Part shown: positions 1 to 64,000 of the stretch, in pieces
How the letters are laid out: every line of letters starts with the position of its first letter
Numbering within the stretch: the first letter of the stretch is position 1
NCBI RefSeq assembly: GCF_010730955.1
Contig: NZ_AP022577.1
Location: 5,456,001 to 5,520,000, forward strand
Source of the DNA: Mycolicibacterium aubagnense
GTDB taxonomy: Bacteria; Actinomycetota; Actinomycetes; Mycobacteriales; Mycobacteriaceae
Direction of reading: 5' to 3'
DNA: 64,000 nt
Translations under genes and position numbers: made by a program
The notes under the pieces: generated by a model
Told to the model about the DNA's origin: nothing
The model's input: only the letters and a program-made list of their open reading frames with translations
The model's database searches: none

Positions 1-445
1 GAAGCTGGCCGACGGCGATGACGGCTTCCTCATCGCGGCTGAGTGACAGCCGGTGTTGCAGGGCGGCGTAGATGTCGGCTGGGCTGCGGCCCTTCGCACG
101 GATCAAGAAGATGCGCCCGAACTTCGCCTCATAGTCCGCGTTGGCCTTGGCCAGTGTCGCGGCAAGCTCGTCCGGTATGGCCGGCTGTTCGCCGCGCGAC
201 AGGCCGGACTCGACTGACGTTCCGCGGGCCCGTTCGCCGATGCGGGGGTGCTGGGCCAGCGCCTGATCCAGGCTGTCGGCGTTCCAGCCGTCAGCGGCGC
301 GCGCGGCGGTCGACTCGAGTTCGCCGACATTGGCAAATGGTCGCCCCGCGACAACCGCGCTGAGCCAGGGCGGAATATCGGCGCAGGGGCGTAGCACCTC
401 TACGGCTTCCTCAGGCGACGCAGAGTTGAACGTCTGAAGATCCAT
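1..445 (-). CDS. uraD: OHCU decarboxylase UraD (3' end outside window)
   Basis: Reading leftwards from the ATG at 445 gives 148 open codons that run off the left edge, so the C-terminus is missing. The protein would decarboxylate 2-oxo-4-hydroxy-4-carboxy-5-ureidoimidazoline to S-allantoin, the last step of urate breakdown. Visible family features are HPRIGE near residue 66, which carries the catalytic His, SRGEQ with the catalytic Glu, and the YEAKFGRIFLIRAKGRS segment. It diverges from urate oxidase, which makes its precursor. The hydroxyisourate hydrolase needed between the two is not in the window and may lie just past the edge. This copy keeps the His that the second OHCU-like domain (fused to the permease) has lost, so it is probably the working enzyme. 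Confidence 0.9.
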   Translation of the reverse strand, partial: MDLQTFNSASPEEAVEVLRPCADIPPWLSAVVAGRPFANVGELESTAARAADGWNADSLDQALAQHPRIGERARGTSVESGLSRGEQPAIPDELAATLAKANADYEAKFGRIFLIRAKGRSPADIYAALQHRLSLSRDEEAVIAVGQL

Positions 446-456
446 GACCTGAATCT

Positions 457-473
457 AGCGTTGCAGCAACGCT
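457..473. promoter_or_regulatory. Palindrome in the uraD/urate oxidase divergent region
   Basis: AGCGTTGC-A-GCAACGCT is a perfect inverted repeat with 8-bp arms and a one-base centre, beginning 12 bp upstream of the uraD start. A half-site CGTTGCA recurs at 598-604, nearer the urate oxidase start. It is probably the operator of a purine-catabolism regulator. No regulator gene is present nearby to name it. Confidence 0.5.
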
Positions 474-641
474 TCTTCCCGATGAAACTGTTACAACCCG
501 TTAACGCCCAGGTCGATGCCGAGGCGGACGTCCCGAATCGGGTACTTCGTCACACGGTTGAAACGAATTGGTGATGCCACAACAAAATCTGAAACGTACG
601 TTGCAGGGGTTGAGCCGTTTATCGCGCGTCAAGGGGGAATC

Positions 642-1544
642 GTGGCTGTGGGTGACATCGTCCTCGGATCGAATCAGTACGGCAAGGCGGAGAACCGCCT
701 CGTCCGCATCGTTCGGGATACACCCGTCCATCGCATCATCGATCTGAACGTCACTTCCCAGTTGCGGGGCGATTTCACCGCCTGCCATTACGAGGGCGAC
801 AACTCGCACGTGGTCGCGACCGACACACAGAAGAACACCGTGTACGCCTACGCGAAAGAAGTGGGCGTGAAGTCACCCGAGGATTTCCTGATTGCGGTGG
901 GCAGGCACTTCGTCGGTGATTTCGAGTGGGTCACCGGAGGCCGTTGGGAGGCGCAGGAGTACGCGTGGGAACGGATCGTCGTCGACGGAAAGCCGCACGA
1001 CCACTCGTTTGTCCGAGCCGGCAAGTTTGTCCGCACGACTGTTGTCCAGATGGCCGGGGACATGACGTGGGTGGTGTCCGGCATCAAGGACTGCGTCGTG
1101 CTCAAGTCGACCGGCTCGGAGTTCCACGGCTTCCCCCGGGACAAATACACCACGCTCGCCGAGACCGACGACCGCATCATGGCCACGTCCATCACCGCGT
1201 GGTGGCGCTACCTGAGCACTGACCTCGACTTCAACGCCCTGCACGACGCCATCACCGACGTCGTGCTCAGCACCTTCGCCAGTGTCCATTCGCTCGCATT
1301 GCAGCAGACGCTGTTCGAGATCGGTAAGGCGATCCTCGAAACGTTCGATGTGGTCGCGGAAGTCAAGTTGTCGTGTCCCAACAAACACCACTTCGTGGTC
1401 GACCTCAGCCCGTTCGGGCTGGAGAACCCGAACGAGGTCTTCTACGCCGCCGACCGGCCGTACGGCCTGATCCAGGCCACCATCACCCGCGAGGGCGCGG
1501 ACGAGGCGCCGCAGGCGTGGGCCACGATTCCGGACTTCTGCTGA
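642..1544 (+). CDS. pucL: Urate oxidase (uricase)
   Basis: Cofactor-independent urate oxidase converting urate, O2 and water to 5-hydroxyisourate and H2O2. The start chosen is GTG 642, giving 300 aa, the usual family length; AAGGGGGAA at 631-639 lies just upstream. GTG 648 is an equally spaced alternative. Open frame extends back to 516 but does not look like uricase. Family motifs begin at once: LGSNQYGKAENRLVRI with the catalytic Lys, VVATDTQKNTVYAYAK with the Thr-Asp pair of the active site, and NKHHF with the catalytic His near the C-terminal third. It is transcribed away from uraD and followed 39 bp later by the xanthine dehydrogenase genes, consistent with a purine degradation regulon. 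Confidence 0.95.
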   Translation: MAVGDIVLGSNQYGKAENRLVRIVRDTPVHRIIDLNVTSQLRGDFTACHYEGDNSHVVATDTQKNTVYAYAKEVGVKSPEDFLIAVGRHFVGDFEWVTGGRWEAQEYAWERIVVDGKPHDHSFVRAGKFVRTTVVQMAGDMTWVVSGIKDCVVLKSTGSEFHGFPRDKYTTLAETDDRIMATSITAWWRYLSTDLDFNALHDAITDVVLSTFASVHSLALQQTLFEIGKAILETFDVVAEVKLSCPNKHHFVVDLSPFGLENPNEVFYAADRPYGLIQATITREGADEAPQAWATIPDFC

Positions 1545-1583
1545 GCGACACAGCACGCCGCGCGACCGCAGGAGGGGAGCCCA

Positions 1584-2411
1584 ATGGACCTGAACACCGT
1601 CAGCCGATACCGATTCGCGCGCTCGCGCGCCGACCTACGCCTTGCCGACGGCGAATCCGTCGTCGCCGGCGGAACGTGGCTGTTCTCTGAACCGCAGGTC
1701 GAACTCACCGGCGTCGTCGACCTCACGACAATGGGCTGGCGCGCCATCGAGCCCACCGACGGCGGACTGCGCATCGCGGCGACGTGCACCATCGCTGAAC
1801 TCGTGAGCCACCCCCGCCGACCCGACTGGCCCGCTCAGCACCTCTTCGGTGAGTGCGCCAACGCGTTGCTCGCCTCGTTCAAGATCTGGAACGTCGCCAC
1901 CGTCGGCGGCAATATCTGCCGGTCGTTCGCGGCCGCGTCGATGGTGTCGCTGGCCGTTGCCCTCGACGGGGTGGCCGAGATCTGGACTCCTGATGGCCAG
2001 ACCCGATGGGAACCGGTCGCCGATCTGGTCACGGGGAACGGCACCAATTCGCTGGGCCACGGCGAGGTGATGCGTGCGTTGCATCTGCCCGACGGGGCAT
2101 TGCGTGCCACCGCCGCACTGCGCACCATCGCGCTGGCCGAGCACGGCCGCTCCGGCGCCGTCGTCAGCGGCCGCCGTGACGATGACGGGTCGACGGTCTT
2201 CGCCGTCACGGCCGCGACGGCCGCGCCCACGGTCTTTCGCTATTCGGGACTGCCCAGCGCCGACACTCTCCGATCCGACGTTGAGGCCGCACCCGGCTAC
2301 TACACAGACCCACTCGGATCTGCGGACTGGCGCCGGGGCGTCAGTGGCGTGCTGGCCATGGAGGTTCGCGCAGAAATTCGTTCTCACCTGGAGGTGTGCA
2401 ATGCCGACTGA
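1584..2411 (+). CDS. Xanthine dehydrogenase FAD-binding subunit
   Basis: 275-aa protein of the molybdopterin-dehydrogenase FAD-binding family (CoxM/XdhA type). It carries electrons from the 2Fe-2S centres to NAD+ through FAD. Visible motifs are the N-terminal VAGGTWL and, mid-protein, ATVGGNICRS, which match the two FAD pyrophosphate/flavin loops of this family (usually AGGT and TxGGN). The ATG has a strong upstream GGAGGGG. It overlaps the permease gene by 11 bp, so translation is likely coupled. The iron-sulfur and molybdopterin domains are supplied by a separate fused gene (4363-7101), with the permease gene between them. Confidence 0.9.
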   Translation: MDLNTVSRYRFARSRADLRLADGESVVAGGTWLFSEPQVELTGVVDLTTMGWRAIEPTDGGLRIAATCTIAELVSHPRRPDWPAQHLFGECANALLASFKIWNVATVGGNICRSFAAASMVSLAVALDGVAEIWTPDGQTRWEPVADLVTGNGTNSLGHGEVMRALHLPDGALRATAALRTIALAEHGRSGAVVSGRRDDDGSTVFAVTAATAAPTVFRYSGLPSADTLRSDVEAAPGYYTDPLGSADWRRGVSGVLAMEVRAEIRSHLEVCNAD

Positions 2412-4326
2412 GACCACCACGCCTGAGGTCGCCCGCAAGGCGGTGCATCCGGTCGACGAGGTGTTGCCGATTCCCAAGCTCGCCGTGTATGGAATGCAGC
2501 ACGTCCTGGCCTTCTATGCCGGAGCCGTGCTGGTTCCGATCATCGTCGCCGGAGCCCTGAAGCTCTCGCCTGAGCAGATGATCCATCTGATCAATGCCGA
2601 CCTGTTCACCTGCGGCATCGCCACGATCATCCAGTCGGTCGGGTTCTGGAAAGTGGGCGTCAAACTCCCGCTGATTCAGGGGGTCACCTTCGCGGCGGTC
2701 AGCCCGATGATCGCGATCGGCACAGCCGGCGGATTGTCGGGGGTACCCGGCCTGCTCTCGGTGTACGGGTCGGTGATCGTCGCCGGACTGTTCACCTTCA
2801 TCATGGCGCCGTATTTCTCGAAGCTGCTGCGATTCTTCCCACCGGTGGTCACGGGATCGGTCATCACGATCATCGGCATCGCGCTCCTACCCGTCGCGGC
2901 GAACGACATCGTCGGCGGCACGACGACCGAGGCGATGAAAAACGATGTGGCCTTGAAGAACCTCGCGTACGCCGCGGGCACCCTGCTGATCATCATCGTC
3001 ATGCAGCGTCTCTTTCGCGGATTCCTGGCCACGATCGCGGTCCTTGTCGGGCTGGTCATCGGAACTGCCGTCGCCGCGCTGCTCGGGGAGGTCGATTTCA
3101 GCGCAGTCGGTACCGCCCACTGGCTCGGCGTGACCACTCCGTTCTATTTCGGCTGGCCCGCTTTCAGCGCGACCGCGATCATCTCGATGATCGTCGTCAT
3201 GATCATCACGGCGGTGGAAACCACAGGTGACGTGTTCGCGACGGCCGAGATCGTCGGTAAGCGGGTGGGCGCCAACGACATCGCCAAAGCACTGCGCGCC
3301 GACGGTATGGCGACCACGATCGGCGGTGTCCTCAACTCGTTCCCCTACACCTGCTTCGCGGAGAACGTCGGGCTCGTCCGGTTGACTCAGGTCAAGAGCC
3401 GCTGGGTCGTCGCCGCGGCGGGCGTCATCATGATCGTGCTGGGCTATCTGCCCAAAGCTGCGGCCATCGTGGCCGCGATCCCGCACTCGGTGCTCGGCGG
3501 GGCATCGTTGGCGTTGTTCGCCACGGTGGCTGTCGTGGGCATCCAGACCCTTTCGAAGGTCGATTTCAACGATCACCGCAACGCGGTGATCGTCGGTACC
3601 GCAATCGGCCTCGGCATGCTGGTCACGGCGCAACCCCTGCTGAAGTACAGCTTTCCCGCCTGGGCGCAGATCATCTGCGGCTCGGGCATCACGCTCGGTG
3701 CCCTTGCGGCGATCATCCTGAACGTTGTGTTCTTCCACATCGGTCCGAACCGTGGGCCGATGGTTGCGGGCACGCCACGGACCGGCGAAGTCGGACTCGA
3801 CGCTGTCAACAAGATGACCAAGGATGAGTTCGTCGCGACCTTCTCCCGCCTGTACCAAGGCCTCGCCTGGCCGGTCGAACGCGCCTTCGCGCAACGTCCG
3901 TTCGCCGACACCCTCGCCCTGCGGGCTGCCGTCCAGACCGCTCTGCTCGCGGCCTCTCCCGCCGAGCAGATGGAGTTGATGCAGGCGTACCCGGGACTGG
4001 CCGAGACACAGGAACACAACGTGTCGAAAGTCGATTTGGCCTACCTGGGTCTCGACGGTCTCACGGCGGAAGAGGCCGAGGAATTCGGCGAGTTGTCGGC
4101 TGCCTACGAAGCCAAATTCGGCTTCCCCCTCATCATCTGCCTACGGGATCTGGAAAGTCGCGAACACATTCTGACCCTCGGCTGGCGGCGGCTCGAGAAC
4201 TCCCCGCAGGTCGAGCACATGGCGGCGCTCAGCGAGATTTCGCGAATCGCGGCGTGGCGATTCGACGACCTGGTCGCCGATGCGAATCCCATTGCCTCTG
4301 CCCGACGTCTGAGACTGGAGCGATGA
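2401..4326 (+). CDS. NCS2 xanthine/uracil permease fused to an OHCU-decarboxylase-like domain
   Basis: 641 aa from ATG 2401, preceded by CTGGAGG. Residues about 1-460 form an NCS2 (nucleobase:cation symporter-2) permease with many membrane segments, the QGVTFAAVSPM segment and the TAVETTGD signature, whose acidic residue binds purine in this family. From about residue 471 the protein continues as a cytoplasmic OHCU-decarboxylase-like domain of about 170 aa with LTAEEAEEF and YEAKFGFPLIICLRD. The family HP motif is replaced by YPGLAE, so the catalytic His is absent. Transport of xanthine or urate is the likely role. The tail may be catalytically dead and act in regulation or in tethering urate enzymes. 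A separate uraD with an intact motif lies at 1-445. Confidence 0.9.
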   Translation: MPTETTTPEVARKAVHPVDEVLPIPKLAVYGMQHVLAFYAGAVLVPIIVAGALKLSPEQMIHLINADLFTCGIATIIQSVGFWKVGVKLPLIQGVTFAAVSPMIAIGTAGGLSGVPGLLSVYGSVIVAGLFTFIMAPYFSKLLRFFPPVVTGSVITIIGIALLPVAANDIVGGTTTEAMKNDVALKNLAYAAGTLLIIIVMQRLFRGFLATIAVLVGLVIGTAVAALLGEVDFSAVGTAHWLGVTTPFYFGWPAFSATAIISMIVVMIITAVETTGDVFATAEIVGKRVGANDIAKALRADGMATTIGGVLNSFPYTCFAENVGLVRLTQVKSRWVVAAAGVIMIVLGYLPKAAAIVAAIPHSVLGGASLALFATVAVVGIQTLSKVDFNDHRNAVIVGTAIGLGMLVTAQPLLKYSFPAWAQIICGSGITLGALAAIILNVVFFHIGPNRGPMVAGTPRTGEVGLDAVNKMTKDEFVATFSRLYQGLAWPVERAFAQRPFADTLALRAAVQTALLAASPAEQMELMQAYPGLAETQEHNVSKVDLAYLGLDGLTAEEAEEFGELSAAYEAKFGFPLIICLRDLESREHILTLGWRRLENSPQVEHMAALSEISRIAAWRFDDLVADANPIASARRLRLER

Positions 4327-4362
4327 CGCTTGGCACCCGCCGTGGCGCGCAATGGCGGGCGA

Positions 4363-7101
4363 ATGAGATTTGACGTCAACGGCAGGACCGTCGAGGCCGA
4401 CGCTCGCCCGGGGCAGTGCTTGCGAACCTTGCTCCGGGAAACCGGGCACCTCGACGTCAAGAAGGGATGCGACGCCGGCGACTGCGGGGCCTGCGCGGTC
4501 CTCCTCGACGGTGTGCCGGTGCATTCCTGTATCTACCCCGCCGCCCGGGTGGGTGGCCGCGCTGTCACCACGGTTGCCGGGCTCGGTGCGGGGGATGAGT
4601 TGCATCCGATGCAACGTGCGTTCTGTGACAATTTCGCCTTTCAGTGCGGCTTCTGCACCGCGGGGATGATCGTCACCGCCGCGACCCTGAAGCAGGACGA
4701 CCTCGGCGATCTCGACCGGCTGATGAAGGGCAACCTGTGTCGGTGTACCGGGTACCGGCCGATTCGGCAGGCCATCCGTGCCGCCGTCACGGGCAGCGGC
4801 GAAACCGTTGCCGTGGACGCCCCGGCCATCGGGGAGTCATTGCGGCCGCCCGCGGGGCGCCGCGTCGTCACCGGCCGCGAGCCGTACACCTTCGACATCG
4901 ACGTGCCTGGGCTGCTGCACATCTCCGTGCTGCGTTCGCCTCACGCCCACGCCCGAATTCTGGCGATCGATACCGAGGCCGCCCAGCAGGTACCGGGAGT
5001 CGAACTGATCCTGACGCACTTCAACGTTGCGACGCAACGCTTTTCGACCGCGCGTCACGAGTTGCGGACCGACGACCCCGACGACACCCTGGTGTTCGAC
5101 CCGGTCGTCCGCTTCATCGGACAGCGGGTCGCGGCCGTTGTCGCCGACACGCTCGCCGCGGCGGAGGACGCGGCACGCCGCATCGTCGTCGACTACGAGT
5201 TGCTGCCGTGCGTCTTCGATCCGCAGGAGGCGAGGTCGGCGGGCGCACCGCTGCTGCATCCGGACCGCACGCCGGACGACGGCGTCGCCGACGCGTCGCG
5301 CAACGTGATCGCGGCGATGCATGAAGGCTTCGGCGGCGACATCGACGAGGCACTGGCAGACGCCGACGTCACCGTCGGCGGTACCTGGCAGACCGCGCGG
5401 GTGACACATGCTCAGCTGGAAACGCACGGAACCATCGGCTGGCTGGACGACGACGGCCGGCTCACCCTGCGCACCAGCTCACAGGTTCCGTTCCTGGTGC
5501 GCAAGGAACTGTGCCTACTGCTGAACATGCCCGAAGACCGGCTGCGGGTGTATACCGCGCGGGTCGGGGGCGGTTTCGGCGGCAAACAGGAGATGTTCAC
5601 CGAAGACCTCGTCGCGCTCGCGGTGTTGCGCACCGGGCGGCCGGTCGCCTACGAGATGTCGCGGACCGACGAGCTCACGGCCACCGCGTATCGCCATCCC
5701 ATGCGGATCGACGTCACGCTCGGCGCCCGCTCCGATGGAGCGTTGACCGCGATGAAGATCGCCGTGCTCAGCGACGGCGGCGCCTACGGAAACCATTCGC
5801 CGGGCGTCATGTTCCATGGCTGCGCGGAGTCGGTGTCCGTCTACCGATGCCCCGTCAAACGCGTCGATGCCGAGGCCGTCTACACCAATAATCCGCCGTC
5901 GGGCGCGTTCCGCGGATATGGACTCGGTCAGGTGATATTCGCGATCGAGAGCGCGCTCGACGAGCTCGCGCTGCAGCTGGACATCTCTCCGTTCACGATT
6001 CGGCGCACGAACATGGTTCGCGACGGCGACGACCTGTTGATCGCCCATCCAGAACCCGAACCAGACCTGATCTATGGCAGTTACGGGCTCGACCAATGCC
6101 TCGACCTCGTCGAACATGCGTTGTCGGGTGCCGATGGCGACGAGGTTCCGCCGGGGCCACAGTGGCGCACCGGGGAGGGCATCGCATTGTCGGCAATCGC
6201 GACGCTGGCGCCGCGCGGACATTTCTCCTCGGTCAGCGTTCGGCTCACTCCGAGCGGGGACTACGAGGTGGGAATCGGGACCGTGGAGTTCGGCAACGGA
6301 ACCACGACGGTGCACACGCAGATCGCCGCCACCGCGCTGGCCACCACGCCGGACCGGATCACGCTGCGCAATGGCGACACCGACGCGGCTGACTATGACA
6401 CAGGAGCCTTCGCCTCGGCGGGGACCACGGTCGCCGGCAAGGCGCTGTACGTCGCGGCGTCGAAGATGCGCGAGGTGATCCTGGCCACGGTCTTCGAGTT
6501 GACCGGCGAAATCGGCGACTTGGGCGAATGTGGGGTGCGGACCTCCGGGGGTCTGGTGCGATTCGGCGACGTCATCGCGGCCGCGCCACCGCAGTACCGG
6601 ACGGGTGACGGTCTGCAGACGACCGGCGTCGAGACGGGGGAACTGCGTTCGATCGCGTTCAACGTGCAGGGTTTTCGGGTCGCGGTCAACACCGAGACCG
6701 GGGCGGTCGAGATACTGCAGTCGGTGCACGCGGCCGACGCAGGCACCGTCGTGAATCCGGCCCAGTGCCGGGGCCAGGTCGAAGGCGGCGTTGCCCAGGG
6801 GATCGGGTCTGCGCTCTACGAAGAGATCATGATCGATGAAGCGGGCCGGGTATCGACGCCCACGTTCCGCACCTACCGCGTGCCCCAGATGGCCGACATT
6901 CCGCCGACCACTGTCCTGTTCGCCGACACCGCCGACGACCTCGGTCCCTACGGCGCGAAATCGATGAGCGAATCCCCGTACAACCCCGTGGCGCCCGCTC
7001 TTGCCAACGCGATTCGTCGCGCCATCGGCGTGCGTCCATACGAACTCCCGATGTCGCGGGACCGAATCTGGCGGCAGGTTCAGGAAGGAACATCACGATG
7101 A
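4363..7101 (+). CDS. Xanthine dehydrogenase, fused 2Fe-2S and molybdopterin subunit
   Basis: 912 aa from ATG 4363; the frame is open back to a TTG at 4330, but [10 protein letters not shown] is the natural ferredoxin-domain start. Residues 1-75 are a plant-type 2Fe-2S domain (CDAGDCGAC), about 76-150 the second 2Fe-2S domain ([14 protein letters not shown]), and about 165 to the end the aldehyde oxidase/xanthine dehydrogenase molybdopterin region with [14 protein letters not shown] and YGAKSMSES, where the Glu aligns with the catalytic Glu of the family. It oxidises hypoxanthine and xanthine to urate. The FAD subunit is encoded at 1584-2411. The gene overlaps guanine deaminase by 4 bp, so the units are probably co-translated. 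Confidence 0.92.
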
Positions 7102-7580
7102 ACGCTTCAATCGAGGCCGACGCGAAGTGGCTCGCCGTCGCGATCGACCTGGCGACGGCCAACGTCGAAGCCGGCGGTGGGCCGTTCGGTGCGGTGATCG
7201 TCGGCGCGGGTGAGCTGGTTTCGACCGGGCAGAACCGCGTTACGCACGACATCGACCCGACCGCGCACGCTGAGGTGATGGCGATCCGGGCCGCGTGCCG
7301 GCAGGTCGGGAACCACAGCCTGGCGGGCTACACGCTGTACTCGTCGTGCGAGCCCTGCCCGCTGTGCCTGTCCGCCACGTTGTGGGCCAGGATCGATCGG
7401 ATCGTCTTCGCGGCCGACCGCCATGACGCGGCAGTCGGCGGATTCGACGACAGGGCGTTCTACGAGCTGTTCGACAAGCCGCGGCACGAGTGGGACGTCC
7501 CGGTCCAGCAGCACCGCCTGGACCAGGCTTTCCTGCCGTTCCTGACGTGGCTGGGTAACAGCGACAGGGTGCAGTATTGA
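7098..7580 (+). CDS. guaD: Guanine deaminase (cytidine-deaminase-fold)
   Basis: 160-aa zinc-dependent deaminase of the CMP/dCMP deaminase superfamily, matching the small bacterial guanine deaminases. The zinc site is complete: TAHAEV supplies His and the catalytic Glu, and SSCEPCPLC supplies two Cys. The N-terminal [10 protein letters not shown] is typical of the guanine deaminase branch. Guanine would be converted to xanthine, the substrate of the dehydrogenase encoded upstream. The ATG overlaps the upstream stop by 4 bp (ATGA) and its own stop overlaps the putative xdhC start. A tRNA adenosine deaminase is less likely given the neighbours. Confidence 0.88.
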
Positions 7581-8692
7581 TCGTGGACGTCATCGAGGAA
7601 GTGTTGGCCCGAACCCGGCTCGGCGAGTCGGTGGCGTTGTGCACGGTGGTCGCCGCCGGCGGATCAGCGCCTCGCGACCCCGGCGCCTCGATGGTGGTGG
7701 CCGGCGACGGCAGCGTCGTCGGCTCCATCAGTGGCGGTTGCGTGGAATCCGCGGTGTACGAACTGGCGCTGGAGGTGCTGTCCTCAGGCGAGTCGCGGCT
7801 GGTCAGCTATGGCGCGGGCGATGAGTCGGTGTTCTCGGTCGGCCTGCTGTGCGGCGGATCCATCGACGTCTTCGTGGAACGTGTCGGCCCCTCGAACGTC
7901 GACGAGTTCGAACTCGCCGGGAAAGTCGTCGACCGGGGCCAGACCGCCATCCTCGCCACACTCGTCAGCCCTGCCGAGCCGGCCCCGCCCGACAGCCGGC
8001 CCGGCGGTCGCCTGGTGATCGCCGACCGATCGGTAAAGGGCAGCCTCGGCGACGGCGCGCTGGACGACGCCGTGGTGCGCGCCGCCGACTCGGTGACCAC
8101 CAGCGGGACGCTGACCTGTCCGGACGGTGATGTGGTCTTCGTACGCGTGCTGGCGCCCAAACCGCGGATGATCGTCATCGGGGCCACCGACTTCGTCGCC
8201 GCTGTTGCGCACGCGGCAGCATTCGTCGGCTACCGCGTGACGGTATGCGATGCGCGAGGAGTATTCGCGACGAAAGACCGGTTCCCGATGGCCGACGAGG
8301 TCGTCGTGGACTGGCCCGATCGATATCTCAGACAGCAGGCCGGTGCCGGACTGATCGATGCGCGCACCGCGATCTGCGTGCTGACGCACGACAACCGCTT
8401 CGACATTGCGGTCCTCGAGGTGGCTCTGGCATTGCCCGACATCGGTTTCGTCGGTGCGATGGGTTCGCGGAGAACCCATGACGAGAGGGTGGCCCGGCTG
8501 CGCGAGCGGGGGATCGATGACAGTCAGTTGGCCCGGCTGTCATCTCCGGTCGGGTTGGATCTGGGCGGTCGAACTCCGGAGGAGACCGCCATCGCGGTCA
8601 TCGCGGAGATCATTCGCACGCGTGCCGGGGGAACGGGCGTGCCGCTGCGTGACCGCACCGGCGATATCCATCACCGGGCTGCACCCCGGTGA
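7577..8692 (+). CDS. xdhC: XdhC/CoxI-family molybdoenzyme maturation factor
   Basis: 371 aa if translation starts at TTG 7577, which overlaps the guaD stop; GTG 7583 (369 aa) is the alternative. The N-terminal XdhC/CoxI domain contains GSAPRDPGASM and SISGGCVE with the family's conserved Cys. After residue about 190 comes the Rossmann-like XdhC_C domain (MIVIGATDFVAAVAH, FVGAMGSRRTHDERVARL). Proteins of this family bind molybdenum cofactor, help its sulfuration and insert it into xanthine dehydrogenase. It is the fifth gene of the co-directional purine operon, and its end overlaps the convergent mocA-like gene by 22 bp. Confidence 0.9.
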   Translation: MIVDVIEEVLARTRLGESVALCTVVAAGGSAPRDPGASMVVAGDGSVVGSISGGCVESAVYELALEVLSSGESRLVSYGAGDESVFSVGLLCGGSIDVFVERVGPSNVDEFELAGKVVDRGQTAILATLVSPAEPAPPDSRPGGRLVIADRSVKGSLGDGALDDAVVRAADSVTTSGTLTCPDGDVVFVRVLAPKPRMIVIGATDFVAAVAHAAAFVGYRVTVCDARGVFATKDRFPMADEVVVDWPDRYLRQQAGAGLIDARTAICVLTHDNRFDIAVLEVALALPDIGFVGAMGSRRTHDERVARLRERGIDDSQLARLSSPVGLDLGGRTPEETAIAVIAEIIRTRAGGTGVPLRDRTGDIHHRAAPR

Positions 8693-9252
8693 GTCGGCCA
8701 TTCACCGTGGGGAGTGTCGGTGTCAATTCCTGTTGCCAGATCCTCGCACGGAACATCAAGCGCGCCAACGCTGTTCAGGTAGTCACGCGCGCCGTGGTCG
8801 CCGCGGGCGCCGGCGATGACCCGGGTCCAGTGATTGCGGCCGATCACGACCGGGTGTCCGGGCGTGCCGGAGTAGGTCGCCCTGGCGAGCTGTTCTCGAT
8901 TCGCCAGCGCCCGCAGACGCGCGACCACGCCCGGGCCGACATCCGGCAGATCCACGAAATGGATCAGGGCGGCATCTGCATCGATCGCCGAGAGTCCGGC
9001 GCGCAGCGACGCAGCGATGCCTTCCTCCCATCCCGCCACCTCGATGATCGACGCCGTGTCGGGGACAAGTGCGGCGGCACGCTCATATCCGGCGCCCAGA
9101 GCGACGGCAACGGAGGTGCAGCCGCCCGACCACAGTGCGTCGACAGCGCGCTCTATTGCGCCGGGCACCAAGGCTTTCGGCATCCCGAACCGACGGCCCG
9201 CGCCTGCGGCCAACAACAGTCCGGCGACCCGGGGATCATCAGGTGGCCCCAT
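8671..9252 (-). CDS. mocA: MobA/MocA-like molybdenum cofactor nucleotidyltransferase
   Basis: 193 aa from ATG 9252. The N-terminus VAGLLLAAGAGRRFGMPKAL is the nucleotide-binding signature of the MobA-like NTP transferases, with LXXGXGXRXG followed by PK. HFVDLPDVGPGVV is the metal-binding DXPD-type region, and the C-terminal YSGTPGHPVVIGRNHW is typical of MocA. Such enzymes attach CMP to the molybdenum cofactor used by xanthine dehydrogenase-type enzymes. It lies on the opposite strand to the dehydrogenase operon, tail-to-tail with xdhC, and diverges from the deaminase-like gene at 9320. No good Shine-Dalgarno is seen, so the start is moderately certain. Confidence 0.85.
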   Translation of the reverse strand: MGPPDDPRVAGLLLAAGAGRRFGMPKALVPGAIERAVDALWSGGCTSVAVALGAGYERAAALVPDTASIIEVAGWEEGIAASLRAGLSAIDADAALIHFVDLPDVGPGVVARLRALANREQLARATYSGTPGHPVVIGRNHWTRVIAGARGDHGARDYLNSVGALDVPCEDLATGIDTDTPHGEWPTHRGAAR

Positions 9253-9319
9253 CAGGCGGACGATACCCGCCTCTGGCGAAAACCCGTCCCGAAGGAAACC
9301 ATCAGTGAGGAGCTTCCAG

Positions 9320-9898
9320 ATGGACCTCGTCTCGCGACTGCTCGACGTGATCGAGTGCGACATTCTTCCGCTGACCGCCCAGGGGGTCGTTGCCGGTAAC
9401 AAGGTCTTCGGCGCCGCCCTGCTGCACAAAGCGGACCTGTCATTGGTGCTGGCAGGGACCAACGCGGAAACGGACAACCCGCTTTTTCACGGCGAGATCA
9501 ACACGCTCAATCAGTTCTACGAGATCGCAGACCGCCCTGCGACGGGTGACCTGCTATTCCTGAGCACCCACGAGCCGTGCACTTTGTGCATGTCGGCGAT
9601 TACGTGGGCCGGATTCGACAATTACTACTACCTGTTCAGCCACGAGGATTCGCGCGACAGCTTCGCGATTCCGCATGATCTGCGAATCCTCAAAGAACTG
9701 TTCGGCCTGGCGCCGGGCGGCTATCGCCGAACCAACGCGTTCTGGACGGCGTACGGAATTGGTGAGCTCGCCGGTGCCGAGCCCGAACCGCGCCGCGGCG
9801 ACCTGCACGAGCGCATCGCGCGCATTCGTCGGCGGTATCAAGAACTCTCGCAGCAGTACCAGGAGTCGAAACCGGGCAACGACATTCCGCTGGGCTGA
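9320..9898 (+). CDS. Deaminase-like protein with an HGE zinc motif
   Basis: 192 aa from ATG 9320, preceded by GTGAGGAGC. It has the cytidine-deaminase fold signature [10 protein letters not shown] followed by THEPCTLC, so the zinc Cys pair and Glu are present, but the usual HAE is HGE. The rest ([15 protein letters not shown], a charged C-terminal helix rich in Arg, Glu and Gln) differs from guanine deaminase. Position beside the purine catabolism genes suggests a purine or related heterocycle as substrate. No specific activity can be assigned from sequence alone. Confidence 0.75.
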
Positions 9899-9956
9899 TC
9901 GAACTACTGGTTGCTCGAATCGATGGGCGGAAATGGCGACGGCTAAAGTCGATGCC

Positions 9957-11216
9957 ATGCGATCGTGGCTGGCGCCCAGTGTCCCGAACCTGCCGGGCCG
10001 ACCGAGACAGGCCGGCCCCGAACTCCGGCTCTATGACACCGCCGACCGTCAGGTCCGGCCGGTCTCGGCGGGCCCGAAGGCCACCATGTACGTGTGCGGC
10101 ATCACCCCGTACGACGCCACGCACCTTGGTCATGCCGCCACCTACCTGACGTTCGATCTGGTGCACCGCTACTGGCTCGACGCCGGGCACGACGTCCAGT
10201 ACGTGCAGAACGTCACCGACGTCGACGATCCGCTGTTCGAGCGCGCGGAGCGCGACGGCATCGACTGGCGCGCCCTCGGGGACCGCGAGACCGAACTGTT
10301 CCGGCAGGACATGGCCGCGCTGCGGGTGCTGCCGCCGCACGACTACGTCGGCGCCATCGAGTCCATCGCCGAGGTCGTCGAGCTCGTCGAGAAGCTGCTG
10401 GCCTCCGGTGCCGCGTACGTCGTCGACGACCCCAATGAACCTGGGTACCCCGACATTTATTACCGGGCCGACGCCACCACCCAGTTCGGCTACGAATCCG
10501 GCTACGACCGGGACACCATGCTGGCGCTTTTCGGTGAGCGTGGCGGCGATCCCGACCGGCCCGGCAAGGCCAGCCAGCTCGACGCCCTGCTGTGGCGCGT
10601 GCAGCGGCCGGGCGAGCCGAGTTGGCCGTCGCCGTTCGGTGCGGGCCGGCCGGGCTGGCACATCGAGTGCGCCGCAATCGCGCTGAACCGCGTCGGCGCG
10701 GGCTTCGACATCCAGGGCGGCGGCAGCGACCTGATCTTCCCGCACCATGAGTTCTCCGCCGCGCACGCCGAATCGGTAACGGGGGAGCGGCGTTTCGCCC
10801 GTCATTACGTGCATGGCGGGATGATCGGCTGGGACGGCCACAAGATGAGCAAGAGCCGCGGCAACCTGGTGCTGGTGTCGCAATTGCGGGCCGACGGCGT
10901 CGACCCGGGCGCCATCCGGCTGGGTCTGATGGCCGGGCACTACCGCACCGACCGCTTCTGGAGCCCCGAGGTCCTCAGCACGGCCCAGATGCGCCTGCAG
11001 CGCTGGCGCGCCGCCACCGCACTGCCCGCCGGCCCGGACGCCACCGATCTGCTCGATCGCGTCCGCCGGTACCTCGCCGACGACCTGGATACCCCGAAAG
11101 TACTTGCCGCCCTTGATGGTTGGTCGACGGACGCGCTCGAGTACGGCGGGCATGACGCGGCCTCGCCGCGGTTGGTCGCGGACACGGTCGACGCACTGCT
11201 CGGGGTGACCCTCTAG
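9957..11216 (+). CDS. mshC: Cysteine:glucosaminyl-inositol ligase MshC (mycothiol synthesis)
   Basis: 419 aa, very close in sequence to mycobacterial MshC. It joins cysteine to GlcN-Ins with ATP, the third enzymatic step of mycothiol synthesis. It is a cysteinyl-tRNA synthetase-like protein: [16 protein letters not shown] contains the zinc Cys and the HIGH-like motif, HIECAAIAL and [11 protein letters not shown] carry other zinc-site residues, and KMSKSRG is the KMSKS loop. ATG 9957 begins MRSWLAP, matching the family start. A TAAAGT -10-like hexamer about 8 bp upstream and the lack of a Shine-Dalgarno suggest a leaderless transcript, though this is inference. Confidence 0.96.
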
Positions 11217-11247
11217 TCACTTCGCCGTGAGAGTACTTTTTGCCAAT

Positions 11248-12123
11248 ATGGGTTCTGTGTACGGAAAAGTCGTCTTCATCACCGGTGGTGCTGCGGGGGT
11301 CGGGGCCGAGGTGGCCCGCCGGTTGCACCGTAAGGGCGCCAAACTGGTGCTGATCGACGTCGACGCGGCGGCGCTGGACGCCACGGCTGCCACGCTCGGT
11401 GACGATGTCCTGCCGGTGGTCGCCGACGTCCGTGACCTGTCGTCGATGCAGGCCGCCGCCGACGCGGCCGTCGAGCGTTTCGGCGGCATCGACGTGGTGG
11501 TGGCGAACGCCGGCATCGCGACCTACGGTTCGGTGCTGCAGGTCGATCCCGAGGCTTTCAAGCGGCTGCTCGACATCAACGTGCTCGGGGTCTTCCACAC
11601 TGTGCGCGCCACCCTGCCGTCGGTCCTCGACCGCCGCGGATATGTGCTCATCGTGTCGTCGCTGGCCGCGTACACCGCTGCTCCGGGTCTGGCACCGTAC
11701 AACGCCTCCAAAGCCGCCGTCGAGCACTTTGCCAACGCGCTGCGCCTCGAGGTCGGCTACCGCGGCGTCGACGTCGGCTCGGCGCACATGTCCTGGATCG
11801 ACACCGCGATGGTCCGCGACTCGAAGTCCGATCTGTCGACGTTCGCCGAGATGCTGACGAAGCTGCCGTGGCCCATCAGCAAGACGACGTCGGTCGACAA
11901 GTGCGGCGAGGCCTTCGTCGCCGGCATCGAGGGACGGAAGACCCGGGTCAACTGCCCCGGCTGGGTCGGCGCGCTGCGCTGGCTGCGACCGCTGCTGGCG
12001 ACGCGTATCGGTGAGGTGCCGGTGGCCAAGTTCGTGCCCGATCTGCTGCCCCGGATGGATGCTGAGGTGGCCGCGCTCGGCCGCTCATCCAGCACGCACA
12101 CCGAGCAGCTCGACAAGCACTGA
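11248..12123 (+). CDS. SDR-family oxidoreductase
   Basis: 291 aa from ATG 11248; an in-frame GTG at 11227 would add 7 residues. A classical short-chain dehydrogenase/reductase: TGGAAGVG is the cofactor-binding glycine loop, NAGIATYGS the structural NAG motif, and S-(x)12-YNASK contains the catalytic Ser, Tyr and Lys. LVLIDVD after beta-2 has an acidic residue, which favours NAD(H) over NADP(H). It follows mshC by 31 bp and is followed 2 bp later by the DUF1254 lipoprotein gene. An SDR next to mshC also occurs in M. tuberculosis (Rv2129c, from memory). Substrate unknown. Confidence 0.85.
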   Translation: MGSVYGKVVFITGGAAGVGAEVARRLHRKGAKLVLIDVDAAALDATAATLGDDVLPVVADVRDLSSMQAAADAAVERFGGIDVVVANAGIATYGSVLQVDPEAFKRLLDINVLGVFHTVRATLPSVLDRRGYVLIVSSLAAYTAAPGLAPYNASKAAVEHFANALRLEVGYRGVDVGSAHMSWIDTAMVRDSKSDLSTFAEMLTKLPWPISKTTSVDKCGEAFVAGIEGRKTRVNCPGWVGALRWLRPLLATRIGEVPVAKFVPDLLPRMDAEVAALGRSSSTHTEQLDKH

Positions 12124-12125
12124 CC

Positions 12126-13547
12126 ATGCGGGTTGGATTCTTCTGCCTCGGCCTCATCGCGATGCTGTTGGCGGCCACCGGGTGCGCGGACCACGAGTCG
12201 TCGAGCCCGGCGCCGTCGTCCCCGCCGACTCCGGACCAGGTGCGGGCCATCGCGAAATCCGCCTACACCTACGGCTTTCCGATGGTCGACAACTACCGGA
12301 TTCAGTACTCGTACTTCGCCGACAAGGGCGGACCCGAGTACAAGGGCGGATGGAACGAGATCCACAACGTCGCTCGCGTCTTCACTCCGGAGGACAAGGC
12401 GATCCAGACGCCCAACTCGGACACGCCGTACTCGTTCCTCGGCGCCGATCTGCGCGCCGAGCCGTTGGTGCTCAGTGTCCCGCCGGTCGAGGCGGGCCGC
12501 TACTACTCGCTGCAGTTCGTCGACGGCTACACCTACAACATCGCCTACGTCGGCAGCCGCACCACCGGCAACGGCCCCGGCAATTACCTTCTGGCCGGAC
12601 CGAATTGGCGAGGCGAGACGCCGCCGGGCGTCGAGCGTGTGATTCGCAGCTCCACCGATCTGGCCTTCGTGCTGTACCGAACTCAGCTGTTCGGGCCGAC
12701 GGACCTCGAGAACGTCAAGAAGATTCAGGCGGGTTACCACGTGACGCCGCTCTCGGCGTTCCTCAAGCAGCCACCGCCGCCACCCGCCCCGCCCATCGAC
12801 TTCGTGAAACCGCTGTCGGCGCAGGACGAGCGGACGTCGCCGAAGTTCTTCGAAATCCTCAATTTCGTGATGAAGTTCGCGCCGGCGCAGGCTGCCGAGG
12901 AAGTGAAGCGTGAGCGGTTCGCCGCCATCGGCGTCGGCCCCGACGGGAGCTTCCGCGCCGACCAGCTCACCCCCGAGAACCGCAAGGCTGTCGAGGACGG
13001 CATGGCCGACGCCTGGGCGGCGTTCAACGACTTCAAGAAGGACAAGTTCGATACCGGCGAGGTGACGGCGGCCCAATTGTTCGGCACCGCAAGTGATCTC
13101 AAGGGCAACTACCTGTATCGCATGGCCGGTGCGGTGCTCGGGATTTATGGCAACACCGCGGCCGAGGCGATCTATCCCAGCTTCGCGAACGACAGCACGG
13201 GTGCGCCGCTCACCGGTGCCAACAATTACACGCTGCGCTTCGCCCCGGGGCAGCTGCCGCCGGTCAACGCCTTCTGGTCGGTGACGATGTACGAGATGCC
13301 GCAGAGCCTGCTGGTGGCCAACCCCATCAATCGCTATCTGATCAACTCGGCGATGCTGCCCGCCCTGATCAAAGACCCCGACGGCGGCATCACGCTGAAC
13401 CTGCAGAACACGTCGCCCGGACCGGCCCGCGAAGCCAATTGGCTGCCGGCCCCGGCCGGGCCGTTCGCCATTGCGATGCGCCTGTACTGGCCCAAACCCG
13501 AGGCGCTCGACGGCACCTGGAAGGCCCCCAAGCCCGTCCGGGTCTAA
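12126..13547 (+). CDS. DUF1254/DUF1214 lipoprotein
   Basis: 473 aa beginning with a lipoprotein signal peptide (basic MRVGFF, hydrophobic stretch, lipobox LAATGC with Cys about residue 20), so it is probably exported and lipid-anchored. A Ser/Pro-rich linker follows. Residues about 45-170 fit DUF1254 (YTYGFPMVDNYR, TPNSDTPYSFLGADL, YYSLQFVDGYTYNIAYVGSR), and the C-terminal 120 residues fit DUF1214 (NNYTLRFAPGQLPPVNAFWSVTMY). These domains occur together in bacterial envelope proteins of unresolved function. Its start lies 2 bp after the SDR stop, implying one transcript. Confidence 0.85.
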   Translation: MRVGFFCLGLIAMLLAATGCADHESSSPAPSSPPTPDQVRAIAKSAYTYGFPMVDNYRIQYSYFADKGGPEYKGGWNEIHNVARVFTPEDKAIQTPNSDTPYSFLGADLRAEPLVLSVPPVEAGRYYSLQFVDGYTYNIAYVGSRTTGNGPGNYLLAGPNWRGETPPGVERVIRSSTDLAFVLYRTQLFGPTDLENVKKIQAGYHVTPLSAFLKQPPPPPAPPIDFVKPLSAQDERTSPKFFEILNFVMKFAPAQAAEEVKRERFAAIGVGPDGSFRADQLTPENRKAVEDGMADAWAAFNDFKKDKFDTGEVTAAQLFGTASDLKGNYLYRMAGAVLGIYGNTAAEAIYPSFANDSTGAPLTGANNYTLRFAPGQLPPVNAFWSVTMYEMPQSLLVANPINRYLINSAMLPALIKDPDGGITLNLQNTSPGPAREANWLPAPAGPFAIAMRLYWPKPEALDGTWKAPKPVRV

Positions 13548-13556
13548 CCAAAACAC

Positions 13557-13685
13557 CCGCGAGCGTGCGTGTTTGCTTGCGACACACCGCGTGATTGCGG
13601 ACAAATGGGGTCGCTCGGCGGCCGCGAACGTGCGCAAATTGCACACCAGAACCCGCGTGTTGCGTGCAAACGCGCACGCTCGCGG
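13557..13685. repeat. Long inverted repeat between convergent genes
   Basis: The arms at 13557-13576 and 13666-13685 match as inverted copies at 19 of 20 positions, and a third copy of the core GCGAACGTGCGC lies at 13624-13635 in direct orientation to the left arm. The right half alone (13624-13683) can form a hairpin of about 12 bp. Located between the stop of the DUF1254 gene and the stop of the convergent PAC2 gene, it could act as a two-way terminator or be a small dispersed repeat. Confidence 0.7.
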
Positions 13686-13694
13686 AGAGGGGCG

Positions 13695-14600
13695 CTACCG
13701 TCCGCGGCGCTTCAGGTACCGCTCGAACTCCGCGGCCAGCGCGTCGCCGTCGATCTTGCCGAGCGCCTCAGTCATGTCGACCTCGGCGTCGCCACGCTCC
13801 TCCAGCGACTGCACGTATTCGGCGATCTCTTCGTCGTCGGCCGTCATTTCGGTGACCGACTCTTCCCATTCCTCGGCCTGTGCCGGCAGGTCGCCGAGGG
13901 GCACCTCGACGTCCAGGGCGTCCTCGACCCGGCGGAGCAGCGCGACGGTGGCCTTGGGGCACGGCGGCTGGGACACGTAGTGCGGCACCGCCGCCCAGAA
14001 CGTCACTGCGGGGATGCCGGCCTGCACACAGGCGTCCTGGAACACCCCGGCGATGCCGGTCGGTCCCTCGTAGCGGGTCTCCTCGAGCCCGAAGAACTTG
14101 GCCGAGTCAGCGGAGTACGCGGCGCCCGACACCGGCACGGGCCGAGTGTGCGGCGTGTCGGCGAGCAGCGCGCCCAAGATGACGACGGTCTGCACGTTGA
14201 GCTTGTCCAGGATTGCCAGCAGCTCGGCGCAGAAGGTGCGCCACCGCATGTTCGGCTCGACGCCGTGCATGAGCACCACGTCACGGTCCGAACCCGGCGG
14301 GCGGCAGTGGGAGATGCTCATCGACGGCCACACCAGCTCGCGCGTGACACCGTCGACCTGGCGAATCACCGGACGATTCACCTGGTAGTCGTAATAGCTC
14401 TCATCATCGATCTCGACGATGGTCCGCGCCTCCCACATGGCATCCAGGTGCTCGAGGGCGTCGCTGGCGGCGTCACCGGCGTCATTCCACCCCTCGAATG
14501 CTGCGACGACGACGGCATCGTGCAGTTCGGGCAGGTCAAGGCCCTGGGGTAGGGGCCGGTCGGACGGGCTCACACCGCCAGCGTAAGCCCTTATCGGCAC
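13695..14600 (-). CDS. PAC2-family protein (proteasome assembly chaperone-like)
   Basis: 301 aa from GTG 14600; GTG 14573 is a possible shorter start. The protein has the PAC2 family fold region: VVVAAFEGWNDAGDAASDAL near the N-terminus, DVVLMHGVEPNMRWRTF, and LGALLADTPHTRPVPVSG in the centre, followed by an acidic helical C-terminal tail. The M. tuberculosis homologue (Rv2125, from memory) resembles the eukaryotic proteasome assembly chaperone PAC2, but a role in bacterial proteasome assembly is unproven. It diverges from metH; the 230-bp space between them holds the metH promoter and riboswitch. Confidence 0.88.
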   Translation of the reverse strand: MPIRAYAGGVSPSDRPLPQGLDLPELHDAVVVAAFEGWNDAGDAASDALEHLDAMWEARTIVEIDDESYYDYQVNRPVIRQVDGVTRELVWPSMSISHCRPPGSDRDVVLMHGVEPNMRWRTFCAELLAILDKLNVQTVVILGALLADTPHTRPVPVSGAAYSADSAKFFGLEETRYEGPTGIAGVFQDACVQAGIPAVTFWAAVPHYVSQPPCPKATVALLRRVEDALDVEVPLGDLPAQAEEWEESVTEMTADDEEIAEYVQSLEERGDAEVDMTEALGKIDGDALAAEFERYLKRRGR

Positions 14601-14729
14601 CCGTGAGTGCTACCCCTGGGCGGGTCGGGCCGGCAAACCGGTTTGATAGCGCGCCTACCATGTTTGTGTGACTGCACTGGACAAACAACTGTCCAACGTG
14701 GGCGTCCGAACGCCTGTCAGGTGACGACG

Positions 14730-14735
14730 TAGACT
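14730..14735 (+). promoter_or_regulatory. Predicted metH -10 element
   Basis: TAGACT fits the mycobacterial TANNNT -10 consensus and would put the transcript start near 14742, exactly where the riboswitch P1 stem begins. An inverted repeat TGGACA-N6-TGTCCA at 14678-14695 upstream could be an operator. Not experimentally mapped. Confidence 0.5.
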
Positions 14736-14742
14736 CTTTGAG

Positions 14743-14833
14743 GTCGAGAGGCGTTGCAACGGATCCGGATCGGTGCCGGAATCCGCCACGCTCGGCAGAG
14801 TTAAGGACGCCTTCCGCAATGGAAGGAATGCAC
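14743..14833 (+). ncRNA. S-adenosylhomocysteine (SAH) riboswitch, metH leader
   Basis: The leader fits the SAH-riboswitch layout. P1 is GTCGAG (14743-14748) with CTCGGC (14791-14796). The conserved core AGGCGTTGCAAC follows P1. P2 is GGATCCGG with CCGGAATCC (one bulged A). A pseudoknot AGGCGT (14749-14754) pairs perfectly with ACGCCT (14807-14812). Downstream, CCTTCC (14810-14815) can instead pair with GGAAGG (14821-14826), which is the metH ribosome binding site. The two pairings share 14810-14812 and exclude each other, so SAH binding should free the ribosome site and switch metH on. This logic suits methionine synthase, which consumes the homocysteine made from SAH. Identification is by eye and has not been scored with a covariance model. 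Confidence 0.85.
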
Positions 14834-18627
<3,794 letters not shown>

Positions 18628-18628
<1 letters not shown>

Positions 18629-19293
18629 TGTTCAAGGCCGTGTTGTTCGACATGGACGGCACGCTCGTCGACTCCGAAAAGCTGTGGGACGTCGCGATGC
18701 ACGCCTTCTACGCCCGAAAGGGCGGGGTGCTGACCAATGCCGTGCGGGAGACGACGGTCGGCGGCTCGGCAGAGAACGTCATGCGCATCGTCTACGACGA
18801 CCTCGGCCTGGACCCGACCCCGGAATCCATGGCCGAGTCGGCGGACTGGCTGCACGACTACACCGGTGAGCTGTTCGAGCAGGGGCTGCCCTGGCGGCCC
18901 GGTGCGCAGGAGTTGTTGGAAACGTTGGCCGCCAGCGGGATTCCGCTGGCGCTGGTGACCAACACCCGGCGCACGCTGACCGAACAGGCACTGAAAACCA
19001 TTGGTAGTCACTACTTCACGGTCACCGTCTGCGGCGACGAGGTGCCCGACGGGAAGCCCCATCCGGCTCCATACCTGCGGGCCGCGGAACTGCTGGGTGT
19101 TTCGGCGGAGGACTGCCTGGCGATCGAGGATTCGGTGACCGGTGCGCAGTCGGCGGACGCCGCGGGTTGCGTCGTGCTCGTCGTCCCGAACGACGTCGCG
19201 GTGCCGGACGGACCACGCCGCCGGCACATCGAATCGCTGGCCGGGCTGGGGGTCGCCGACCTCCGGAACATCTACCACGAAATGTGTTCGTAG
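18628..19293 (+). CDS. HAD-superfamily phosphatase (beta-phosphoglucomutase-like)
   Basis: 221 aa whose ATG overlaps the metH stop by 1 bp (TGATG), so it is likely co-translated with metH. HAD motifs are complete: motif I FDMDGTLVDSE with the nucleophile Asp, motif II LVTNT, motif III Lys in DGKPHPAPY, and motif IV AIEDSVTGAQSA. The helical cap inserted after motif I marks subfamily I. It hydrolyses a small phosphorylated metabolite that cannot be named. A phosphate-transfer or clean-up role linked to one-carbon metabolism is only suggested by the coupling to metH. Confidence 0.88.
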
Positions 19294-19369
19294 CTGCCAG
19301 TTCTGGTCCCGTAGCGCGGTCTGCTGTGCGATTGTTGAACGCACACGCAGCGCTGCGAAAGGACGTCCG

Positions 19370-20824
19370 ATGTCCCATGGTCCGGTCGGTGACGACACAT
19401 CGGCGATCTTTGACGACGAGGAGTTCGACTCCGGCCGCAGCGCTGTGCGCATCGCGTCGGTAGCGGCGCTCGGCGGTCTGCTCTTCGGCTATGACAGCGC
19501 CGTCATCAATGGCGCGGTGAAGTCGATTCAGCTGTACTTCGAGGTGGACGACAAGTCGTTGGGGATTGCCGTGGCCTCGGCGCTGCTCGGGGCGGCGGTC
19601 GGTGCCATGACGGCTGGGCGGCTGGCCGACCGCGTCGGCCGCTTGGCAGTGATGAAACTGGCCGCACTGCTGTTCCTGATCAGCGCACTCGGGGCGGGCG
19701 TGGCATGGAACATCTGGGTGCTCGTGGCGTTCCGGATCATCGGTGGCCTCGGCGTGGGTATCGCGTCGGTGATCGCTCCCGCCTACATCGCGGAGACCTC
19801 ACCGGCGAGCATCCGGGGTCGGCTCGGGTCCCTGCAGCAGTTGGCGATCGTCAGCGGCATCTTCTTGTCGTTGGGTGTCGACGCGATGCTGGCACACCTG
19901 GCCGGTGGCGCGGGCAACGTGCTGTGGCTGGGCCTGGAGGCGTGGCGCTGGATGTTCATCCTGATGGTCGTCCCTGCCGTGGTGTATGGCCTGCTTGCCT
20001 TCACCATTCCTGAGTCGCCGCGTTATCTCGTTGCCACGCACCGGATTCCGGAAGCCCGCAAGGTGCTCACCACATTGCTCGGGGAGAAGAATCTGGAGAT
20101 CACGATCGGTCGCATCCAGCAGACGCTCGAGAGCGAACAGAAGCCCTCCTGGCGCGATATGTGTAAGCCAGGCGGCGGACCCTTCAGCCTCTACGGCATC
20201 GTCTGGGTCGGTCTGGCGCTGTCGGTGTTCCAACAGTTCGTCGGCATCAATGTGATCTTCTACTACTCGAATGTGCTGTGGGAGGCCGTTGGTTTCGACG
20301 AAAGCTCATCTTTCCTCATCACCGTCATCACCTCGGTGGTGAACATCCTGACGACCGTGGTGGCGATCCTGCTGATCGACAAGATCGGCCGCAAGCCGCT
20401 GCTGCTCATCGGCTCGGCCGGGATGACGCTGACGCTGGCCACCATGGCGGTCATCTTCGGCACCGCCCCGCAGGTGAATGGGGTACCGCAATTGAGCGGT
20501 GCCGAGGGGCCCATCGCGCTGATCGCCGCCAACTTGTTCGTGGTGGCCTTCGGCATGTCCTGGGGGCCGGTCGTGTGGGTGCTGCTGGGGGAGATGTTCC
20601 CCAACCGCATCCGTGCCGCGGCGCTGGGTCTGGCCGCGGCCGGTCAATGGGTCGCCAACTGGCTGATCACCGTCAGCTTCCCCGAACTGCGCAGCATGCT
20701 GGGCGTCGCGTACGGCTTCTACGCGCTGTGTGCCTTCCTGTCGCTGGTGTTCGTCGCCAAGTGGGTGCGGGAGACCAAGGGCGTTGCGCTGGAGGATATG
20801 CACGCCGAGCTGATGGCGACGTAG
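19370..20824 (+). CDS. Sugar-porter family MFS transporter
   Basis: 484 aa, twelve predicted membrane segments. ATG 19370 follows GAAAGGACG. Sugar-porter signatures are present: GYDSAVINGA in helix 1, GRLADRVGR between helices 2 and 3, PESPRYL after helix 6, FQQFVGINVIFYYS in helix 7, IDKIGRKPLLLIG between helices 8 and 9, and a terminal RETKGVALEDM resembling PETKG. It probably imports a hexose or polyol with protons. It stands alone on the plus strand before the oppositely oriented 13E12 gene. Substrate is not determinable. Confidence 0.9.
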   Translation: MSHGPVGDDTSAIFDDEEFDSGRSAVRIASVAALGGLLFGYDSAVINGAVKSIQLYFEVDDKSLGIAVASALLGAAVGAMTAGRLADRVGRLAVMKLAALLFLISALGAGVAWNIWVLVAFRIIGGLGVGIASVIAPAYIAETSPASIRGRLGSLQQLAIVSGIFLSLGVDAMLAHLAGGAGNVLWLGLEAWRWMFILMVVPAVVYGLLAFTIPESPRYLVATHRIPEARKVLTTLLGEKNLEITIGRIQQTLESEQKPSWRDMCKPGGGPFSLYGIVWVGLALSVFQQFVGINVIFYYSNVLWEAVGFDESSSFLITVITSVVNILTTVVAILLIDKIGRKPLLLIGSAGMTLTLATMAVIFGTAPQVNGVPQLSGAEGPIALIAANLFVVAFGMSWGPVVWVLLGEMFPNRIRAAALGLAAAGQWVANWLITVSFPELRSMLGVAYGFYALCAFLSLVFVAKWVRETKGVALEDMHAELMAT

Positions 20825-20946
20825 GGACAGAATCCGGCCGCCACTTTGGTGGAATCTCCACCAGGCGGCTGATGCGGTCTCTGGCCGCCGCTCGTCATAG
20901 GGCGCGCGTTGATCCCACGGCGCAACCCGTCAGGCAGTTGTACCGG

Positions 20947-22350
20947 TTAGGTTGTGGGACTGTCGGTTTCGCTATCGTCGTCGCCGCCTTCTTCCTCTGC
21001 CGGGTACAGGGTGGGGTGGTGGTAGTGGTTGGTGCGGGGTTGGCCGGTGTCGAGTAGTGGTGGTGGGGTCCAGTGGGCGCGGCCGTTGTTCATGGTGGTG
21101 GTCCAGCCGCCGGTGTGGGCGGCGCGGTTGTCGCAGCCGCACGCGAGGGCGAGGTTGGTGATGTCGGTGGGGCCACCGTCGGACCAGTCGGTGTCGACGT
21201 GGTGGGCTTGGCAGCGGGAGGCGGGGGCGGTGCAGCCCGGGCGGGTGCAGCCCCGATCACGCGCGAACAGCATGATGCGTTGCCCCGCGGAGGCGGTGCG
21301 CCGGGCCCGGCCCAAATAGAGCGGGATGTTGGTGTGTTGGTCGAAGACCGCGAGGTAGTGGTGGGCGCCGTGGCTGGCCATCCGGATCAGGTCCGGGATG
21401 GGGAGTTTGGTGCCGGTGTGGGTGAGGGCGGTCCCCGTTCCCTGTTGGAGTTCGGTCAGGGTGGTGGTGACCACGATGGTGACGGGTAGGCCGTTGTGGT
21501 TGCCGAGGTCGGTGCCGAGGGTGATACGGCCCGTGGCGGCGAGGGCGTCGTGGTTGCGTTGTTCGGTGCTGCGGGTGTCATTGTCGATCTGGGCTTGGCT
21601 GGGTGTGCCGGACTGGCACGGGGTGGGGTCGGCGGGGTTGCACATGCCGGGGGCGCCGAGTTTGGCGTGGACGGCTTCGAGGGTGGCGCGGGCTTGGGGG
21701 TCGAGCCAGCCGTCGACTTTGGACATGCCGTCGGGTTGCTGTTTGCCGATGCGGACGCTGCGTTTGCGGGCGCGTTCGGCGTCATCGGGTAGTGGCCCGT
21801 CTTGGTCGAGCAGGTAGCGCAATTGGTGGGCTGCGGCCCGGAGTTCTTCGGGGGTTTGGTGTCGGGCTCCGGCGGTCAGTGTCTGTTCGCACTGGGTTTG
21901 GGTGGTGAGGTCGACCCGGGTGGGCAGATTCGCGATGAAGTTGCCGATCACCGCGATGTGCTCGGTGTTGATCGCTCCGGCGGCCTGCGCGGCTGCGGCG
22001 GACTCCCATCGTGGTGGCAACGCTTCCCCGGTGAGCCCTGACCGTGGGCCCAGGTTCTCCATGTCGCGGACCCGGCGCCGGGCTTCCGTGGCGGAGATGC
22101 GCAAGCGAATCCGCAGCACGTCGGCCCAGTTCTTCGCCCCGATCTCTTTCGGGGTGGTTTGGGTGGTCAGGGCGGCCAGGATGCGGTGATCGACCGCTTC
22201 GGCGGCACACCGCAATCGTTCGCGGTGGGACTGTAATTCCAGCAGTTCCGGCACCCCGAGTTCGGTGTAATCGAGGGCAGCGACCCGGGCCACCGCGGCG
22301 TCGAGGTCGGTGTAGACCTCTTCGACGAGGTCCGGATCGGTCAATCCCAT
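20947..22350 (-). CDS. 13E12-family HNH endonuclease/DUF222 protein
   Basis: 467 aa from ATG 22350. The N-terminal two thirds is DUF222 (ADVLRIRLRISATEARRRV, WLDPQARATLEAVHAKLG). The C-terminal region carries an HNH motif: RDRGCTRPGCTAPASRCQAHHVDTDWSDGG then NLALACGCDNRAAHTGGW, with zinc-binding Cys pairs. This is the mycobacterial REP13E12 protein family, several members of which are DNA-damage inducible in M. tuberculosis. An exact SOS box lies directly before the start, supporting LexA control. The 13E12 genes are repetitive and can serve as phage integration targets; no prophage is seen here. The C-terminus is Glu/Asp-rich. Confidence 0.92.
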   Translation of the reverse strand: MGLTDPDLVEEVYTDLDAAVARVAALDYTELGVPELLELQSHRERLRCAAEAVDHRILAALTTQTTPKEIGAKNWADVLRIRLRISATEARRRVRDMENLGPRSGLTGEALPPRWESAAAAQAAGAINTEHIAVIGNFIANLPTRVDLTTQTQCEQTLTAGARHQTPEELRAAAHQLRYLLDQDGPLPDDAERARKRSVRIGKQQPDGMSKVDGWLDPQARATLEAVHAKLGAPGMCNPADPTPCQSGTPSQAQIDNDTRSTEQRNHDALAATGRITLGTDLGNHNGLPVTIVVTTTLTELQQGTGTALTHTGTKLPIPDLIRMASHGAHHYLAVFDQHTNIPLYLGRARRTASAGQRIMLFARDRGCTRPGCTAPASRCQAHHVDTDWSDGGPTDITNLALACGCDNRAAHTGGWTTTMNNGRAHWTPPPLLDTGQPRTNHYHHPTLYPAEEEGGDDDSETDSPTT

Positions 22351-22353
22351 ACT

Positions 22354-22369
22354 TCGAACACTAGTTCGA
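22354..22369. promoter_or_regulatory. LexA/SOS box of the 13E12 gene
   Basis: TCGAAC-ACTA-GTTCGA matches the mycobacterial LexA consensus TCGAAC-N4-GTTCGA at every defined base. It sits 3 bp upstream of the ATG at 22350, so the promoter and a near-leaderless transcript must overlap it, which suits repression. Confidence 0.9.
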
Positions 22370-22523
22370 TGCACCGACAAGTGGGCGTGCCAGATGGGGC
22401 GCTAGTCACCTACTGTGACCAGCGTAAACAAAGTGACCAAAGTTTTTCAGAGGCTTGGAGGGCGGGGTCAAGAACGGCCGCCGAGGGCTCGACCGGCACT
22501 CATTCGCAGCCGAGGTCGGCAGC

Positions 22524-22805
22524 GTGAAACAATTGCAGCCCGTGAAGACCTTCGATGCGCTATTCGCCGAGCTCAGTGAGCGAGCGCAGACCCGGCCGGC
22601 CGGCAGCGGCACCGTCGCGGCGTTGGACGCCGGGGTGCATCATCTGGGCAAGAAGATCATCGAAGAGGCCGGCGAGGTATGGATCGCCGCTGAACACGAG
22701 AGCGACGACGAGCTGGCGGGCGAGATCAGCCAGCTCCTGTACTGGACGCAGGTGTTGATGATCAAGCGTGGCCTCACCCTCGACGACGTGTACGGCAAGC
22801 TGTGA
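22524..22805 (+). CDS. hisE: Phosphoribosyl-ATP pyrophosphatase
   Basis: 93 aa from GTG 22524, the same length as M. tuberculosis HisE; the frame is open back to 22455 but that extension is not conserved. HisE removes pyrophosphate from phosphoribosyl-ATP in the second step of histidine synthesis. The all-alpha NTP pyrophosphohydrolase motif is visible as [22 protein letters not shown], with the metal-binding EExxE and ExxD acids. hisG follows with a 4-bp overlap. Upstream (22405-22419) is a short palindrome GTCAC-N5-GTGAC of unknown meaning. Confidence 0.95.
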
Positions 22806-23671
22806 CCGGCGCATCGTCCAACGGCCTGCTCCGCGTCGCCGTCCCGAACAAGGGCGCGCTCAGTGAGTCGGCCGCCCACATCCTGTCCGAGGCCGGATAC
22901 CGCCGACGCACCGATCCCAAGGATCTGACGGTTGTCGATCCGGTGAACAAGGTCGAGTTCTTCTTCCTGCGGCCCAAGGACATTGCCATCTACGTGGGGT
23001 CCGGGCAGTTGGACTTCGGCATCACCGGCCGCGACCTGGCCGCTGAATCGATGGCTCCGGTCAGTGAGCGGCTGGCCCTGGGCTTCGGGTCGTCGACGTT
23101 CCGTTACGCCGCGCCCGCCGGCCGGGACTGGACGGTTGCCGACCTGGCGGGTAAGCGCGTCGCCAGCGCCTACCCGAACTTGGTGCGGAAAGACCTGGCC
23201 GACAAGGGAATTGAGGCGACCGTGATCCGCCTCGACGGCGCGGTGGAGATCTCGATCCAGCTCGGGGTGGCCGATGCCATCGCCGACGTCGTCGGTTCCG
23301 GCCGGACGTTGGCGCTGCACAACCTGGTGGCCTTCGGCGAATCGCTGTGTGATTCGGAGGCCGTGTTGATCGAGCGCGCTGATGTCGCGCCCGACGCCGC
23401 CCGCGACCAGCTTGCCGCCCGCATCCAGGGTGTCGTGTTCGGGCAGCAGTACCTGATGCTCGATTACGACTGCCCCCGCACCGTTTTGGAGCAGGCGACG
23501 GCCATCACGCCGGGCCTCGAATCGCCGACCATCGCACCGCTGGCGGACGCCGACTGGGTCGCTGTTCGCGCTCTGGTCCCACGCCGCCAGGTCAACGCCA
23601 TCATGGACGAGCTGACCGTCATCGGGGCCAAGGCAATCCTGGCGTCCGACATTCGGTTCTGTCGCTTCTGA
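22802..23671 (+). CDS. hisG: ATP phosphoribosyltransferase (long form)
   Basis: 289 aa from GTG 22802, overlapping the hisE stop by 4 bp. It catalyses the first, feedback-inhibited step of histidine synthesis, joining ATP and PRPP. The catalytic core includes [11 protein letters not shown] near the N-terminus and the PRPP loop [11 protein letters not shown]. The extra C-terminal domain (about residues 215-289, ending [23 protein letters not shown]) is the histidine-binding regulatory domain of long-form, homohexameric HisG. hisE-hisG order is conserved in mycobacteria. Confidence 0.97.
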
Positions 23672-23732
23672 CCCGTACCGGTGTTAGCGTCCCCGTAGGT
23701 TCGCCAACCTGCACTTCCGACTGGAGGGTCAC

Positions 23733-24233
23733 GTGACGCAAGCGCTGATACTGCTGTTCGCCTTACTCATCGGTGTGGTTGCCGGGCTACGGGCGCTCAC
23801 TCCACCCGCGGTGGTGGCGTGGGGCGCCAAGCTCGGCTGGTTGCCGCTCGCGGGCACCTGGGCTGGCTGGGTCGGCCACTGGATCACCGTCACGGTGCTG
23901 ACCATTCTGCTGGTGGTCGAGTTGATCACCGACCAGTTGCCTTCGACACCGCCCCGGACCGTGCCGGCCCAGTTCGGGGCTCGGCTATTCACCGGCGCGT
24001 TCGCGGGTGCGGTCATCGGCGCCGGCTGGCACCACACTTTCATCGGCACGGGTGCCGGAATGATCGGCGCGGTTATCGGGACTATGGCCGGTTTCCACGC
24101 TCGCCGAATCCTGGTGGCGCGCAATGGTGGACACGACCTGCCGGTGGCGATTGCGGAGGACGTCATCGCGGTCGCCGGCGGCTTCGCGGTAGCAGCCTTC
24201 ACCCTGAGTGCGATCGGTCCGTATGTCGGCTGA
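23733..24233 (+). CDS. DUF4126 integral membrane protein
   Basis: 166 aa from GTG 23733 with GGAGGGTCAC just upstream. Four or five hydrophobic helices, the first containing the family-typical GLRALTPPAVVAW and later GAVIGTMAGFHARR and DVIAVAGGF. It fits the DUF4126 family of unknown function and the small membrane protein found after hisG in M. tuberculosis (Rv2120c, from memory). It overlaps the next gene by 11 bp. This is the last gene of the conserved backbone before the accessory block. Confidence 0.85.
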   Translation: MTQALILLFALLIGVVAGLRALTPPAVVAWGAKLGWLPLAGTWAGWVGHWITVTVLTILLVVELITDQLPSTPPRTVPAQFGARLFTGAFAGAVIGAGWHHTFIGTGAGMIGAVIGTMAGFHARRILVARNGGHDLPVAIAEDVIAVAGGFAVAAFTLSAIGPYVG

Positions 24234-25596
24234 GATCAAGGCATTCGACGCCATCATTGTCGGCGCAGGGCAGGCCGGGCCGCCGCTGGCCGGCAGGCTG
24301 GTCGACGCCGGCCACACCGTCGCCGTTGTCGAGCGAAAGCTCGTCGGCGGCACCTGCGTGAACTACGGCTGTATCCCGACCAAGACGCTGGTCGCGAGTG
24401 CATATGCCGCACACCTGGCCCGTCGTGGTGCCGAATACGGCATCAGCACTGGCGACGTGACCGTCGACATCGCAAAAGTCATGGGCCGCAAGGATGGGAT
24501 CGTCACCGCGGACCGCGAGGGCGTCGAAAGCTGGCTCGAAGGCATGGACGGCTGCACGCTGGTCCGCGGACACGCACGTTTTCTCGACCCGCACACACTC
24601 CAGGTCGGCGACCAGAAGCTCACCGCCGAACGGATATTCCTCAACACCGGCGGGCGTGCGACCGCCCCCGACATCCCCGGACTCGCCGACGTCGAGTACC
24701 TGACCAATGTCGGCATCCTCGAACTCGACACGGTGCCAGACCATCTGGTGATCATCGGCGGAAGTTACATCGGTCTCGAGTTCGCGCAGATGTTCCGCCG
24801 GTTCGGCGCCGAGGTCACGGTGGTCGAACGCGGACCGCGGCTGGCCTCGCGCGAGGACGACGACGTCTGCGCCGCGATCAAAGACATCCTCGAACGTGAG
24901 GGCATCACAATCCACCTGGACGCCAACGACATCCGGGTATCGCGCGACGGCGACGGCGTGGCAGTCAGCACCGGTAGCGCCGTTGTGTCCGGATCGCACC
25001 TACTGGTCGCCGTCGGGCGCGTGCCCAACACCGACGACCTCGGCCTCGAAAAGATCGGGGTGGCAACGGACTCCAGGGGATACGTCACCGTCGACGATCA
25101 GCTTCGGACCACCGTCGACCACATCTGGGCCATGGGGGACTGCAACGGCAAGGGCGCGTTCACCCACACGTCGTACAACGACTTCGAGATCGTCGCGGCG
25201 AATCTGCTCGACAATGAACCGCGCCGGGTCAGCGACCGCATTCCGACCTACGCGCTGTACATCGATCCGCCGCTGGGCCGGGCCGGGATGACCGAGGCTC
25301 AGGTCCGGGCGTCAGGACGAAAAGCGTTGGTGGGTAAGCGTCCGATGACGCGCGTCGGCCGGGCGGTCGAAAAAGGGGAGACCCAGGGCTTCATGAAGGT
25401 CGTGGTGGACGCCGAGACCAACCAGATTCTCGGCGCGTCCATTCTCGGCGTCGGCGGCGACGAGGTGGTGCACTGCATCCTCGACCTGATGGCCGCGAAA
25501 GCCCCATACACCACCATGACGCACACCGTGCACATCCACCCGACGGTCGCCGAGCTGGTGCCCACCATGCTCGAGGGGCTCAGGCCCCTGCCGTAA
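24223..25596 (+). CDS. Class I pyridine nucleotide-disulfide oxidoreductase (mercuric reductase-like)
   Basis: 457 aa from ATG 24223. FAD-binding GAGQAGPPLAG at the N-terminus, redox-active disulfide GGTCVNYGCIPTKTL near residue 43-48, NAD(P)-binding GGSYIGLEFAQMFRRFG near residue 178, second FAD motif WAMGDCNG, and a C-terminal HTVHIHPTVAEL with the His-Glu pair used by this family. It reduces a disulfide or other acceptor with NAD(P)H. It lacks the N-terminal heavy-metal domain and C-terminal Cys pair of true mercuric reductases. Lipoamide, mycothione or an unknown disulfide are possible substrates. Its end overlaps the convergent flavodoxin gene by 17 bp. Confidence 0.88.
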   Translation: MSAEIKAFDAIIVGAGQAGPPLAGRLVDAGHTVAVVERKLVGGTCVNYGCIPTKTLVASAYAAHLARRGAEYGISTGDVTVDIAKVMGRKDGIVTADREGVESWLEGMDGCTLVRGHARFLDPHTLQVGDQKLTAERIFLNTGGRATAPDIPGLADVEYLTNVGILELDTVPDHLVIIGGSYIGLEFAQMFRRFGAEVTVVERGPRLASREDDDVCAAIKDILEREGITIHLDANDIRVSRDGDGVAVSTGSAVVSGSHLLVAVGRVPNTDDLGLEKIGVATDSRGYVTVDDQLRTTVDHIWAMGDCNGKGAFTHTSYNDFEIVAANLLDNEPRRVSDRIPTYALYIDPPLGRAGMTEAQVRASGRKALVGKRPMTRVGRAVEKGETQGFMKVVVDAETNQILGASILGVGGDEVVHCILDLMAAKAPYTTMTHTVHIHPTVAELVPTMLEGLRPLP

Positions 25597-26218
25597 CTGC
25601 TTCCGTAATAGCCTGCGCCGCAGCGCGTCCGGCGACCAGTTGTTGGGTGACCTCGGCGACCCGCCGGCCCAGGTGCTCGCACGTCGCGACATCGGAGGGG
25701 TGCACTTCGTCGGGGTTCGCGTCGACGTCCGTTGCTGCCGCAGCGCCCAACCAGAAGCCCAACCGGTTGAGGTCACTCTCACTGGCAGCGGAGTGATTCC
25801 ACCCGGGGCCCAGGCCCAAATTCACCCAGTGCATGTGATGCTGTGCGGCGAAAATTGCCAGTGAGACAAGCGAATTGAGTTTGTCGCCACTCTTGGAACC
25901 CGAGTTGGTGAAGCCTGCTGCGACCTTGTCGCCCCACGTGCCCTGCTGGCAGCGCCGGCCCGTCTGCTCGGCGAACATCTGGAACCCCGCCGACACATTG
26001 CCCATGTAGGTGGCGGTTCCGAAGATGATCGCGTCGGCCGCATCGAGGGTCTGCCAGTCGTCGTCTGTGAGATCGCCCAACCGGATGGGGGTGACGACCG
26101 CGCCCGTGGCCCGGGCTCCAGCCGCGACTGCCTCGGCCAGAACCGCGGTGTGTCCGAATCCGGATTGGTAGGCGATCACCACCGACGGGGCGGCGTGAAA
26201 AACATTGTCCGACATCAT
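25580..26218 (-). CDS. Flavodoxin-family (WrbA-like) NAD(P)H:quinone reductase
   Basis: 212 aa from ATG 26218 (or the adjacent ATG 26215). SGFGHTAVLAEAVAAGA fits the FMN-phosphate loop of the flavodoxin/WrbA fold, and FGTATYMGNVSAGFQMFAEQTG and AAGFTNSGSKSGDK are the flavin-contacting loops. It probably performs two-electron reduction of quinones or nitro compounds. It is the third gene of an ArsR-SRPBCC-flavodoxin set on the minus strand, 6 bp after the SRPBCC gene, so the ArsR repressor likely controls it. Confidence 0.85.
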   Translation of the reverse strand: MMSDNVFHAAPSVVIAYQSGFGHTAVLAEAVAAGARATGAVVTPIRLGDLTDDDWQTLDAADAIIFGTATYMGNVSAGFQMFAEQTGRRCQQGTWGDKVAAGFTNSGSKSGDKLNSLVSLAIFAAQHHMHWVNLGLGPGWNHSAASESDLNRLGFWLGAAAATDVDANPDEVHPSDVATCEHLGRRVAEVTQQLVAGRAAAQAITEAVTAGA

Positions 26219-26224
26219 GTTCTC

Positions 26225-26752
26225 CTAAGCGTTCGGGTTTGTGGGCGGGGCGTCGAGCGGGCTGTGTCCGGCGATCTCTGCATATCGCTCCAGCCAGCCG
26301 GGGAGTGGCGTGCCGTCAAGTAGTGCCTGCAGCCGGTCCAGGAAAGCCTGCGTGCCGGGCCGGAATCCGTTGGCGTTGGGCACGCCGAGGCCGCGATGCG
26401 TCATCCGGAGCAGCGTGCCGCTGCCGTCGGCGGTGAGTTCGTAACGGACGACGCCGGGTTCGACGATCTGCTGGTGCCATTCGTGCTCGAATACGTGCGG
26501 CGGATCCCAGACGAGGATGCGACCCGTCATGCGCTTCATCTCCGGCGGCACGGGCGGCCCGGAGGCGACCGTCTCGATCGAGCCGCCCACGCGGCCGTCG
26601 ATTGCGGTCTTGCCCATCCAGATGTCACGATGCGCGGGCTCGGTGATCGCGGCCCATACCCGCTCGACGGGATGGCGCAGGCGCCGTTCGAATGTCAGTG
26701 TCGCGCGGTCGCCCTCGACGGTGACGACGCCCTCGAGTTCAGCGGCTGCCAT
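26225..26752 (-). CDS. SRPBCC/AHSA1-family protein
   Basis: 175 aa from ATG 26752, chosen for its strong upstream GAGGAGGA; the open frame extends further without support. FERRLRHPVERVWAAITEP, followed by the W and G pattern typical of AHSA1 (WMGKTAIDGRVGG, FEHEW), gives the START-like helix-grip fold. In this arrangement such proteins bind small hydrophobic ligands. The gene overlaps the upstream arsR gene by 14 bp, a pairing seen in many actinobacteria, where the ArsR protein regulates the SRPBCC partner. Confidence 0.87.
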   Translation of the reverse strand: MAAAELEGVVTVEGDRATLTFERRLRHPVERVWAAITEPAHRDIWMGKTAIDGRVGGSIETVASGPPVPPEMKRMTGRILVWDPPHVFEHEWHQQIVEPGVVRYELTADGSGTLLRMTHRGLGVPNANGFRPGTQAFLDRLQALLDGTPLPGWLERYAEIAGHSPLDAPPTNPNA

Positions 26753-27065
26753 GTTCCTCCTCGAATGTCGAATCCAGATGACGCTCAATGGCGTCCAGAT
26801 GGCTGGTCCAGTACCGGCGGTAGCGTTCGATCCACTGGTCCATCGCGACGAGGCCGTCGGCCCGCAGCGCGTAGATACGTCGTTGGGCGTCGGGCCGCAC
26901 CTCGACCAGCCCGACCTCGCGCAACACCCGGAGGTGGCGGGAGACCGTCGGTTGGGTCAGTCCGGGGAGGGTGGCGACGAGTTCACCTGCCGTGCGTTCA
27001 CCTTCGGCGAGTACGTCGAGCAGCGCGCGCCGGTTCGGTTCGGCGACCGCTTCGAAGACGTCCAT
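26739..27065 (-). CDS. ArsR/SmtB-family transcriptional regulator
   Basis: 108 aa from ATG 27065; ATG 27086 would add 7 residues but lies inside a palindrome. Winged helix-turn-helix: VFEAVAEPNRRALLDVLAEGERTAGELV, then recognition helix LTQPTVSRHLRVLREVGLVEV, and wing RRIYALR. No metal-binding Cys cluster (CVC-type) is seen, so it belongs with the metal-independent ArsR proteins that pair with SRPBCC genes. It heads the three-gene minus-strand operon ending at 25580. Confidence 0.9.
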   Translation of the reverse strand: MDVFEAVAEPNRRALLDVLAEGERTAGELVATLPGLTQPTVSRHLRVLREVGLVEVRPDAQRRIYALRADGLVAMDQWIERYRRYWTSHLDAIERHLDSTFEEEHGSR

Positions 27066-27083
27066 GAGGCCAGTATGCCTACT

Positions 27084-27097
27084 CATCTATATAGATG
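27084..27097. promoter_or_regulatory. Palindromic operator upstream of arsR
   Basis: CATCTATATAGATG is a perfect 14-bp palindrome 18 bp upstream of the arsR ATG at 27065. It is AT-rich against a GC-rich background, as ArsR operators often are. Autoregulation is inferred. Confidence 0.6.
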
Positions 27098-27207
27098 CAA
27101 ACACATATTGTAGTTGCGGTCGTTGTCGGCGAACCGGCCGCCTTGACCGACGCTCGACGGTCATAATTGGCAGTGTCAAGATCAACGGGGGATCGTTGAG
27201 AGCACCG

Positions 27208-27588
27208 ATGGAAACCAGCCCCACGCCCGCACCGGCGCCCCAGGCGGCGGTCAGCACGCGAGCGCGCACCGCTGACGGCGTCGCCATCGTGGTGCTGATC
27301 GTCATTCAGCTCGCCGGTGCCGTCGCAGCGCTGCTCAGCTGCATCGTGTTGCCGATGAGCATCGACAACTGCACCTACCAGGCCTGCGGTGACGAGAAAT
27401 GGATCGCCTGGGCCATCTGGATGCAGATCGCGGCCGTCGCGGTCGCGGGCGCGCTCACCGCTGCGGGACTGATCATGTTGGTGCGCAGGAGGATCGGCTT
27501 CTGGCTGCCATTGCTCGGTTGTGTTATTCAGTGGGCGGTCATCGTTGGCGCGTGGCATTTGGCCGCGCAATCGGGGCCGCTCCATTGA
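27208..27588 (+). CDS. Small membrane protein, unknown
   Basis: 126 aa from ATG 27208 (TTG 27196 also possible). A Pro/Ala-rich N-terminus is followed by three hydrophobic helices (AIVVLIVIQLAGAVAALLSCIV, WIQ-type segment near residue 75-95, and FWLPLLGCVIQWAVIVGAW). The loop between the first two contains CTYQACGDEKW with two Cys. No family recognised. It diverges from the arsR operon. Confidence 0.6.
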   Translation: METSPTPAPAPQAAVSTRARTADGVAIVVLIVIQLAGAVAALLSCIVLPMSIDNCTYQACGDEKWIAWAIWMQIAAVAVAGALTAAGLIMLVRRRIGFWLPLLGCVIQWAVIVGAWHLAAQSGPLH

Positions 27589-28312
27589 ACATCCGCCCCA
27601 GTAGGGACAGGTAACGGCGCTGAAAGTAGCGGACGGAAGCGTCCGCGTGCAATCAGTATCATCGGCCCAGGGGAGGGTAAAGGGGCGGGGCATGGGTAGA
27701 GTCCCGGTGCATTTCCCTAGGTGGCCAACCTGACGTCGATGACGAGCACGGCGAGGCCCGCGAGCATCAACCACCGTGGTCGACGCGCCGAGTGGGAATG
27801 TGTGTCTGCATCTCGTTGTCAGTCGTTCGGCCCCAACGGTTTTCGATGATCACACGCGCAGTCAGCGTCGTTGACCCCACAGTATTCGCCGAATCGGCTC
27901 AGGGGCACGCCGCGTCTTTTCGATGAGGCGGCCGAACGCCGCACCGATCAACTCGAACGGGCCGGAACCCAACGCGGCGTACACACTCAATATCCGCCGC
28001 GTCTGCGGATGCGCCAACTCGCCAGACGATGGATCTTCTCGATCAGCTTGGCCAGACATTCCCCCAGCAGCATCAGGCCCCATCTGGGTCACCCTAATGG
28101 ACCACACCAGCGATGCGTCCGCTGAATCACGCGGCTACGTGGCTACCGGAAGCATCACAAATCCCGCGACCCAGTGATCGCGACCGAACGACCGTGAGTA
28201 AACGCCCACCCGCACAACACATTCAGGGCGTCGTCAACGGCGACGACTGTGTGAATGTCACCTCGGCGACAGCACGGATACCGATGTCGGCCAGCGCGCG
28301 ATCGCCAGACGT
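27589..28312. other. Gene-poor stretch
   Basis: No convincing gene. A minus-strand frame at 27862-28107 (81 aa, ending PEPIRRILWGQRR) has mixed codon use, no Shine-Dalgarno and no recognisable family; it may be a relic. No terminator or RNA fold stood out. Confidence 0.4.
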
Positions 28313-28900
28313 CTATTCAGCGGCGCTGTGCCCGGACTCTGCGGACTTCAGGATGTCCTCGCGGACATCGGGCGGCAGACTGAGCAACGCCGTGGTGATC
28401 TGGCGGACCTGCGGGTCGTGTGCCATTTCCAGCCAACACAATTCGGCCTCCAAGTACCTGGTGTAGGCGCTGCTGGAGTCGGTGAAATAGGCGACGGACA
28501 CGCCGAAGAAATCGGCGAGCGGACGCAGCGTATCTAGGCGCGGATGGCTGCGGCTGCCGGCGCGCAACTGGGACAGGTACGGCGCAGACATCTCAATCCC
28601 GCGGGCGCGCAGGGCATTAATAACCTCAAAGTTGCGCAGCGGTCCGCGGCCGGGCGGACGGACCGTGTCAAACAACCGGTTCAGACGCGCTGCCACGGAG
28701 CCGGGCTCGATTGGCCCCGTCGCGCGGCGACGTCGCATTCGGTAGGTGCCGCGGACCTGGTCGGTGTGATCTGAGGCCTGCGTGTCACCGCCTGAGTTGC
28801 GGATGTCGGCCATCGCTTCGGGTACCACATCGGCAAGCCAATCCAGGCCAATCATGTTGGTATCTCGGCGATCACGACTCGGTCGAACAGACATGGTCAC
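28313..28900 (-). CDS. EspR-like XRE-family regulator
   Basis: 195 aa from GTG 28900, which has AAGGGGG 10 bp upstream. Residues from about 68 match mycobacterial EspR closely in pattern: SVAARLNRLFDTVRPPGRGP, then INALRARGIEMSAPYLSQLRAGSRSHPRLDTLRPLADFFGVSVAYF, an XRE-type helix-turn-helix, then a dimerising helical tail. EspR in M. tuberculosis is a secreted-system regulator and nucleoid-associated protein of about 132 aa. This protein has about 60 extra N-terminal residues; an internal ATG at 28738 would give a normal-sized 142-aa protein but has no ribosome site. It lies among orphan small genes, so it is probably a paralogue rather than the core EspR. Confidence 0.82.
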   Translation of the reverse strand: MTMSVRPSRDRRDTNMIGLDWLADVVPEAMADIRNSGGDTQASDHTDQVRGTYRMRRRRATGPIEPGSVAARLNRLFDTVRPPGRGPLRNFEVINALRARGIEMSAPYLSQLRAGSRSHPRLDTLRPLADFFGVSVAYFTDSSSAYTRYLEAELCWLEMAHDPQVRQITTALLSLPPDVREDILKSAESGHSAAE

Positions 28901-29279
28901 GCGGCAGTTCCCCCCTTGATCTGTCGCCCTCCCCAGAGCGACTGCACACCGCACCCAACTGGTGCGTGCATAGGAATGTTTACACAGATTCGGCATTCTG
29001 TTCATGTGGTGTGTTTCACCGCGTTGGCACGGATGTTGGGACGTTCGGCTCTAGCTTCCGGTTGGTGGGCAACTGACGTTCTGCTCCGGCGGCTGCCGAG
29101 AGCCCGGTCGTGCCTGGTGCAATCGCAGGTGCGGGGAGGGCGGATGCGCCGCCGGTTTCCGGTGTCGACCGCGCGGCAGGAGTTGACGAGCGAGTCCGCT
29201 CATGTGATTGTTTGCTTTATCGCGCGAAGTGTAGGCGAGCCGGGGGGCTTGCGGCCTGTGTTCGCAAGGGGGATTGCAC
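28901..29279. other. Intergenic region between EspR-like gene and small orphan genes
   Basis: About 380 bp with no supported gene on either strand. It must hold the promoter of the EspR-like gene (reading left) and possibly that of the small plus-strand genes. No clear palindrome, terminator or riboswitch recognised. Confidence 0.4.
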
Positions 29280-29597
29280 ATGCTGTGCTGCATTGGGCCG
29301 TCGTGTCGTCTTGCGGCGCCATCGGCCGTGTTCGCTGTATCTGCGCCGTTGCGCGTATTTGCCGCGGGTGTGGCGGCCACTGACGCGCAGCCGATGGTCG
29401 CCGGTAGCGGCGGTATAGCGGTGGTAGTGACCGACGCCGAACTTCCACACGTCATGTCGACGCGTCGGCGCCTGCTGCTCGCCATACCGAGCGGGCTGGT
29501 CCTTGCCGCGGTCACGGCCGGCGCCCTCGCTGTTGACTGGCCCGAGCGGATGTTCAGCGAATCCAAGCAGGTTCTCGACATCTGTGGCAAAAACTGA
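29280..29597 (+). CDS. Small hypothetical exported or membrane protein
   Basis: 105 aa from ATG 29280, which has AAGGGGG about 6 bp upstream. Two hydrophobic segments are visible, one near the N-terminus (LAAPSAVFAVSAPLRVFAAG) and one at about residues 64-80 (LLLAIPSGLVLAAVTAGAL). An alternative start at ATG 29454 would give a 47-aa protein MSTRRRLLLAIPSG..., which looks like a short signal-anchored peptide. No family recognised. It is 38 bp before the next membrane protein gene. Confidence 0.35.
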   Translation: MLCCIGPSCRLAAPSAVFAVSAPLRVFAAGVAATDAQPMVAGSGGIAVVVTDAELPHVMSTRRRLLLAIPSGLVLAAVTAGALAVDWPERMFSESKQVLDICGKN

Positions 29598-29635
29598 AAC
29601 GCATTACGCAGCAAAGAAAGTGAAGAGGAATGCCT

Positions 29636-30100
29636 ATGATCGCCCGAGTCGGGTTGCTGCTCGCGCTGGCAGGCGCCACGGGAATCCTTTTCGGCGCGTT
29701 GATGATTCCGTTTACCTCCGGCGGATGGTTCCTCATCGCGGCCGCTGCCAGCATCGCCAGCAGTGCTCTATGGGTCAGTCGCGGACGCGCCGATCTGGCG
29801 GTATTGCCTGTGGCGGTGTGTGTCTTCGTCAGCGTTCAGATCGTTTACGGCATTGCCCTTGAGGGCCGGTCGTGGCGGAACTGGTCGTTCGCTGACAAGC
29901 CGCTGGTCGTCGCGGGGGCAGCATTGGTTGTCGCACTGATCGGTTCACTGCTGCTGTGCAAACGACCGTCGGCCGCGGGCGAGAGATCGGCGGAGCGCGC
30001 CACGGACGGCTGCCCAAAGTGCACCCGAATGGTCGCCGCCGGTGCCCGGCTATGCGGCTACTGCGGTTTCGCGGTGGGGCGCTACCGTTCGGGCAGCTGA
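29636..30100 (+). CDS. Membrane protein with C-terminal zinc ribbon
   Basis: 154 aa. ATG 29636 is preferred over ATG 29630 because GAAGAGGA at 29621-29628 is 7 bp away. Four hydrophobic helices occupy residues 1-110. The C-terminal tail has CPKC and CGYC separated by 15 residues (CPKCTRMVAAGARLCGYC), a zinc-ribbon-type double knuckle that would face the cytoplasm. Zinc-ribbon tails on small membrane proteins are common but give no specific function. Neighbours are also small orphan proteins. Confidence 0.65.
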   Translation: MIARVGLLLALAGATGILFGALMIPFTSGGWFLIAAAASIASSALWVSRGRADLAVLPVAVCVFVSVQIVYGIALEGRSWRNWSFADKPLVVAGAALVVALIGSLLLCKRPSAAGERSAERATDGCPKCTRMVAAGARLCGYCGFAVGRYRSGS

Positions 30101-30711
30101 ACCGATTCCTTCCACACTCGTGCAGGTTTGTCCGCGGCGATCCATGTGTGCCGCCGATACTCGCTGACCGTCACGGCGGGTCCACAGAACCCACTAGACA
30201 GCATCATCTTCGGCTTCGGACAGGTCCTTCCTTGGGCACTCGTGGTCGCGGTCCCGGTGGGACTCTGGCCGGTGATCCGCGGTGTGTACGCACAACGTGA
30301 ACAACGAGCTGTTCCCGGCCTGCAGCGCGTCGGAACCAGTCGGCGCGCATCGCCGCCAGAATGGCTTCGGTCGAGCCGCCACCACAACAGCCCCCATGGA
30401 CGCGAGCATCCGACCGCCCTCAGCAACCTGACGGCGAAATGTCAGTATCGACGCCAGCTGACCTCGCGGCGAAGGTACGTGCTGGTACCGGCGCGTTAGT
30501 GTGCCCTGGATCACGCGATGTGGACGTTCGGTTCCCGCCCTCGGCAACGACTAACCATACAAAGCGGTGGTACCACCACGACGGTTCGCGAAAACTCCGG
30601 AACTTTCCAGATGAACTCACCGCTCACGAGATGACCCACCGAGTGAATGTTGCTGACTGCCGTCGAGCCCGTCACGGCAGACGAACAGCGCTCGAAGCGC
30701 AAGGAGTACCA
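30101..30711. other. Gene-poor stretch with possible relics
   Basis: No secure gene. A plus frame at 30128-30499 begins with a hydrophobic segment (IIFGFGQVLPWALVVAVPVG) and then turns basic and irregular. A minus frame 30082-30207 (41 aa, ending PARVWKESVQLPER) has gene-like codon use but overlaps the upstream gene. Either could be debris. AAGGAG at 30701-30706 is the ribosome site of the next gene. Confidence 0.35.
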
Positions 30712-31098
30712 ATGATTTCGTTGACCAGCGAGGCCGACGTCGCGTGGGAATTGGTGGAATCCATCGGTTCTCGCCTGACACCTGCAGAACTCAACAACGC
30801 ATACGTCAACCTTGGCATCAGCGAGTTCGGCGGCGTAATCGAGTCGTTGATAGCCATCGTCGAGCGCGAACAACTCACGGTTCCCGATGCCCTCATGGAA
30901 AAGCTGGACGCCTGGCGTGCACTGCACCACCCCGACGGCCCCATCTCCGAGCGGCTCGTCCGCCAACTCGAAGGCTGCCGGCGGATAGGCCGGCCTGGCA
31001 CCGCCAGCGAGCAAACGTCGCGCATTGAACCATGCACAGATTCGACGGTCGGGCAGCGCCGCCCCGGTGTAGGCATACCATCTCGAGAGGGGAACTAG
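30712..31098 (+). CDS. Hypothetical protein
   Basis: 128 aa from ATG 30712 with AAGGAG well placed. The first 85 residues are helical and amphipathic (SEADVAWELVESIGSRLTPAELNNAYVNLGISEFGGVIESLIAIVEREQL), without membrane segments or Cys-rich motifs; the tail is basic and probably disordered. No family recognised. The next gene begins 6 bp after its stop, so they are likely co-transcribed. Confidence 0.6.
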   Translation: MISLTSEADVAWELVESIGSRLTPAELNNAYVNLGISEFGGVIESLIAIVEREQLTVPDALMEKLDAWRALHHPDGPISERLVRQLEGCRRIGRPGTASEQTSRIEPCTDSTVGQRRPGVGIPSREGN

Positions 31099-31104
31099 AG
31101 CAAC

Positions 31105-31506
31105 ATGTTTAGTCGCATACTGTCGCTCGCCGGTACCGCTGCGGTCCTCGGCGCGCTGCTATCCACCGCAACCCCAATCCATCTAGGAGCTGTGGACCGG
31201 GCCGGATCCCCAATCCCATGCGGGAACGGCTTTCACCCGCGCCTCGAAGTCGCTCAAGAACAAGACCGACTCAACTTCGAACAGCACACCAGCGGCGGAC
31301 CCATGTTCGTGACGAGCAACTATGTCGAGCAGTGCCAATCGATACTGTCTGACCGTCAATCGACCGCGCTACCGGTAGGCGTTGGCGGCACTGTGGCTTT
31401 GATCGCTGCCGTTGTCCTGCGGCGTTACCGTCGCATTCCCTTCGGGCAGCAACCTGCCGTGGCGCCGGTGCTGCCGTCGATCACCCGAGAGGGCGCATTG
31501 TTGTAG
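31105..31506 (+). CDS. Hypothetical exported, membrane-anchored protein
   Basis: 133 aa. The N-terminus MFSRILSLAGTAAVLGALLSTATP is a likely signal peptide or anchor, followed by an extracytoplasmic stretch of about 65 residues with two Cys (PCGNGF, VEQCQS) that could form a disulfide, then a transmembrane helix (VGVGGTVALIAAVVL) and a basic cytoplasmic tail RRYRRI. No family recognised. Purine-rich GAGAGGGGAAC lies upstream. It ends shortly before the convergent MFS gene. Confidence 0.6.
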   Translation: MFSRILSLAGTAAVLGALLSTATPIHLGAVDRAGSPIPCGNGFHPRLEVAQEQDRLNFEQHTSGGPMFVTSNYVEQCQSILSDRQSTALPVGVGGTVALIAAVVLRRYRRIPFGQQPAVAPVLPSITREGALL

Positions 31507-31545
31507 CCGCGCGATGTGTCATCGAAATTGGGATCTGCGGCGCAC

Positions 31546-32820
31546 TCAGACGCGCAGCGCCTCGTCGGCGAGGTCGTCGAGCTCCTTGCCCTTGGTCTCG
31601 GGACCCAACAGGTAGCCGACGACGGTGAGCAGCCATATGGCGGACAGCGCCAGGTAGGGCGTCTGTACGCCGTAATGGCCGATGGCCCAACCGACGACGG
31701 TCGGCGCGGCGATCGACACAATGCGGCCGCCCCCGACGGCGACACCAAATCCAGTGCCACGCAGCACGGTTGGGAACAACTCGGAGATGTACGTGTCCCC
31801 GACGCCCCACAGCCATCCGAGGGTGGCGATGGATATTGCTCCGTAGACCTGGTATTCGGCCAGCGAGTCCGAAGTGGCCGCCAGGACAGAGGAACCGGCC
31901 GCGATGACGGCGCCGAGGACCGCCGATGGACGGCGACCGAATTTGTCAGCCAACGCCGTGCCGACGAACACGAAGACGACTTGCAGCAGAAAGAACACCA
32001 GGGCGTAGCGAATCGCATCGGTCGTCGATGCGTGAAATCGCTTGACGATGTACGTCGTGAGAAACAGGGTGGAGCCCCAGTAGCCAACCGCGTTCGCCGT
32101 GTAGATCAACCAGCCCACGATCAGGCGCCGGCGTACCCCGGGTAGTTTCCAGAGCTTCGCCCTCGGGGTGCCGTACTGCTTTCGCTTTTCGTTGACCTCG
32201 GTATAGCGCGGCGATTCGGTAATGCCTTGGCGGACAAGGAACAAGATGACCGCGGGGACGATTGCGACGATGAAGGCCGATTGCCAGCCGAATCGTGGCA
32301 CCAGCACAAGTGCAACCGCCGCAGCGAGGACGTAGCCGAGCGAGAACAACGAGAAGATCACCCCGCCCACGCCGATCGCCCGGGTCTTGGTCGGCCAGAC
32401 CTCGGCGGTGTAGGGCGCGCCGACCGCCAGTTCGCCGGCGCCGCCCACGCCGGTGAGGAAGCGCAGGCCGGTGAATGTCGCCAGGTTCGTGGTGATGCCG
32501 GCCAATGCCGTGGTGATGCCGTAGAGCAGGATCGACGCACCCAGCGTGGCCTTGCGGCCCCACCGGTCGGCGGCGAAACCGAAACCGATTGTCCCGATGG
32601 TGTAGCCGACCAGGAAGATCGATCCGATATAGCCGGCCTGAGCCTCGGTGATCTGGAGGGTCTTCTTGATCTCGGGCAGCACCAAGCCGTAGATGTTCAC
32701 GGCGTAGGAGTCAAAGCCGTACCCAAGTCCAGCCGTTACCGCCACGAACACCGCCGGCTTGAACGGCTGCGATTTCAGCGAGGGTGAAACGGCTTGCGCC
32801 TCTTCCAGATTCGCGGCCAT
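31546..32820 (-). CDS. MFS transporter (metabolite:H+ symporter type)
   Basis: 424 aa, twelve predicted helices. FGFAADRWGRK between helices 2 and 3 and LADKFGRRP between helices 8 and 9 are MFS signature loops; GYGFDSYAVNIYGLVLPEI in helix 1 and the terminal GPETKGKELDDL resemble the metabolite:H+ symporter/aromatic-acid group. It lies 65 bp downstream of three organosulfur monooxygenase genes on the same strand and may take up the organosulfur compound they use, replacing the usual SsuABC-type ABC transporter. Substrate is inferred from context. Confidence 0.87.
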   Translation of the reverse strand: MAANLEEAQAVSPSLKSQPFKPAVFVAVTAGLGYGFDSYAVNIYGLVLPEIKKTLQITEAQAGYIGSIFLVGYTIGTIGFGFAADRWGRKATLGASILLYGITTALAGITTNLATFTGLRFLTGVGGAGELAVGAPYTAEVWPTKTRAIGVGGVIFSLFSLGYVLAAAVALVLVPRFGWQSAFIVAIVPAVILFLVRQGITESPRYTEVNEKRKQYGTPRAKLWKLPGVRRRLIVGWLIYTANAVGYWGSTLFLTTYIVKRFHASTTDAIRYALVFFLLQVVFVFVGTALADKFGRRPSAVLGAVIAAGSSVLAATSDSLAEYQVYGAISIATLGWLWGVGDTYISELFPTVLRGTGFGVAVGGGRIVSIAAPTVVGWAIGHYGVQTPYLALSAIWLLTVVGYLLGPETKGKELDDLADEALRV

Positions 32821-32885
32821 ATGGCGACGCTATCGGGTACCGATCAGCGTCCGGATATTCAGAATCCGCAGGATCGCAAGTGCCG

Positions 32886-34085
32886 TCAGATCTGCCCGTG
32901 ATTCGGCGGTGCCACGCGGGAAAGCTCCCACGCACCGATGTGGTGGTACTTCCAGTCGACGGGATCGTGCACGCTGTGAGTGCGGGCGTTGCGCCAGTGT
33001 CGGTCGAGGCCATGACGACGGTCGGTTCCGCTTGCCCCGGTCAGCGCGAACACCTGGCTGGCGACCTCGACGGCGACGTCACTGGCGAAGGCTTTGGCCT
33101 GGGCAACCGCTATCGAGCCGTGCGCGGCAGCGTCGGGATCACTGACTTCGAGACCGATGTCTTCGAGTTCTACTGCAGCCCAGCGTAATAACTGAGTTGC
33201 TGCACGAGCGCGGGTGGCAAGTTGGCCGAATCGCAGCAAGATGTGCGGATCGTCGCTTGCCGTGTTGGCCCGTCCGTAACGCACCGCCTCGAAGAACGGG
33301 CGGCTGCGGGTGCGGACGAACTCGCCGGCGTCGGCCAGGGCGCCCTCCGCGATACCGGCTTCGATGGCTGCGTGGACCAGCTGGGCACGTGCGCCGAGCA
33401 GTTGCGGCTTCTCGAATGCCGACCAATAGGGCACGACCAGTTCGACGTCGATCGTGACGCCATCCAGAGTGGTGGTCCCACTCACGGTCGAGCGTTGCCC
33501 CATGGCGGCCCAGTCTTCGTCGATGGTCACACCTGGTGCGTCACGTTTGACGAACGCCAGCACGAGACGGTCGGCTGGATCCAGCGCGCTGACTGCCAGC
33601 CAATGAGACGTGATGGCACCGGTGCAGTAGTACTTTGTGCCATCGACCCGCCAGCGCGCGCCGTCTTTGGCCAGGCGCGTTTTGAGTTCCTGGGCGTGAT
33701 GACCACCGCGTTCGGCGAGCACCGGAGCGATGCGCGCCCCTTTGGCGACGGCGGGCAGGATGCGGTCTCGCTGCAGGGGCGTGCCGAGCAGCCGCAGGAT
33801 GTCCACGGCGAGGTAATGCCCCTGTGGCACCTGGGCAAGGGCCGGATCGGCTGCCGCCACGATCCGGATGACCTCGGCCAGCGTTTTGGGCCCCAGCCCA
33901 TCTCCGCCATTGTCGACGGGCACAGTGATTGCCGGCAGCCTCAGCTCGTCGAAGTCGGAAACCTCGGCGCGGGGCACGGCGCCGGATCGATCACGTTCGG
34001 CCGCAGCGGGTTTCACCGCTGTCGCGAATTCTTCTGCGACAGCGACGATGTGCGCGTGCGTCCGGGGCGCCGAGGTTCGCACCAT
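32886..34085 (-). CDS. SfnB/DszC-like flavin-dependent monooxygenase
   Basis: 399 aa from ATG 34085, 2 bp after the stop of the SsuD-like gene. Acyl-CoA-dehydrogenase fold with the C-terminal DRHWRNARTHSVHDPVDWKYHHIG signature found in DszC and SfnB sulfur-acquisition oxidoreductases rather than in true acyl-CoA dehydrogenases; the usual catalytic Glu region of those is not apparent. Such proteins use reduced FMN and O2 to oxidise sulfides or sulfones. Third gene of a tightly packed minus-strand operon (DszC-like, SsuD-like, this gene). Confidence 0.88.
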   Translation of the reverse strand: MVRTSAPRTHAHIVAVAEEFATAVKPAAAERDRSGAVPRAEVSDFDELRLPAITVPVDNGGDGLGPKTLAEVIRIVAAADPALAQVPQGHYLAVDILRLLGTPLQRDRILPAVAKGARIAPVLAERGGHHAQELKTRLAKDGARWRVDGTKYYCTGAITSHWLAVSALDPADRLVLAFVKRDAPGVTIDEDWAAMGQRSTVSGTTTLDGVTIDVELVVPYWSAFEKPQLLGARAQLVHAAIEAGIAEGALADAGEFVRTRSRPFFEAVRYGRANTASDDPHILLRFGQLATRARAATQLLRWAAVELEDIGLEVSDPDAAAHGSIAVAQAKAFASDVAVEVASQVFALTGASGTDRRHGLDRHWRNARTHSVHDPVDWKYHHIGAWELSRVAPPNHGQI

Positions 34086-34087
34086 GC

Positions 34088-35221
34088 TCAAGAGCGCCGA
34101 TCAGCAAGCAGTCCACGTTCCGCGAGAATGGGGACGACGCCCTCGCCGAAGGTGTAGGCCTCTTCCAGATGTGGATATCCGGACAGGATGAATTCGTCGA
34201 GACCCAGCTCGTGATACTCGGCGATGCGGTCGGCAACCTGCTCATGACTGCCCACCAACGCGGTGCCGGCGCCGCCACGAACCAGTCCGATACCGGCCCA
34301 CAAGTTGGGGGACACCTCCAAGTTGTCAGTCCGGCCGCCGTGTAGGGCCGACATCCGCCGCTGGCCCTCCGACTGCGAATTGCGTTGAATCTGCTGAGCG
34401 CGACTGATGCTCTCGGCATCTAGACCTGCCAGCAGCTTGTCTGCCTGCGCCCACGCCTCCGCTTCGGTGGGGCGGCTGATGACGTGCAAGCGGATCCCGA
34501 ACCGCAGCTCTCCCGCGGCCAACCGCGCCCTCCCCAGATTCTTGACCTGGTGGCGCACCGCATCGAGCTTCTCGGCGACCTGGGCAGGTGGCTCACCCCA
34601 CGTCAGGTACACGTCGGCATGTTCGGCGGCCACCTCGAGAGCTTCGGCCGAAGACCCGCCGAGGTAGATGTCAGGAAAGGTGTCGGCAGGAATGATGGTC
34701 GCGTTCTCCACCGACAGGTGTTTGCCGGTAAAAGTCACCGGATCACCGGCCCACAGCTGCCGGAAGATCGTGAGGAACTCGGCGGCCCGCTCATAGCGCT
34801 CCGCTTTGCCGAGATAGTCGCCGAAGCGGCGCTGCTCGACATCATCGCCGCCCGTAACAACGTTGAGCAGCAATCGATTCCGCGAAATCCGCTGGTACGT
34901 GGCGGCGGCCTGGGCGACCAGGGTCGGCGCCTGCAAGCCCGGTCGGAATGCGACCAGGTACTTGAACCGCTCGGTCCGCTGCGTCAGTGCCGCCGTGAAC
35001 ACCCAGGCGTCTTCACACCAGCTACTGGTGGGGGTCAATGCCCCGGTGAACCCGAGCCGCTCCGCAGCACCGGCCACCAGGCTGAGGTAATCGAGGTCCG
35101 GCGCGCGGTCCGCGCCGAAGGCAGCCGCCCGGCTGCCTGCCGCGCCGACCGCGTTGCCGAGACTCAGGTCGCTGCGTGAATCACCATTGGTGGGCAGGAA
35201 CCAGTGCAAAGTGATCGCCAT
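34088..35221 (-). CDS. SsuD-like FMNH2-dependent sulfonate monooxygenase
   Basis: 377 aa from ATG 35221, close to the 381 aa of E. coli SsuD. Bacterial luciferase-like (LLM) fold: HWFLPTNGD at the N-terminus, SSWCEDAW, RNRLLLNVVTGGD, and LVGSHEQVADRIAEYHELGLDEFILSGYPHLEEAY near the C-terminus, the last segment typical of SsuD. It cleaves C-S bonds of sulfonates to release sulfite. Placed 4 bp after the DszC-like gene, it probably acts in the same sulfur scavenging pathway. A flavin reductase partner gene is not in the window. Confidence 0.9.
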   Translation of the reverse strand: MAITLHWFLPTNGDSRSDLSLGNAVGAAGSRAAAFGADRAPDLDYLSLVAGAAERLGFTGALTPTSSWCEDAWVFTAALTQRTERFKYLVAFRPGLQAPTLVAQAAATYQRISRNRLLLNVVTGGDDVEQRRFGDYLGKAERYERAAEFLTIFRQLWAGDPVTFTGKHLSVENATIIPADTFPDIYLGGSSAEALEVAAEHADVYLTWGEPPAQVAEKLDAVRHQVKNLGRARLAAGELRFGIRLHVISRPTEAEAWAQADKLLAGLDAESISRAQQIQRNSQSEGQRRMSALHGGRTDNLEVSPNLWAGIGLVRGGAGTALVGSHEQVADRIAEYHELGLDEFILSGYPHLEEAYTFGEGVVPILAERGLLADRRS

Positions 35222-35225
35222 CGGT

Positions 35226-36440
35226 CTACCGGTACAGCGAGAACTCGGGGCGACGACCGTTGAGGGTCCAGTCACCGACCTCTTTGGCCTTGTACGCCAC
35301 CGGATCATGCACCGTGTGGGTGCGCAAGTTGCGCCAGTGCCGGTCAAATCCGTATTTGGTCGACGTGGCGCGTGCGCCCTGGATTTCGAACAGTCGGCTG
35401 GCGGTTTCCAAGCCGACCTTCGTGGAAAGGTACTTGGCTTCGTAGATGGCCACGGCGGCTTCCGCGCGCTGGTCTTCGGACAGGGCCGGCCCGAAGTCCA
35501 GCGCGGCTTGCAGGGCATCGCCGGCCCGGTCGGCCAGCAGTGCGGCAGCCCGCACCTGGCTGACGAGCTCGCCGACGGTCTGCAGGACGTAGGGGTCGTC
35601 GGTGGCCCGCTCGACTCCCGAGGATTCCCACGCAGAGCCGTGGGTCCGGGTCCAATCGAACGCCTCGGCCAGGGCCCCTTCAGCGGTACCGAGGTAGAAA
35701 TTCACGAAAGCCAACTGCCAGTGGGGCGTCACCAGAGTCTGGTACGGCGTGGGATCCGAACCGGCGAACGGTTCTTCGCCGAGCACTTCGTCATGCTCGA
35801 TCCGAGCGTCGACGACGCGGACACCGCCCGAGTCCGTCAGACGCTGACCGATGTTGTCCCAGTCATCAAGGAAGGTGAATCCCTGACGGCCGCCACGCAC
35901 GTCGAGCGACAGAAACACCAGACCGCCGTCGAGTGAAGCCGTGACGGACAGCTGATCGCCGGTACTCGCGCCGCTGGCGAACGTGCGGCTGCCGTTCAGC
36001 CGGAACCCGTTGCCGTCGCGGGTCAAAACCAGATCGGAGCCTCCGCGAGGATTTTGAATTCCACCCCAGAACAGCTTTTCGGCTGCGTTTTTCCGGGAGA
36101 GCGCGTCAGCTTGAGCGGGCGTCCCGAAGAGCGACGCGATCCGGGTCTGGGCGTAGTGGTAGCCGATGAGATGGGCGATCGACGTGTCACCGCGGGCGAT
36201 CCGTCTCGTCACCTGGACCGCCTGTGCGTAATTGAAGCCCGAACCGCCGTATTCGACCGGCTCCTGCACCTGCAGCAGATCGTTGCGGCGCAGTAGCTCG
36301 ATCTCGTCACGCGGCGCGGCGTTCGCCCGGTCCCGCGCGGCGGCGGTCTCGCGCAGCTCGTCGGCGACCCGGTCTGCGGTAGCCAACACGTCGGCGACGA
36401 CACCGTCGGCAGCAGGGGCGGTCGTAGTCAGAACAGTCAT
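35226..36440 (-). CDS. DszC-like flavin-dependent monooxygenase
   Basis: 404 aa from ATG 36440 with GGGAG upstream. Acyl-CoA-dehydrogenase fold: LLQVQEPVEYGGSGFNYAQAVQVTRRIARGDTSIAHLIGYH near the N-terminus and the DszC-type C-terminal DRHWRNLRTHTVHDPVAYKAKEVGDW. It is a paralogue of the gene at 32886. Homologues oxidise thioether-type sulfur (dibenzothiophene) or act in sulfur-starvation metabolism. First gene of the sulfur operon. Induction under sulfate limitation is likely but no defined regulatory site was recognised in the leader. Confidence 0.88.
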   Translation of the reverse strand: MTVLTTTAPAADGVVADVLATADRVADELRETAAARDRANAAPRDEIELLRRNDLLQVQEPVEYGGSGFNYAQAVQVTRRIARGDTSIAHLIGYHYAQTRIASLFGTPAQADALSRKNAAEKLFWGGIQNPRGGSDLVLTRDGNGFRLNGSRTFASGASTGDQLSVTASLDGGLVFLSLDVRGGRQGFTFLDDWDNIGQRLTDSGGVRVVDARIEHDEVLGEEPFAGSDPTPYQTLVTPHWQLAFVNFYLGTAEGALAEAFDWTRTHGSAWESSGVERATDDPYVLQTVGELVSQVRAAALLADRAGDALQAALDFGPALSEDQRAEAAVAIYEAKYLSTKVGLETASRLFEIQGARATSTKYGFDRHWRNLRTHTVHDPVAYKAKEVGDWTLNGRRPEFSLYR

Positions 36441-36713
36441 GGCTCAACTCCCGGAGACGTAACGCGGCCACAAGCCAAAGGGCAGTGGCGAATTCAGGCG
36501 GTTCGCTCAGGAATATAGAGACGAAAAACGCCACGCGGTGTGGCCCTGGATTCGGTGTGAGCGCGCGGAAGAGGCCTGACCACCGGCGGTGGCGTCGATT
36601 CCGCTAAAGATCATTCTGATTCCAACGAGGTGGTCAGTCTAGGCGGGACGGGCAGCGGTTCGCGGCGGCGACACAGGCCAGAACGGTGTCGCCGCAACCG
36701 ACTTCGATTCCCG

Positions 36714-36730
36714 CGATCGTCTGACGATCG
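36714..36730. promoter_or_regulatory. Perfect palindrome upstream of the membrane-protein/NRAMP operon
   Basis: CGATCGTC-T-GACGATCG has 8-bp arms around a single base. It lies 9 bp before the DosR-like box and about 135 bp before the ATG at 36866, and about 275 bp from the sulfur operon start on the other side. Its protein partner is unknown. Confidence 0.5.
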
Positions 36731-36738
36731 GCGAACGA

Positions 36739-36758
36739 TTGGGGACTTCGGTCCCTAC
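36739..36758. promoter_or_regulatory. DosR-like box
   Basis: TTGGGGACTTCGGTCCCTAC matches the DosR consensus TTSGGGACTWWAGTCCCSAA at 16 of 20 positions, with both GGGAC and GTCCC cores intact. It sits 107 bp upstream of the ATG at 36866. Hypoxia or nitric oxide control of the downstream pair is inferred. Confidence 0.6.
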
Positions 36759-36865
36759 TGGACTGTTGTCGCCACGCGATGAGATGGCCATACGAGAGGT
36801 TGGCCGCCCTGTCATGCTGGGGCATGTCATCGTCTTGGCAACGGGTCCCTTCGACGGAGGTAGCC

Positions 36866-37336
36866 ATGAGCATCACACCGCACATCCAGTCGCGGACGCG
36901 TCTGTTCGCCCGCGTATTGGGTCCGTATCTGTTCATCGCGGCACTGACCATGATCGGTCGAACCGCCTACATGCGTTCGATGATCGACGCGTTCACAGCG
37001 GATGTCGTATGGCCGTGGGTCGCCGGTGCGTTTGTTCTGCCGATGGGCCTTGTCGTCATCGTCCTGCATCCCTATTGGCGTGGACCGGCCGCCGCCATCG
37101 TGTCGCTGCTCGGCTGGCTGAGCATCGTCAAGGGCATCGCGCTGATGGCCTTCCCGCAGGCCTATCTGTCCATGGGCCACTCTGCGCTCAGTGCCGCTGC
37201 GTGGTGGCAGGCAGGCTCGGCGTTGGTCGCAGTGGTCGGCCTGTACCTGACGTACGTCGGGTGGGCTCCCGTCCGCAGCCATCCGGATTCGCACCAATCC
37301 GCGGGCGCTGCACCTGAGATGCCCCGCGCTGCGTGA
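36866..37336 (+). CDS. Four-helix membrane protein, unknown
   Basis: 156 aa from ATG 36866 with GGAGG 6 bp upstream. Four hydrophobic helices cover most of the protein (LGPYLFIAALTMIG, VWPWVAGAFVLPMGLVVIVL, AAAIVSLLGWLSIVKGIALMAF, ALVAVVGLYLTYVGW), with a polar C-terminal tail. No named family recognised. Its TGA overlaps the GTG of the NRAMP-like gene, so the two are probably translated together; it might be an accessory subunit, but this is inference. A DosR-like box lies upstream. Confidence 0.7.
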   Translation: MSITPHIQSRTRLFARVLGPYLFIAALTMIGRTAYMRSMIDAFTADVVWPWVAGAFVLPMGLVVIVLHPYWRGPAAAIVSLLGWLSIVKGIALMAFPQAYLSMGHSALSAAAWWQAGSALVAVVGLYLTYVGWAPVRSHPDSHQSAGAAPEMPRAA

Positions 37337-38748
37337 ATCCCGACCGCCTGCGGCCAGGCCTCGACTCGCCGGCTGCCGACCTTGCCGCAGAGATGACAAA
37401 TGAGAGTCAGACCGAGAAAAAGCAGTCATTGCCCGTCGCGGCTGCGATGACGTCTCGCGGGCCGCGTGCGTCACTGCGTGCCCGGGCGTCTGCGGCGTGG
37501 CGGGTCCTTGGTCCGGGGTTCGTGACGGGATCGTCCGACGATGATCCGTCCGGTATCCAGACATACAGCCAGACCGGGGCGCAGTTCGGCTACTCCCAGC
37601 TATGGGTGGCTGCCTGGACATATCCGTTCATGGTGGCGATCCAGGAGATTTGTGGCCGAATCGGAATGGTCACCGGCCATGGCCTGGCGTCGGTGCTTCG
37701 CGAACATTATTCGCGTCGGGTGCTTTTCGTCGCTGTGTCCCTGCTCATGGTCGCCAACATCGTCAACGTTGGTGCCGACCTGGGAGCGATGGCGGCCACT
37801 GGTCAGATGCTCGTGCACGTCCCATTCCTGGCTTGGCTCGCGGTAATCGTGGGCGTCTCACTCCTGCTGCAGATTTTCGTCCCGTACCCCGCGTATGCCC
37901 GATTCCTGAAGTATGCGAGCCTGAGCCTGCTCGCATATGTCATGGCGGCCTTCGTCATTCATCATCCTTGGTGGCCCACGGTGGCGGTGAGCACATTCGT
38001 TCCGCATGTCGAGTGGTCGCGCGACTACGTGCTCAACATCGTCGCCGTCCTGGGCACCACGATCACGCCCTACTGCTTCTTCTGGCAGGCCGACCAGGAG
38101 GCAGAAGAGGATTACGCCCGTGGCCGAATGCAGTTCTACGGCAAGGGTGTTCCGGTGGTGCACGACAGGGACATTCGCAACATGAGGGTCGACACCACGG
38201 TCGGCATGGGCTTTTCGAATTTCGTGCAGTTCTTCATCATCCTGACGTGCGCCTCCACCCTTCATCAAGCGGGCGTGTTCAGTGTTGACACACCGGATCA
38301 GGCCGCCGCCGCACTACGGCCACTTGCCGGCGACTTTGCGTTCCTGCTATTCGCGATCGGCATCATCGGGGTCGGCTTTCTCGCCGTGCCCACCTTGACG
38401 GGCTCGGCGTCCTACGCGCTGTCGGAGGCGCTGGGCTGGAAAGCCGGGCTCGGGTACACCTTCCGCGAAGCCCGGGCTTTCTACCTCGTGATCGCGTTGG
38501 CCACGATTGTCGGTGTCGCTCTGAATTTCATCGGGATTCCGCCGTTCCGGATGTTGTACTACGCCGCCGCGGTCAACGGGGTACTGGCTCCTCCGCTGAT
38601 GGCGCTGATCACGTTGGTCGGCAACAACCGATCGATCATGGGTGAGCACGTCAACAAACGCTTTGCCAACGTCATGGGCTGGGCGATGGTGATGATCATG
38701 GGGGTGTGCGCCGTGGCGTTGCTCGGCTCGCTCGTGACCGGTGCGTGA
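37333..38748 (+). CDS. Divergent NRAMP-family metal transporter
   Basis: 471 aa from GTG 37333, overlapping the upstream stop; ATG 37393 is an alternative. About eleven helices in NRAMP arrangement. The helix 1 metal-binding motif, DPGN in Mn/Fe NRAMPs, reads DPSGIQTY here, so the liganding Asn is absent. The helix 6 MPH motif reads TPYCFFWQ, so the liganding Met and His are absent as well. The overall fold and the GRIGMVTGHGLA stretch after helix 2 are NRAMP-like. Loss of the soft-metal Met suggests a substrate other than Mn or Fe, such as Mg or another hard cation, or a non-transport role. Confidence 0.85.
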   Translation: MNPDRLRPGLDSPAADLAAEMTNESQTEKKQSLPVAAAMTSRGPRASLRARASAAWRVLGPGFVTGSSDDDPSGIQTYSQTGAQFGYSQLWVAAWTYPFMVAIQEICGRIGMVTGHGLASVLREHYSRRVLFVAVSLLMVANIVNVGADLGAMAATGQMLVHVPFLAWLAVIVGVSLLLQIFVPYPAYARFLKYASLSLLAYVMAAFVIHHPWWPTVAVSTFVPHVEWSRDYVLNIVAVLGTTITPYCFFWQADQEAEEDYARGRMQFYGKGVPVVHDRDIRNMRVDTTVGMGFSNFVQFFIILTCASTLHQAGVFSVDTPDQAAAALRPLAGDFAFLLFAIGIIGVGFLAVPTLTGSASYALSEALGWKAGLGYTFREARAFYLVIALATIVGVALNFIGIPPFRMLYYAAAVNGVLAPPLMALITLVGNNRSIMGEHVNKRFANVMGWAMVMIMGVCAVALLGSLVTGA

Positions 38749-38866
38749 CGGCGCCGTTCACCGGGATTGGGGCGCATCTGCTGTTCTCGCGGACCCGATG
38801 TGGAGTGATTTCGATTGTCCAGCAGGCTTCCGTTGTCCTCCTGCGGCCAATCGCAGCGGATCGGAA

Positions 38867-39110
38867 CTACGAGCGTGGCAGCACGTCGTCGTCGATGATA
38901 TGAACGGCGGCTTCCTCAGCGGAAGCTGCGCCACCGCTGATGCCGACATCCTCAGCGATCAGCTCTGCCTCGGTGTCTTCGCCAAACCCCAAGTCCGGTG
39001 CGACAAGTCGACCTGCTCGCGCGCTGCCGACCTCTCTTCGTTGCGGAAATTCCGCTCCTCACGCAGCTTGATAATTCACCGCGGCGAGCACCCGATCTAG
39101 GGCCATTCGG
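38867..39110 (-). pseudogene. Relic of a DUF5709 protein
   Basis: A minus-strand frame ending at the TAG 38867-38869 encodes EVGSARAGRLVAPDL, then GEDTEAELIAEDVGI and SGGAASAEEAAVHIIDDD, which matches the conserved C-terminus of actinobacterial DUF5709 proteins. It has no start codon; the frame is cut upstream by a TGA near 39058, and the preceding MALDRVLAAV-like and LREERNFRNEE segments fall in disagreeing frames, as after a frameshift. The rest of the N-terminal region is not recognisable. The surrounding 38749-39223 holds nothing else. Confidence 0.65.
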
Positions 39111-39223
39111 CCTTGGGACGGATCCGCAGCGCAGGCGCCGGCTCGGGGGTCCACGCAGGCGTGCCCCCCTTAACCCCTGCGATACGCGTCAGCGAACCCC
39201 GTCGGTACTCGCGTGCTGCCGGG

Positions 39224-40048
39224 TTACCTGTCGATTGCCGGCGTACGAACCGTTGGCTCAGCCTCAGCGGTCAGCTCGATCGCGGCGAGTGTGAACTGTT
39301 CCGCCAGTTCTTCGATGGTATTGGCCGAAAACCGGCTGGATGCGTACCACCAGTCCAGTTGCAGTAGTCCATCGCCACGGTAGGCACGTAACTCCAGTAG
39401 ATGAGCCGGCCCCGGGTGAGCCCCATTGATGGGCGTCATGCCGTAGCTGAAAAACACTTCCGACACGTGGTCCGGATCGGCGATCGCCTGGCCGAATGCG
39501 TCGCAAACACCGCGCAGCATTTCCGTGGCCGAAACCGTTTCGTACGACACGCACTGCAGCGGGATTCGGCGCACAACGGCCAGGGCGCCGCCTGCGCGTT
39601 CGTCTGCCGCGGCCACGTCGAGGACGATCTGGCCCGGGCCGATCACCCGGTCGATCGCACGTCCGAGGGCGGCGATGAGGAGTATTTCGACCTCCAGTGT
39701 GAGGTACCGGCTGGCGCCGTCGACCTCATCGGTGATCACTTGGGACATCGGAGCCTCGATCCGGGACATGCCGAACGGGAGACCGGCCGAATCATCATCA
39801 CCGAAGTCGTAGTCAGCAACGCGCAACAGCGTCGGGCTGGTGGACGGAAGAACGACGCCCGTTCTGGTGGAATATGCGAGATTCATAGCTATATCAGCTT
39901 TCGTTAAGTTCTGCTCTTTCTGCTTCGATCGGTAACGAACCGGCGGATCGGGCTCCTGGTCAATCGTCCAGGACCTGAGCGTGGTCGGGTTCATCTCCAG
40001 GCCGGCGACTGGGTCGGCGGTCGGCGGCCCATCGGCACCGTTGGTCAT
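39224..40048 (-). CDS. Stand-alone C-terminal half of a condensation (PapA/NRPS-type) domain
   Basis: 274 aa from ATG 40048 with CGAAGG upstream. After an unrecognised 110-residue N-terminal part, residues about 115-265 match the C-terminal lobe of NRPS condensation domains: VEILLIAALGRAIDRVIGPGQIVLDVAAADER, then VRRIPLQCV, ATEMLRGVCDAFGQA, and LLELRAYRGDGLLQLDWWYASSRFSANTIEELAEQF. The N-terminal lobe with the HHxxxDG active site is absent, so it should not catalyse condensation. It might be a decayed gene under continued translation, or an adaptor. It lies between a pseudogene and a gene-poor stretch. Confidence 0.7.
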   Translation of the reverse strand: MTNGADGPPTADPVAGLEMNPTTLRSWTIDQEPDPPVRYRSKQKEQNLTKADIAMNLAYSTRTGVVLPSTSPTLLRVADYDFGDDDSAGLPFGMSRIEAPMSQVITDEVDGASRYLTLEVEILLIAALGRAIDRVIGPGQIVLDVAAADERAGGALAVVRRIPLQCVSYETVSATEMLRGVCDAFGQAIADPDHVSEVFFSYGMTPINGAHPGPAHLLELRAYRGDGLLQLDWWYASSRFSANTIEELAEQFTLAAIELTAEAEPTVRTPAIDR

Positions 40049-40164
40049 TCAGATGCCTTCGTTGTGAATACGCCTGAACTCGATAGCTGAGCGACTCGCG
40101 TAAGGCCCCACGTTGGGGGACTTAAGTCACCGAATGCCAAGGTGGGCTACATATATGCCGAGCC

Positions 40165-40332
40165 ATGGGCCCGCCGACCGCGGTGTGGGTGCACACAGAT
40201 CATTTGCCGAGGGGTGATCGGGCGGCGCCTTCCGGCGCCTACGTCAGCGGTCAGATGATCGGCCGGGCGGTGCCGCTGGAAGGTGGCGACGTCGTCGTGG
40301 TCGGCGGGCCTCGGGAGGCGAACGTGGCATGA
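40165..40332 (+). CDS. Possible small ORF, unknown
   Basis: 55 codons from ATG 40165 reading MGPPTAVWVHTDHLP onwards and ending GGDVVVVGGPREANVA. Codon use is gene-like, but there is no clear Shine-Dalgarno and no recognised family. It could be a small gene or a fragment. It is the only coding-like signal in the 300 bp between the condensation-like gene and the next minus-strand gene. Confidence 0.25.
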   Translation: MGPPTAVWVHTDHLPRGDRAAPSGAYVSGQMIGRAVPLEGGDVVVVGGPREANVA

Positions 40333-40349
40333 CCGTGCGGGTAAATCCG

Positions 40350-40886
40350 TTATGTCGCAGCAGATTTGGTTGAGGCTTTGGCACGCATGACTTTCACCAA
40401 TCCGGTTACCGCGGTGATCAGCCCGGTTGCCGCAACGAGTAACGTCGCGACGGCGCTGACCATGGCGGGCCAACCAATTGCGCTAGGCGCACTCGCGGCC
40501 GGGCCAGGTTGAGCACCGGTGAGTGGTGGGGCGGCCACCGTCGTTGGCGCCTGCACGGTGACGGTGACGGGGGATTGCGGCGCAGGCGCGGTCACGGTGA
40601 TGGGCTTCTGAGGCTCCCCGGCATCGGGTCGGACCGTTATTTGGGTCTCGGGTGGCGTCCCGAGCGACTTGTTGGGGTCACGCGGAACAATTGTGATGCG
40701 CGGCTCGAGAGGAGGTGGGACCGACGTGCTCGGCGGGTGGGGTAACGACGTGGTCTTGCTTCCTGAGTGCGATGCGATGATTACCCCGAATAGGATCACG
40801 GCCAATGCGGTCAGCGAGAGTCCGACCGCAATCCACAAGCGACCCCGGCTTTGATCGGCAGGCTTCGACCCCTCCACACCCTCCAC
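40350..40886 (-). CDS. Proline-rich membrane protein, unknown
   Basis: 178 aa if it starts at GTG 40886; GTG 40877 and TTG 40934 are in frame. One transmembrane helix near the N-terminus (IAVGLSLTALAVILFGVIIAS), then an extracytoplasmic Pro/Thr/Val-rich stretch of about 80 residues (PITVTAPAPQSPVTVTVQAP), then a second helix (AMVSAVATLLVAATGLITAVTGLV) and a short basic tail. The ITV/VTV repeats suggest a stalk or spacer across the cell wall. No family recognised. Confidence 0.6.
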   Translation of the reverse strand: MEGVEGSKPADQSRGRLWIAVGLSLTALAVILFGVIIASHSGSKTTSLPHPPSTSVPPPLEPRITIVPRDPNKSLGTPPETQITVRPDAGEPQKPITVTAPAPQSPVTVTVQAPTTVAAPPLTGAQPGPAASAPSAIGWPAMVSAVATLLVAATGLITAVTGLVKVMRAKASTKSAAT

Positions 40887-40999
40887 GCCTACAGCATGAG
40901 CGCCTTCGGCGTGACTTGGGGCCGGTCTGCACAATTTCCTATACCGGCGTATTTGTGAAGTGCTCAGGCGCGTGCCGTGTGTTGTCTCGGCACGTGTGG

Positions 41000-41787
41000 T
41001 CAGCGCCGCTGCACCAACAGCGTCTGCGCCGAGGTTCCGATGAACCCCTGCTTGTCGAACAGCTCGGCCGTCGTCGACCCGAGGCCGTCCGGACCGATCG
41101 AGCCGCGGGCCCGTAGACAGAATTCCGGGCCCACCGGGGTGCGGTGCAGGTGCACCGTGGTGTCGGTGTTCATGAACACGAACTCATTCGGATCCAGCTC
41201 GGCGCCAACGCCATTCGCGGAATCGACGACCATCGCCAGCCGCTGCAGATCGGTCATCTCCTCGTCGTCCACCAGCGAGATCAATGGTCGCATCCACACC
41301 ACGGAGGCGTTGGCGTCGTCGGGTTGCGGCACCCAGGTGACGGTCTCCAGATAGCCGGGCCGGCCCTGCCAGTGATGCCGGAACCCGGTATCGGGCACCT
41401 GGGTCATGGGCGGGTAACGGTCCAGTACGGCGTCGCGGGTGTCGCTGGGGGCGATCAGCCACGTCGACATCCGCGCTACCGCCCGCTCGGAACCATCAGG
41501 CTGGGCGGCCGTCATCTCCGCGGTCATCATGCAGATCCGTGATCCGGGCCGCGACACCCACGCCCGAACCGCAACGGGCGCAACGGGAATGGCGCCGAGA
41601 ATGTCCAGGGTCAGCCGGCCCACCTGCATGCCGCTGCCGGCGGCCAGCTCTTCGATCGACTTGGTCAGCAGCGCCAGCGGCGGCGAACCGTGCTGGATGT
41701 TCGCATCCCAGTTACTGCCGGTGCCCTCGGTCGATTCGAAGCGCTGCAGATCGCCGTCGGCGCCCCGCCGACGGTAGTAGCAGTCGA

Positions 41788-41791
<4 letters not shown>
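41000..41791 (-). CDS. Acyl-CoA thioesterase-family (hotdog, TesB-like) protein
   Basis: 263 aa from ATG 41791, whose ATGA overlaps the stop of the recB-like gene. Two hotdog repeats can be made out: the N-terminal half has HGSPPLALLTKSIEEL with GRLTLDILGAIPV, and the C-terminal half has VVDSANGVGAELDP with TVHLHRTPVGPEF. This is the pattern of the TesB-like/DUF4442-type thioesterases common in mycobacteria, likely to hydrolyse a fatty acyl-CoA. Substrate unknown. Coupled to, and downstream of, the RecB-family gene. Confidence 0.82.
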
Positions 41792-43589
<1,798 letters not shown>

Positions 43590-43668
43590 TCCGCACTGCT
43601 GACCGGACCCCGCCGGACCGACAACAACTCGATCTCAAACCGGCCGCCATCCGACCCACATCGACAGC

Positions 43669-44196
43669 TCAGTGACCCGGGGGTGTCGCGGCGTCAGGGC
43701 CGCCCGGCTGCCCCAGCTTCAGCAGCATGTTCGCGGTCTGCCGATTCAGCTGCCAGGAGTCGCGAATGGGGCTGAACTCCATGGGGAACGTGAACTTGTT
43801 GTCCGGTGCGGCGACGGAACTCATCGTGATCGTGGCGATGATGTCGCCCGGCTGCCCGGCCGACCACAGCAGGTCCGTCGCCGTCACGTTCATCGGATTG
43901 AAGCCGTTGTCGTGCAGTGCCCTGGTGAAGTTGTCCAACCCGGTCTGATCCTCGGCGGTGCCGTATTGGATCAGCCCGATCTTTTGTGCCGAAGGCACCG
44001 CGGGGTCGGCGATCTTGTACAGCACGGCCGTAAGCGCGTCGGGCGACGGCAGCGGCGCTGCCGCGGGCGACTTGGCGTCGGTGGTGAGCAGGGAACGGGG
44101 CATCGGGTCGGCGGGCGGCTCGACGTGTTCACTGCACCCGGCCAACCCGATCGCCGCCGCGATGATGGCGATGAAGGTCCCTCGGGTCGGCTTCAC
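43669..44196 (-). CDS. lppK: LppK-like lipoprotein, MTB12 family
   Basis: 175 aa. Signal peptide with lipobox IGLAGCSE (Cys near residue 21), so a lipid-anchored exported protein. The mature part (SPDALTAVLYKIADPAVPSAQKIGLIQYGTAED, then FPMEFSPIRDSWQLNRQTANMLLKLGQ) follows the low-molecular-weight antigen MTB12 pattern. Position beside trmI and mpa corresponds to LppK (Rv2116, from memory). Next to it is a second MTB12-family gene on the same strand, 18 bp upstream. Function unknown. Confidence 0.8.
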   Translation of the reverse strand: MKPTRGTFIAIIAAAIGLAGCSEHVEPPADPMPRSLLTTDAKSPAAAPLPSPDALTAVLYKIADPAVPSAQKIGLIQYGTAEDQTGLDNFTRALHDNGFNPMNVTATDLLWSAGQPGDIIATITMSSVAAPDNKFTFPMEFSPIRDSWQLNRQTANMLLKLGQPGGPDAATPPGH

Positions 44197-44213
44197 CGGG
44201 CTGCTCCTGATGC

Positions 44214-44720
44214 CTACTTCACCGACGACAGCAGGGCCATGGCCGACCCCTTGGAGAGTTGCCAGCCGGTGGGGCTGGGGCCGGCGACGAAGGTCAGCGG
44301 CTCAGACGCGGTGGCGCCGGTGGCGGCAGTGGCTGTCACGTTGGCCGTCGCGGTGCCGTCTCCGAGGTCGTCGATGTCGGCAACGGCGAAGCTCATGGGG
44401 AACACGCCTTGCTTGACAGCGTTGCTGTACGCCCGGTCGGCGGTGATGGCCTCAAGGCGGCCGACGCCGCCCTGGATGTAGCTGCCCTTGGAACCGGCGA
44501 AGCTCCCGGCGGCCGTCAACCCGGTGAGCGTCGACACCAGTGACGTCTGCAGGCCCGGCGCGGGCGCCTGCGGCAGCGGCACCTGGCGAACGACCGGCGC
44601 GACCGCCGCCCGCGTCCCAGTGGTCGGGATGGCCGTCTGCGAAGCCACAGTCGTACCGACGGCTGCCGCACCGACGAGGGCGGTGGCTGCGATGCCGGTG
44701 ACGAGGGATTTGACGATCAC
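44214..44720 (-). CDS. Secreted MTB12-family protein
   Basis: 168 aa with an N-terminal signal peptide (MIVKSLVTGIAATALVGAAAVG) lacking a lipobox Cys, so probably released or loosely wall-associated. The mature domain includes LTGLTAAGSFAGSKGSYIQGGVGRLEAITADRAYSNAVKQGVFPMSFAVADI and ends GPSPTGWQLSKGSAMALLSS, the MTB12/CFP-2 pattern. It appears to be a divergent tandem relative of the downstream LppK-like gene and diverges from mpa across about 160 bp. Confidence 0.82.
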   Translation of the reverse strand: MIVKSLVTGIAATALVGAAAVGTTVASQTAIPTTGTRAAVAPVVRQVPLPQAPAPGLQTSLVSTLTGLTAAGSFAGSKGSYIQGGVGRLEAITADRAYSNAVKQGVFPMSFAVADIDDLGDGTATANVTATAATGATASEPLTFVAGPSPTGWQLSKGSAMALLSSVK

Positions 44721-44878
44721 TGCGGTCCTTTCGATGAGCCCGACTTGCGTATGAGGTTAACAGCGCGGTCAGAGCAACACCCGTGTGTCGCGAATCCTTC
44801 GACGCCCATGAATGGCAGATCGCCGGTAGCGTTGAGGTATCCGCCGCACCAACTTCCGGTGTGGGAAAGGAGCGCAAG

Positions 44879-46726
44879 ATGTCTGAAATGGATCGCCCGG
44901 ACGCCTTCGGCAACCCGGGCACACCTCATCAGAACCCCATGTCCAGCACCGATGCCGCCGAGTTGGCGCGGCTTCGTAGCGAAACGGCGGCGCTGCGCGA
45001 GCAGCTGACGAACTCGGCCGCGGCGCACCGCGGGCCGCGTGACGTGCAGCAGCTCGAAGCCCGCATCGATTCGCTCACGACTCGCAACGGCAAGCTGATG
45101 GACACCCTCAAAGAGGCGCGGCAGCAGTTGCTGGCGCTCCGCGAGGAGGTCGATCGGCTCGGGCAGCCGCCCAGCGGTTACGGCGTCTTGCTCCTGACTC
45201 ACGACGACGACACCGTCGACGTGTTCACCTCCGGTCGCAAGATGCGGCTGTCGGTGTCGCCGAACATCGACGTGTCCGAGCTCAAGCAGGGCCAGACAGT
45301 CCGCCTCAACGAGGCGCTGACGGTGGTCGAGGCGGGCTCGTTCGAGGCGGTCGGCGAGATCAGCACCCTCCGCGAAATCCTGAACGACGGTAAGCGCGCC
45401 CTCGTCGTCGGTCATGCCGACGAGGAACGCATCGTCTGGCTCGCCGAGCCGTTGATTGCGCTCGAATACCTCGACCCCGAGATCGTCGAGCTGCTGGACG
45501 ACACCGACGACTTGTTGGACGAGCGGGCGCGCAAGCTGCGGCCCGGTGACTCGCTGCTGGTCGACAGCAAGGCCGGCTACGCCTTCGAACGGATCCCGAA
45601 GGCCGAGGTCGAGGACCTGGTCCTCGAAGAGGTACCCGACGTCGCGTACAGCGACATCGGTGGCCTGACGCGGCAGATCGAGCTGATCCGCGACGCGGTG
45701 GAGCTGCCGTTCCTGCACAAGGATCTGTACAGGGAGTATTCGCTACGGCCGCCGAAGGGCGTCCTGCTGTACGGCCCTCCTGGTTGCGGCAAGACGCTCA
45801 TCGCCAAGGCTGTCGCCAACTCGCTGGCCAAGAAGATGGCCGAAATTCGCGGCGACGACGCCCGCGAGGCCAAGAGCTACTTCCTGAACATCAAGGGTCC
45901 CGAGCTGCTGAACAAGTTCGTCGGCGAGACCGAGCGGCATATCCGGCTCATCTTCCAGCGGGCGCGCGAGAAGGCTTCCGAGGGCACTCCGGTGATCGTG
46001 TTCTTCGACGAGATGGACTCGATCTTCCGCACCCGTGGCACCGGTGTCAGCTCCGACGTCGAGACCACCGTTGTGCCGCAGCTGCTTTCGGAGATCGACG
46101 GTGTCGAGGGCCTGGAGAACGTCATCGTCATCGGCGCCTCCAACCGCGAGGACATGATCGACCCGGCGATCCTGCGGCCCGGCCGCCTGGACGTCAAGAT
46201 CAAGATCGAGCGGCCGGACGCCGAAGCAGCGCAGGACATCTTCAGCAAGTACCTCACCGAGGACCTGCCGGTGCATGAGGACGACCTGCGCGAGTTCAAC
46301 GGCGATCGCGGGTTGACCATCAAGACCATGATCGAAAAGGTCGTCGACCGGATGTACGCCGAGATCGATGACAACCGCTTCCTCGAGGTCACCTACGCCA
46401 ACGGTGACAAGGAGGTCATGTACTTCAAGGACTTCAACTCCGGCGCCATGATCCAGAACGTGGTGGACCGGGCCAAGAAGTACGCGATCAAGTCGGTGCT
46501 GGAAACCGGGCAGCGCGGCCTCCGTATCCAGCACCTGCTGGACTCGATCGTCGACGAGTTCGCGGAGAACGAGGACTTGCCGAACACCACCAATCCCGAT
46601 GACTGGGCGCGGATTTCGGGCAAGAAGGGCGAGCGGATCGTGTACATCCGCACCCTGGTCACCGGCAAGTCGTCGAGCGCCAGCCGCGCGATCGACACGG
46701 AATCCAACCTGGGGCAGTACCTGTAG
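44879..46726 (+). CDS. mpa: Proteasomal AAA ATPase Mpa (ARC)
   Basis: 615 aa from ATG 44879 with GAAAGGA upstream. Mpa unfolds pupylated proteins and feeds them to the 20S proteasome. Order: an N-terminal coiled coil (about residues 20-85, [16 protein letters not shown]...) that captures Pup; tandem OB domains; the AAA domain with Walker A GPPGCGKT near residue 299 and Walker [11 protein letters not shown]; and a C-terminal GQYL whose penultimate Tyr docks in the proteasome alpha ring. Length matches M. tuberculosis Mpa (609 aa). dop, pup, prcB and prcA follow on the same strand. Confidence 0.97.
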
Positions 46727-46734
46727 TCACGACC

Positions 46735-46788
46735 AGGGTGAGGGCCGTCCGCGCGAAACTTCGGAATCGCGCGCACAGCCCTCACCCT
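46735..46788. terminator. Bidirectional terminator between mpa and the convergent membrane-protein gene
   Basis: AGGGTGAGGGC (46735-46745) and GCCCTCACCCT (46778-46788) are perfect 11-bp inverted arms. The interior GCGCGA/TCGCGC can extend the pairing. No U-tract follows, as is usual in mycobacteria. It begins 9 bp after the mpa stop. Confidence 0.7.
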
Positions 46789-47966
46789 CGTTCGCGGTCG
46801 GCGAGATACCGGTCGCGGGCGTCGAGCCGGCGGCGCAGGCTGTCGATCTGGGGGTCGACGAACTCGGCCCGGTATTCGGCGTCGGTGGTGGTGCGCGCGG
46901 TGACGTACATGAAGGTCAGCGCACCCAGAAACAGCGCGGTCTGAATCAGCGCTTCCGGCACCGGCAGCGTCATGCCGAAGACGGTGCCGTCGAGCGAGCC
47001 GTTGTTGCGCGTCCACTCCGCCAACAATTTCGGGCTGATGAGGATCAGGCCGAGCACCAGGAAGATGAACGCGACCACCAGGGCAACGATCAGCAGTTGC
47101 AGCACTTGGGACATGGCCAGTACGAACACCACGTTGACCCGCTCGATGCGGGACAACGGGATTCGATGGGCGGGCCGGGGCATGCTCTGGAACGGGGTGC
47201 CGGCCAGGATCGCGTTCTCGGCCTCGGGCGCGTCCGGTTGGGCGGCCGTCAGGATCGGCCGAACCCGGTCGATGGTGGTCGTGATGAGGAATGCCACGGC
47301 GATCAGGGCCAGGAAGCCCAGTGCGGACCACAGGCGTGCTCTGCTGACGATCGCCGCCATGAGCCAGACGTAGGTGTTGAAGAACACCAGAACGGTCAGC
47401 AGCATGATCGGCAGGGCTCTCACGAATAGACTGCCGACGAGTGTCAGATTGTGGGTCGTGACGTCCAGGGCCCAGCCCACGATGGAGCCGATGCCGGTCG
47501 CTGTGCAGACCAGGATGACGGCGATGACCACGCCTACGTACACGACGTTGCCGGTGACCTTTGGTCCCGGACCGCCGAGCAGCGCGCCGACGGCGCACAC
47601 CGCCACCGACACCGCGGCCGCTGCGGCCCGCGTGTGCCACGACGAGATGCGCGACACCAGCCAGCCGGCCAGCGCGGCCACCGGCGCCACCAGCAGGAGC
47701 AACGCCAGGACGAACCACTCGGTCCGCGTGGGTTGACCTTCGATGTTGATGGTGTGTTGGCCGGTGACGGCGGTGACGAGGACCGAGTTCGCCATGAAGA
47801 CCGCGAACGCGGCCAGCGCCGGTGCCGACCGTTGCCACAGCCGCCGCACGAGTGCTCCTGGGCGCAACACCGCGGGCAGGCCCCGCCGCAGAAACCAGGT
47901 TTCGGCGGCGACCCGCTCGCTCGGCGATGGCCTGTCCCGTCGCTTCGCTCGCCCAGATGTGGTCAT
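46782..47966 (-). CDS. Integral membrane protein (Rv2113-like)
   Basis: 394 aa if it starts at ATG 47966; ATG 47975 adds three residues, and GTG 47849 (355 aa) has a better Shine-Dalgarno, AGGAG five bases upstream. About eight to nine transmembrane helices in two groups, with a soluble segment around residue 225-265 and a basic C-terminal tail [17 protein letters not shown]. Corresponds by position to the Rv2113 membrane protein between mpa and dop (from memory). If the upstream ATG is used, the 19-bp repeat encodes GRAKRRD near the N-terminus. Function unknown; a link to proteasome biology is positional only. Confidence 0.75.
47936..47954 (-). repeat. 19-bp dispersed repeat, copy 3 (N-terminus of the membrane protein gene)
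   Basis: Exact copy of the repeat at 17112-17130 and 43240-43258, on the minus strand and so sense to its host gene. Read as GRAKRRD in a different frame from the other two copies. If the host gene starts at GTG 47849, this copy is intergenic. Confidence 0.8.
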
Positions 47967-48079
47967 GCGCCCCATGGTGCAACATGGACACCCGGCTGTG
48001 TGGCTGGACGGGCTTCTCGCCGGGGCTCGGCTCCGGCCTCTCGGGCCCACGCATCGCCACTCCGTCTACGCTGTGCGGC

Positions 48080-49588
48080 ATGCAACGGATCATCGGAACA
48101 GAGGTCGAATACGGCATTTCATCGCCGTCTGATCCGACCGCGAACCCGATCCTCACATCCACCCAGGCGGTGCTGGCGTACGCGGCGGCCAGTGGCATCC
48201 AGCGGGCCAAGCGCACGCGGTGGGACTACGAAGTCGAGTCCCCGCTGCGCGACGCCCGTGGTTTCGACCTGAGCCGCTCCACGGGACCGGCACCGATCGT
48301 GGACGCCGACGAGATCGGCGCCGCCAACATGATCCTCACCAACGGCGCCCGGCTGTACGTCGACCACGCCCACCCGGAGTACTCCGCTCCCGAGGTCACC
48401 GACCCGATGGACGCGGTCATCTGGGACAAGGCCGGCGAGCGGGTCATGGAAGCCGCCGCCCGGTATGTGGCCAGCGTGCCCGGGGCGGCGAGGCTGCAGT
48501 TGTACAAGAACAACGTCGACGGCAAGGGTGCGTCGTACGGCACGCACGAGAACTATCTGATGAGTCGGCAGACGCCGTTCAACTCGGTGATCGCCGGGCT
48601 GACGCCGTTCTTCGTGTCCCGCCAGGTCGTCACCGGTTCGGGCCGCGTCGGCATCGGGCAGTCGGGGGATGAGCCGGGTTTCCAGCTGACTCAGCGCGCC
48701 GACTACATCGAGGTCGAGGTCGGCCTGGAGACGACGCTCAAGCGCGGCATCATCAACACTCGCGACGAGCCGCATGCCGACGCCGACAAATACCGCCGGC
48801 TGCACGTCATCATCGGTGACGCCAACCTGGCCGAGACGTCGACGTATCTGAAGGTGGGCACCACGTCGCTGGTGCTCGACCTGATCGAGTTCGGGGCCGC
48901 CGAGGGCATCGAGCTGTCCGACCTGGCGCTGGCTCGTCCCGTGCACGCGGTGCACGTCATCAGCCGGGATCCGTCGCTGCGTGCGACTGTGGCACTGGCG
49001 GACGGCCGCGAACTCACCGGCCTTGCGCTGCAACGCATCTACCTGGACCGGGTGGCCAAGTTGCAGGAGCGGCGCGACCCGGACCCGCGCGCCAACCACG
49101 TCATCGAGACCTGGGCGCATGTCCTGGATCTGCTGGAGCGCGATCCGATGGAATGTGCCGAAATCCTGGACTGGCCGGCCAAGCTGCGCCTGCTGGAGGG
49201 GTTCCGGCAGCGTGAGAACCTCAGCTGGAACGCCCCGCGCCTACACCTGGTGGACCTCCAGTACTCCGACGTGCGGCTGGACAAGGGTCTGTACAACCGG
49301 CTGGTGGCGCGCGGCTCGATGAAGCGGTTGGTCACTGAACAGCAGGTGCTCGACGCGGTGGACAACCCGCCCACCGACACCAGGGCGTACTTCCGTGGCG
49401 AGTGCCTGCGCCGGTTCGGTGCGGACATCGCCGCGGCCAGCTGGGATTCGGTGATTTTCGACCTCGGCGGCGAGTCGCTGGTGCGGATTCCGACGCTGGA
49501 ACCGCTGCGCGGAAGCAAGGCACATGTCGGCGCGTTGCTCGATTCGGTGGACAGTGCGGCCGAGTTGGTGGAACAGCTCACGACGTAA
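48080..49588 (+). CDS. dop: Pup deamidase/depupylase Dop
   Basis: 502 aa from ATG 48080. Dop converts the C-terminal Gln of Pup to Glu and removes Pup from substrates, using ATP as a bound cofactor. It shares the glutamine-synthetase-like fold with the ligase Paf[14 protein letters not shown] carries the Mg-binding Glu residues, [21 protein letters not shown] is the Dop-specific loop, and [20 protein letters not shown] is core. TACGCT, a TANNNT -10 element, ends 7 bp before the ATG, suggesting leaderless transcription. pup follows 74 bp later. The ligase gene pafA is not in the window. Confidence 0.97.
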
Positions 49589-49662
49589 TGGCTTGTGTTC
49601 CCGGGGAACCCGGGCGCGGACCGGTAGTGTGAAGTTAGTAATCGAGCAATCAGGAGGCTGCG

Positions 49663-49857
49663 ATGGCTCAGGAACAGACCAAGCGCGGCGGTGGCGGCGG
49701 CGAGGACGACGACGTCTCCGGCCCGTCTGCCGCAGGTCAGGAACGTCGCGAGAAGCTCGCTGAGGACACCGACGACCTGCTCGATGAGATCGATGACGTG
49801 CTGGAAGAGAACGCAGAGGACTTTGTGCGCGCGTACGTCCAAAAGGGCGGCCAGTGA
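49663..49857 (+). CDS. pup: Prokaryotic ubiquitin-like protein Pup
   Basis: 64 aa ending GGQ, so Dop must deamidate the final Gln before conjugation. The N-terminal part is Gly/Gln/Asp-rich and disordered, used to start unfolding by Mpa; the central [31 protein letters not shown] forms the helix that binds the Mpa coiled coils. AGGAGG lies 7 bp upstream of the ATG. It overlaps prcB by 4 bp. Confidence 0.98.
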
Positions 49858-50720
49858 CGCCAGCGTTCGGGCCTTTCTCTGATCGACTGGATGTCACCTC
49901 ACCGCACCTGAACCTGTCCTCGTTTTCGGACTTTCTCAGCCGGCAGGCACCTCACCTGCTGCCGGCCGCGGACCTGCGGAGCAACTGGGCTTCAGCGGGT
50001 GAGGTTCGGTCCGGTTCCGATCTGCCGCACGGTACGACGATCGTTGCGATCAAGTACCCCGGCGGTGTGCTGATCGCGGGAGACCGGCGGGCCACTCAGG
50101 GCAACATGATCGCCAGTCGCGACGTGCAGAAGGTGCACATCGCCGATGACTACACGGCGACCGGTATTGCCGGTACCGCGGCCATCGCGGTGGAGTTCGC
50201 GCGGTTGTACGCGGTCGAGCTGGAGCACTACGAGAAGGTCGAAGGTGTGCCGCTGACCTTCCGCGGCAAAGTGAACCGGCTGGCGACCATGGTGCGTGGC
50301 AATCTCGGCGCCGCGATGCAGGGTTTCGTCGCACTGCCGCTGCTGGTGGGCTACGACCTGGATGACTCCGACCCGGGCAATGCCGGTCGCATTGTCTCCT
50401 TCGACGCCGCGGGCGGCTGGAACTTCGAAGAAGAGGGCTACCAGTCGGTGGGTTCGGGGTCGCTGTTCGCAAAGTCGTCGATCAAGAAGCTGTATTCGCA
50501 TGTGAGCGATGCCGATTCGGCGCTGAAGGTCGCCATCGAGGCGCTCTACGACGCTGCCGACGACGACTCGGCCACCGGCGGACCGGATCTGACGCGCGGC
50601 ATCTACCCGACCGCGGTGCTCATCGGCGCCGACGGTGCCGAAGAGGTCACGGAGGAGCGCATCGCCGCGCTGGCCCGGGAAGTCATCGCCAACCGGACCC
50701 GCGCGGGAGGTAATGCCTGA
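49854..50720 (+). CDS. prcB: 20S proteasome beta subunit
   Basis: 288 aa from GTG 49854 (GTGA overlap with pup). A propeptide of 60 residues ends in LPHG; cleavage exposes Thr61 ([21 protein letters not shown]), the N-terminal nucleophile, with the Asp and Lys of the catalytic set in the following segment. It forms the inner two rings of the proteasome. Its TGA overlaps the prcA ATG by 1 bp, ensuring balanced synthesis of the two subunits. Confidence 0.98.
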
Positions 50721-51499
50721 TGAGCTTTCCGTATTTCATCTCGCCCGAACAGGCGATGCGGGAACGTTCCGAGCTTGCACGTAAAGGCATTGCGCGGGGT
50801 CGCAGCGTGGTCGTGCTGGCCTATGAGGGTGGCGTGCTGTTCGTGGCGGAGAACCCGTCGCGGTCGCTGCAGAAGGTCAGTGAGCTGTATGACCGGGTCG
50901 GTTTCGCGGCCGTCGGCCGGTTCAACGAGTTCGACAACCTGCGTCGCGGTGGTATCCAGTTCGCCGACACCCGGGGCTATGCCTACGACCGGCGCGATGT
51001 CACCGGTCGCCAGTTGGCCAACGTCTACGCCCAGACGCTCGGCACCATCTTCACCGAGCAGGCCAAGCCCTACGAGGTCGAGCTGTGTGTCGCCGAAGTG
51101 GCGCACCACGGCGAGACGAAAGCCCCTGAGCTGTACCGGATCACGTATGACGGCTCGATCGCCGACGAGCCGCATTTCGTCGTGATGGGCGGTACCACCG
51201 AGCCGATCATCACCGCACTCAACGACTCCTACGAGGAGAACTTGAGCCTGGCCGACGCGGTGAAGATTGCCGTCGACGCGCTGCATGCCGGTGCCGGCGC
51301 GGACCGCGTACTGGGCGCGGCCACGCTCGAGGTGGCGATCCTCGACGCCAAGAGGCCGCGCCGCGCGTTCCGCCGGATCACCGGCGCCGCGCTGGATGCG
51401 GTGCTGCCGAAGGCCGAGGCGGAAGCCACGGACGAGGGCACAGCCGCCGCTGACGAGAGCAAACCGGACGCCAAACCCGAAGGCGACGCGGCCGAGTAA
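50720..51499 (+). CDS. prcA: 20S proteasome alpha subunit
   Basis: 259 aa. Outer-ring subunit: [30 protein letters not shown] contains the gate-forming N-terminus and helix H0 that contact Mpa, followed by the beta-sandwich core ([18 protein letters not shown]) without a catalytic Thr. An acidic Ala/Glu/Asp-rich C-terminal tail of about 35 residues extends beyond the fold. Ends immediately against the convergent tetR gene. Confidence 0.97.
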
Positions 51500-52114
51500 T
51501 CACTCGGACGACAAGACGGCTTTCAGTCCACGCAACAGCACCGCGATGCCGAATTCGAAGGCGTCGTCGGCGCGTTCGGGTTTGGTGCTGCCGGTGGCGA
51601 GTGCGGCGGCGAACTCCGGGCTGACTTCGGCGCCGGGCTGCCAGGGTTCGTCGGGCGCGGCGACATCGAGTGCTGAGCCCAACACGAACGCGTCGATCAG
51701 GGTGATGGCGCGCAAGGTGTCCGCGGGATCGAATCCCGCGCGGCCGAACGCGACGGCCAGGACGTTGTACATGGTGAGGGCGTGGTCGCTGTTTACCGCG
51801 TGCGAGGTCAGCAGGGGAATGAGCCGCGGGTAACGCGCGTAGCTCTGGCGGTAGGACCGCATGATGTCGGCGACGACGTCCGTCCACGGGCGGAGTGGGT
51901 CGTCGGCGGGCAGCGCGACGTCGGACATCGCCCGTTCGCGTAGCAGCTCGACGATCTGTTCGCGCCCGGCGACGTGGTTGTACAGCGACGACGGGCTGAC
52001 CTTGAGGGCCCGAGCCAGTTCCGGGACGGTGAAGCCGCCCGTCTTGTTGACCAAATCCATTGCTGCGCCGGCGATGCGATCCGCGGAAAGCAGCGGTTTG
52101 GAGGGGCGGCCCAT
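51500..52114 (-). CDS. TetR-family regulator (probable regulator of aguB-aguA)
   Basis: 204 aa from ATG 52114. N-terminal helix-turn-helix: ADRIAGAAMDLVNKTGGFTVPELARALKVSPSSLYNHVAGREQIVELL. The C-terminal ligand domain belongs to the TetR_C group with LIPLLTSHAV and AITLIDAFVLGSALD. It diverges from the nitrilase-family gene at 52198 with a perfect palindrome in the 83-bp gap, so it most likely represses that operon and itself, with a polyamine-related inducer as a guess. Confidence 0.9.
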   Translation of the reverse strand: MGRPSKPLLSADRIAGAAMDLVNKTGGFTVPELARALKVSPSSLYNHVAGREQIVELLRERAMSDVALPADDPLRPWTDVVADIMRSYRQSYARYPRLIPLLTSHAVNSDHALTMYNVLAVAFGRAGFDPADTLRAITLIDAFVLGSALDVAAPDEPWQPGAEVSPEFAAALATGSTKPERADDAFEFGIAVLLRGLKAVLSSE

Positions 52115-52163
52115 GGAATCTTTCTACTACCTCTTTACAAGCGCGGGTAAGTCGGGCCACAAT

Positions 52164-52184
52164 AAAACGAATCAAATTCGTTTT
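52164..52184. promoter_or_regulatory. TetR operator between tetR and aguB
   Basis: AAAACGAAT-CAA-ATTCGTTTT is a perfect palindrome with 9-bp arms and a 3-bp centre, AT-rich in GC-rich DNA, ending just before the aguB ribosome site TAGGAG. Binding there would block both promoters. Confidence 0.75.
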
Positions 52185-52197
52185 AGGAGTCCCGCTG

Positions 52198-53193
52198 ATG
52201 ATCACCCTGACCGCAACGGCGCCCGAGTCGCTGTCCCGCAGTATCGAGTCGACGCGACCGCCGGTGCGGGTCGGTCTGGTGCAGCACCGCTGGCGTCCCG
52301 AGGCTGACGAGCTCGCCAAGGTGCTGCGAGACGGCATCGATCGGGCGGCCGGAGCAGGTGCCACGCTGGTCTGTCTGCCGGAGATCACGCTGCTGCGGTA
52401 CCCCGCCGATACCCCTGCCGGCCCCAACCCCGGCGACACCGCCGAAGACCTGCTCGCGGGGCCGACGTTCGCGCTGGCCGCCGAGGCGGCTCAGGCCAAC
52501 GGCGTCTTCGTGCACGCTTCGTTGTATGAAAAGGCACCGGCGGCAGACGGTTTGGGCTTCAACACGGCGATCCTGGTGTCCCCGTCGGGCGACTTGGTCG
52601 GCCGGACCCGCAAGATGCACATCCCGATCTCGGCCGGTTACTACGAGGACACCTATTTTCGTCCTGGTCCAGGGCCGTCCTCCGCCGCGGGCAACCCGTA
52701 CCCGGTCTACGACCCGGAGGGGCTCGGCGCCAAGCTGGGCCTGCCGACGTGCTGGGACGAATGGTTCCCCGAGGTCGCCCGCAACTACTCGCTCGGCGGT
52801 GCCGAGATCGTCGTCTATCCGACGGCCATCGGCTCCGAGCCCGTCTTTCCCGCCTTCGACACCCAGCCGCTGTGGCAACAGGTCATCGTCGCCAACGGCA
52901 TCAACAGCGGCCTGTTCATGGTGGTGCCCAACAGAATTGGCAACGAGGGCACCGTGACGTTCTACGGCTCATCCTTCATCTCTGACCCGTACGGCCGGGT
53001 GCTGGTGCAGGCGCCGCGCAACGAGGAGGCCGTGCTGGTCGCCGACCTGGACCTGGACCAGCGTCGCGACTGGCTGGAGCTGTTCCCGTTCCTGCTGACC
53101 CGGCGTCCGGAGAGCTACGCCGCGCTGACCGCACCGGTCGACGTGCAGCGCCCGTACGGCGCCGGCCACGAGGCCACGGCGGTCGTGAAGTGA
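52198..53193 (+). CDS. aguB: N-carbamoylputrescine amidohydrolase-like nitrilase
   Basis: 331 aa from ATG 52198, with TAGGAG upstream. Carbon-nitrogen hydrolase family with the Glu-Lys-Cys triad: CLPEITLLRYP (Glu), GRTRKMHIPISAGYYEDTYF (Lys) and GLPTCWDEWFPE (Cys near residue 184). FRPGPGPSSAAGNPYPVYD resembles AguB enzymes. A 30-residue N-terminal extension precedes the first beta strand (VRVGLVQHRW). With aguA, overlapping by 4 bp, it would turn agmatine into N-carbamoylputrescine and then putrescine, CO2 and ammonia. Confidence 0.88.
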   Translation: MITLTATAPESLSRSIESTRPPVRVGLVQHRWRPEADELAKVLRDGIDRAAGAGATLVCLPEITLLRYPADTPAGPNPGDTAEDLLAGPTFALAAEAAQANGVFVHASLYEKAPAADGLGFNTAILVSPSGDLVGRTRKMHIPISAGYYEDTYFRPGPGPSSAAGNPYPVYDPEGLGAKLGLPTCWDEWFPEVARNYSLGGAEIVVYPTAIGSEPVFPAFDTQPLWQQVIVANGINSGLFMVVPNRIGNEGTVTFYGSSFISDPYGRVLVQAPRNEEAVLVADLDLDQRRDWLELFPFLLTRRPESYAALTAPVDVQRPYGAGHEATAVVK

Positions 53194-54227
53194 CCAGCTA
53201 TGTGATGCCGGCGGAGAGTGCACCGCAGGACCGGGTGTGGATGGCGTTCCCGTCGGCAGGTTATTCGTTGGGGGACACCGAAACCGAACAGCACGAAGCC
53301 CGCTCGACATGGGCCGCCGTGGTACACGCGGTGCTGGAATTCGAACCGGTCACCATGGTCGTGGACCCCGCCGAAATGGCGGTCGCCCGCCGCTATCTGT
53401 CCGCCGATGTCGACATCGTCGAGGCGCCGCTGAACGACGCCTGGATGCGCGACATCGGCCCGACCTTCGTGCACGCCGACGATGGGTCGGTGGCCGCGGT
53501 GGACTGGGTGTTCAACGGCTGGGGCGCCCAGGACTGGGCACGCTGGGATCGGGACTCGAAAATCGGTGCCGCGGTGGCCGGTTGGGCCGGGGTTCCGGTG
53601 GTCACCTCGAATCTGGTCAACGAGGGCGGCGGCATCCAGGTCGATGGGCAGGGCACGGTACTGGTCACCGAGACCGTCCAACTGGACCCCGGCCGCAATC
53701 CCGGCGCCACCAAGGCTGATGTCGAGGCCGAGCTGGCCCGCACCATCGGCGCCAACCATGCCGTCTGGCTGCCGCGCGGCCTGACCCGTGACTCAGAGCG
53801 CTTCGGCACCCGTGGACACGTCGACATCGTCGCTGCCATCACCGCGCCCGGGCGCCTGCTGCTGCACGCGCAGCGCTCCGACGCGCATCCGGATCACCTG
53901 GTGTGCAAAGAGATTCGCGAAGCGCTCGCCGACACCTGTGATGCCGCGGGCCGGCCGTGGGACATTGTCGAACTTCCCGCGCCGGACGTGCTCACCGACG
54001 CCGAGGGCTACGTCGACTACAGCTACATCAACCATCTGGTGGTCAACGGTGGCGTCATCGCGTGTGCGTTCGGCGATCCGCGCGACGCTGACGCGGCCGC
54101 GATCCTGGCCGAGCAGTACCCGGGGCGCCGGGTGGTCAGCCTCGATGCACGTCCACTGTTCGAACGTGGCGGTGGCATCCACTGCATCACCCAGCACCAG
54201 CCGTCGGCCACGCGCGGCGTCGCTTGA
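53190..54227 (+). CDS. aguA: Agmatine deiminase
   Basis: 345 aa from GTG 53190 (GTGA overlap with aguB). Guanidino-group-modifying fold: RVWMAFPS at the N-terminus, NDAWMRDIGPTFV, NLVNEGGGIQVDGQGTVLVTE, GTRGHVDIVAAI with the catalytic His, and the C-terminal FERGGGIHCITQ with the nucleophile Cys332. It hydrolyses agmatine to N-carbamoylputrescine and ammonia, feeding AguB. The gene order aguB-aguA is the reverse of the pathway order. Confidence 0.93.
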   Translation: MTSYVMPAESAPQDRVWMAFPSAGYSLGDTETEQHEARSTWAAVVHAVLEFEPVTMVVDPAEMAVARRYLSADVDIVEAPLNDAWMRDIGPTFVHADDGSVAAVDWVFNGWGAQDWARWDRDSKIGAAVAGWAGVPVVTSNLVNEGGGIQVDGQGTVLVTETVQLDPGRNPGATKADVEAELARTIGANHAVWLPRGLTRDSERFGTRGHVDIVAAITAPGRLLLHAQRSDAHPDHLVCKEIREALADTCDAAGRPWDIVELPAPDVLTDAEGYVDYSYINHLVVNGGVIACAFGDPRDADAAAILAEQYPGRRVVSLDARPLFERGGGIHCITQHQPSATRGVA

Positions 54228-54252
54228 TCTCCGACCTGGCAGGGGCCGACTG

Positions 54253-55473
54253 TCAGTCGATGCCCTCCGCGATGGCACGGATGAACTCGACATTCTCGAG
54301 ATCGCGATTGGTTTCTTCGGAGGTCGACGTGCCGTAGCGGCGGTTGGCGGAGAGCTTGACGATGGTGGTTGCCCTGGCGGGGTTGACGTACACCAACTGG
54401 TTGAGCACGCCGATGGCGCTGAAATCGCCCTTGCCGCCGGCGGGTATCCACCACTGGTACCCGTAGCCCAGATCGATGCTGTGGCCGGCGATGATGGGTC
54501 GGCCGGCTTCGCGGATCGGCGAGTCGATGGTTGTCGAGGCCCGCACCCAGTCCGCCGAGACGATTTGCCGCCCGTGCCACATTCCGCTGTTGCGATACAA
54601 CTCGCCGAGCCTGGCATAGTCACGAGTGGTGAGATTGAGCCCCCCATAGGACATTTCGGTACCGAGTAGATCGGTTGCCCAGAAGCTCGGCGACTCGAAA
54701 CCGAGCGGTTCGACAAGTTTGTCGGTCATGTATTCCGATACGCTTCGGCCAGTGGCATGTGCGATGAGCGCACCGAGGATCTGCGTCTCGCCGGAGTTGT
54801 AGCGACATACGGTGCCCGGTGCGCTTTCCGTCGACATCCTGGCAACGAAACCGTCCAATCCGCCACGCCGACCCATCATCGCCTGAATGAGCTGGTGGAT
54901 GTCTGAGGACGGATCGTTGTAGTCCTCGTTCCATCGGGCGCCCGAGGACATCTGCAACACATTGCGGATCGAGACACCGTCGTAGGCCGACCCTGGGTCG
55001 ACGGGCACGTAGTCACTGATCGCGGCATCGATGTCGGCGATGTGCCCTTCGTCCACCGCGATCCCGACAAGGGCGGAGATGAAACTCTTGGCCACTGACA
55101 TCGACAACCAGTTGACCGTCGGGCCGCCGGTGAGGAAATAGCGCTCGTAGCGGACTTGTCCGTCCACGATCACCAGAAGGGCGGCAGTGTCGGTGTCGAC
55201 AAGGAGCTGCTCGGTGGACTTCGTCCTGCCCTCGAACGAGTATGTCGCCGGTAGCGAGGTGGGCGGTCCGACCGGCCAGGTGACGGGCCGAGTCGACGCG
55301 GGCATTCTCCGCACGGGCATCAGCTCGTCGATCCGGACAAGGTGCTCGTGCTGCGGCGCACCGGTGAACAGACCGATATCGGCCAGTGACGCGGGACGGC
55401 GTGGAGTGAACACTTTGCGCGCCAGATAGCGCAGTGTGAATGCCGTCAGCGCGGCGGAACGACGTGTCGCCAT
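54253..55473 (-). CDS. Serine hydrolase (beta-lactamase/esterase fold)
   Basis: 406 aa from ATG 55473 with GGAGGT 7 bp upstream; open frame beyond is unsupported. MSVAKSFISALVG contains the Ser-x-x-Lys nucleophile motif of class C beta-lactamase-like hydrolases, and CRYNSGETQILG supplies the Tyr-x-Asn-like motif. It resembles esterases and 6-aminohexanoate-dimer hydrolase-type enzymes. The basic N-terminus lacks a clear signal peptide. It diverges from a TetR gene across a double palindrome and is presumably controlled by it. Its substrate, an amide or ester, cannot be named. Confidence 0.87.
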   Translation of the reverse strand: MATRRSAALTAFTLRYLARKVFTPRRPASLADIGLFTGAPQHEHLVRIDELMPVRRMPASTRPVTWPVGPPTSLPATYSFEGRTKSTEQLLVDTDTAALLVIVDGQVRYERYFLTGGPTVNWLSMSVAKSFISALVGIAVDEGHIADIDAAISDYVPVDPGSAYDGVSIRNVLQMSSGARWNEDYNDPSSDIHQLIQAMMGRRGGLDGFVARMSTESAPGTVCRYNSGETQILGALIAHATGRSVSEYMTDKLVEPLGFESPSFWATDLLGTEMSYGGLNLTTRDYARLGELYRNSGMWHGRQIVSADWVRASTTIDSPIREAGRPIIAGHSIDLGYGYQWWIPAGGKGDFSAIGVLNQLVYVNPARATTIVKLSANRRYGTSTSEETNRDLENVEFIRAIAEGID

Positions 55474-55489
55474 GGGAACCTCCGATTTA

Positions 55490-55525
55490 TGCGTACCATT
55501 CGGTACTAGTACCACACGGTACGCA
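55490..55525. promoter_or_regulatory. Double palindromic operator between serine hydrolase and tetR
   Basis: An outer inverted repeat TGCGTACC (55490-55497) and GGTACGCA (55518-55525) surrounds a perfect inner palindrome GGTACTAGTACC (55502-55513). GGTAC/GTACC occurs four times, as expected if two TetR dimers bind adjacent overlapping sites. Located 16 bp upstream of the hydrolase ATG. Confidence 0.75.
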
Positions 55526-55565
55526 CAAATCGGGAGGTTGTATAGATTGGCAGGAGAGGCAACCG

Positions 55566-56153
55566 ATGGACAGCGAGTCACCACGTATGGATGGGCGAAC
55601 GGCACGATTTCAGCACCGCCGTCCCGAGCTGCTCGACGCCGCGGCTGAGTACGTGCTCGACAATGGTCTGGCGGATTTGTCGTTGCGGCGGCTTGCGGAG
55701 GCGCTCGGTGTCACCCATGCGACGTTGCTCAGACACTTCTCGTCGAAAGACGAGTTGGTGCTCGAAGTGGCGGAGCACATTCGCGCCGACTTCCAGGCGC
55801 GCTTGGCCGGCGATCTGGACCTCAAGCCCGGGCATTCCGTCGCCGATGTGGCGCGGGCGTTGTGGTCGCGCCTGTGCGAGCCACGTGAGCAGCGTCAATT
55901 CCGGTTGTTGTTCGAACTCTTCGGCAGCCGAAGTCTGGGCGACCAGCGGCTCATCGAATCGATGATCCACGGTTGGGTCGAGCTGATGACTGACCGCATC
56001 CTCGTCGCAGGTGGCTGGAGTCAACAGGATGCGCAGGCGCTGGCTACCCTCCTGCTGGCGCAGTTTCGTGGCTTGCAACTCGATTTGATGCTGACCGGCG
56101 AACGCGCGCGAGTCGATGCCGCACTTGAGATTTCATTGCGTCACCTCGAATAG
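55566..56153 (+). CDS. TetR-family regulator
   Basis: 195 aa from ATG 55566 with AGGAG 9 bp upstream. Helix-turn-helix: AAEYVLDNGLADLSLRRLAEALGVTHATLLRHFSSKDELV. The C-terminal domain is helical, with GGWSQQDAQALATLLLAQFRGLQLDLMLTG at the dimer face. It diverges from the serine hydrolase gene and likely represses both genes through the intervening double palindrome. Inducer unknown. Confidence 0.9.
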   Translation: MDSESPRMDGRTARFQHRRPELLDAAAEYVLDNGLADLSLRRLAEALGVTHATLLRHFSSKDELVLEVAEHIRADFQARLAGDLDLKPGHSVADVARALWSRLCEPREQRQFRLLFELFGSRSLGDQRLIESMIHGWVELMTDRILVAGGWSQQDAQALATLLLAQFRGLQLDLMLTGERARVDAALEISLRHLE

Positions 56154-56200
56154 CCGCACCAAAAGCAGGGCTGCACACCGCTCGGTAGTATCTGAGGAGC

Positions 56201-58768
56201 TCAGGAAGAGCTGACCGCCATCAACCGACTGACGGCCGCGCTCACCCGGTCACGGTTGCCCGCGCCGGTGCGCACGATCCACGACGTCAGGTGCTCGAGC
56301 AGCTCCCGGATCTCCAGCAGGGCCTGAATGCGCTCGCTCTCATCGGTTTTTCCGGTCAGTACCTCGGACCACAGGGCGTCGAGATCGAGGATGTCGCGCA
56401 CCGTCGCGTACGCCATCGCCACGTCGGACGTGCTGACCGAAAGACGTTCCTGCATGCGGTAGATGGTGCCCGGGCCGACCCGGTTGATCAGCTCACCGGC
56501 CACCGAGGTCGCGACGATCTCGCGGCGAAGTGGGTGGTTCGCGATCTCTGCTCGTGCCTGCTCGGCAATGGTGGCCGGAAAGTACTGCTCCAGGCGGCCG
56601 ACGAACATCTCGTGATCCGGCACGTCGGAAGCCAACAGCTCCTGCGACACCAGGTTCTTGGATTGCGCCAGCAGCACAGCGATTTCGGGTCGCGTCAGTC
56701 CGAGTCCGATGGCGCGACGGCGATCCAGTTCCTGCTTCGACGGCAGCCCCTCGACATCGGGATCGACGCCGGCCACCTCCTTGAGGTTGCCGATGAGCCT
56801 GATGTGCCGGTCCAACAGAGAGCCGGCCTCGGCCGCAGCCATGCTGATCGCCAGGATCTGGTCGGCGTTGTCGGTGAGCACCCGCGCAGCGACGTCGTCC
56901 GTCGCTTCCGCGAGCAGCGTATTGCGAAGGGCCGTATCGATGTTGCCGGAGTCCAGCGCGATCTTCAGATTGACTTCGAGGTCGGAAGTGGCGACTCCTG
57001 CGGCGTTGTCGATGAAGTCGGCGTTGACCCGGCCGCCGTTCAGGGCGAACGCGATACGCGCCTGCTGGGTCAGACCGAGGTTGCCGCCCTCACCGATCAC
57101 CTTGCAGCGCAACTGTGATGCGGTGATGCGCACGCGGTCGTTGGTCTTGTCCTGGGCGTCGGCGTCGGTCTCGTCGTCGGCGCGCACGTAGGTGCCGACG
57201 CCACCGTTCCACAGCAGGTCGACCGGTGCGCGCAATACGGCGTTGATCAGCTCGTCGGGAGTGCATTCGGCGGCCGTGATGCCCAGCCTGGCCCGGGTCT
57301 GATCCGACAGCGGAATCGACTTCGCGGCCCGGGACCACACGCCACCACCCGACGAGATCAGCGCCGGGTTGTAGTCCTGCCAGCTGGACCGGGGGAGGGC
57401 GAAGAGCCGTGCCCGCTCCTGATATGACGCTGCGGGGTCTGGGTTCGGGTCGAGGAAGATGTGCCGGTGGTCGAAGGCTGCGACCAGCTTGATGTTGCGG
57501 GACAACAGCATTCCATTGCCGAATACGTCACCGGACATGTCGCCGATGCCGGCGACGGTGAATGGCTCGACGTCGATGTCATGACCGGCTTCGGCGAAGT
57601 GCCGGCGTACCGACAGCCACGCGCCGCGGGCGGTGATACCCATGGCCTTGTGGTCGTATCCGGCCGATCCGCCCGAGGCGAAGGCGTCGCCGAGCCAGAA
57701 GCCGTATTCAGCGGCAATGGCATTGGCCAGGTCCGAGAACGTGGCGGTGCCCTTGTCGGCGGCCACGACGAGGTAGGCATCCTCCCCGTCGGGGCACACG
57801 GTGCGGTCGGGATGGCGGACGGCGCCGTCCACGATGTTGTCGGTGACATCGAGCAGACCGCGGATGAAGGTGCGGTAGCCCTCAGCGGGATCGACAGTGG
57901 CCGCACGCAAGACGAAGGCACCCTTGGCCCCCGTCGGCACGATCGGGGCGTTCTTGACGGCCTGCGTCTTCATCAAGCCCAGCACCTCGGTGCGGAAGTC
58001 CTCGGCGCGGTTGGACCAGCGGAGCCCACCACGGGCGATGGCGCCACTGCGCAGGTGCACGCCCTCGACGGCGTCGGAGTGCACGAAGATCTCGCGATAG
58101 GGGACAACGGGTCCGGTGATCGACAGCCGCGACGAGTCGATCTTGAACGATACGTAGTCCTTGGGGCGGCCGTCGGGCCCGACCTGGAACCAGTTGGTGC
58201 GCAACGTCGCACCGACGAATGCGTGCAGAGCCCGTCGGATCCGGTCGTCATCCAATGAGGTCGCGGCATCCACCAGACCGCTGACCTCGCGATCCGCCTG
58301 CTCGACGTCCGCGGCGGCGTCCGGGTTGAACCGGGCGTCGAACAGCGCCAGCAGCGCGTTGACGAATTCGGGCGCGGCAACCAGGGATTCGACGATGTAG
58401 TCCTCCGAGAGCCCCAGCCCCGTCTGCCGGACGAACCGGCACGCGGCGCGGACCAGTACCGCCCGGCGCCAGTCGATGCCGGCCGCGGCGATGAGCATCG
58501 CGAACCGGTCGACGTTCCAGCGCCCCGCGATGGCGGCCTCGCATGCCTGCGCGACCAGGTCGCGTGTCGATTCAGAGAGCGAGAGGTCGCCGAACTCGTA
58601 GCAGTGCCCCGCGTCTTCGGAGTGGTGGTAGGAGGCGACGCGCAGGCCGAAGGACTCGAACATGGCGCAGACATCGGCCAGGAGCGGCGGATGCCCGGGC
58701 CACTGGATGCGGGCGTGGTTGTTCAGCCCGTCGGCGTCGAAAGACACCCGGGCAGCGGAATTCTGCAT
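56201..58768 (-). CDS. Short-form NAD-dependent glutamate dehydrogenase
   Basis: 855 aa from ATG 58768. It matches the catalytic and C-terminal parts of the large NAD-GDH family: RGGLRWSNRAEDFRTEVLGLMKTQAVKNAPIVPTGAKGAF holds the glutamate-binding and catalytic Lys residues, GIGDMSGDVFGNGMLLS the nucleotide region, and the helical C-terminus ends RTGAGNRDRVSAAVSRL. Known members are about 1100 or 1600 aa (M. tuberculosis Rv2476c is about 1600), so the long N-terminal ACT-type regulatory part is missing. It oxidises glutamate to 2-oxoglutarate and ammonia. It follows gabT-gabD on the same strand after 62 bp and could recycle the glutamate made by GABA transamination. Confidence 0.88.
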   Translation of the reverse strand: MQNSAARVSFDADGLNNHARIQWPGHPPLLADVCAMFESFGLRVASYHHSEDAGHCYEFGDLSLSESTRDLVAQACEAAIAGRWNVDRFAMLIAAAGIDWRRAVLVRAACRFVRQTGLGLSEDYIVESLVAAPEFVNALLALFDARFNPDAAADVEQADREVSGLVDAATSLDDDRIRRALHAFVGATLRTNWFQVGPDGRPKDYVSFKIDSSRLSITGPVVPYREIFVHSDAVEGVHLRSGAIARGGLRWSNRAEDFRTEVLGLMKTQAVKNAPIVPTGAKGAFVLRAATVDPAEGYRTFIRGLLDVTDNIVDGAVRHPDRTVCPDGEDAYLVVAADKGTATFSDLANAIAAEYGFWLGDAFASGGSAGYDHKAMGITARGAWLSVRRHFAEAGHDIDVEPFTVAGIGDMSGDVFGNGMLLSRNIKLVAAFDHRHIFLDPNPDPAASYQERARLFALPRSSWQDYNPALISSGGGVWSRAAKSIPLSDQTRARLGITAAECTPDELINAVLRAPVDLLWNGGVGTYVRADDETDADAQDKTNDRVRITASQLRCKVIGEGGNLGLTQQARIAFALNGGRVNADFIDNAAGVATSDLEVNLKIALDSGNIDTALRNTLLAEATDDVAARVLTDNADQILAISMAAAEAGSLLDRHIRLIGNLKEVAGVDPDVEGLPSKQELDRRRAIGLGLTRPEIAVLLAQSKNLVSQELLASDVPDHEMFVGRLEQYFPATIAEQARAEIANHPLRREIVATSVAGELINRVGPGTIYRMQERLSVSTSDVAMAYATVRDILDLDALWSEVLTGKTDESERIQALLEIRELLEHLTSWIVRTGAGNRDRVSAAVSRLMAVSSS

Positions 58769-58830
58769 GGGAGAACTACTCCGGTCTATTTACTTGGAGG
58801 TCTGCGTGTTGGGCAGAGGGGCGACGGAAT

Positions 58831-60285
58831 CTATTGCAGCGCGATGTACTTGGTCTCGAGGTATTCCTCGATGCCCTCGCTGCCGGCTTCACGACCGATT
58901 CCGGATTCCTTGATGCCGCCGAACGGCGCGGCCACATCGGAGATCACGCCACGGTTGACGCCCACCATGCCGGCCTCGACCGCCTCGGCGACCCGCAGCG
59001 CACGGTCCAGGCCCTGCGTGTAGACGTACGCCGCCAGGCCGTATTCGGTGTCGTTCGCGGCATCGATGCCGGCCTGCTCGCCGTCGAATCCGATGATCGC
59101 GGCGACCGGCCCGAAGATCTCCTCGCGCAACAGGCGCGCATCGGCCGTCACGTCGGCGAGCACCGTCGGCGGGTAGAAGAAGCCTTCGCCGGGGGCGGGT
59201 TTGCCACCGGTGGCCACCGTGGCGCCCTTGCTGACGGCGTCCTGGACGAGCTCGTCGACCGTGGCGCGCTGCTTGGCGGTGATGAGCGGACCGACCTGGC
59301 TACCGCTTTGGTCGCCGGGGCCGGTGTTCAGCGCCGCCATGCGGGCGGCGAGTTTTTCGGTGAACTCGGCGCGCACCGCGTTGTCGACGTGGATGCGGTT
59401 GGCAGCCGTACAGGCCTCACCCATGTTGCGCATCTTGGCGGCCATGGCACCGTCGACTGCGGCGTCGAGATCGGCATCATCGAACACCACGAACGGAGCA
59501 TTGCCACCGAGTTCCATCGAGGTGCGCAACACCCGATCGGCGGACTGCGCCAACAGCTTTCGTCCGACACCGGTGGAACCGGTGAAAGTCAGCTTGCGTA
59601 GTCGCGGGTCCGCCAGCAGCGGTCCGGTCAGGCCGGCGGCGTCGGTGGTCGGCAGGATGGACAGCACACCGGCAGGCAGGCCGGCGTCGGCGAACACCTG
59701 GCCCAGCAGGAGCATGGTCAGCGGAGTCTCGGCCGCGGGCTTGACGATCATGGTGCAGCCGGCCGCCAGGGCCGGCCCGATCTTGCGGGTGCCCATCGCC
59801 AGCGGGAAATTCCACGGCGTGATCGCCAGGGTGGGGCCGACGGGCTGCTTGGTCACCAGGATGCGGCCGTTGCCGGTTGGGGACTGCGTGTAGCGGCCGT
59901 TGATCCGGACCGCTTCTTCGGCGAACCAGCGCAGGAACTCGCCGCCGTAGTTCACCTCACCCTGACTCTCCGCCAGCGGCTTTCCCATCTCCAGTGTCAT
60001 GGTCAGGGCGAAGTCGTCGCGGCGTTCCATCACCAGTTCCCACGCGCGCCGCAGGATTTCGGCGCGCTCGCGGGCCGGGGTGGCGGCCCATGAGGACTGT
60101 GCGGCAACCGCTTCGCCGAGGGCGCGGGCGCCGTCGGCGGGCGAGGCGTCGGCGACCTCGATGAGCACGGCGTCCGTCGCCGGGTCGTGCACGGCGAACC
60201 GCGCTCCCGTGGATGCGGGCACCTGCAGGCCACCGAGCCACAGTTCGGTGGGCATGGACTCGAGCAGCGTGGCGCGGTCGATCAT
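58831..60285 (-). CDS. gabD: Succinate-semialdehyde dehydrogenase
   Basis: 484 aa from ATG 60285. Aldehyde dehydrogenase superfamily: TPWNFPLAMGTRKIGPALAAGCTMIVKPA, FTGSTGVGRKL for cofactor binding, the general base Glu in MELGGNAPF, and the nucleophile Cys in GEACTAANR. KESGIGREAGSEGIEEYLETKYI at the C-terminus is typical of GabD. It oxidises succinate semialdehyde to succinate. The ATG overlaps the gabT stop by 4 bp, giving strong pathway support. Confidence 0.93.
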   Translation of the reverse strand: MIDRATLLESMPTELWLGGLQVPASTGARFAVHDPATDAVLIEVADASPADGARALGEAVAAQSSWAATPARERAEILRRAWELVMERRDDFALTMTLEMGKPLAESQGEVNYGGEFLRWFAEEAVRINGRYTQSPTGNGRILVTKQPVGPTLAITPWNFPLAMGTRKIGPALAAGCTMIVKPAAETPLTMLLLGQVFADAGLPAGVLSILPTTDAAGLTGPLLADPRLRKLTFTGSTGVGRKLLAQSADRVLRTSMELGGNAPFVVFDDADLDAAVDGAMAAKMRNMGEACTAANRIHVDNAVRAEFTEKLAARMAALNTGPGDQSGSQVGPLITAKQRATVDELVQDAVSKGATVATGGKPAPGEGFFYPPTVLADVTADARLLREEIFGPVAAIIGFDGEQAGIDAANDTEYGLAAYVYTQGLDRALRVAEAVEAGMVGVNRGVISDVAAPFGGIKESGIGREAGSEGIEEYLETKYIALQ

Positions 60286-61622
60286 CGGGCCGCCGCCATT
60301 TCGCGCACGATGTCACCCAGCACTGCGATGCCCTCGTCGAGCAGTTCGTCACTGATCACCAACGGCGGGAGCAGCCGGATGATGTTGCCGTACGAGCCGC
60401 AGGTCAGGACGATGACGCCGCGCTTGAATGCCTCTGCCGCAATGGCTTTCGTAAGTACTGGATCGGGCTCATTCGTTCCCGGTTTGACGATCTCGATGGC
60501 CAGCATGCCGCCGCGGCCACGGACGTCGCCGATGACTCCGGTGTCGCTCAGCGCCTGCAGCTTCGGCAATACCGAGGCTTCGATGGCGCGGGCCCGGACG
60601 GGCAGGTCCATCTCGGCCATGGCGTCGAGCGTGGCCAGTGCCGCGGCGCAGGCGACGGGGTTGCCGCCGTAGGTGCCGCCCAGGCCGCCGGGATGTACGG
60701 CATCGAGCAGGTCGGCGCGGCCGGTGATGGCGGCCAGCGGCATGCCGCCCGCGATGCCCTTGGCCATGGTGATGATGTCGGGGACGATGCCGTCGTGCTC
60801 GGAGGCAAACCACGCGCCGGTCCGGGCAAAGCCCGTCTGCACCTCGTCGGCGATGAACACGACGCCGTTGGCCTTGCACCAATCAACAAGAGTGGCAAGG
60901 AATCCCGGCGCGGGCACGATGAAGCCGCCCTCGCCCTGAACGGGTTCGATGATCACGGCCGCGAGAGAAGCGGCGCCGATCTGGGTCTCGATGCGGCTGA
61001 TGGCGGCCCTGGCCGCGGCTTCGCCGGTGAGCCCGTCGCGGTAGGGGTACGACGCCGGCATCCGGTAGATCTCCGGCGCGAACGGACCGAACTGGGTCTT
61101 GTAGGGCATGGCCTTGGCGGTCAGCGCCATCGTCATGTTGGTGCGGCCGTGGTAGGCGTGGTCGAAGGCGACCACGGCCTGGCGGCCGGTGGCCAGCCGC
61201 GCCACCTTGACTGCGTTCTCGACGGCTTCGGAGCCCGAGTTGAAGAATGCGGTGCGCTTCTCGTGGTCGCCGGGGGTCATGGCATTGAGCCGCTCGGCCA
61301 GTTCCACGTAGCCCTCGTAGGGGGTGATCATGAAGCAGGTGTGGGTGAACCGGGCTGCCTGCTGCGCGACCGCGGCGGCGACAGCGGGATGCGATGCGCC
61401 GACACTCGTGACGGCGATGCCCGAGCCCAGGTCGATGAGAGAGTTGCCGTCGATGTCGACGATCACACCGCCGTCGGCGTCCGCCGCGTAGACCGGGGCG
61501 GAGGAGCTCACGCCGCCGGCGACCGCGGCCTGCCGCCGCGCCGACATTTCGGCCGATCGGGGACCGGGCAGCGCGGTGACGATGTTGCGCTTCTGCGCCA
61601 GTCGATAGGTGATGTCGGTCAT
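60282..61622 (-). CDS. gabT: 4-aminobutyrate aminotransferase
   Basis: 446 aa from ATG 61622 with AGGAG upstream. Class III PLP-dependent aminotransferase: FFNSGSEAVENAVKVAR binds the PLP phosphate, FDHAYHGRTNMTMALT stacks the ring, IADEVQTGFARTG contains the PLP Asp, and TMAKGIAGGMPLAA the Schiff-base Lys. It transfers the amino group of GABA to 2-oxoglutarate, giving succinate semialdehyde and glutamate. First gene of gabT-gabD-gdh; an AraC-type regulator gene lies just upstream on the same strand. Confidence 0.95.
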   Translation of the reverse strand: MTDITYRLAQKRNIVTALPGPRSAEMSARRQAAVAGGVSSSAPVYAADADGGVIVDIDGNSLIDLGSGIAVTSVGASHPAVAAAVAQQAARFTHTCFMITPYEGYVELAERLNAMTPGDHEKRTAFFNSGSEAVENAVKVARLATGRQAVVAFDHAYHGRTNMTMALTAKAMPYKTQFGPFAPEIYRMPASYPYRDGLTGEAAARAAISRIETQIGAASLAAVIIEPVQGEGGFIVPAPGFLATLVDWCKANGVVFIADEVQTGFARTGAWFASEHDGIVPDIITMAKGIAGGMPLAAITGRADLLDAVHPGGLGGTYGGNPVACAAALATLDAMAEMDLPVRARAIEASVLPKLQALSDTGVIGDVRGRGGMLAIEIVKPGTNEPDPVLTKAIAAEAFKRGVIVLTCGSYGNIIRLLPPLVISDELLDEGIAVLGDIVREMAAAR

Positions 61623-61761
61623 CGGTTGCTCCTGGTGATCGAACGGCTTGTGCACTGCTGATTCTTGGCCGTTCGAGCCGCGATGGCCATGTCCAGGTTG
61701 TCGATTTGGAGTGGCCGCGGCGCTCCATTTTGTCGCATCCGTGGCGCGCCGCCGGGAACGG

Positions 61762-62775
61762 CTACCGCGACCTGCGGAAGTAGCTCGGCGCGGTGCCTTC
61801 CCAGCGCTTGAACGCGTGGGTGAAGTTGGCCGTTTCGGCATACCCCAGATAGCGGGAAATCTCCTCCACCGACAGGTCCTGCTGGAGCAGTTCGACGGCC
61901 AATTGGCGGCGGACCTCATCGAGCAACGCGCGGTAGGAGGTGCCTTCAGTGGCCAGGCGACGGCGCAGGGTGCGGGGATCGACGTGCAGTTCGTCGGCGA
62001 TGGTCTGCATGGGCGGCAGTTCACCGGGGTTGTGCAGCAGCCGGCTGCGGACCTGCCCTGCGACGCCGACGCGAGACAGCCTGCGTTCGAGCACGTCTCG
62101 GCATTGTTGTTCGAGCTTGCGCGCCGTGTTCGCGTCGGCGAGTGGCGACGGCATGTTCAGAACTTCATGGGTGGCGGCGACGCGGTTCGTGCGCTGGCCG
62201 TGACGTACCGCGGACTGAGGGAGCTGCCACAGCTCGGCGAGCTTTGCGGCGCGGTCGGCATCGAGTGTTGTCTCCGCCCACGCAGGTGTCAGCGCCAGGT
62301 TCGCGCCCTGGGTCGCGGCGACGAATCCGGCGAGGTCGCGCTCGACGATGAACGGTCTGACATCCGTGGGCAATTCACTGTCATCGCCCACCAGGTAGCC
62401 GTATTCGTCGTCGGTCTCCACCGAGAACCGCAGGTGGGTGGGGGAGAGCGCGAGATAGGGCAGGATCAGCTCTACGCCCTGTCGCAGGGTGGGGCCGGCC
62501 AGGATCAGAAAGCCGAGCAAGCCGGCCCGCCCGAGTGTGGAGTGCAATCCCACCTCGATGCCGACGCCCGGCCTGTCACCAAGTCCCGCAATGAGATTGC
62601 GGATGACGTCGAATTCCTGGTGCGCCCAGATTTCGGCGTTCTCGTCATCGAGGCCGGCTTCGGTCAGTCCGCTACCCGCGAGACATTCCGTGAGCGTCAT
62701 CCCATGTGCGATGCCGCCCTGCACCATGATGCGGACGCCTTCGGTGCCCCGCGGCACCGCCCAGACCGGGGTCAT
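61762..62775 (-). CDS. AraC-family regulator
   Basis: 337 aa from ATG 62775 (MTPVWAVPRGTEGVRIMVQGG); the frame is open further upstream without support. The N-terminal 200 residues fit the arabinose-binding-type domain of AraC/OruR-like regulators; the C-terminal 90 residues carry two helix-turn-helices (MQTIADELHVDPRTLRRRLATEG and SVEEISRYLGYAETANFTHAFKRWEGTAPSYFRR). It sits between the gab operon (same strand, 139 bp upstream of gabT) and the divergent desaturase gene, and may control either. Confidence 0.9.
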   Translation of the reverse strand: MTPVWAVPRGTEGVRIMVQGGIAHGMTLTECLAGSGLTEAGLDDENAEIWAHQEFDVIRNLIAGLGDRPGVGIEVGLHSTLGRAGLLGFLILAGPTLRQGVELILPYLALSPTHLRFSVETDDEYGYLVGDDSELPTDVRPFIVERDLAGFVAATQGANLALTPAWAETTLDADRAAKLAELWQLPQSAVRHGQRTNRVAATHEVLNMPSPLADANTARKLEQQCRDVLERRLSRVGVAGQVRSRLLHNPGELPPMQTIADELHVDPRTLRRRLATEGTSYRALLDEVRRQLAVELLQQDLSVEEISRYLGYAETANFTHAFKRWEGTAPSYFRRSR

Positions 62776-62895
62776 TCCCACTGTCCGAAAATACCAAATC
62801 GACGTCCCGTTGGAACATTCAATCGGTTGGCCGGCGTCCGTAGCGTTTTCTCCGAGACGCAACCGACGGTGGTTGCCCGGAAGACGGAGTGTCGA

Positions 62896-64000
62896 ATGTC
62901 GCCAGTTGAAGTGGTCGATCGGGCGGACAGTCAAACCGCCGCGCGAACGGCGCTGCCGGATCCGGGCGAGCAGGTACCCAAGTTGGCGTGGCCGACGGTC
63001 GCGCTGTTTCTTGCGGGCGCAGTGGCATTCGCCGCGTCCACCGTCGCATACCTTGTCGGCGCCGTGCCGACATGGGTTCCCATTGTGGTCAACGCGGTGG
63101 TGTCCTTCACGATGTTCACCGTCGCTCACGACGCCATCCACTACGCCATCAGTTCCACCCGTTGGGTCAACGGATTGGTCGGACGGTTGGCGGTGCCGTT
63201 CGTCCAACCAATGATCTCGTTCCCCTCGTTCGGGTTCATTCACATCGAGCACCACCGGCATTCGAACGACGACGAGAACGATCCGGACACCTTCGCCTCC
63301 CATGGGCCGGCGTGGCAGCTGCCGCTTCGGTGGGCATTGCTCGACGTGTCCTACGGCGGTTATCTGATCCGCAAGTTACGTGGTCGCCCGAAGGCGGAGG
63401 TCGTCGAAACCTTGGCGTGCGTGACCATTTCGGTGGCCGGATTGATCGTCGCGTCGATGTCGGGCCACTTTTGGACGCTGGCCGTCGTCTTCATCATCCC
63501 GCAACGGATCGCGGTTGTGGTCCTGGCGTGGTGGTTCGACTGGATGCCGCACCACGGCCTGGAGGACACCCAACGCAGCGACCGCTACCGGGCGACCCGA
63601 ACCCGCGTCGGCATGGAGTGGCTCTACACGCCGTTGATGCTGTCGCAGAACTACCACCTGGTGCACCACCTGCATCCGTCGGTGCCCTTCTACCGGTACA
63701 CCAAGACCTGGCGCCGCAACGAGGAGGCGTACCTGGACCGGGGCGCCGCGATTTCCACCGTGTTCGGGCAGGAGCTCAACTCCGACCAGTTCCGGGAGTG
63801 GAAGCAACTGAACGGCAACCTCGGTCGACTGCTGCCGGTGCGGATGCCGGCCCGCTCGAGTTCCCCGCATGCGGTGTTCCACCGGATTCCGGTGGCCGCG
63901 GTCGACCCGATCACCGCCGACAGCACATTGGTGACCTTTGCCGTTCCCGAGGCGCTGCAGGATCAGTTCCGCTTTGAACCGGGCCAGCACGTCTCGGTGC
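62896..64000 (+). CDS. Fatty acid desaturase/hydroxylase fused to a ferredoxin-reductase-like domain (3' end outside window)
   Basis: 368 codons from ATG 62896 (GGAG upstream), running off the right edge. Residues about 30-320 are a membrane desaturase with the three His boxes HDAIH, HIEHHRHS and HLVHHLHP and two hydrophobic hairpins. From about residue 328, HRIPVAAVDPITADSTLVTFAVPEALQDQFRFEPGQHVSV begins the flavin domain of a PaaE-type oxidoreductase, so a flavin plus 2Fe-2S module probably follows outside the window and supplies electrons. It would desaturate or hydroxylate a lipid or alkyl chain. Divergent from the AraC regulator. Confidence 0.88.
   Translation, partial: MSPVEVVDRADSQTAARTALPDPGEQVPKLAWPTVALFLAGAVAFAASTVAYLVGAVPTWVPIVVNAVVSFTMFTVAHDAIHYAISSTRWVNGLVGRLAVPFVQPMISFPSFGFIHIEHHRHSNDDENDPDTFASHGPAWQLPLRWALLDVSYGGYLIRKLRGRPKAEVVETLACVTISVAGLIVASMSGHFWTLAVVFIIPQRIAVVVLAWWFDWMPHHGLEDTQRSDRYRATRTRVGMEWLYTPLMLSQNYHLVHHLHPSVPFYRYTKTWRRNEEAYLDRGAAISTVFGQELNSDQFREWKQLNGNLGRLLPVRMPARSSSPHAVFHRIPVAAVDPITADSTLVTFAVPEALQDQFRFEPGQHVSV

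Follow-up and report, generated by a model that had tools for sequence, protein, structure and literature searches.

A probable SAH riboswitch of an actinobacterial subtype in the metH leader of Mycolicibacterium aubagnense

The window analysed here, a 64,000-nt stretch of the 6.3-Mb genome of Mycolicibacterium aubagnense, carries a gene for cobalamin-dependent methionine synthase, metH, whose product scores 1716 bits against TIGR02082 and 2139 bits against NF007024 and holds five Pfam MetH domains, each above its own cut-off. Two in-frame start candidates are present, ATG 14828 and GTG 14834; because GGAAGG of the ribosome-binding site ends at 14826, GTG 14834-14836 is better spaced and is the likely start. 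A leader on the plus strand (14743-14833) sits between a conserved -10 box and metH, and on its other side lies a gene for a PAC2-family protein (13695-14600, minus strand). Elsewhere in the window, a DUF222 protein with a C-terminal HNH endonuclease domain is encoded on the minus strand (20947-22380). The elements of the leader are listed below; core positions follow what is presumably the numbering of the R. solanacearum structure 3NPQ, and positions 30 and 46 were assigned on that numbering with the help of PMC7057144.

14730-14735, plus strand: -10 element TAGACT, 7 nt upstream of P1; transcription start expected at about 14741-14743
14743-14748, plus strand: 5' strand of P1, GTCGAG, partner of 14791-14796
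14749-14754, plus strand: 5' strand of the pseudoknot, AGGCGT, perfect complement of 14807-14812
14755-14759, plus strand: conserved core TGCAA, positions 14-18; TGC is invariant in alignment A3 (below)
14760-14785, plus strand: P2 hairpin, 14760-14768 pairing with 14776-14785, A14780 bulged
14786-14790, plus strand: core CCACG; C14789 is position 30, a G in Proteobacteria
14791-14796, plus strand: 3' strand of P1, CTCGGC, partner of 14743-14748
14803-14806, plus strand: core AAGG; G14805 is position 46, a C in Proteobacteria
14807-14812, plus strand: 3' strand of the pseudoknot, ACGCCT, 6/6 pairs with 14749-14754
14810-14826, plus strand: ribosome-site hairpin CCTTCC(GCAAT)GGAAGG, 14810-14815 with 14821-14826 (6/6); 14810-14812 common with the pseudoknot
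14821-14827, plus strand: ribosome-binding site GGAAGGA; GGAAGG ends 7 nt upstream of GTG 14834
14834-18628, plus strand: metH, likely GTG start

Read directly, the sequence has the layout of an SAH aptamer (P1, core, P2) where the original prediction had placed it, with AGGCGTTGCAAC at 14749-14760, and its elements follow one another as in the RF01057 class: P1, core, P2, CCA core, the 3' strand of P1, a joining stretch, AA and the pseudoknot strand. The same prediction had claimed a perfect 6-bp pseudoknot and a 6-bp hairpin that hides the ribosome site; all six pairs form in each, and the three bases that they were said to share do belong to both, making the two structures mutually exclusive, a sharing that recurs in 82/82 distinct leaders of related loci. 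The TAGACT element had been taken to fix the transcript start at P1: the box itself stands, since TANNNT lies 5-8 nt upstream of P1 in 82/82 mycobacterial-type leaders (TAGACT in 77), whereas 0.7% of random window positions carry one even at a wider spacing of 4-14 nt; the start at P1 is probable because this conserved box lies just upstream. At a looser spacing of 2-16 nt, TANNNT is found in 49/55 other actinobacterial rows. A sigma-70 two-box promoter was rejected, as a generic scan found none and only the -10 box is supported. Rejected too was a coding explanation for the leader, in which a TTG-started frame from 14738 runs into metH: conservation tracks the RNA pairs, and P2 varies in length. 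No terminator was found in the window's own metH leader.

How does this element stand to the known family? When 351 bases (14600-14950) were searched against 4227 Rfam families, RF01057, the SAH riboswitch, was the sole family at E<=10. The match spans 14740-14819 at full model length, with 23.1 bits and an E value of 0.026, which, divided over the families, gives a chance figure of about 6e-6 for RF01057 alone. Because this score lies 14 bits below the curated gathering cut-off of 37, a default Rfam scan comes out without RF01057; likewise, RF01057 searches of the whole genome (E<=0.001 and E<=0.05) did not have the window leader among their matches. The anticipated covariance-model hit thus covers exactly the expected span, sub-threshold here but above threshold in 11 of the 32 other actinobacterial loci scanned (L147 and L152 were left out of the 34 available), all 32 of which match, the best at 44.6 bits. 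One of those that pass, the metH leader L176 (41.3 bits), has the same pseudoknot letters as the window. Since homologues with the same core pass, the value of 37 is treated as a threshold and not as a defining feature. All 13 mycobacterial or nocardioid metH leaders scanned match at the aptamer with 22-34 bits, 0/13 reaching 37, each single match being weak (E 0.012 to 8 at that search size): with the Rfam cut-off applied, the element goes unseen in the mycobacterial leaders scanned. A class-wide RF01057 search matched 54/296 genomes at E<=0.05, 12 of them over the cut-off and 0/12 from the window's genus; as a positive control, the model was run on the class to which L098 (a Proteobacteria bacterium) belongs, where it matched 56/143 genomes, each of them above the cut-off. 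One mycobacterial genome, G174, holds a second weak RF01057 match besides its metH leader (contig C12, 465549-465633; 25.9 bits).

Within the mycobacteria the element is widespread. The leader DNA matches 32/61 genomes, all 32 among the 37 genomes of the same genus. A set of 100 loci was assembled from 30 leader-matched places and 70 loci from named genomes fetched via metH (with an out-of-frame query that still returned metH loci); 89 contain the motif, in 82 distinct versions, and because the leader itself served as the query for 30 of the 100, 59/70 is the fairer count. The 82 were chosen by a pattern that already contained CCACGCTCG and GG(A/G)CGCC. Among the leaders of the genus the core GAGAGGCGTTGCAACGG...CCGCCACGCTCG and AAGGACGCCTTCC is nearly constant, and the P2 loop differs in length and sequence. 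The closest named locus, L059 from a Mycolicibacterium sp., encodes a MetH 97.5% identical over 200 residues, and the element also precedes metH in Nocardioides sp. Root682 (L086) and in a Propionibacteriales MAG (L079).

A covariance model, R1, built from 53 sequences, extends the distribution further: at E<=0.05 it matches 87/298 genomes of the order and 79/394 of the class, counts that come from overlapping samples and include false weak matches. Forty R1 matches outside the genus, spread over families, were fetched; 34 hold the motif and six were judged false (L157, L158, L172-L175). The genes downstream of the 34 aptamers are metH (23), ahcY (6), adenosine deaminase (3), a methyltransferase (1) and a MOSC protein (1), so that a gene of SAM recycling or the SAH cycle (metH, ahcY or adenosine deaminase) follows in 32/34, as metH does in the window; at L149 the metH match covers only the C-terminal part within the fetched stretch. 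The ahcY product splits SAH into adenosine and homocysteine, adenosine deaminase removes the adenosine and MetH remethylates the homocysteine: all three serve SAH disposal. Adenosine deaminase, whose gene immediately follows the aptamer at L154, L167 and L179, is a target absent from the passages that describe the proteobacterial regulon. The two remaining loci, both on the minus strand, are L155 (1979-2058), where the aptamer precedes a MOSC-domain protein gene with no evident link to SAH, and L159 (1970-2042), from another genus of the same family, where it precedes a class I methyltransferase gene.

Is the fold itself under selection? Alignment A3 has 77 rows, of which 12 come from the 82 mycobacterial-type leaders, 36 are other actinobacterial and 29 proteobacterial (it omits L149, whose 3' end was mis-parsed, as well as L165, L242 and most of L180-L209). 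In its structure 98.1% of pairs are standard and both partners vary in 12/18; the covariation score, 0.469, compares with 0.189 for shuffles, 0/500 of which scored as high, although the shuffles do not keep relatedness; in six controls with the structure slid along the alignment, pairing falls to 26-44%. Shuffles and slid controls led us to reject chance hairpins. By element, P1 has 98.9% of cells paired and both-side changes in 4/6 pairs, P2 has 95% over five counted pairs and changes in 4/5, and the pseudoknot has 99.6% over the 77 sequences and changes in 3/6, its variants at three pairs being A-U/G-C/G-U, G-C/A-U/G-U and C-G/U-A/U-G. The pseudoknot covariation expected in related genomes was thus found, as compensatory changes across two phyla. 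The shuffles ignore relatedness and each phylum differs from the other as a block, so that there are fewer independent events than the cell counts suggest; this weakness applies less to the slid control and to the U-A/U-G/C-G series within Actinobacteria. The mycobacterial-only set, A2, says little alone because its pseudoknot scarcely varies (nearly invariant, with one U-G); it is therefore sequences from outside the genus that supply the strong covariation. Additional compensated pairs of the pseudoknot (A12-U49 or U13-A48) occur in the proteobacterial loci L288, L293, L299, L300, L303, L304, L307, L308 and L320, some of which carry G at position 28.

The competition between pseudoknot and ribosome-site hairpin is equally conserved. 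Across the 82 mycobacterial-type leaders the hairpin overlaps the 3' strand of the pseudoknot by 3 nt (80 leaders) or 4 nt (two leaders), and a script finds an overlap in all 55 other actinobacterial rows (three of them mycobacterial, from the genome sample), although its reading of L149 and L178 is distrusted. Mycobacteria build the hairpin from CCUUCC/GGAAGG, most others from CCUCC/GGAGG, so that the change is compensated. Computed energies are -8.3 kcal/mol for the pseudoknot duplex and -7.8 for the hairpin. At two ahcY loci, L145 (2000-2110) and L151 (2000-2085), the pseudoknot strand lies, by eye, inside a terminator-like hairpin with a U run downstream; L156 (2000-2080) probably has the same, and inspection of the other three of the six ahcY loci by eye revealed no such hairpin. 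As read from these sequences, the terminator-like hairpin is a putative transcriptional version of the same ON switch. Since the ribosome-site hairpin draws on the 3' strand of the pseudoknot, a bound ligand should switch expression on, and the ON direction is predicted from both platforms because each competes with the pseudoknot.

The reading that we favor, with a probability of roughly 0.88, is that an actinobacterial subtype of SAH riboswitch occupies the metH leader and acts as an ON switch of translation. This reading is grounded in the fold, its conservation and covariation, the shared strand, the gene context and homology to RF01057; from these we infer the ligand, its effect on the fold and the direction of control. 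The transcript would begin at the edge of P1. At low SAH, 14810-14815 would pair with the ribosome site, and little metH would be translated; when SAH is high, the core would bind it and the pseudoknot (14749-14754/14807-14812) would be locked, taking the strand that the hairpin needs and freeing the ribosome site. MetH would then remethylate homocysteine, the product of SAH hydrolysis.

What sets the actinobacterial form apart is a change at two core positions. The window core equals the proteobacterial consensus at positions 14-18, 27-29, 31, 44, 45 and 47 and departs from it twice, with C in place of G at 30 and G in place of C at 46, a difference that the original prediction had not mentioned. 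In A3, C30/G46 is found in 48/48 actinobacterial rows and G30/C46 in 29/29 proteobacterial rows, the two positions being complementary in all 77; the other main core differences between the phyla are two compensated pseudoknot pairs adjoining P1. In the 82 mycobacterial leaders C30/G46 is there partly by construction, because the selecting pattern contained it, and the 34 further actinobacterial loci were found by R1, a model built on such leaders and thus favoring C30/G46. A less biased check is the class search with RF01057, whose consensus is G30/C46: 29 of 30 fetched loci were read by script, all as C30/G46, and the one remaining, L201, coincides with the site L171. For the other phylum, a mixed-phylum covariance model (R2, whose given structure misplaced one P1 pair, joining column 9 with 67, not 72) returned 70 loci including weak matches, of which 66 have G30/C46 (46 by script, 20 by eye), L322 was not assigned to either state, and L328, L331 and L334 were judged false. 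R2 also matched 8/144 genomes in the class of L096, one locus being judged real on reading: L244, from the class of a Deltaproteobacteria record, which has G30/C46 and lies upstream of a gene that reads, by eye, as ahcY. None of the matches in 6/142 genomes of the class of L095 was real on reading, and plasmid searches for proteobacterial aptamers gave no record with 80% of the query covered. A few rows were mis-parsed in the automatic counts (L155 and L228, and a single row from each of the mycobacterial, actinobacterial and proteobacterial sets); L155 and L228 fit the phylum pattern without exception once aligned in A3, and, script mis-parses aside, no mixed 30/46 combination was seen among the loci read. 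The simplest reading of these sequences is that positions 30 and 46 probably pair and were inverted once, a single event being weak evidence for pairing; the two-phylum alignment accordingly predicts a 30-46 pair in the actinobacterial pocket. The inversion is compatible with membership in RF01057 because 11 homologues that carry it pass the Rfam cut-off.

Could the inversion have changed the ligand? Other adenine compounds are said to bind proteobacterial SAH aptamers appreciably, and a relative of the SAH aptamer whose inverted 30/46 prefers another adenine-bearing metabolite (SAM, adenosine or ATP), with the same ON switch, would fit the clean split of C30/G46 and G30/C46 between the phyla. 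The description of the pocket in PMC7057144 places G15, C16, A29 and C46 around SAH, with G15 and C16 as contacts and C46 close to the homocysteine tail, so that the 30/46 change lies in the ligand pocket. We nonetheless regard a different ligand as unlikely: ahcY, metH and adenosine deaminase make up 32 of the 34 genes under the aptamer, and a thirty-third encodes a methyltransferase; G15, C16 and A29 are unchanged; and the local geometry at 30/46 may be kept because both changes stay complementary. An SAH-binding actinobacterial aptamer thus remains the preferred reading. To a broader version of it we give even odds: that Actinobacteria have a distinct, class-wide SAH riboswitch subtype with the ligand-side core pair inverted, which controls a metH/ahcY/adenosine deaminase regulon via two exchangeable ON platforms (ribosome-site hairpin and intrinsic terminator) and whose selectivity may differ from that of the solved proteobacterial aptamers.

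Eleven of the 100 loci fail the pattern, namely eight distant or partial ones (L093-L100), Nocardioides Root140 (L091) and the MAGs L032 and L033; none shows another intact form when read by eye, and searches from L093, L099 and L100 gave one weak match, in the genome of L100, that was judged not real. In L032 and L033, whose MetH is more than 92% identical (200 residues), the aptamer within the 100-150 bases that precede metH has decayed, L032 retaining a corrupted CCACG..GGCAGAG remnant, and the ribosome-site hairpin is kept. Could the hairpin, then, work without any small-molecule ligand, masking the ribosome site at all times or on behalf of a protein? Its persistence in these two MAGs speaks for this, as does its predicted probability of near 1 in the RNA alone, a prediction that does not include pseudoknots; yet such a hairpin would leave unexplained the invariant unpaired core, the compensated pseudoknot, the match to RF01057 and the SAH-cycle genes that the loci have in common, and we consider it very improbable. 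Under the favored SAH switch, the L032 and L033 leaders are apparent cases of natural loss. Of the 37 genomes of the genus, five have no leader match: three near-complete ones (G029, G010 and G015; L259-L261) carry a different MetH, 38-39% identical, and in the two incomplete ones no MetH match was found. The element thus seems to follow one metH lineage, and the three near-complete genomes suggest replacement of the MetH gene together with loss of the switch. Least credible of all is an OFF switch, in which the bound aptamer lowers metH expression: most SAM riboswitches are of this kind, but the pseudoknot competes for 14810-14812 with the ribosome-site hairpin here, and with the terminator-like hairpin at the ahcY loci L145 and L151, both of which predict ON.

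The predicted SAH ON switch has its closest counterparts among the proteobacterial members of RF01057 (R. solanacearum 3NPQ and the metH aptamer of Dechloromonas aromatica). Both types have P1, P2 and the 6-bp pseudoknot in the same order, share the core TGC(A/G)(A/G), C-C-A and AA before the 3' strand of the pseudoknot, and lie upstream of metH or ahcY; they differ in the pseudoknot, AGGCGU/ACGCCU in the window and most often GAGCGC/GCGCUC in Proteobacteria, and in having C30/G46 instead of G30/C46. The SAH riboswitch reportedly activates gene expression, and the ON logic predicted here would be another common trait. A passage in PMC7057144 states activation for the ahcY SAH riboswitch, the parts of PMC4239095 on targets list ahcY, metF and sometimes metH under proteobacterial SAH riboswitches, and the D. 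aromatica metH aptamer binds SAH at about 20 nM, according to a passage in PMC11790956. The SAM/SAH riboswitch, as the relevant part of PMC7367207 describes it, likewise binds SAH and has a pseudoknot, but it also binds SAM with similar affinity and is an H-type pseudoknot of one stem-loop; its family had no Rfam match at E<=10 in 14600-14950. SAH riboswitches in Mycobacteriaceae are already in print: one sentence of PMC3766115 reports them as identified by Rfam covariance models, and these are very probably the same as the metH leader, although gene, coordinates, mechanism and core difference are not named in that passage. In the open-access full texts covered (subscription papers and supplements being outside the scope), no further description of the mycobacterial metH element or of the 30/46 inversion was noticed; what appears undescribed is the actinobacterial C30/G46 against the proteobacterial G30/C46, probably an inverted pair beside the ligand. 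The actinobacterial form, a putative SAH sensor RNA missed by standard annotation, may deserve its own description.

A second comparison lies within the mycobacteria themselves, with the cobalamin riboswitch of metE, which we take to be a different RNA class. Both are leader RNA switches on a methionine synthase (PMC8088520, PMC12713380), but, in the parts of those papers that concern it, the metE switch represses its gene and responds to a ligand other than the SAH predicted for metH. Passages in PMC8088520 explain the essentiality of metH in M. smegmatis by cobalamin-riboswitch repression of metE, and those seen of a 2025 review of cobamide metabolism in M. tuberculosis (PMC12713380) treat metE as the switch-controlled synthase; 'SAH' and 's-adenosylhomocysteine' each occur 0 times in its main text. 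If the reading proposed here is true, metH would carry a second riboswitch of opposite sign, and two RNA sensors, for B12 and for SAH, would together set mycobacterial methionine synthesis.
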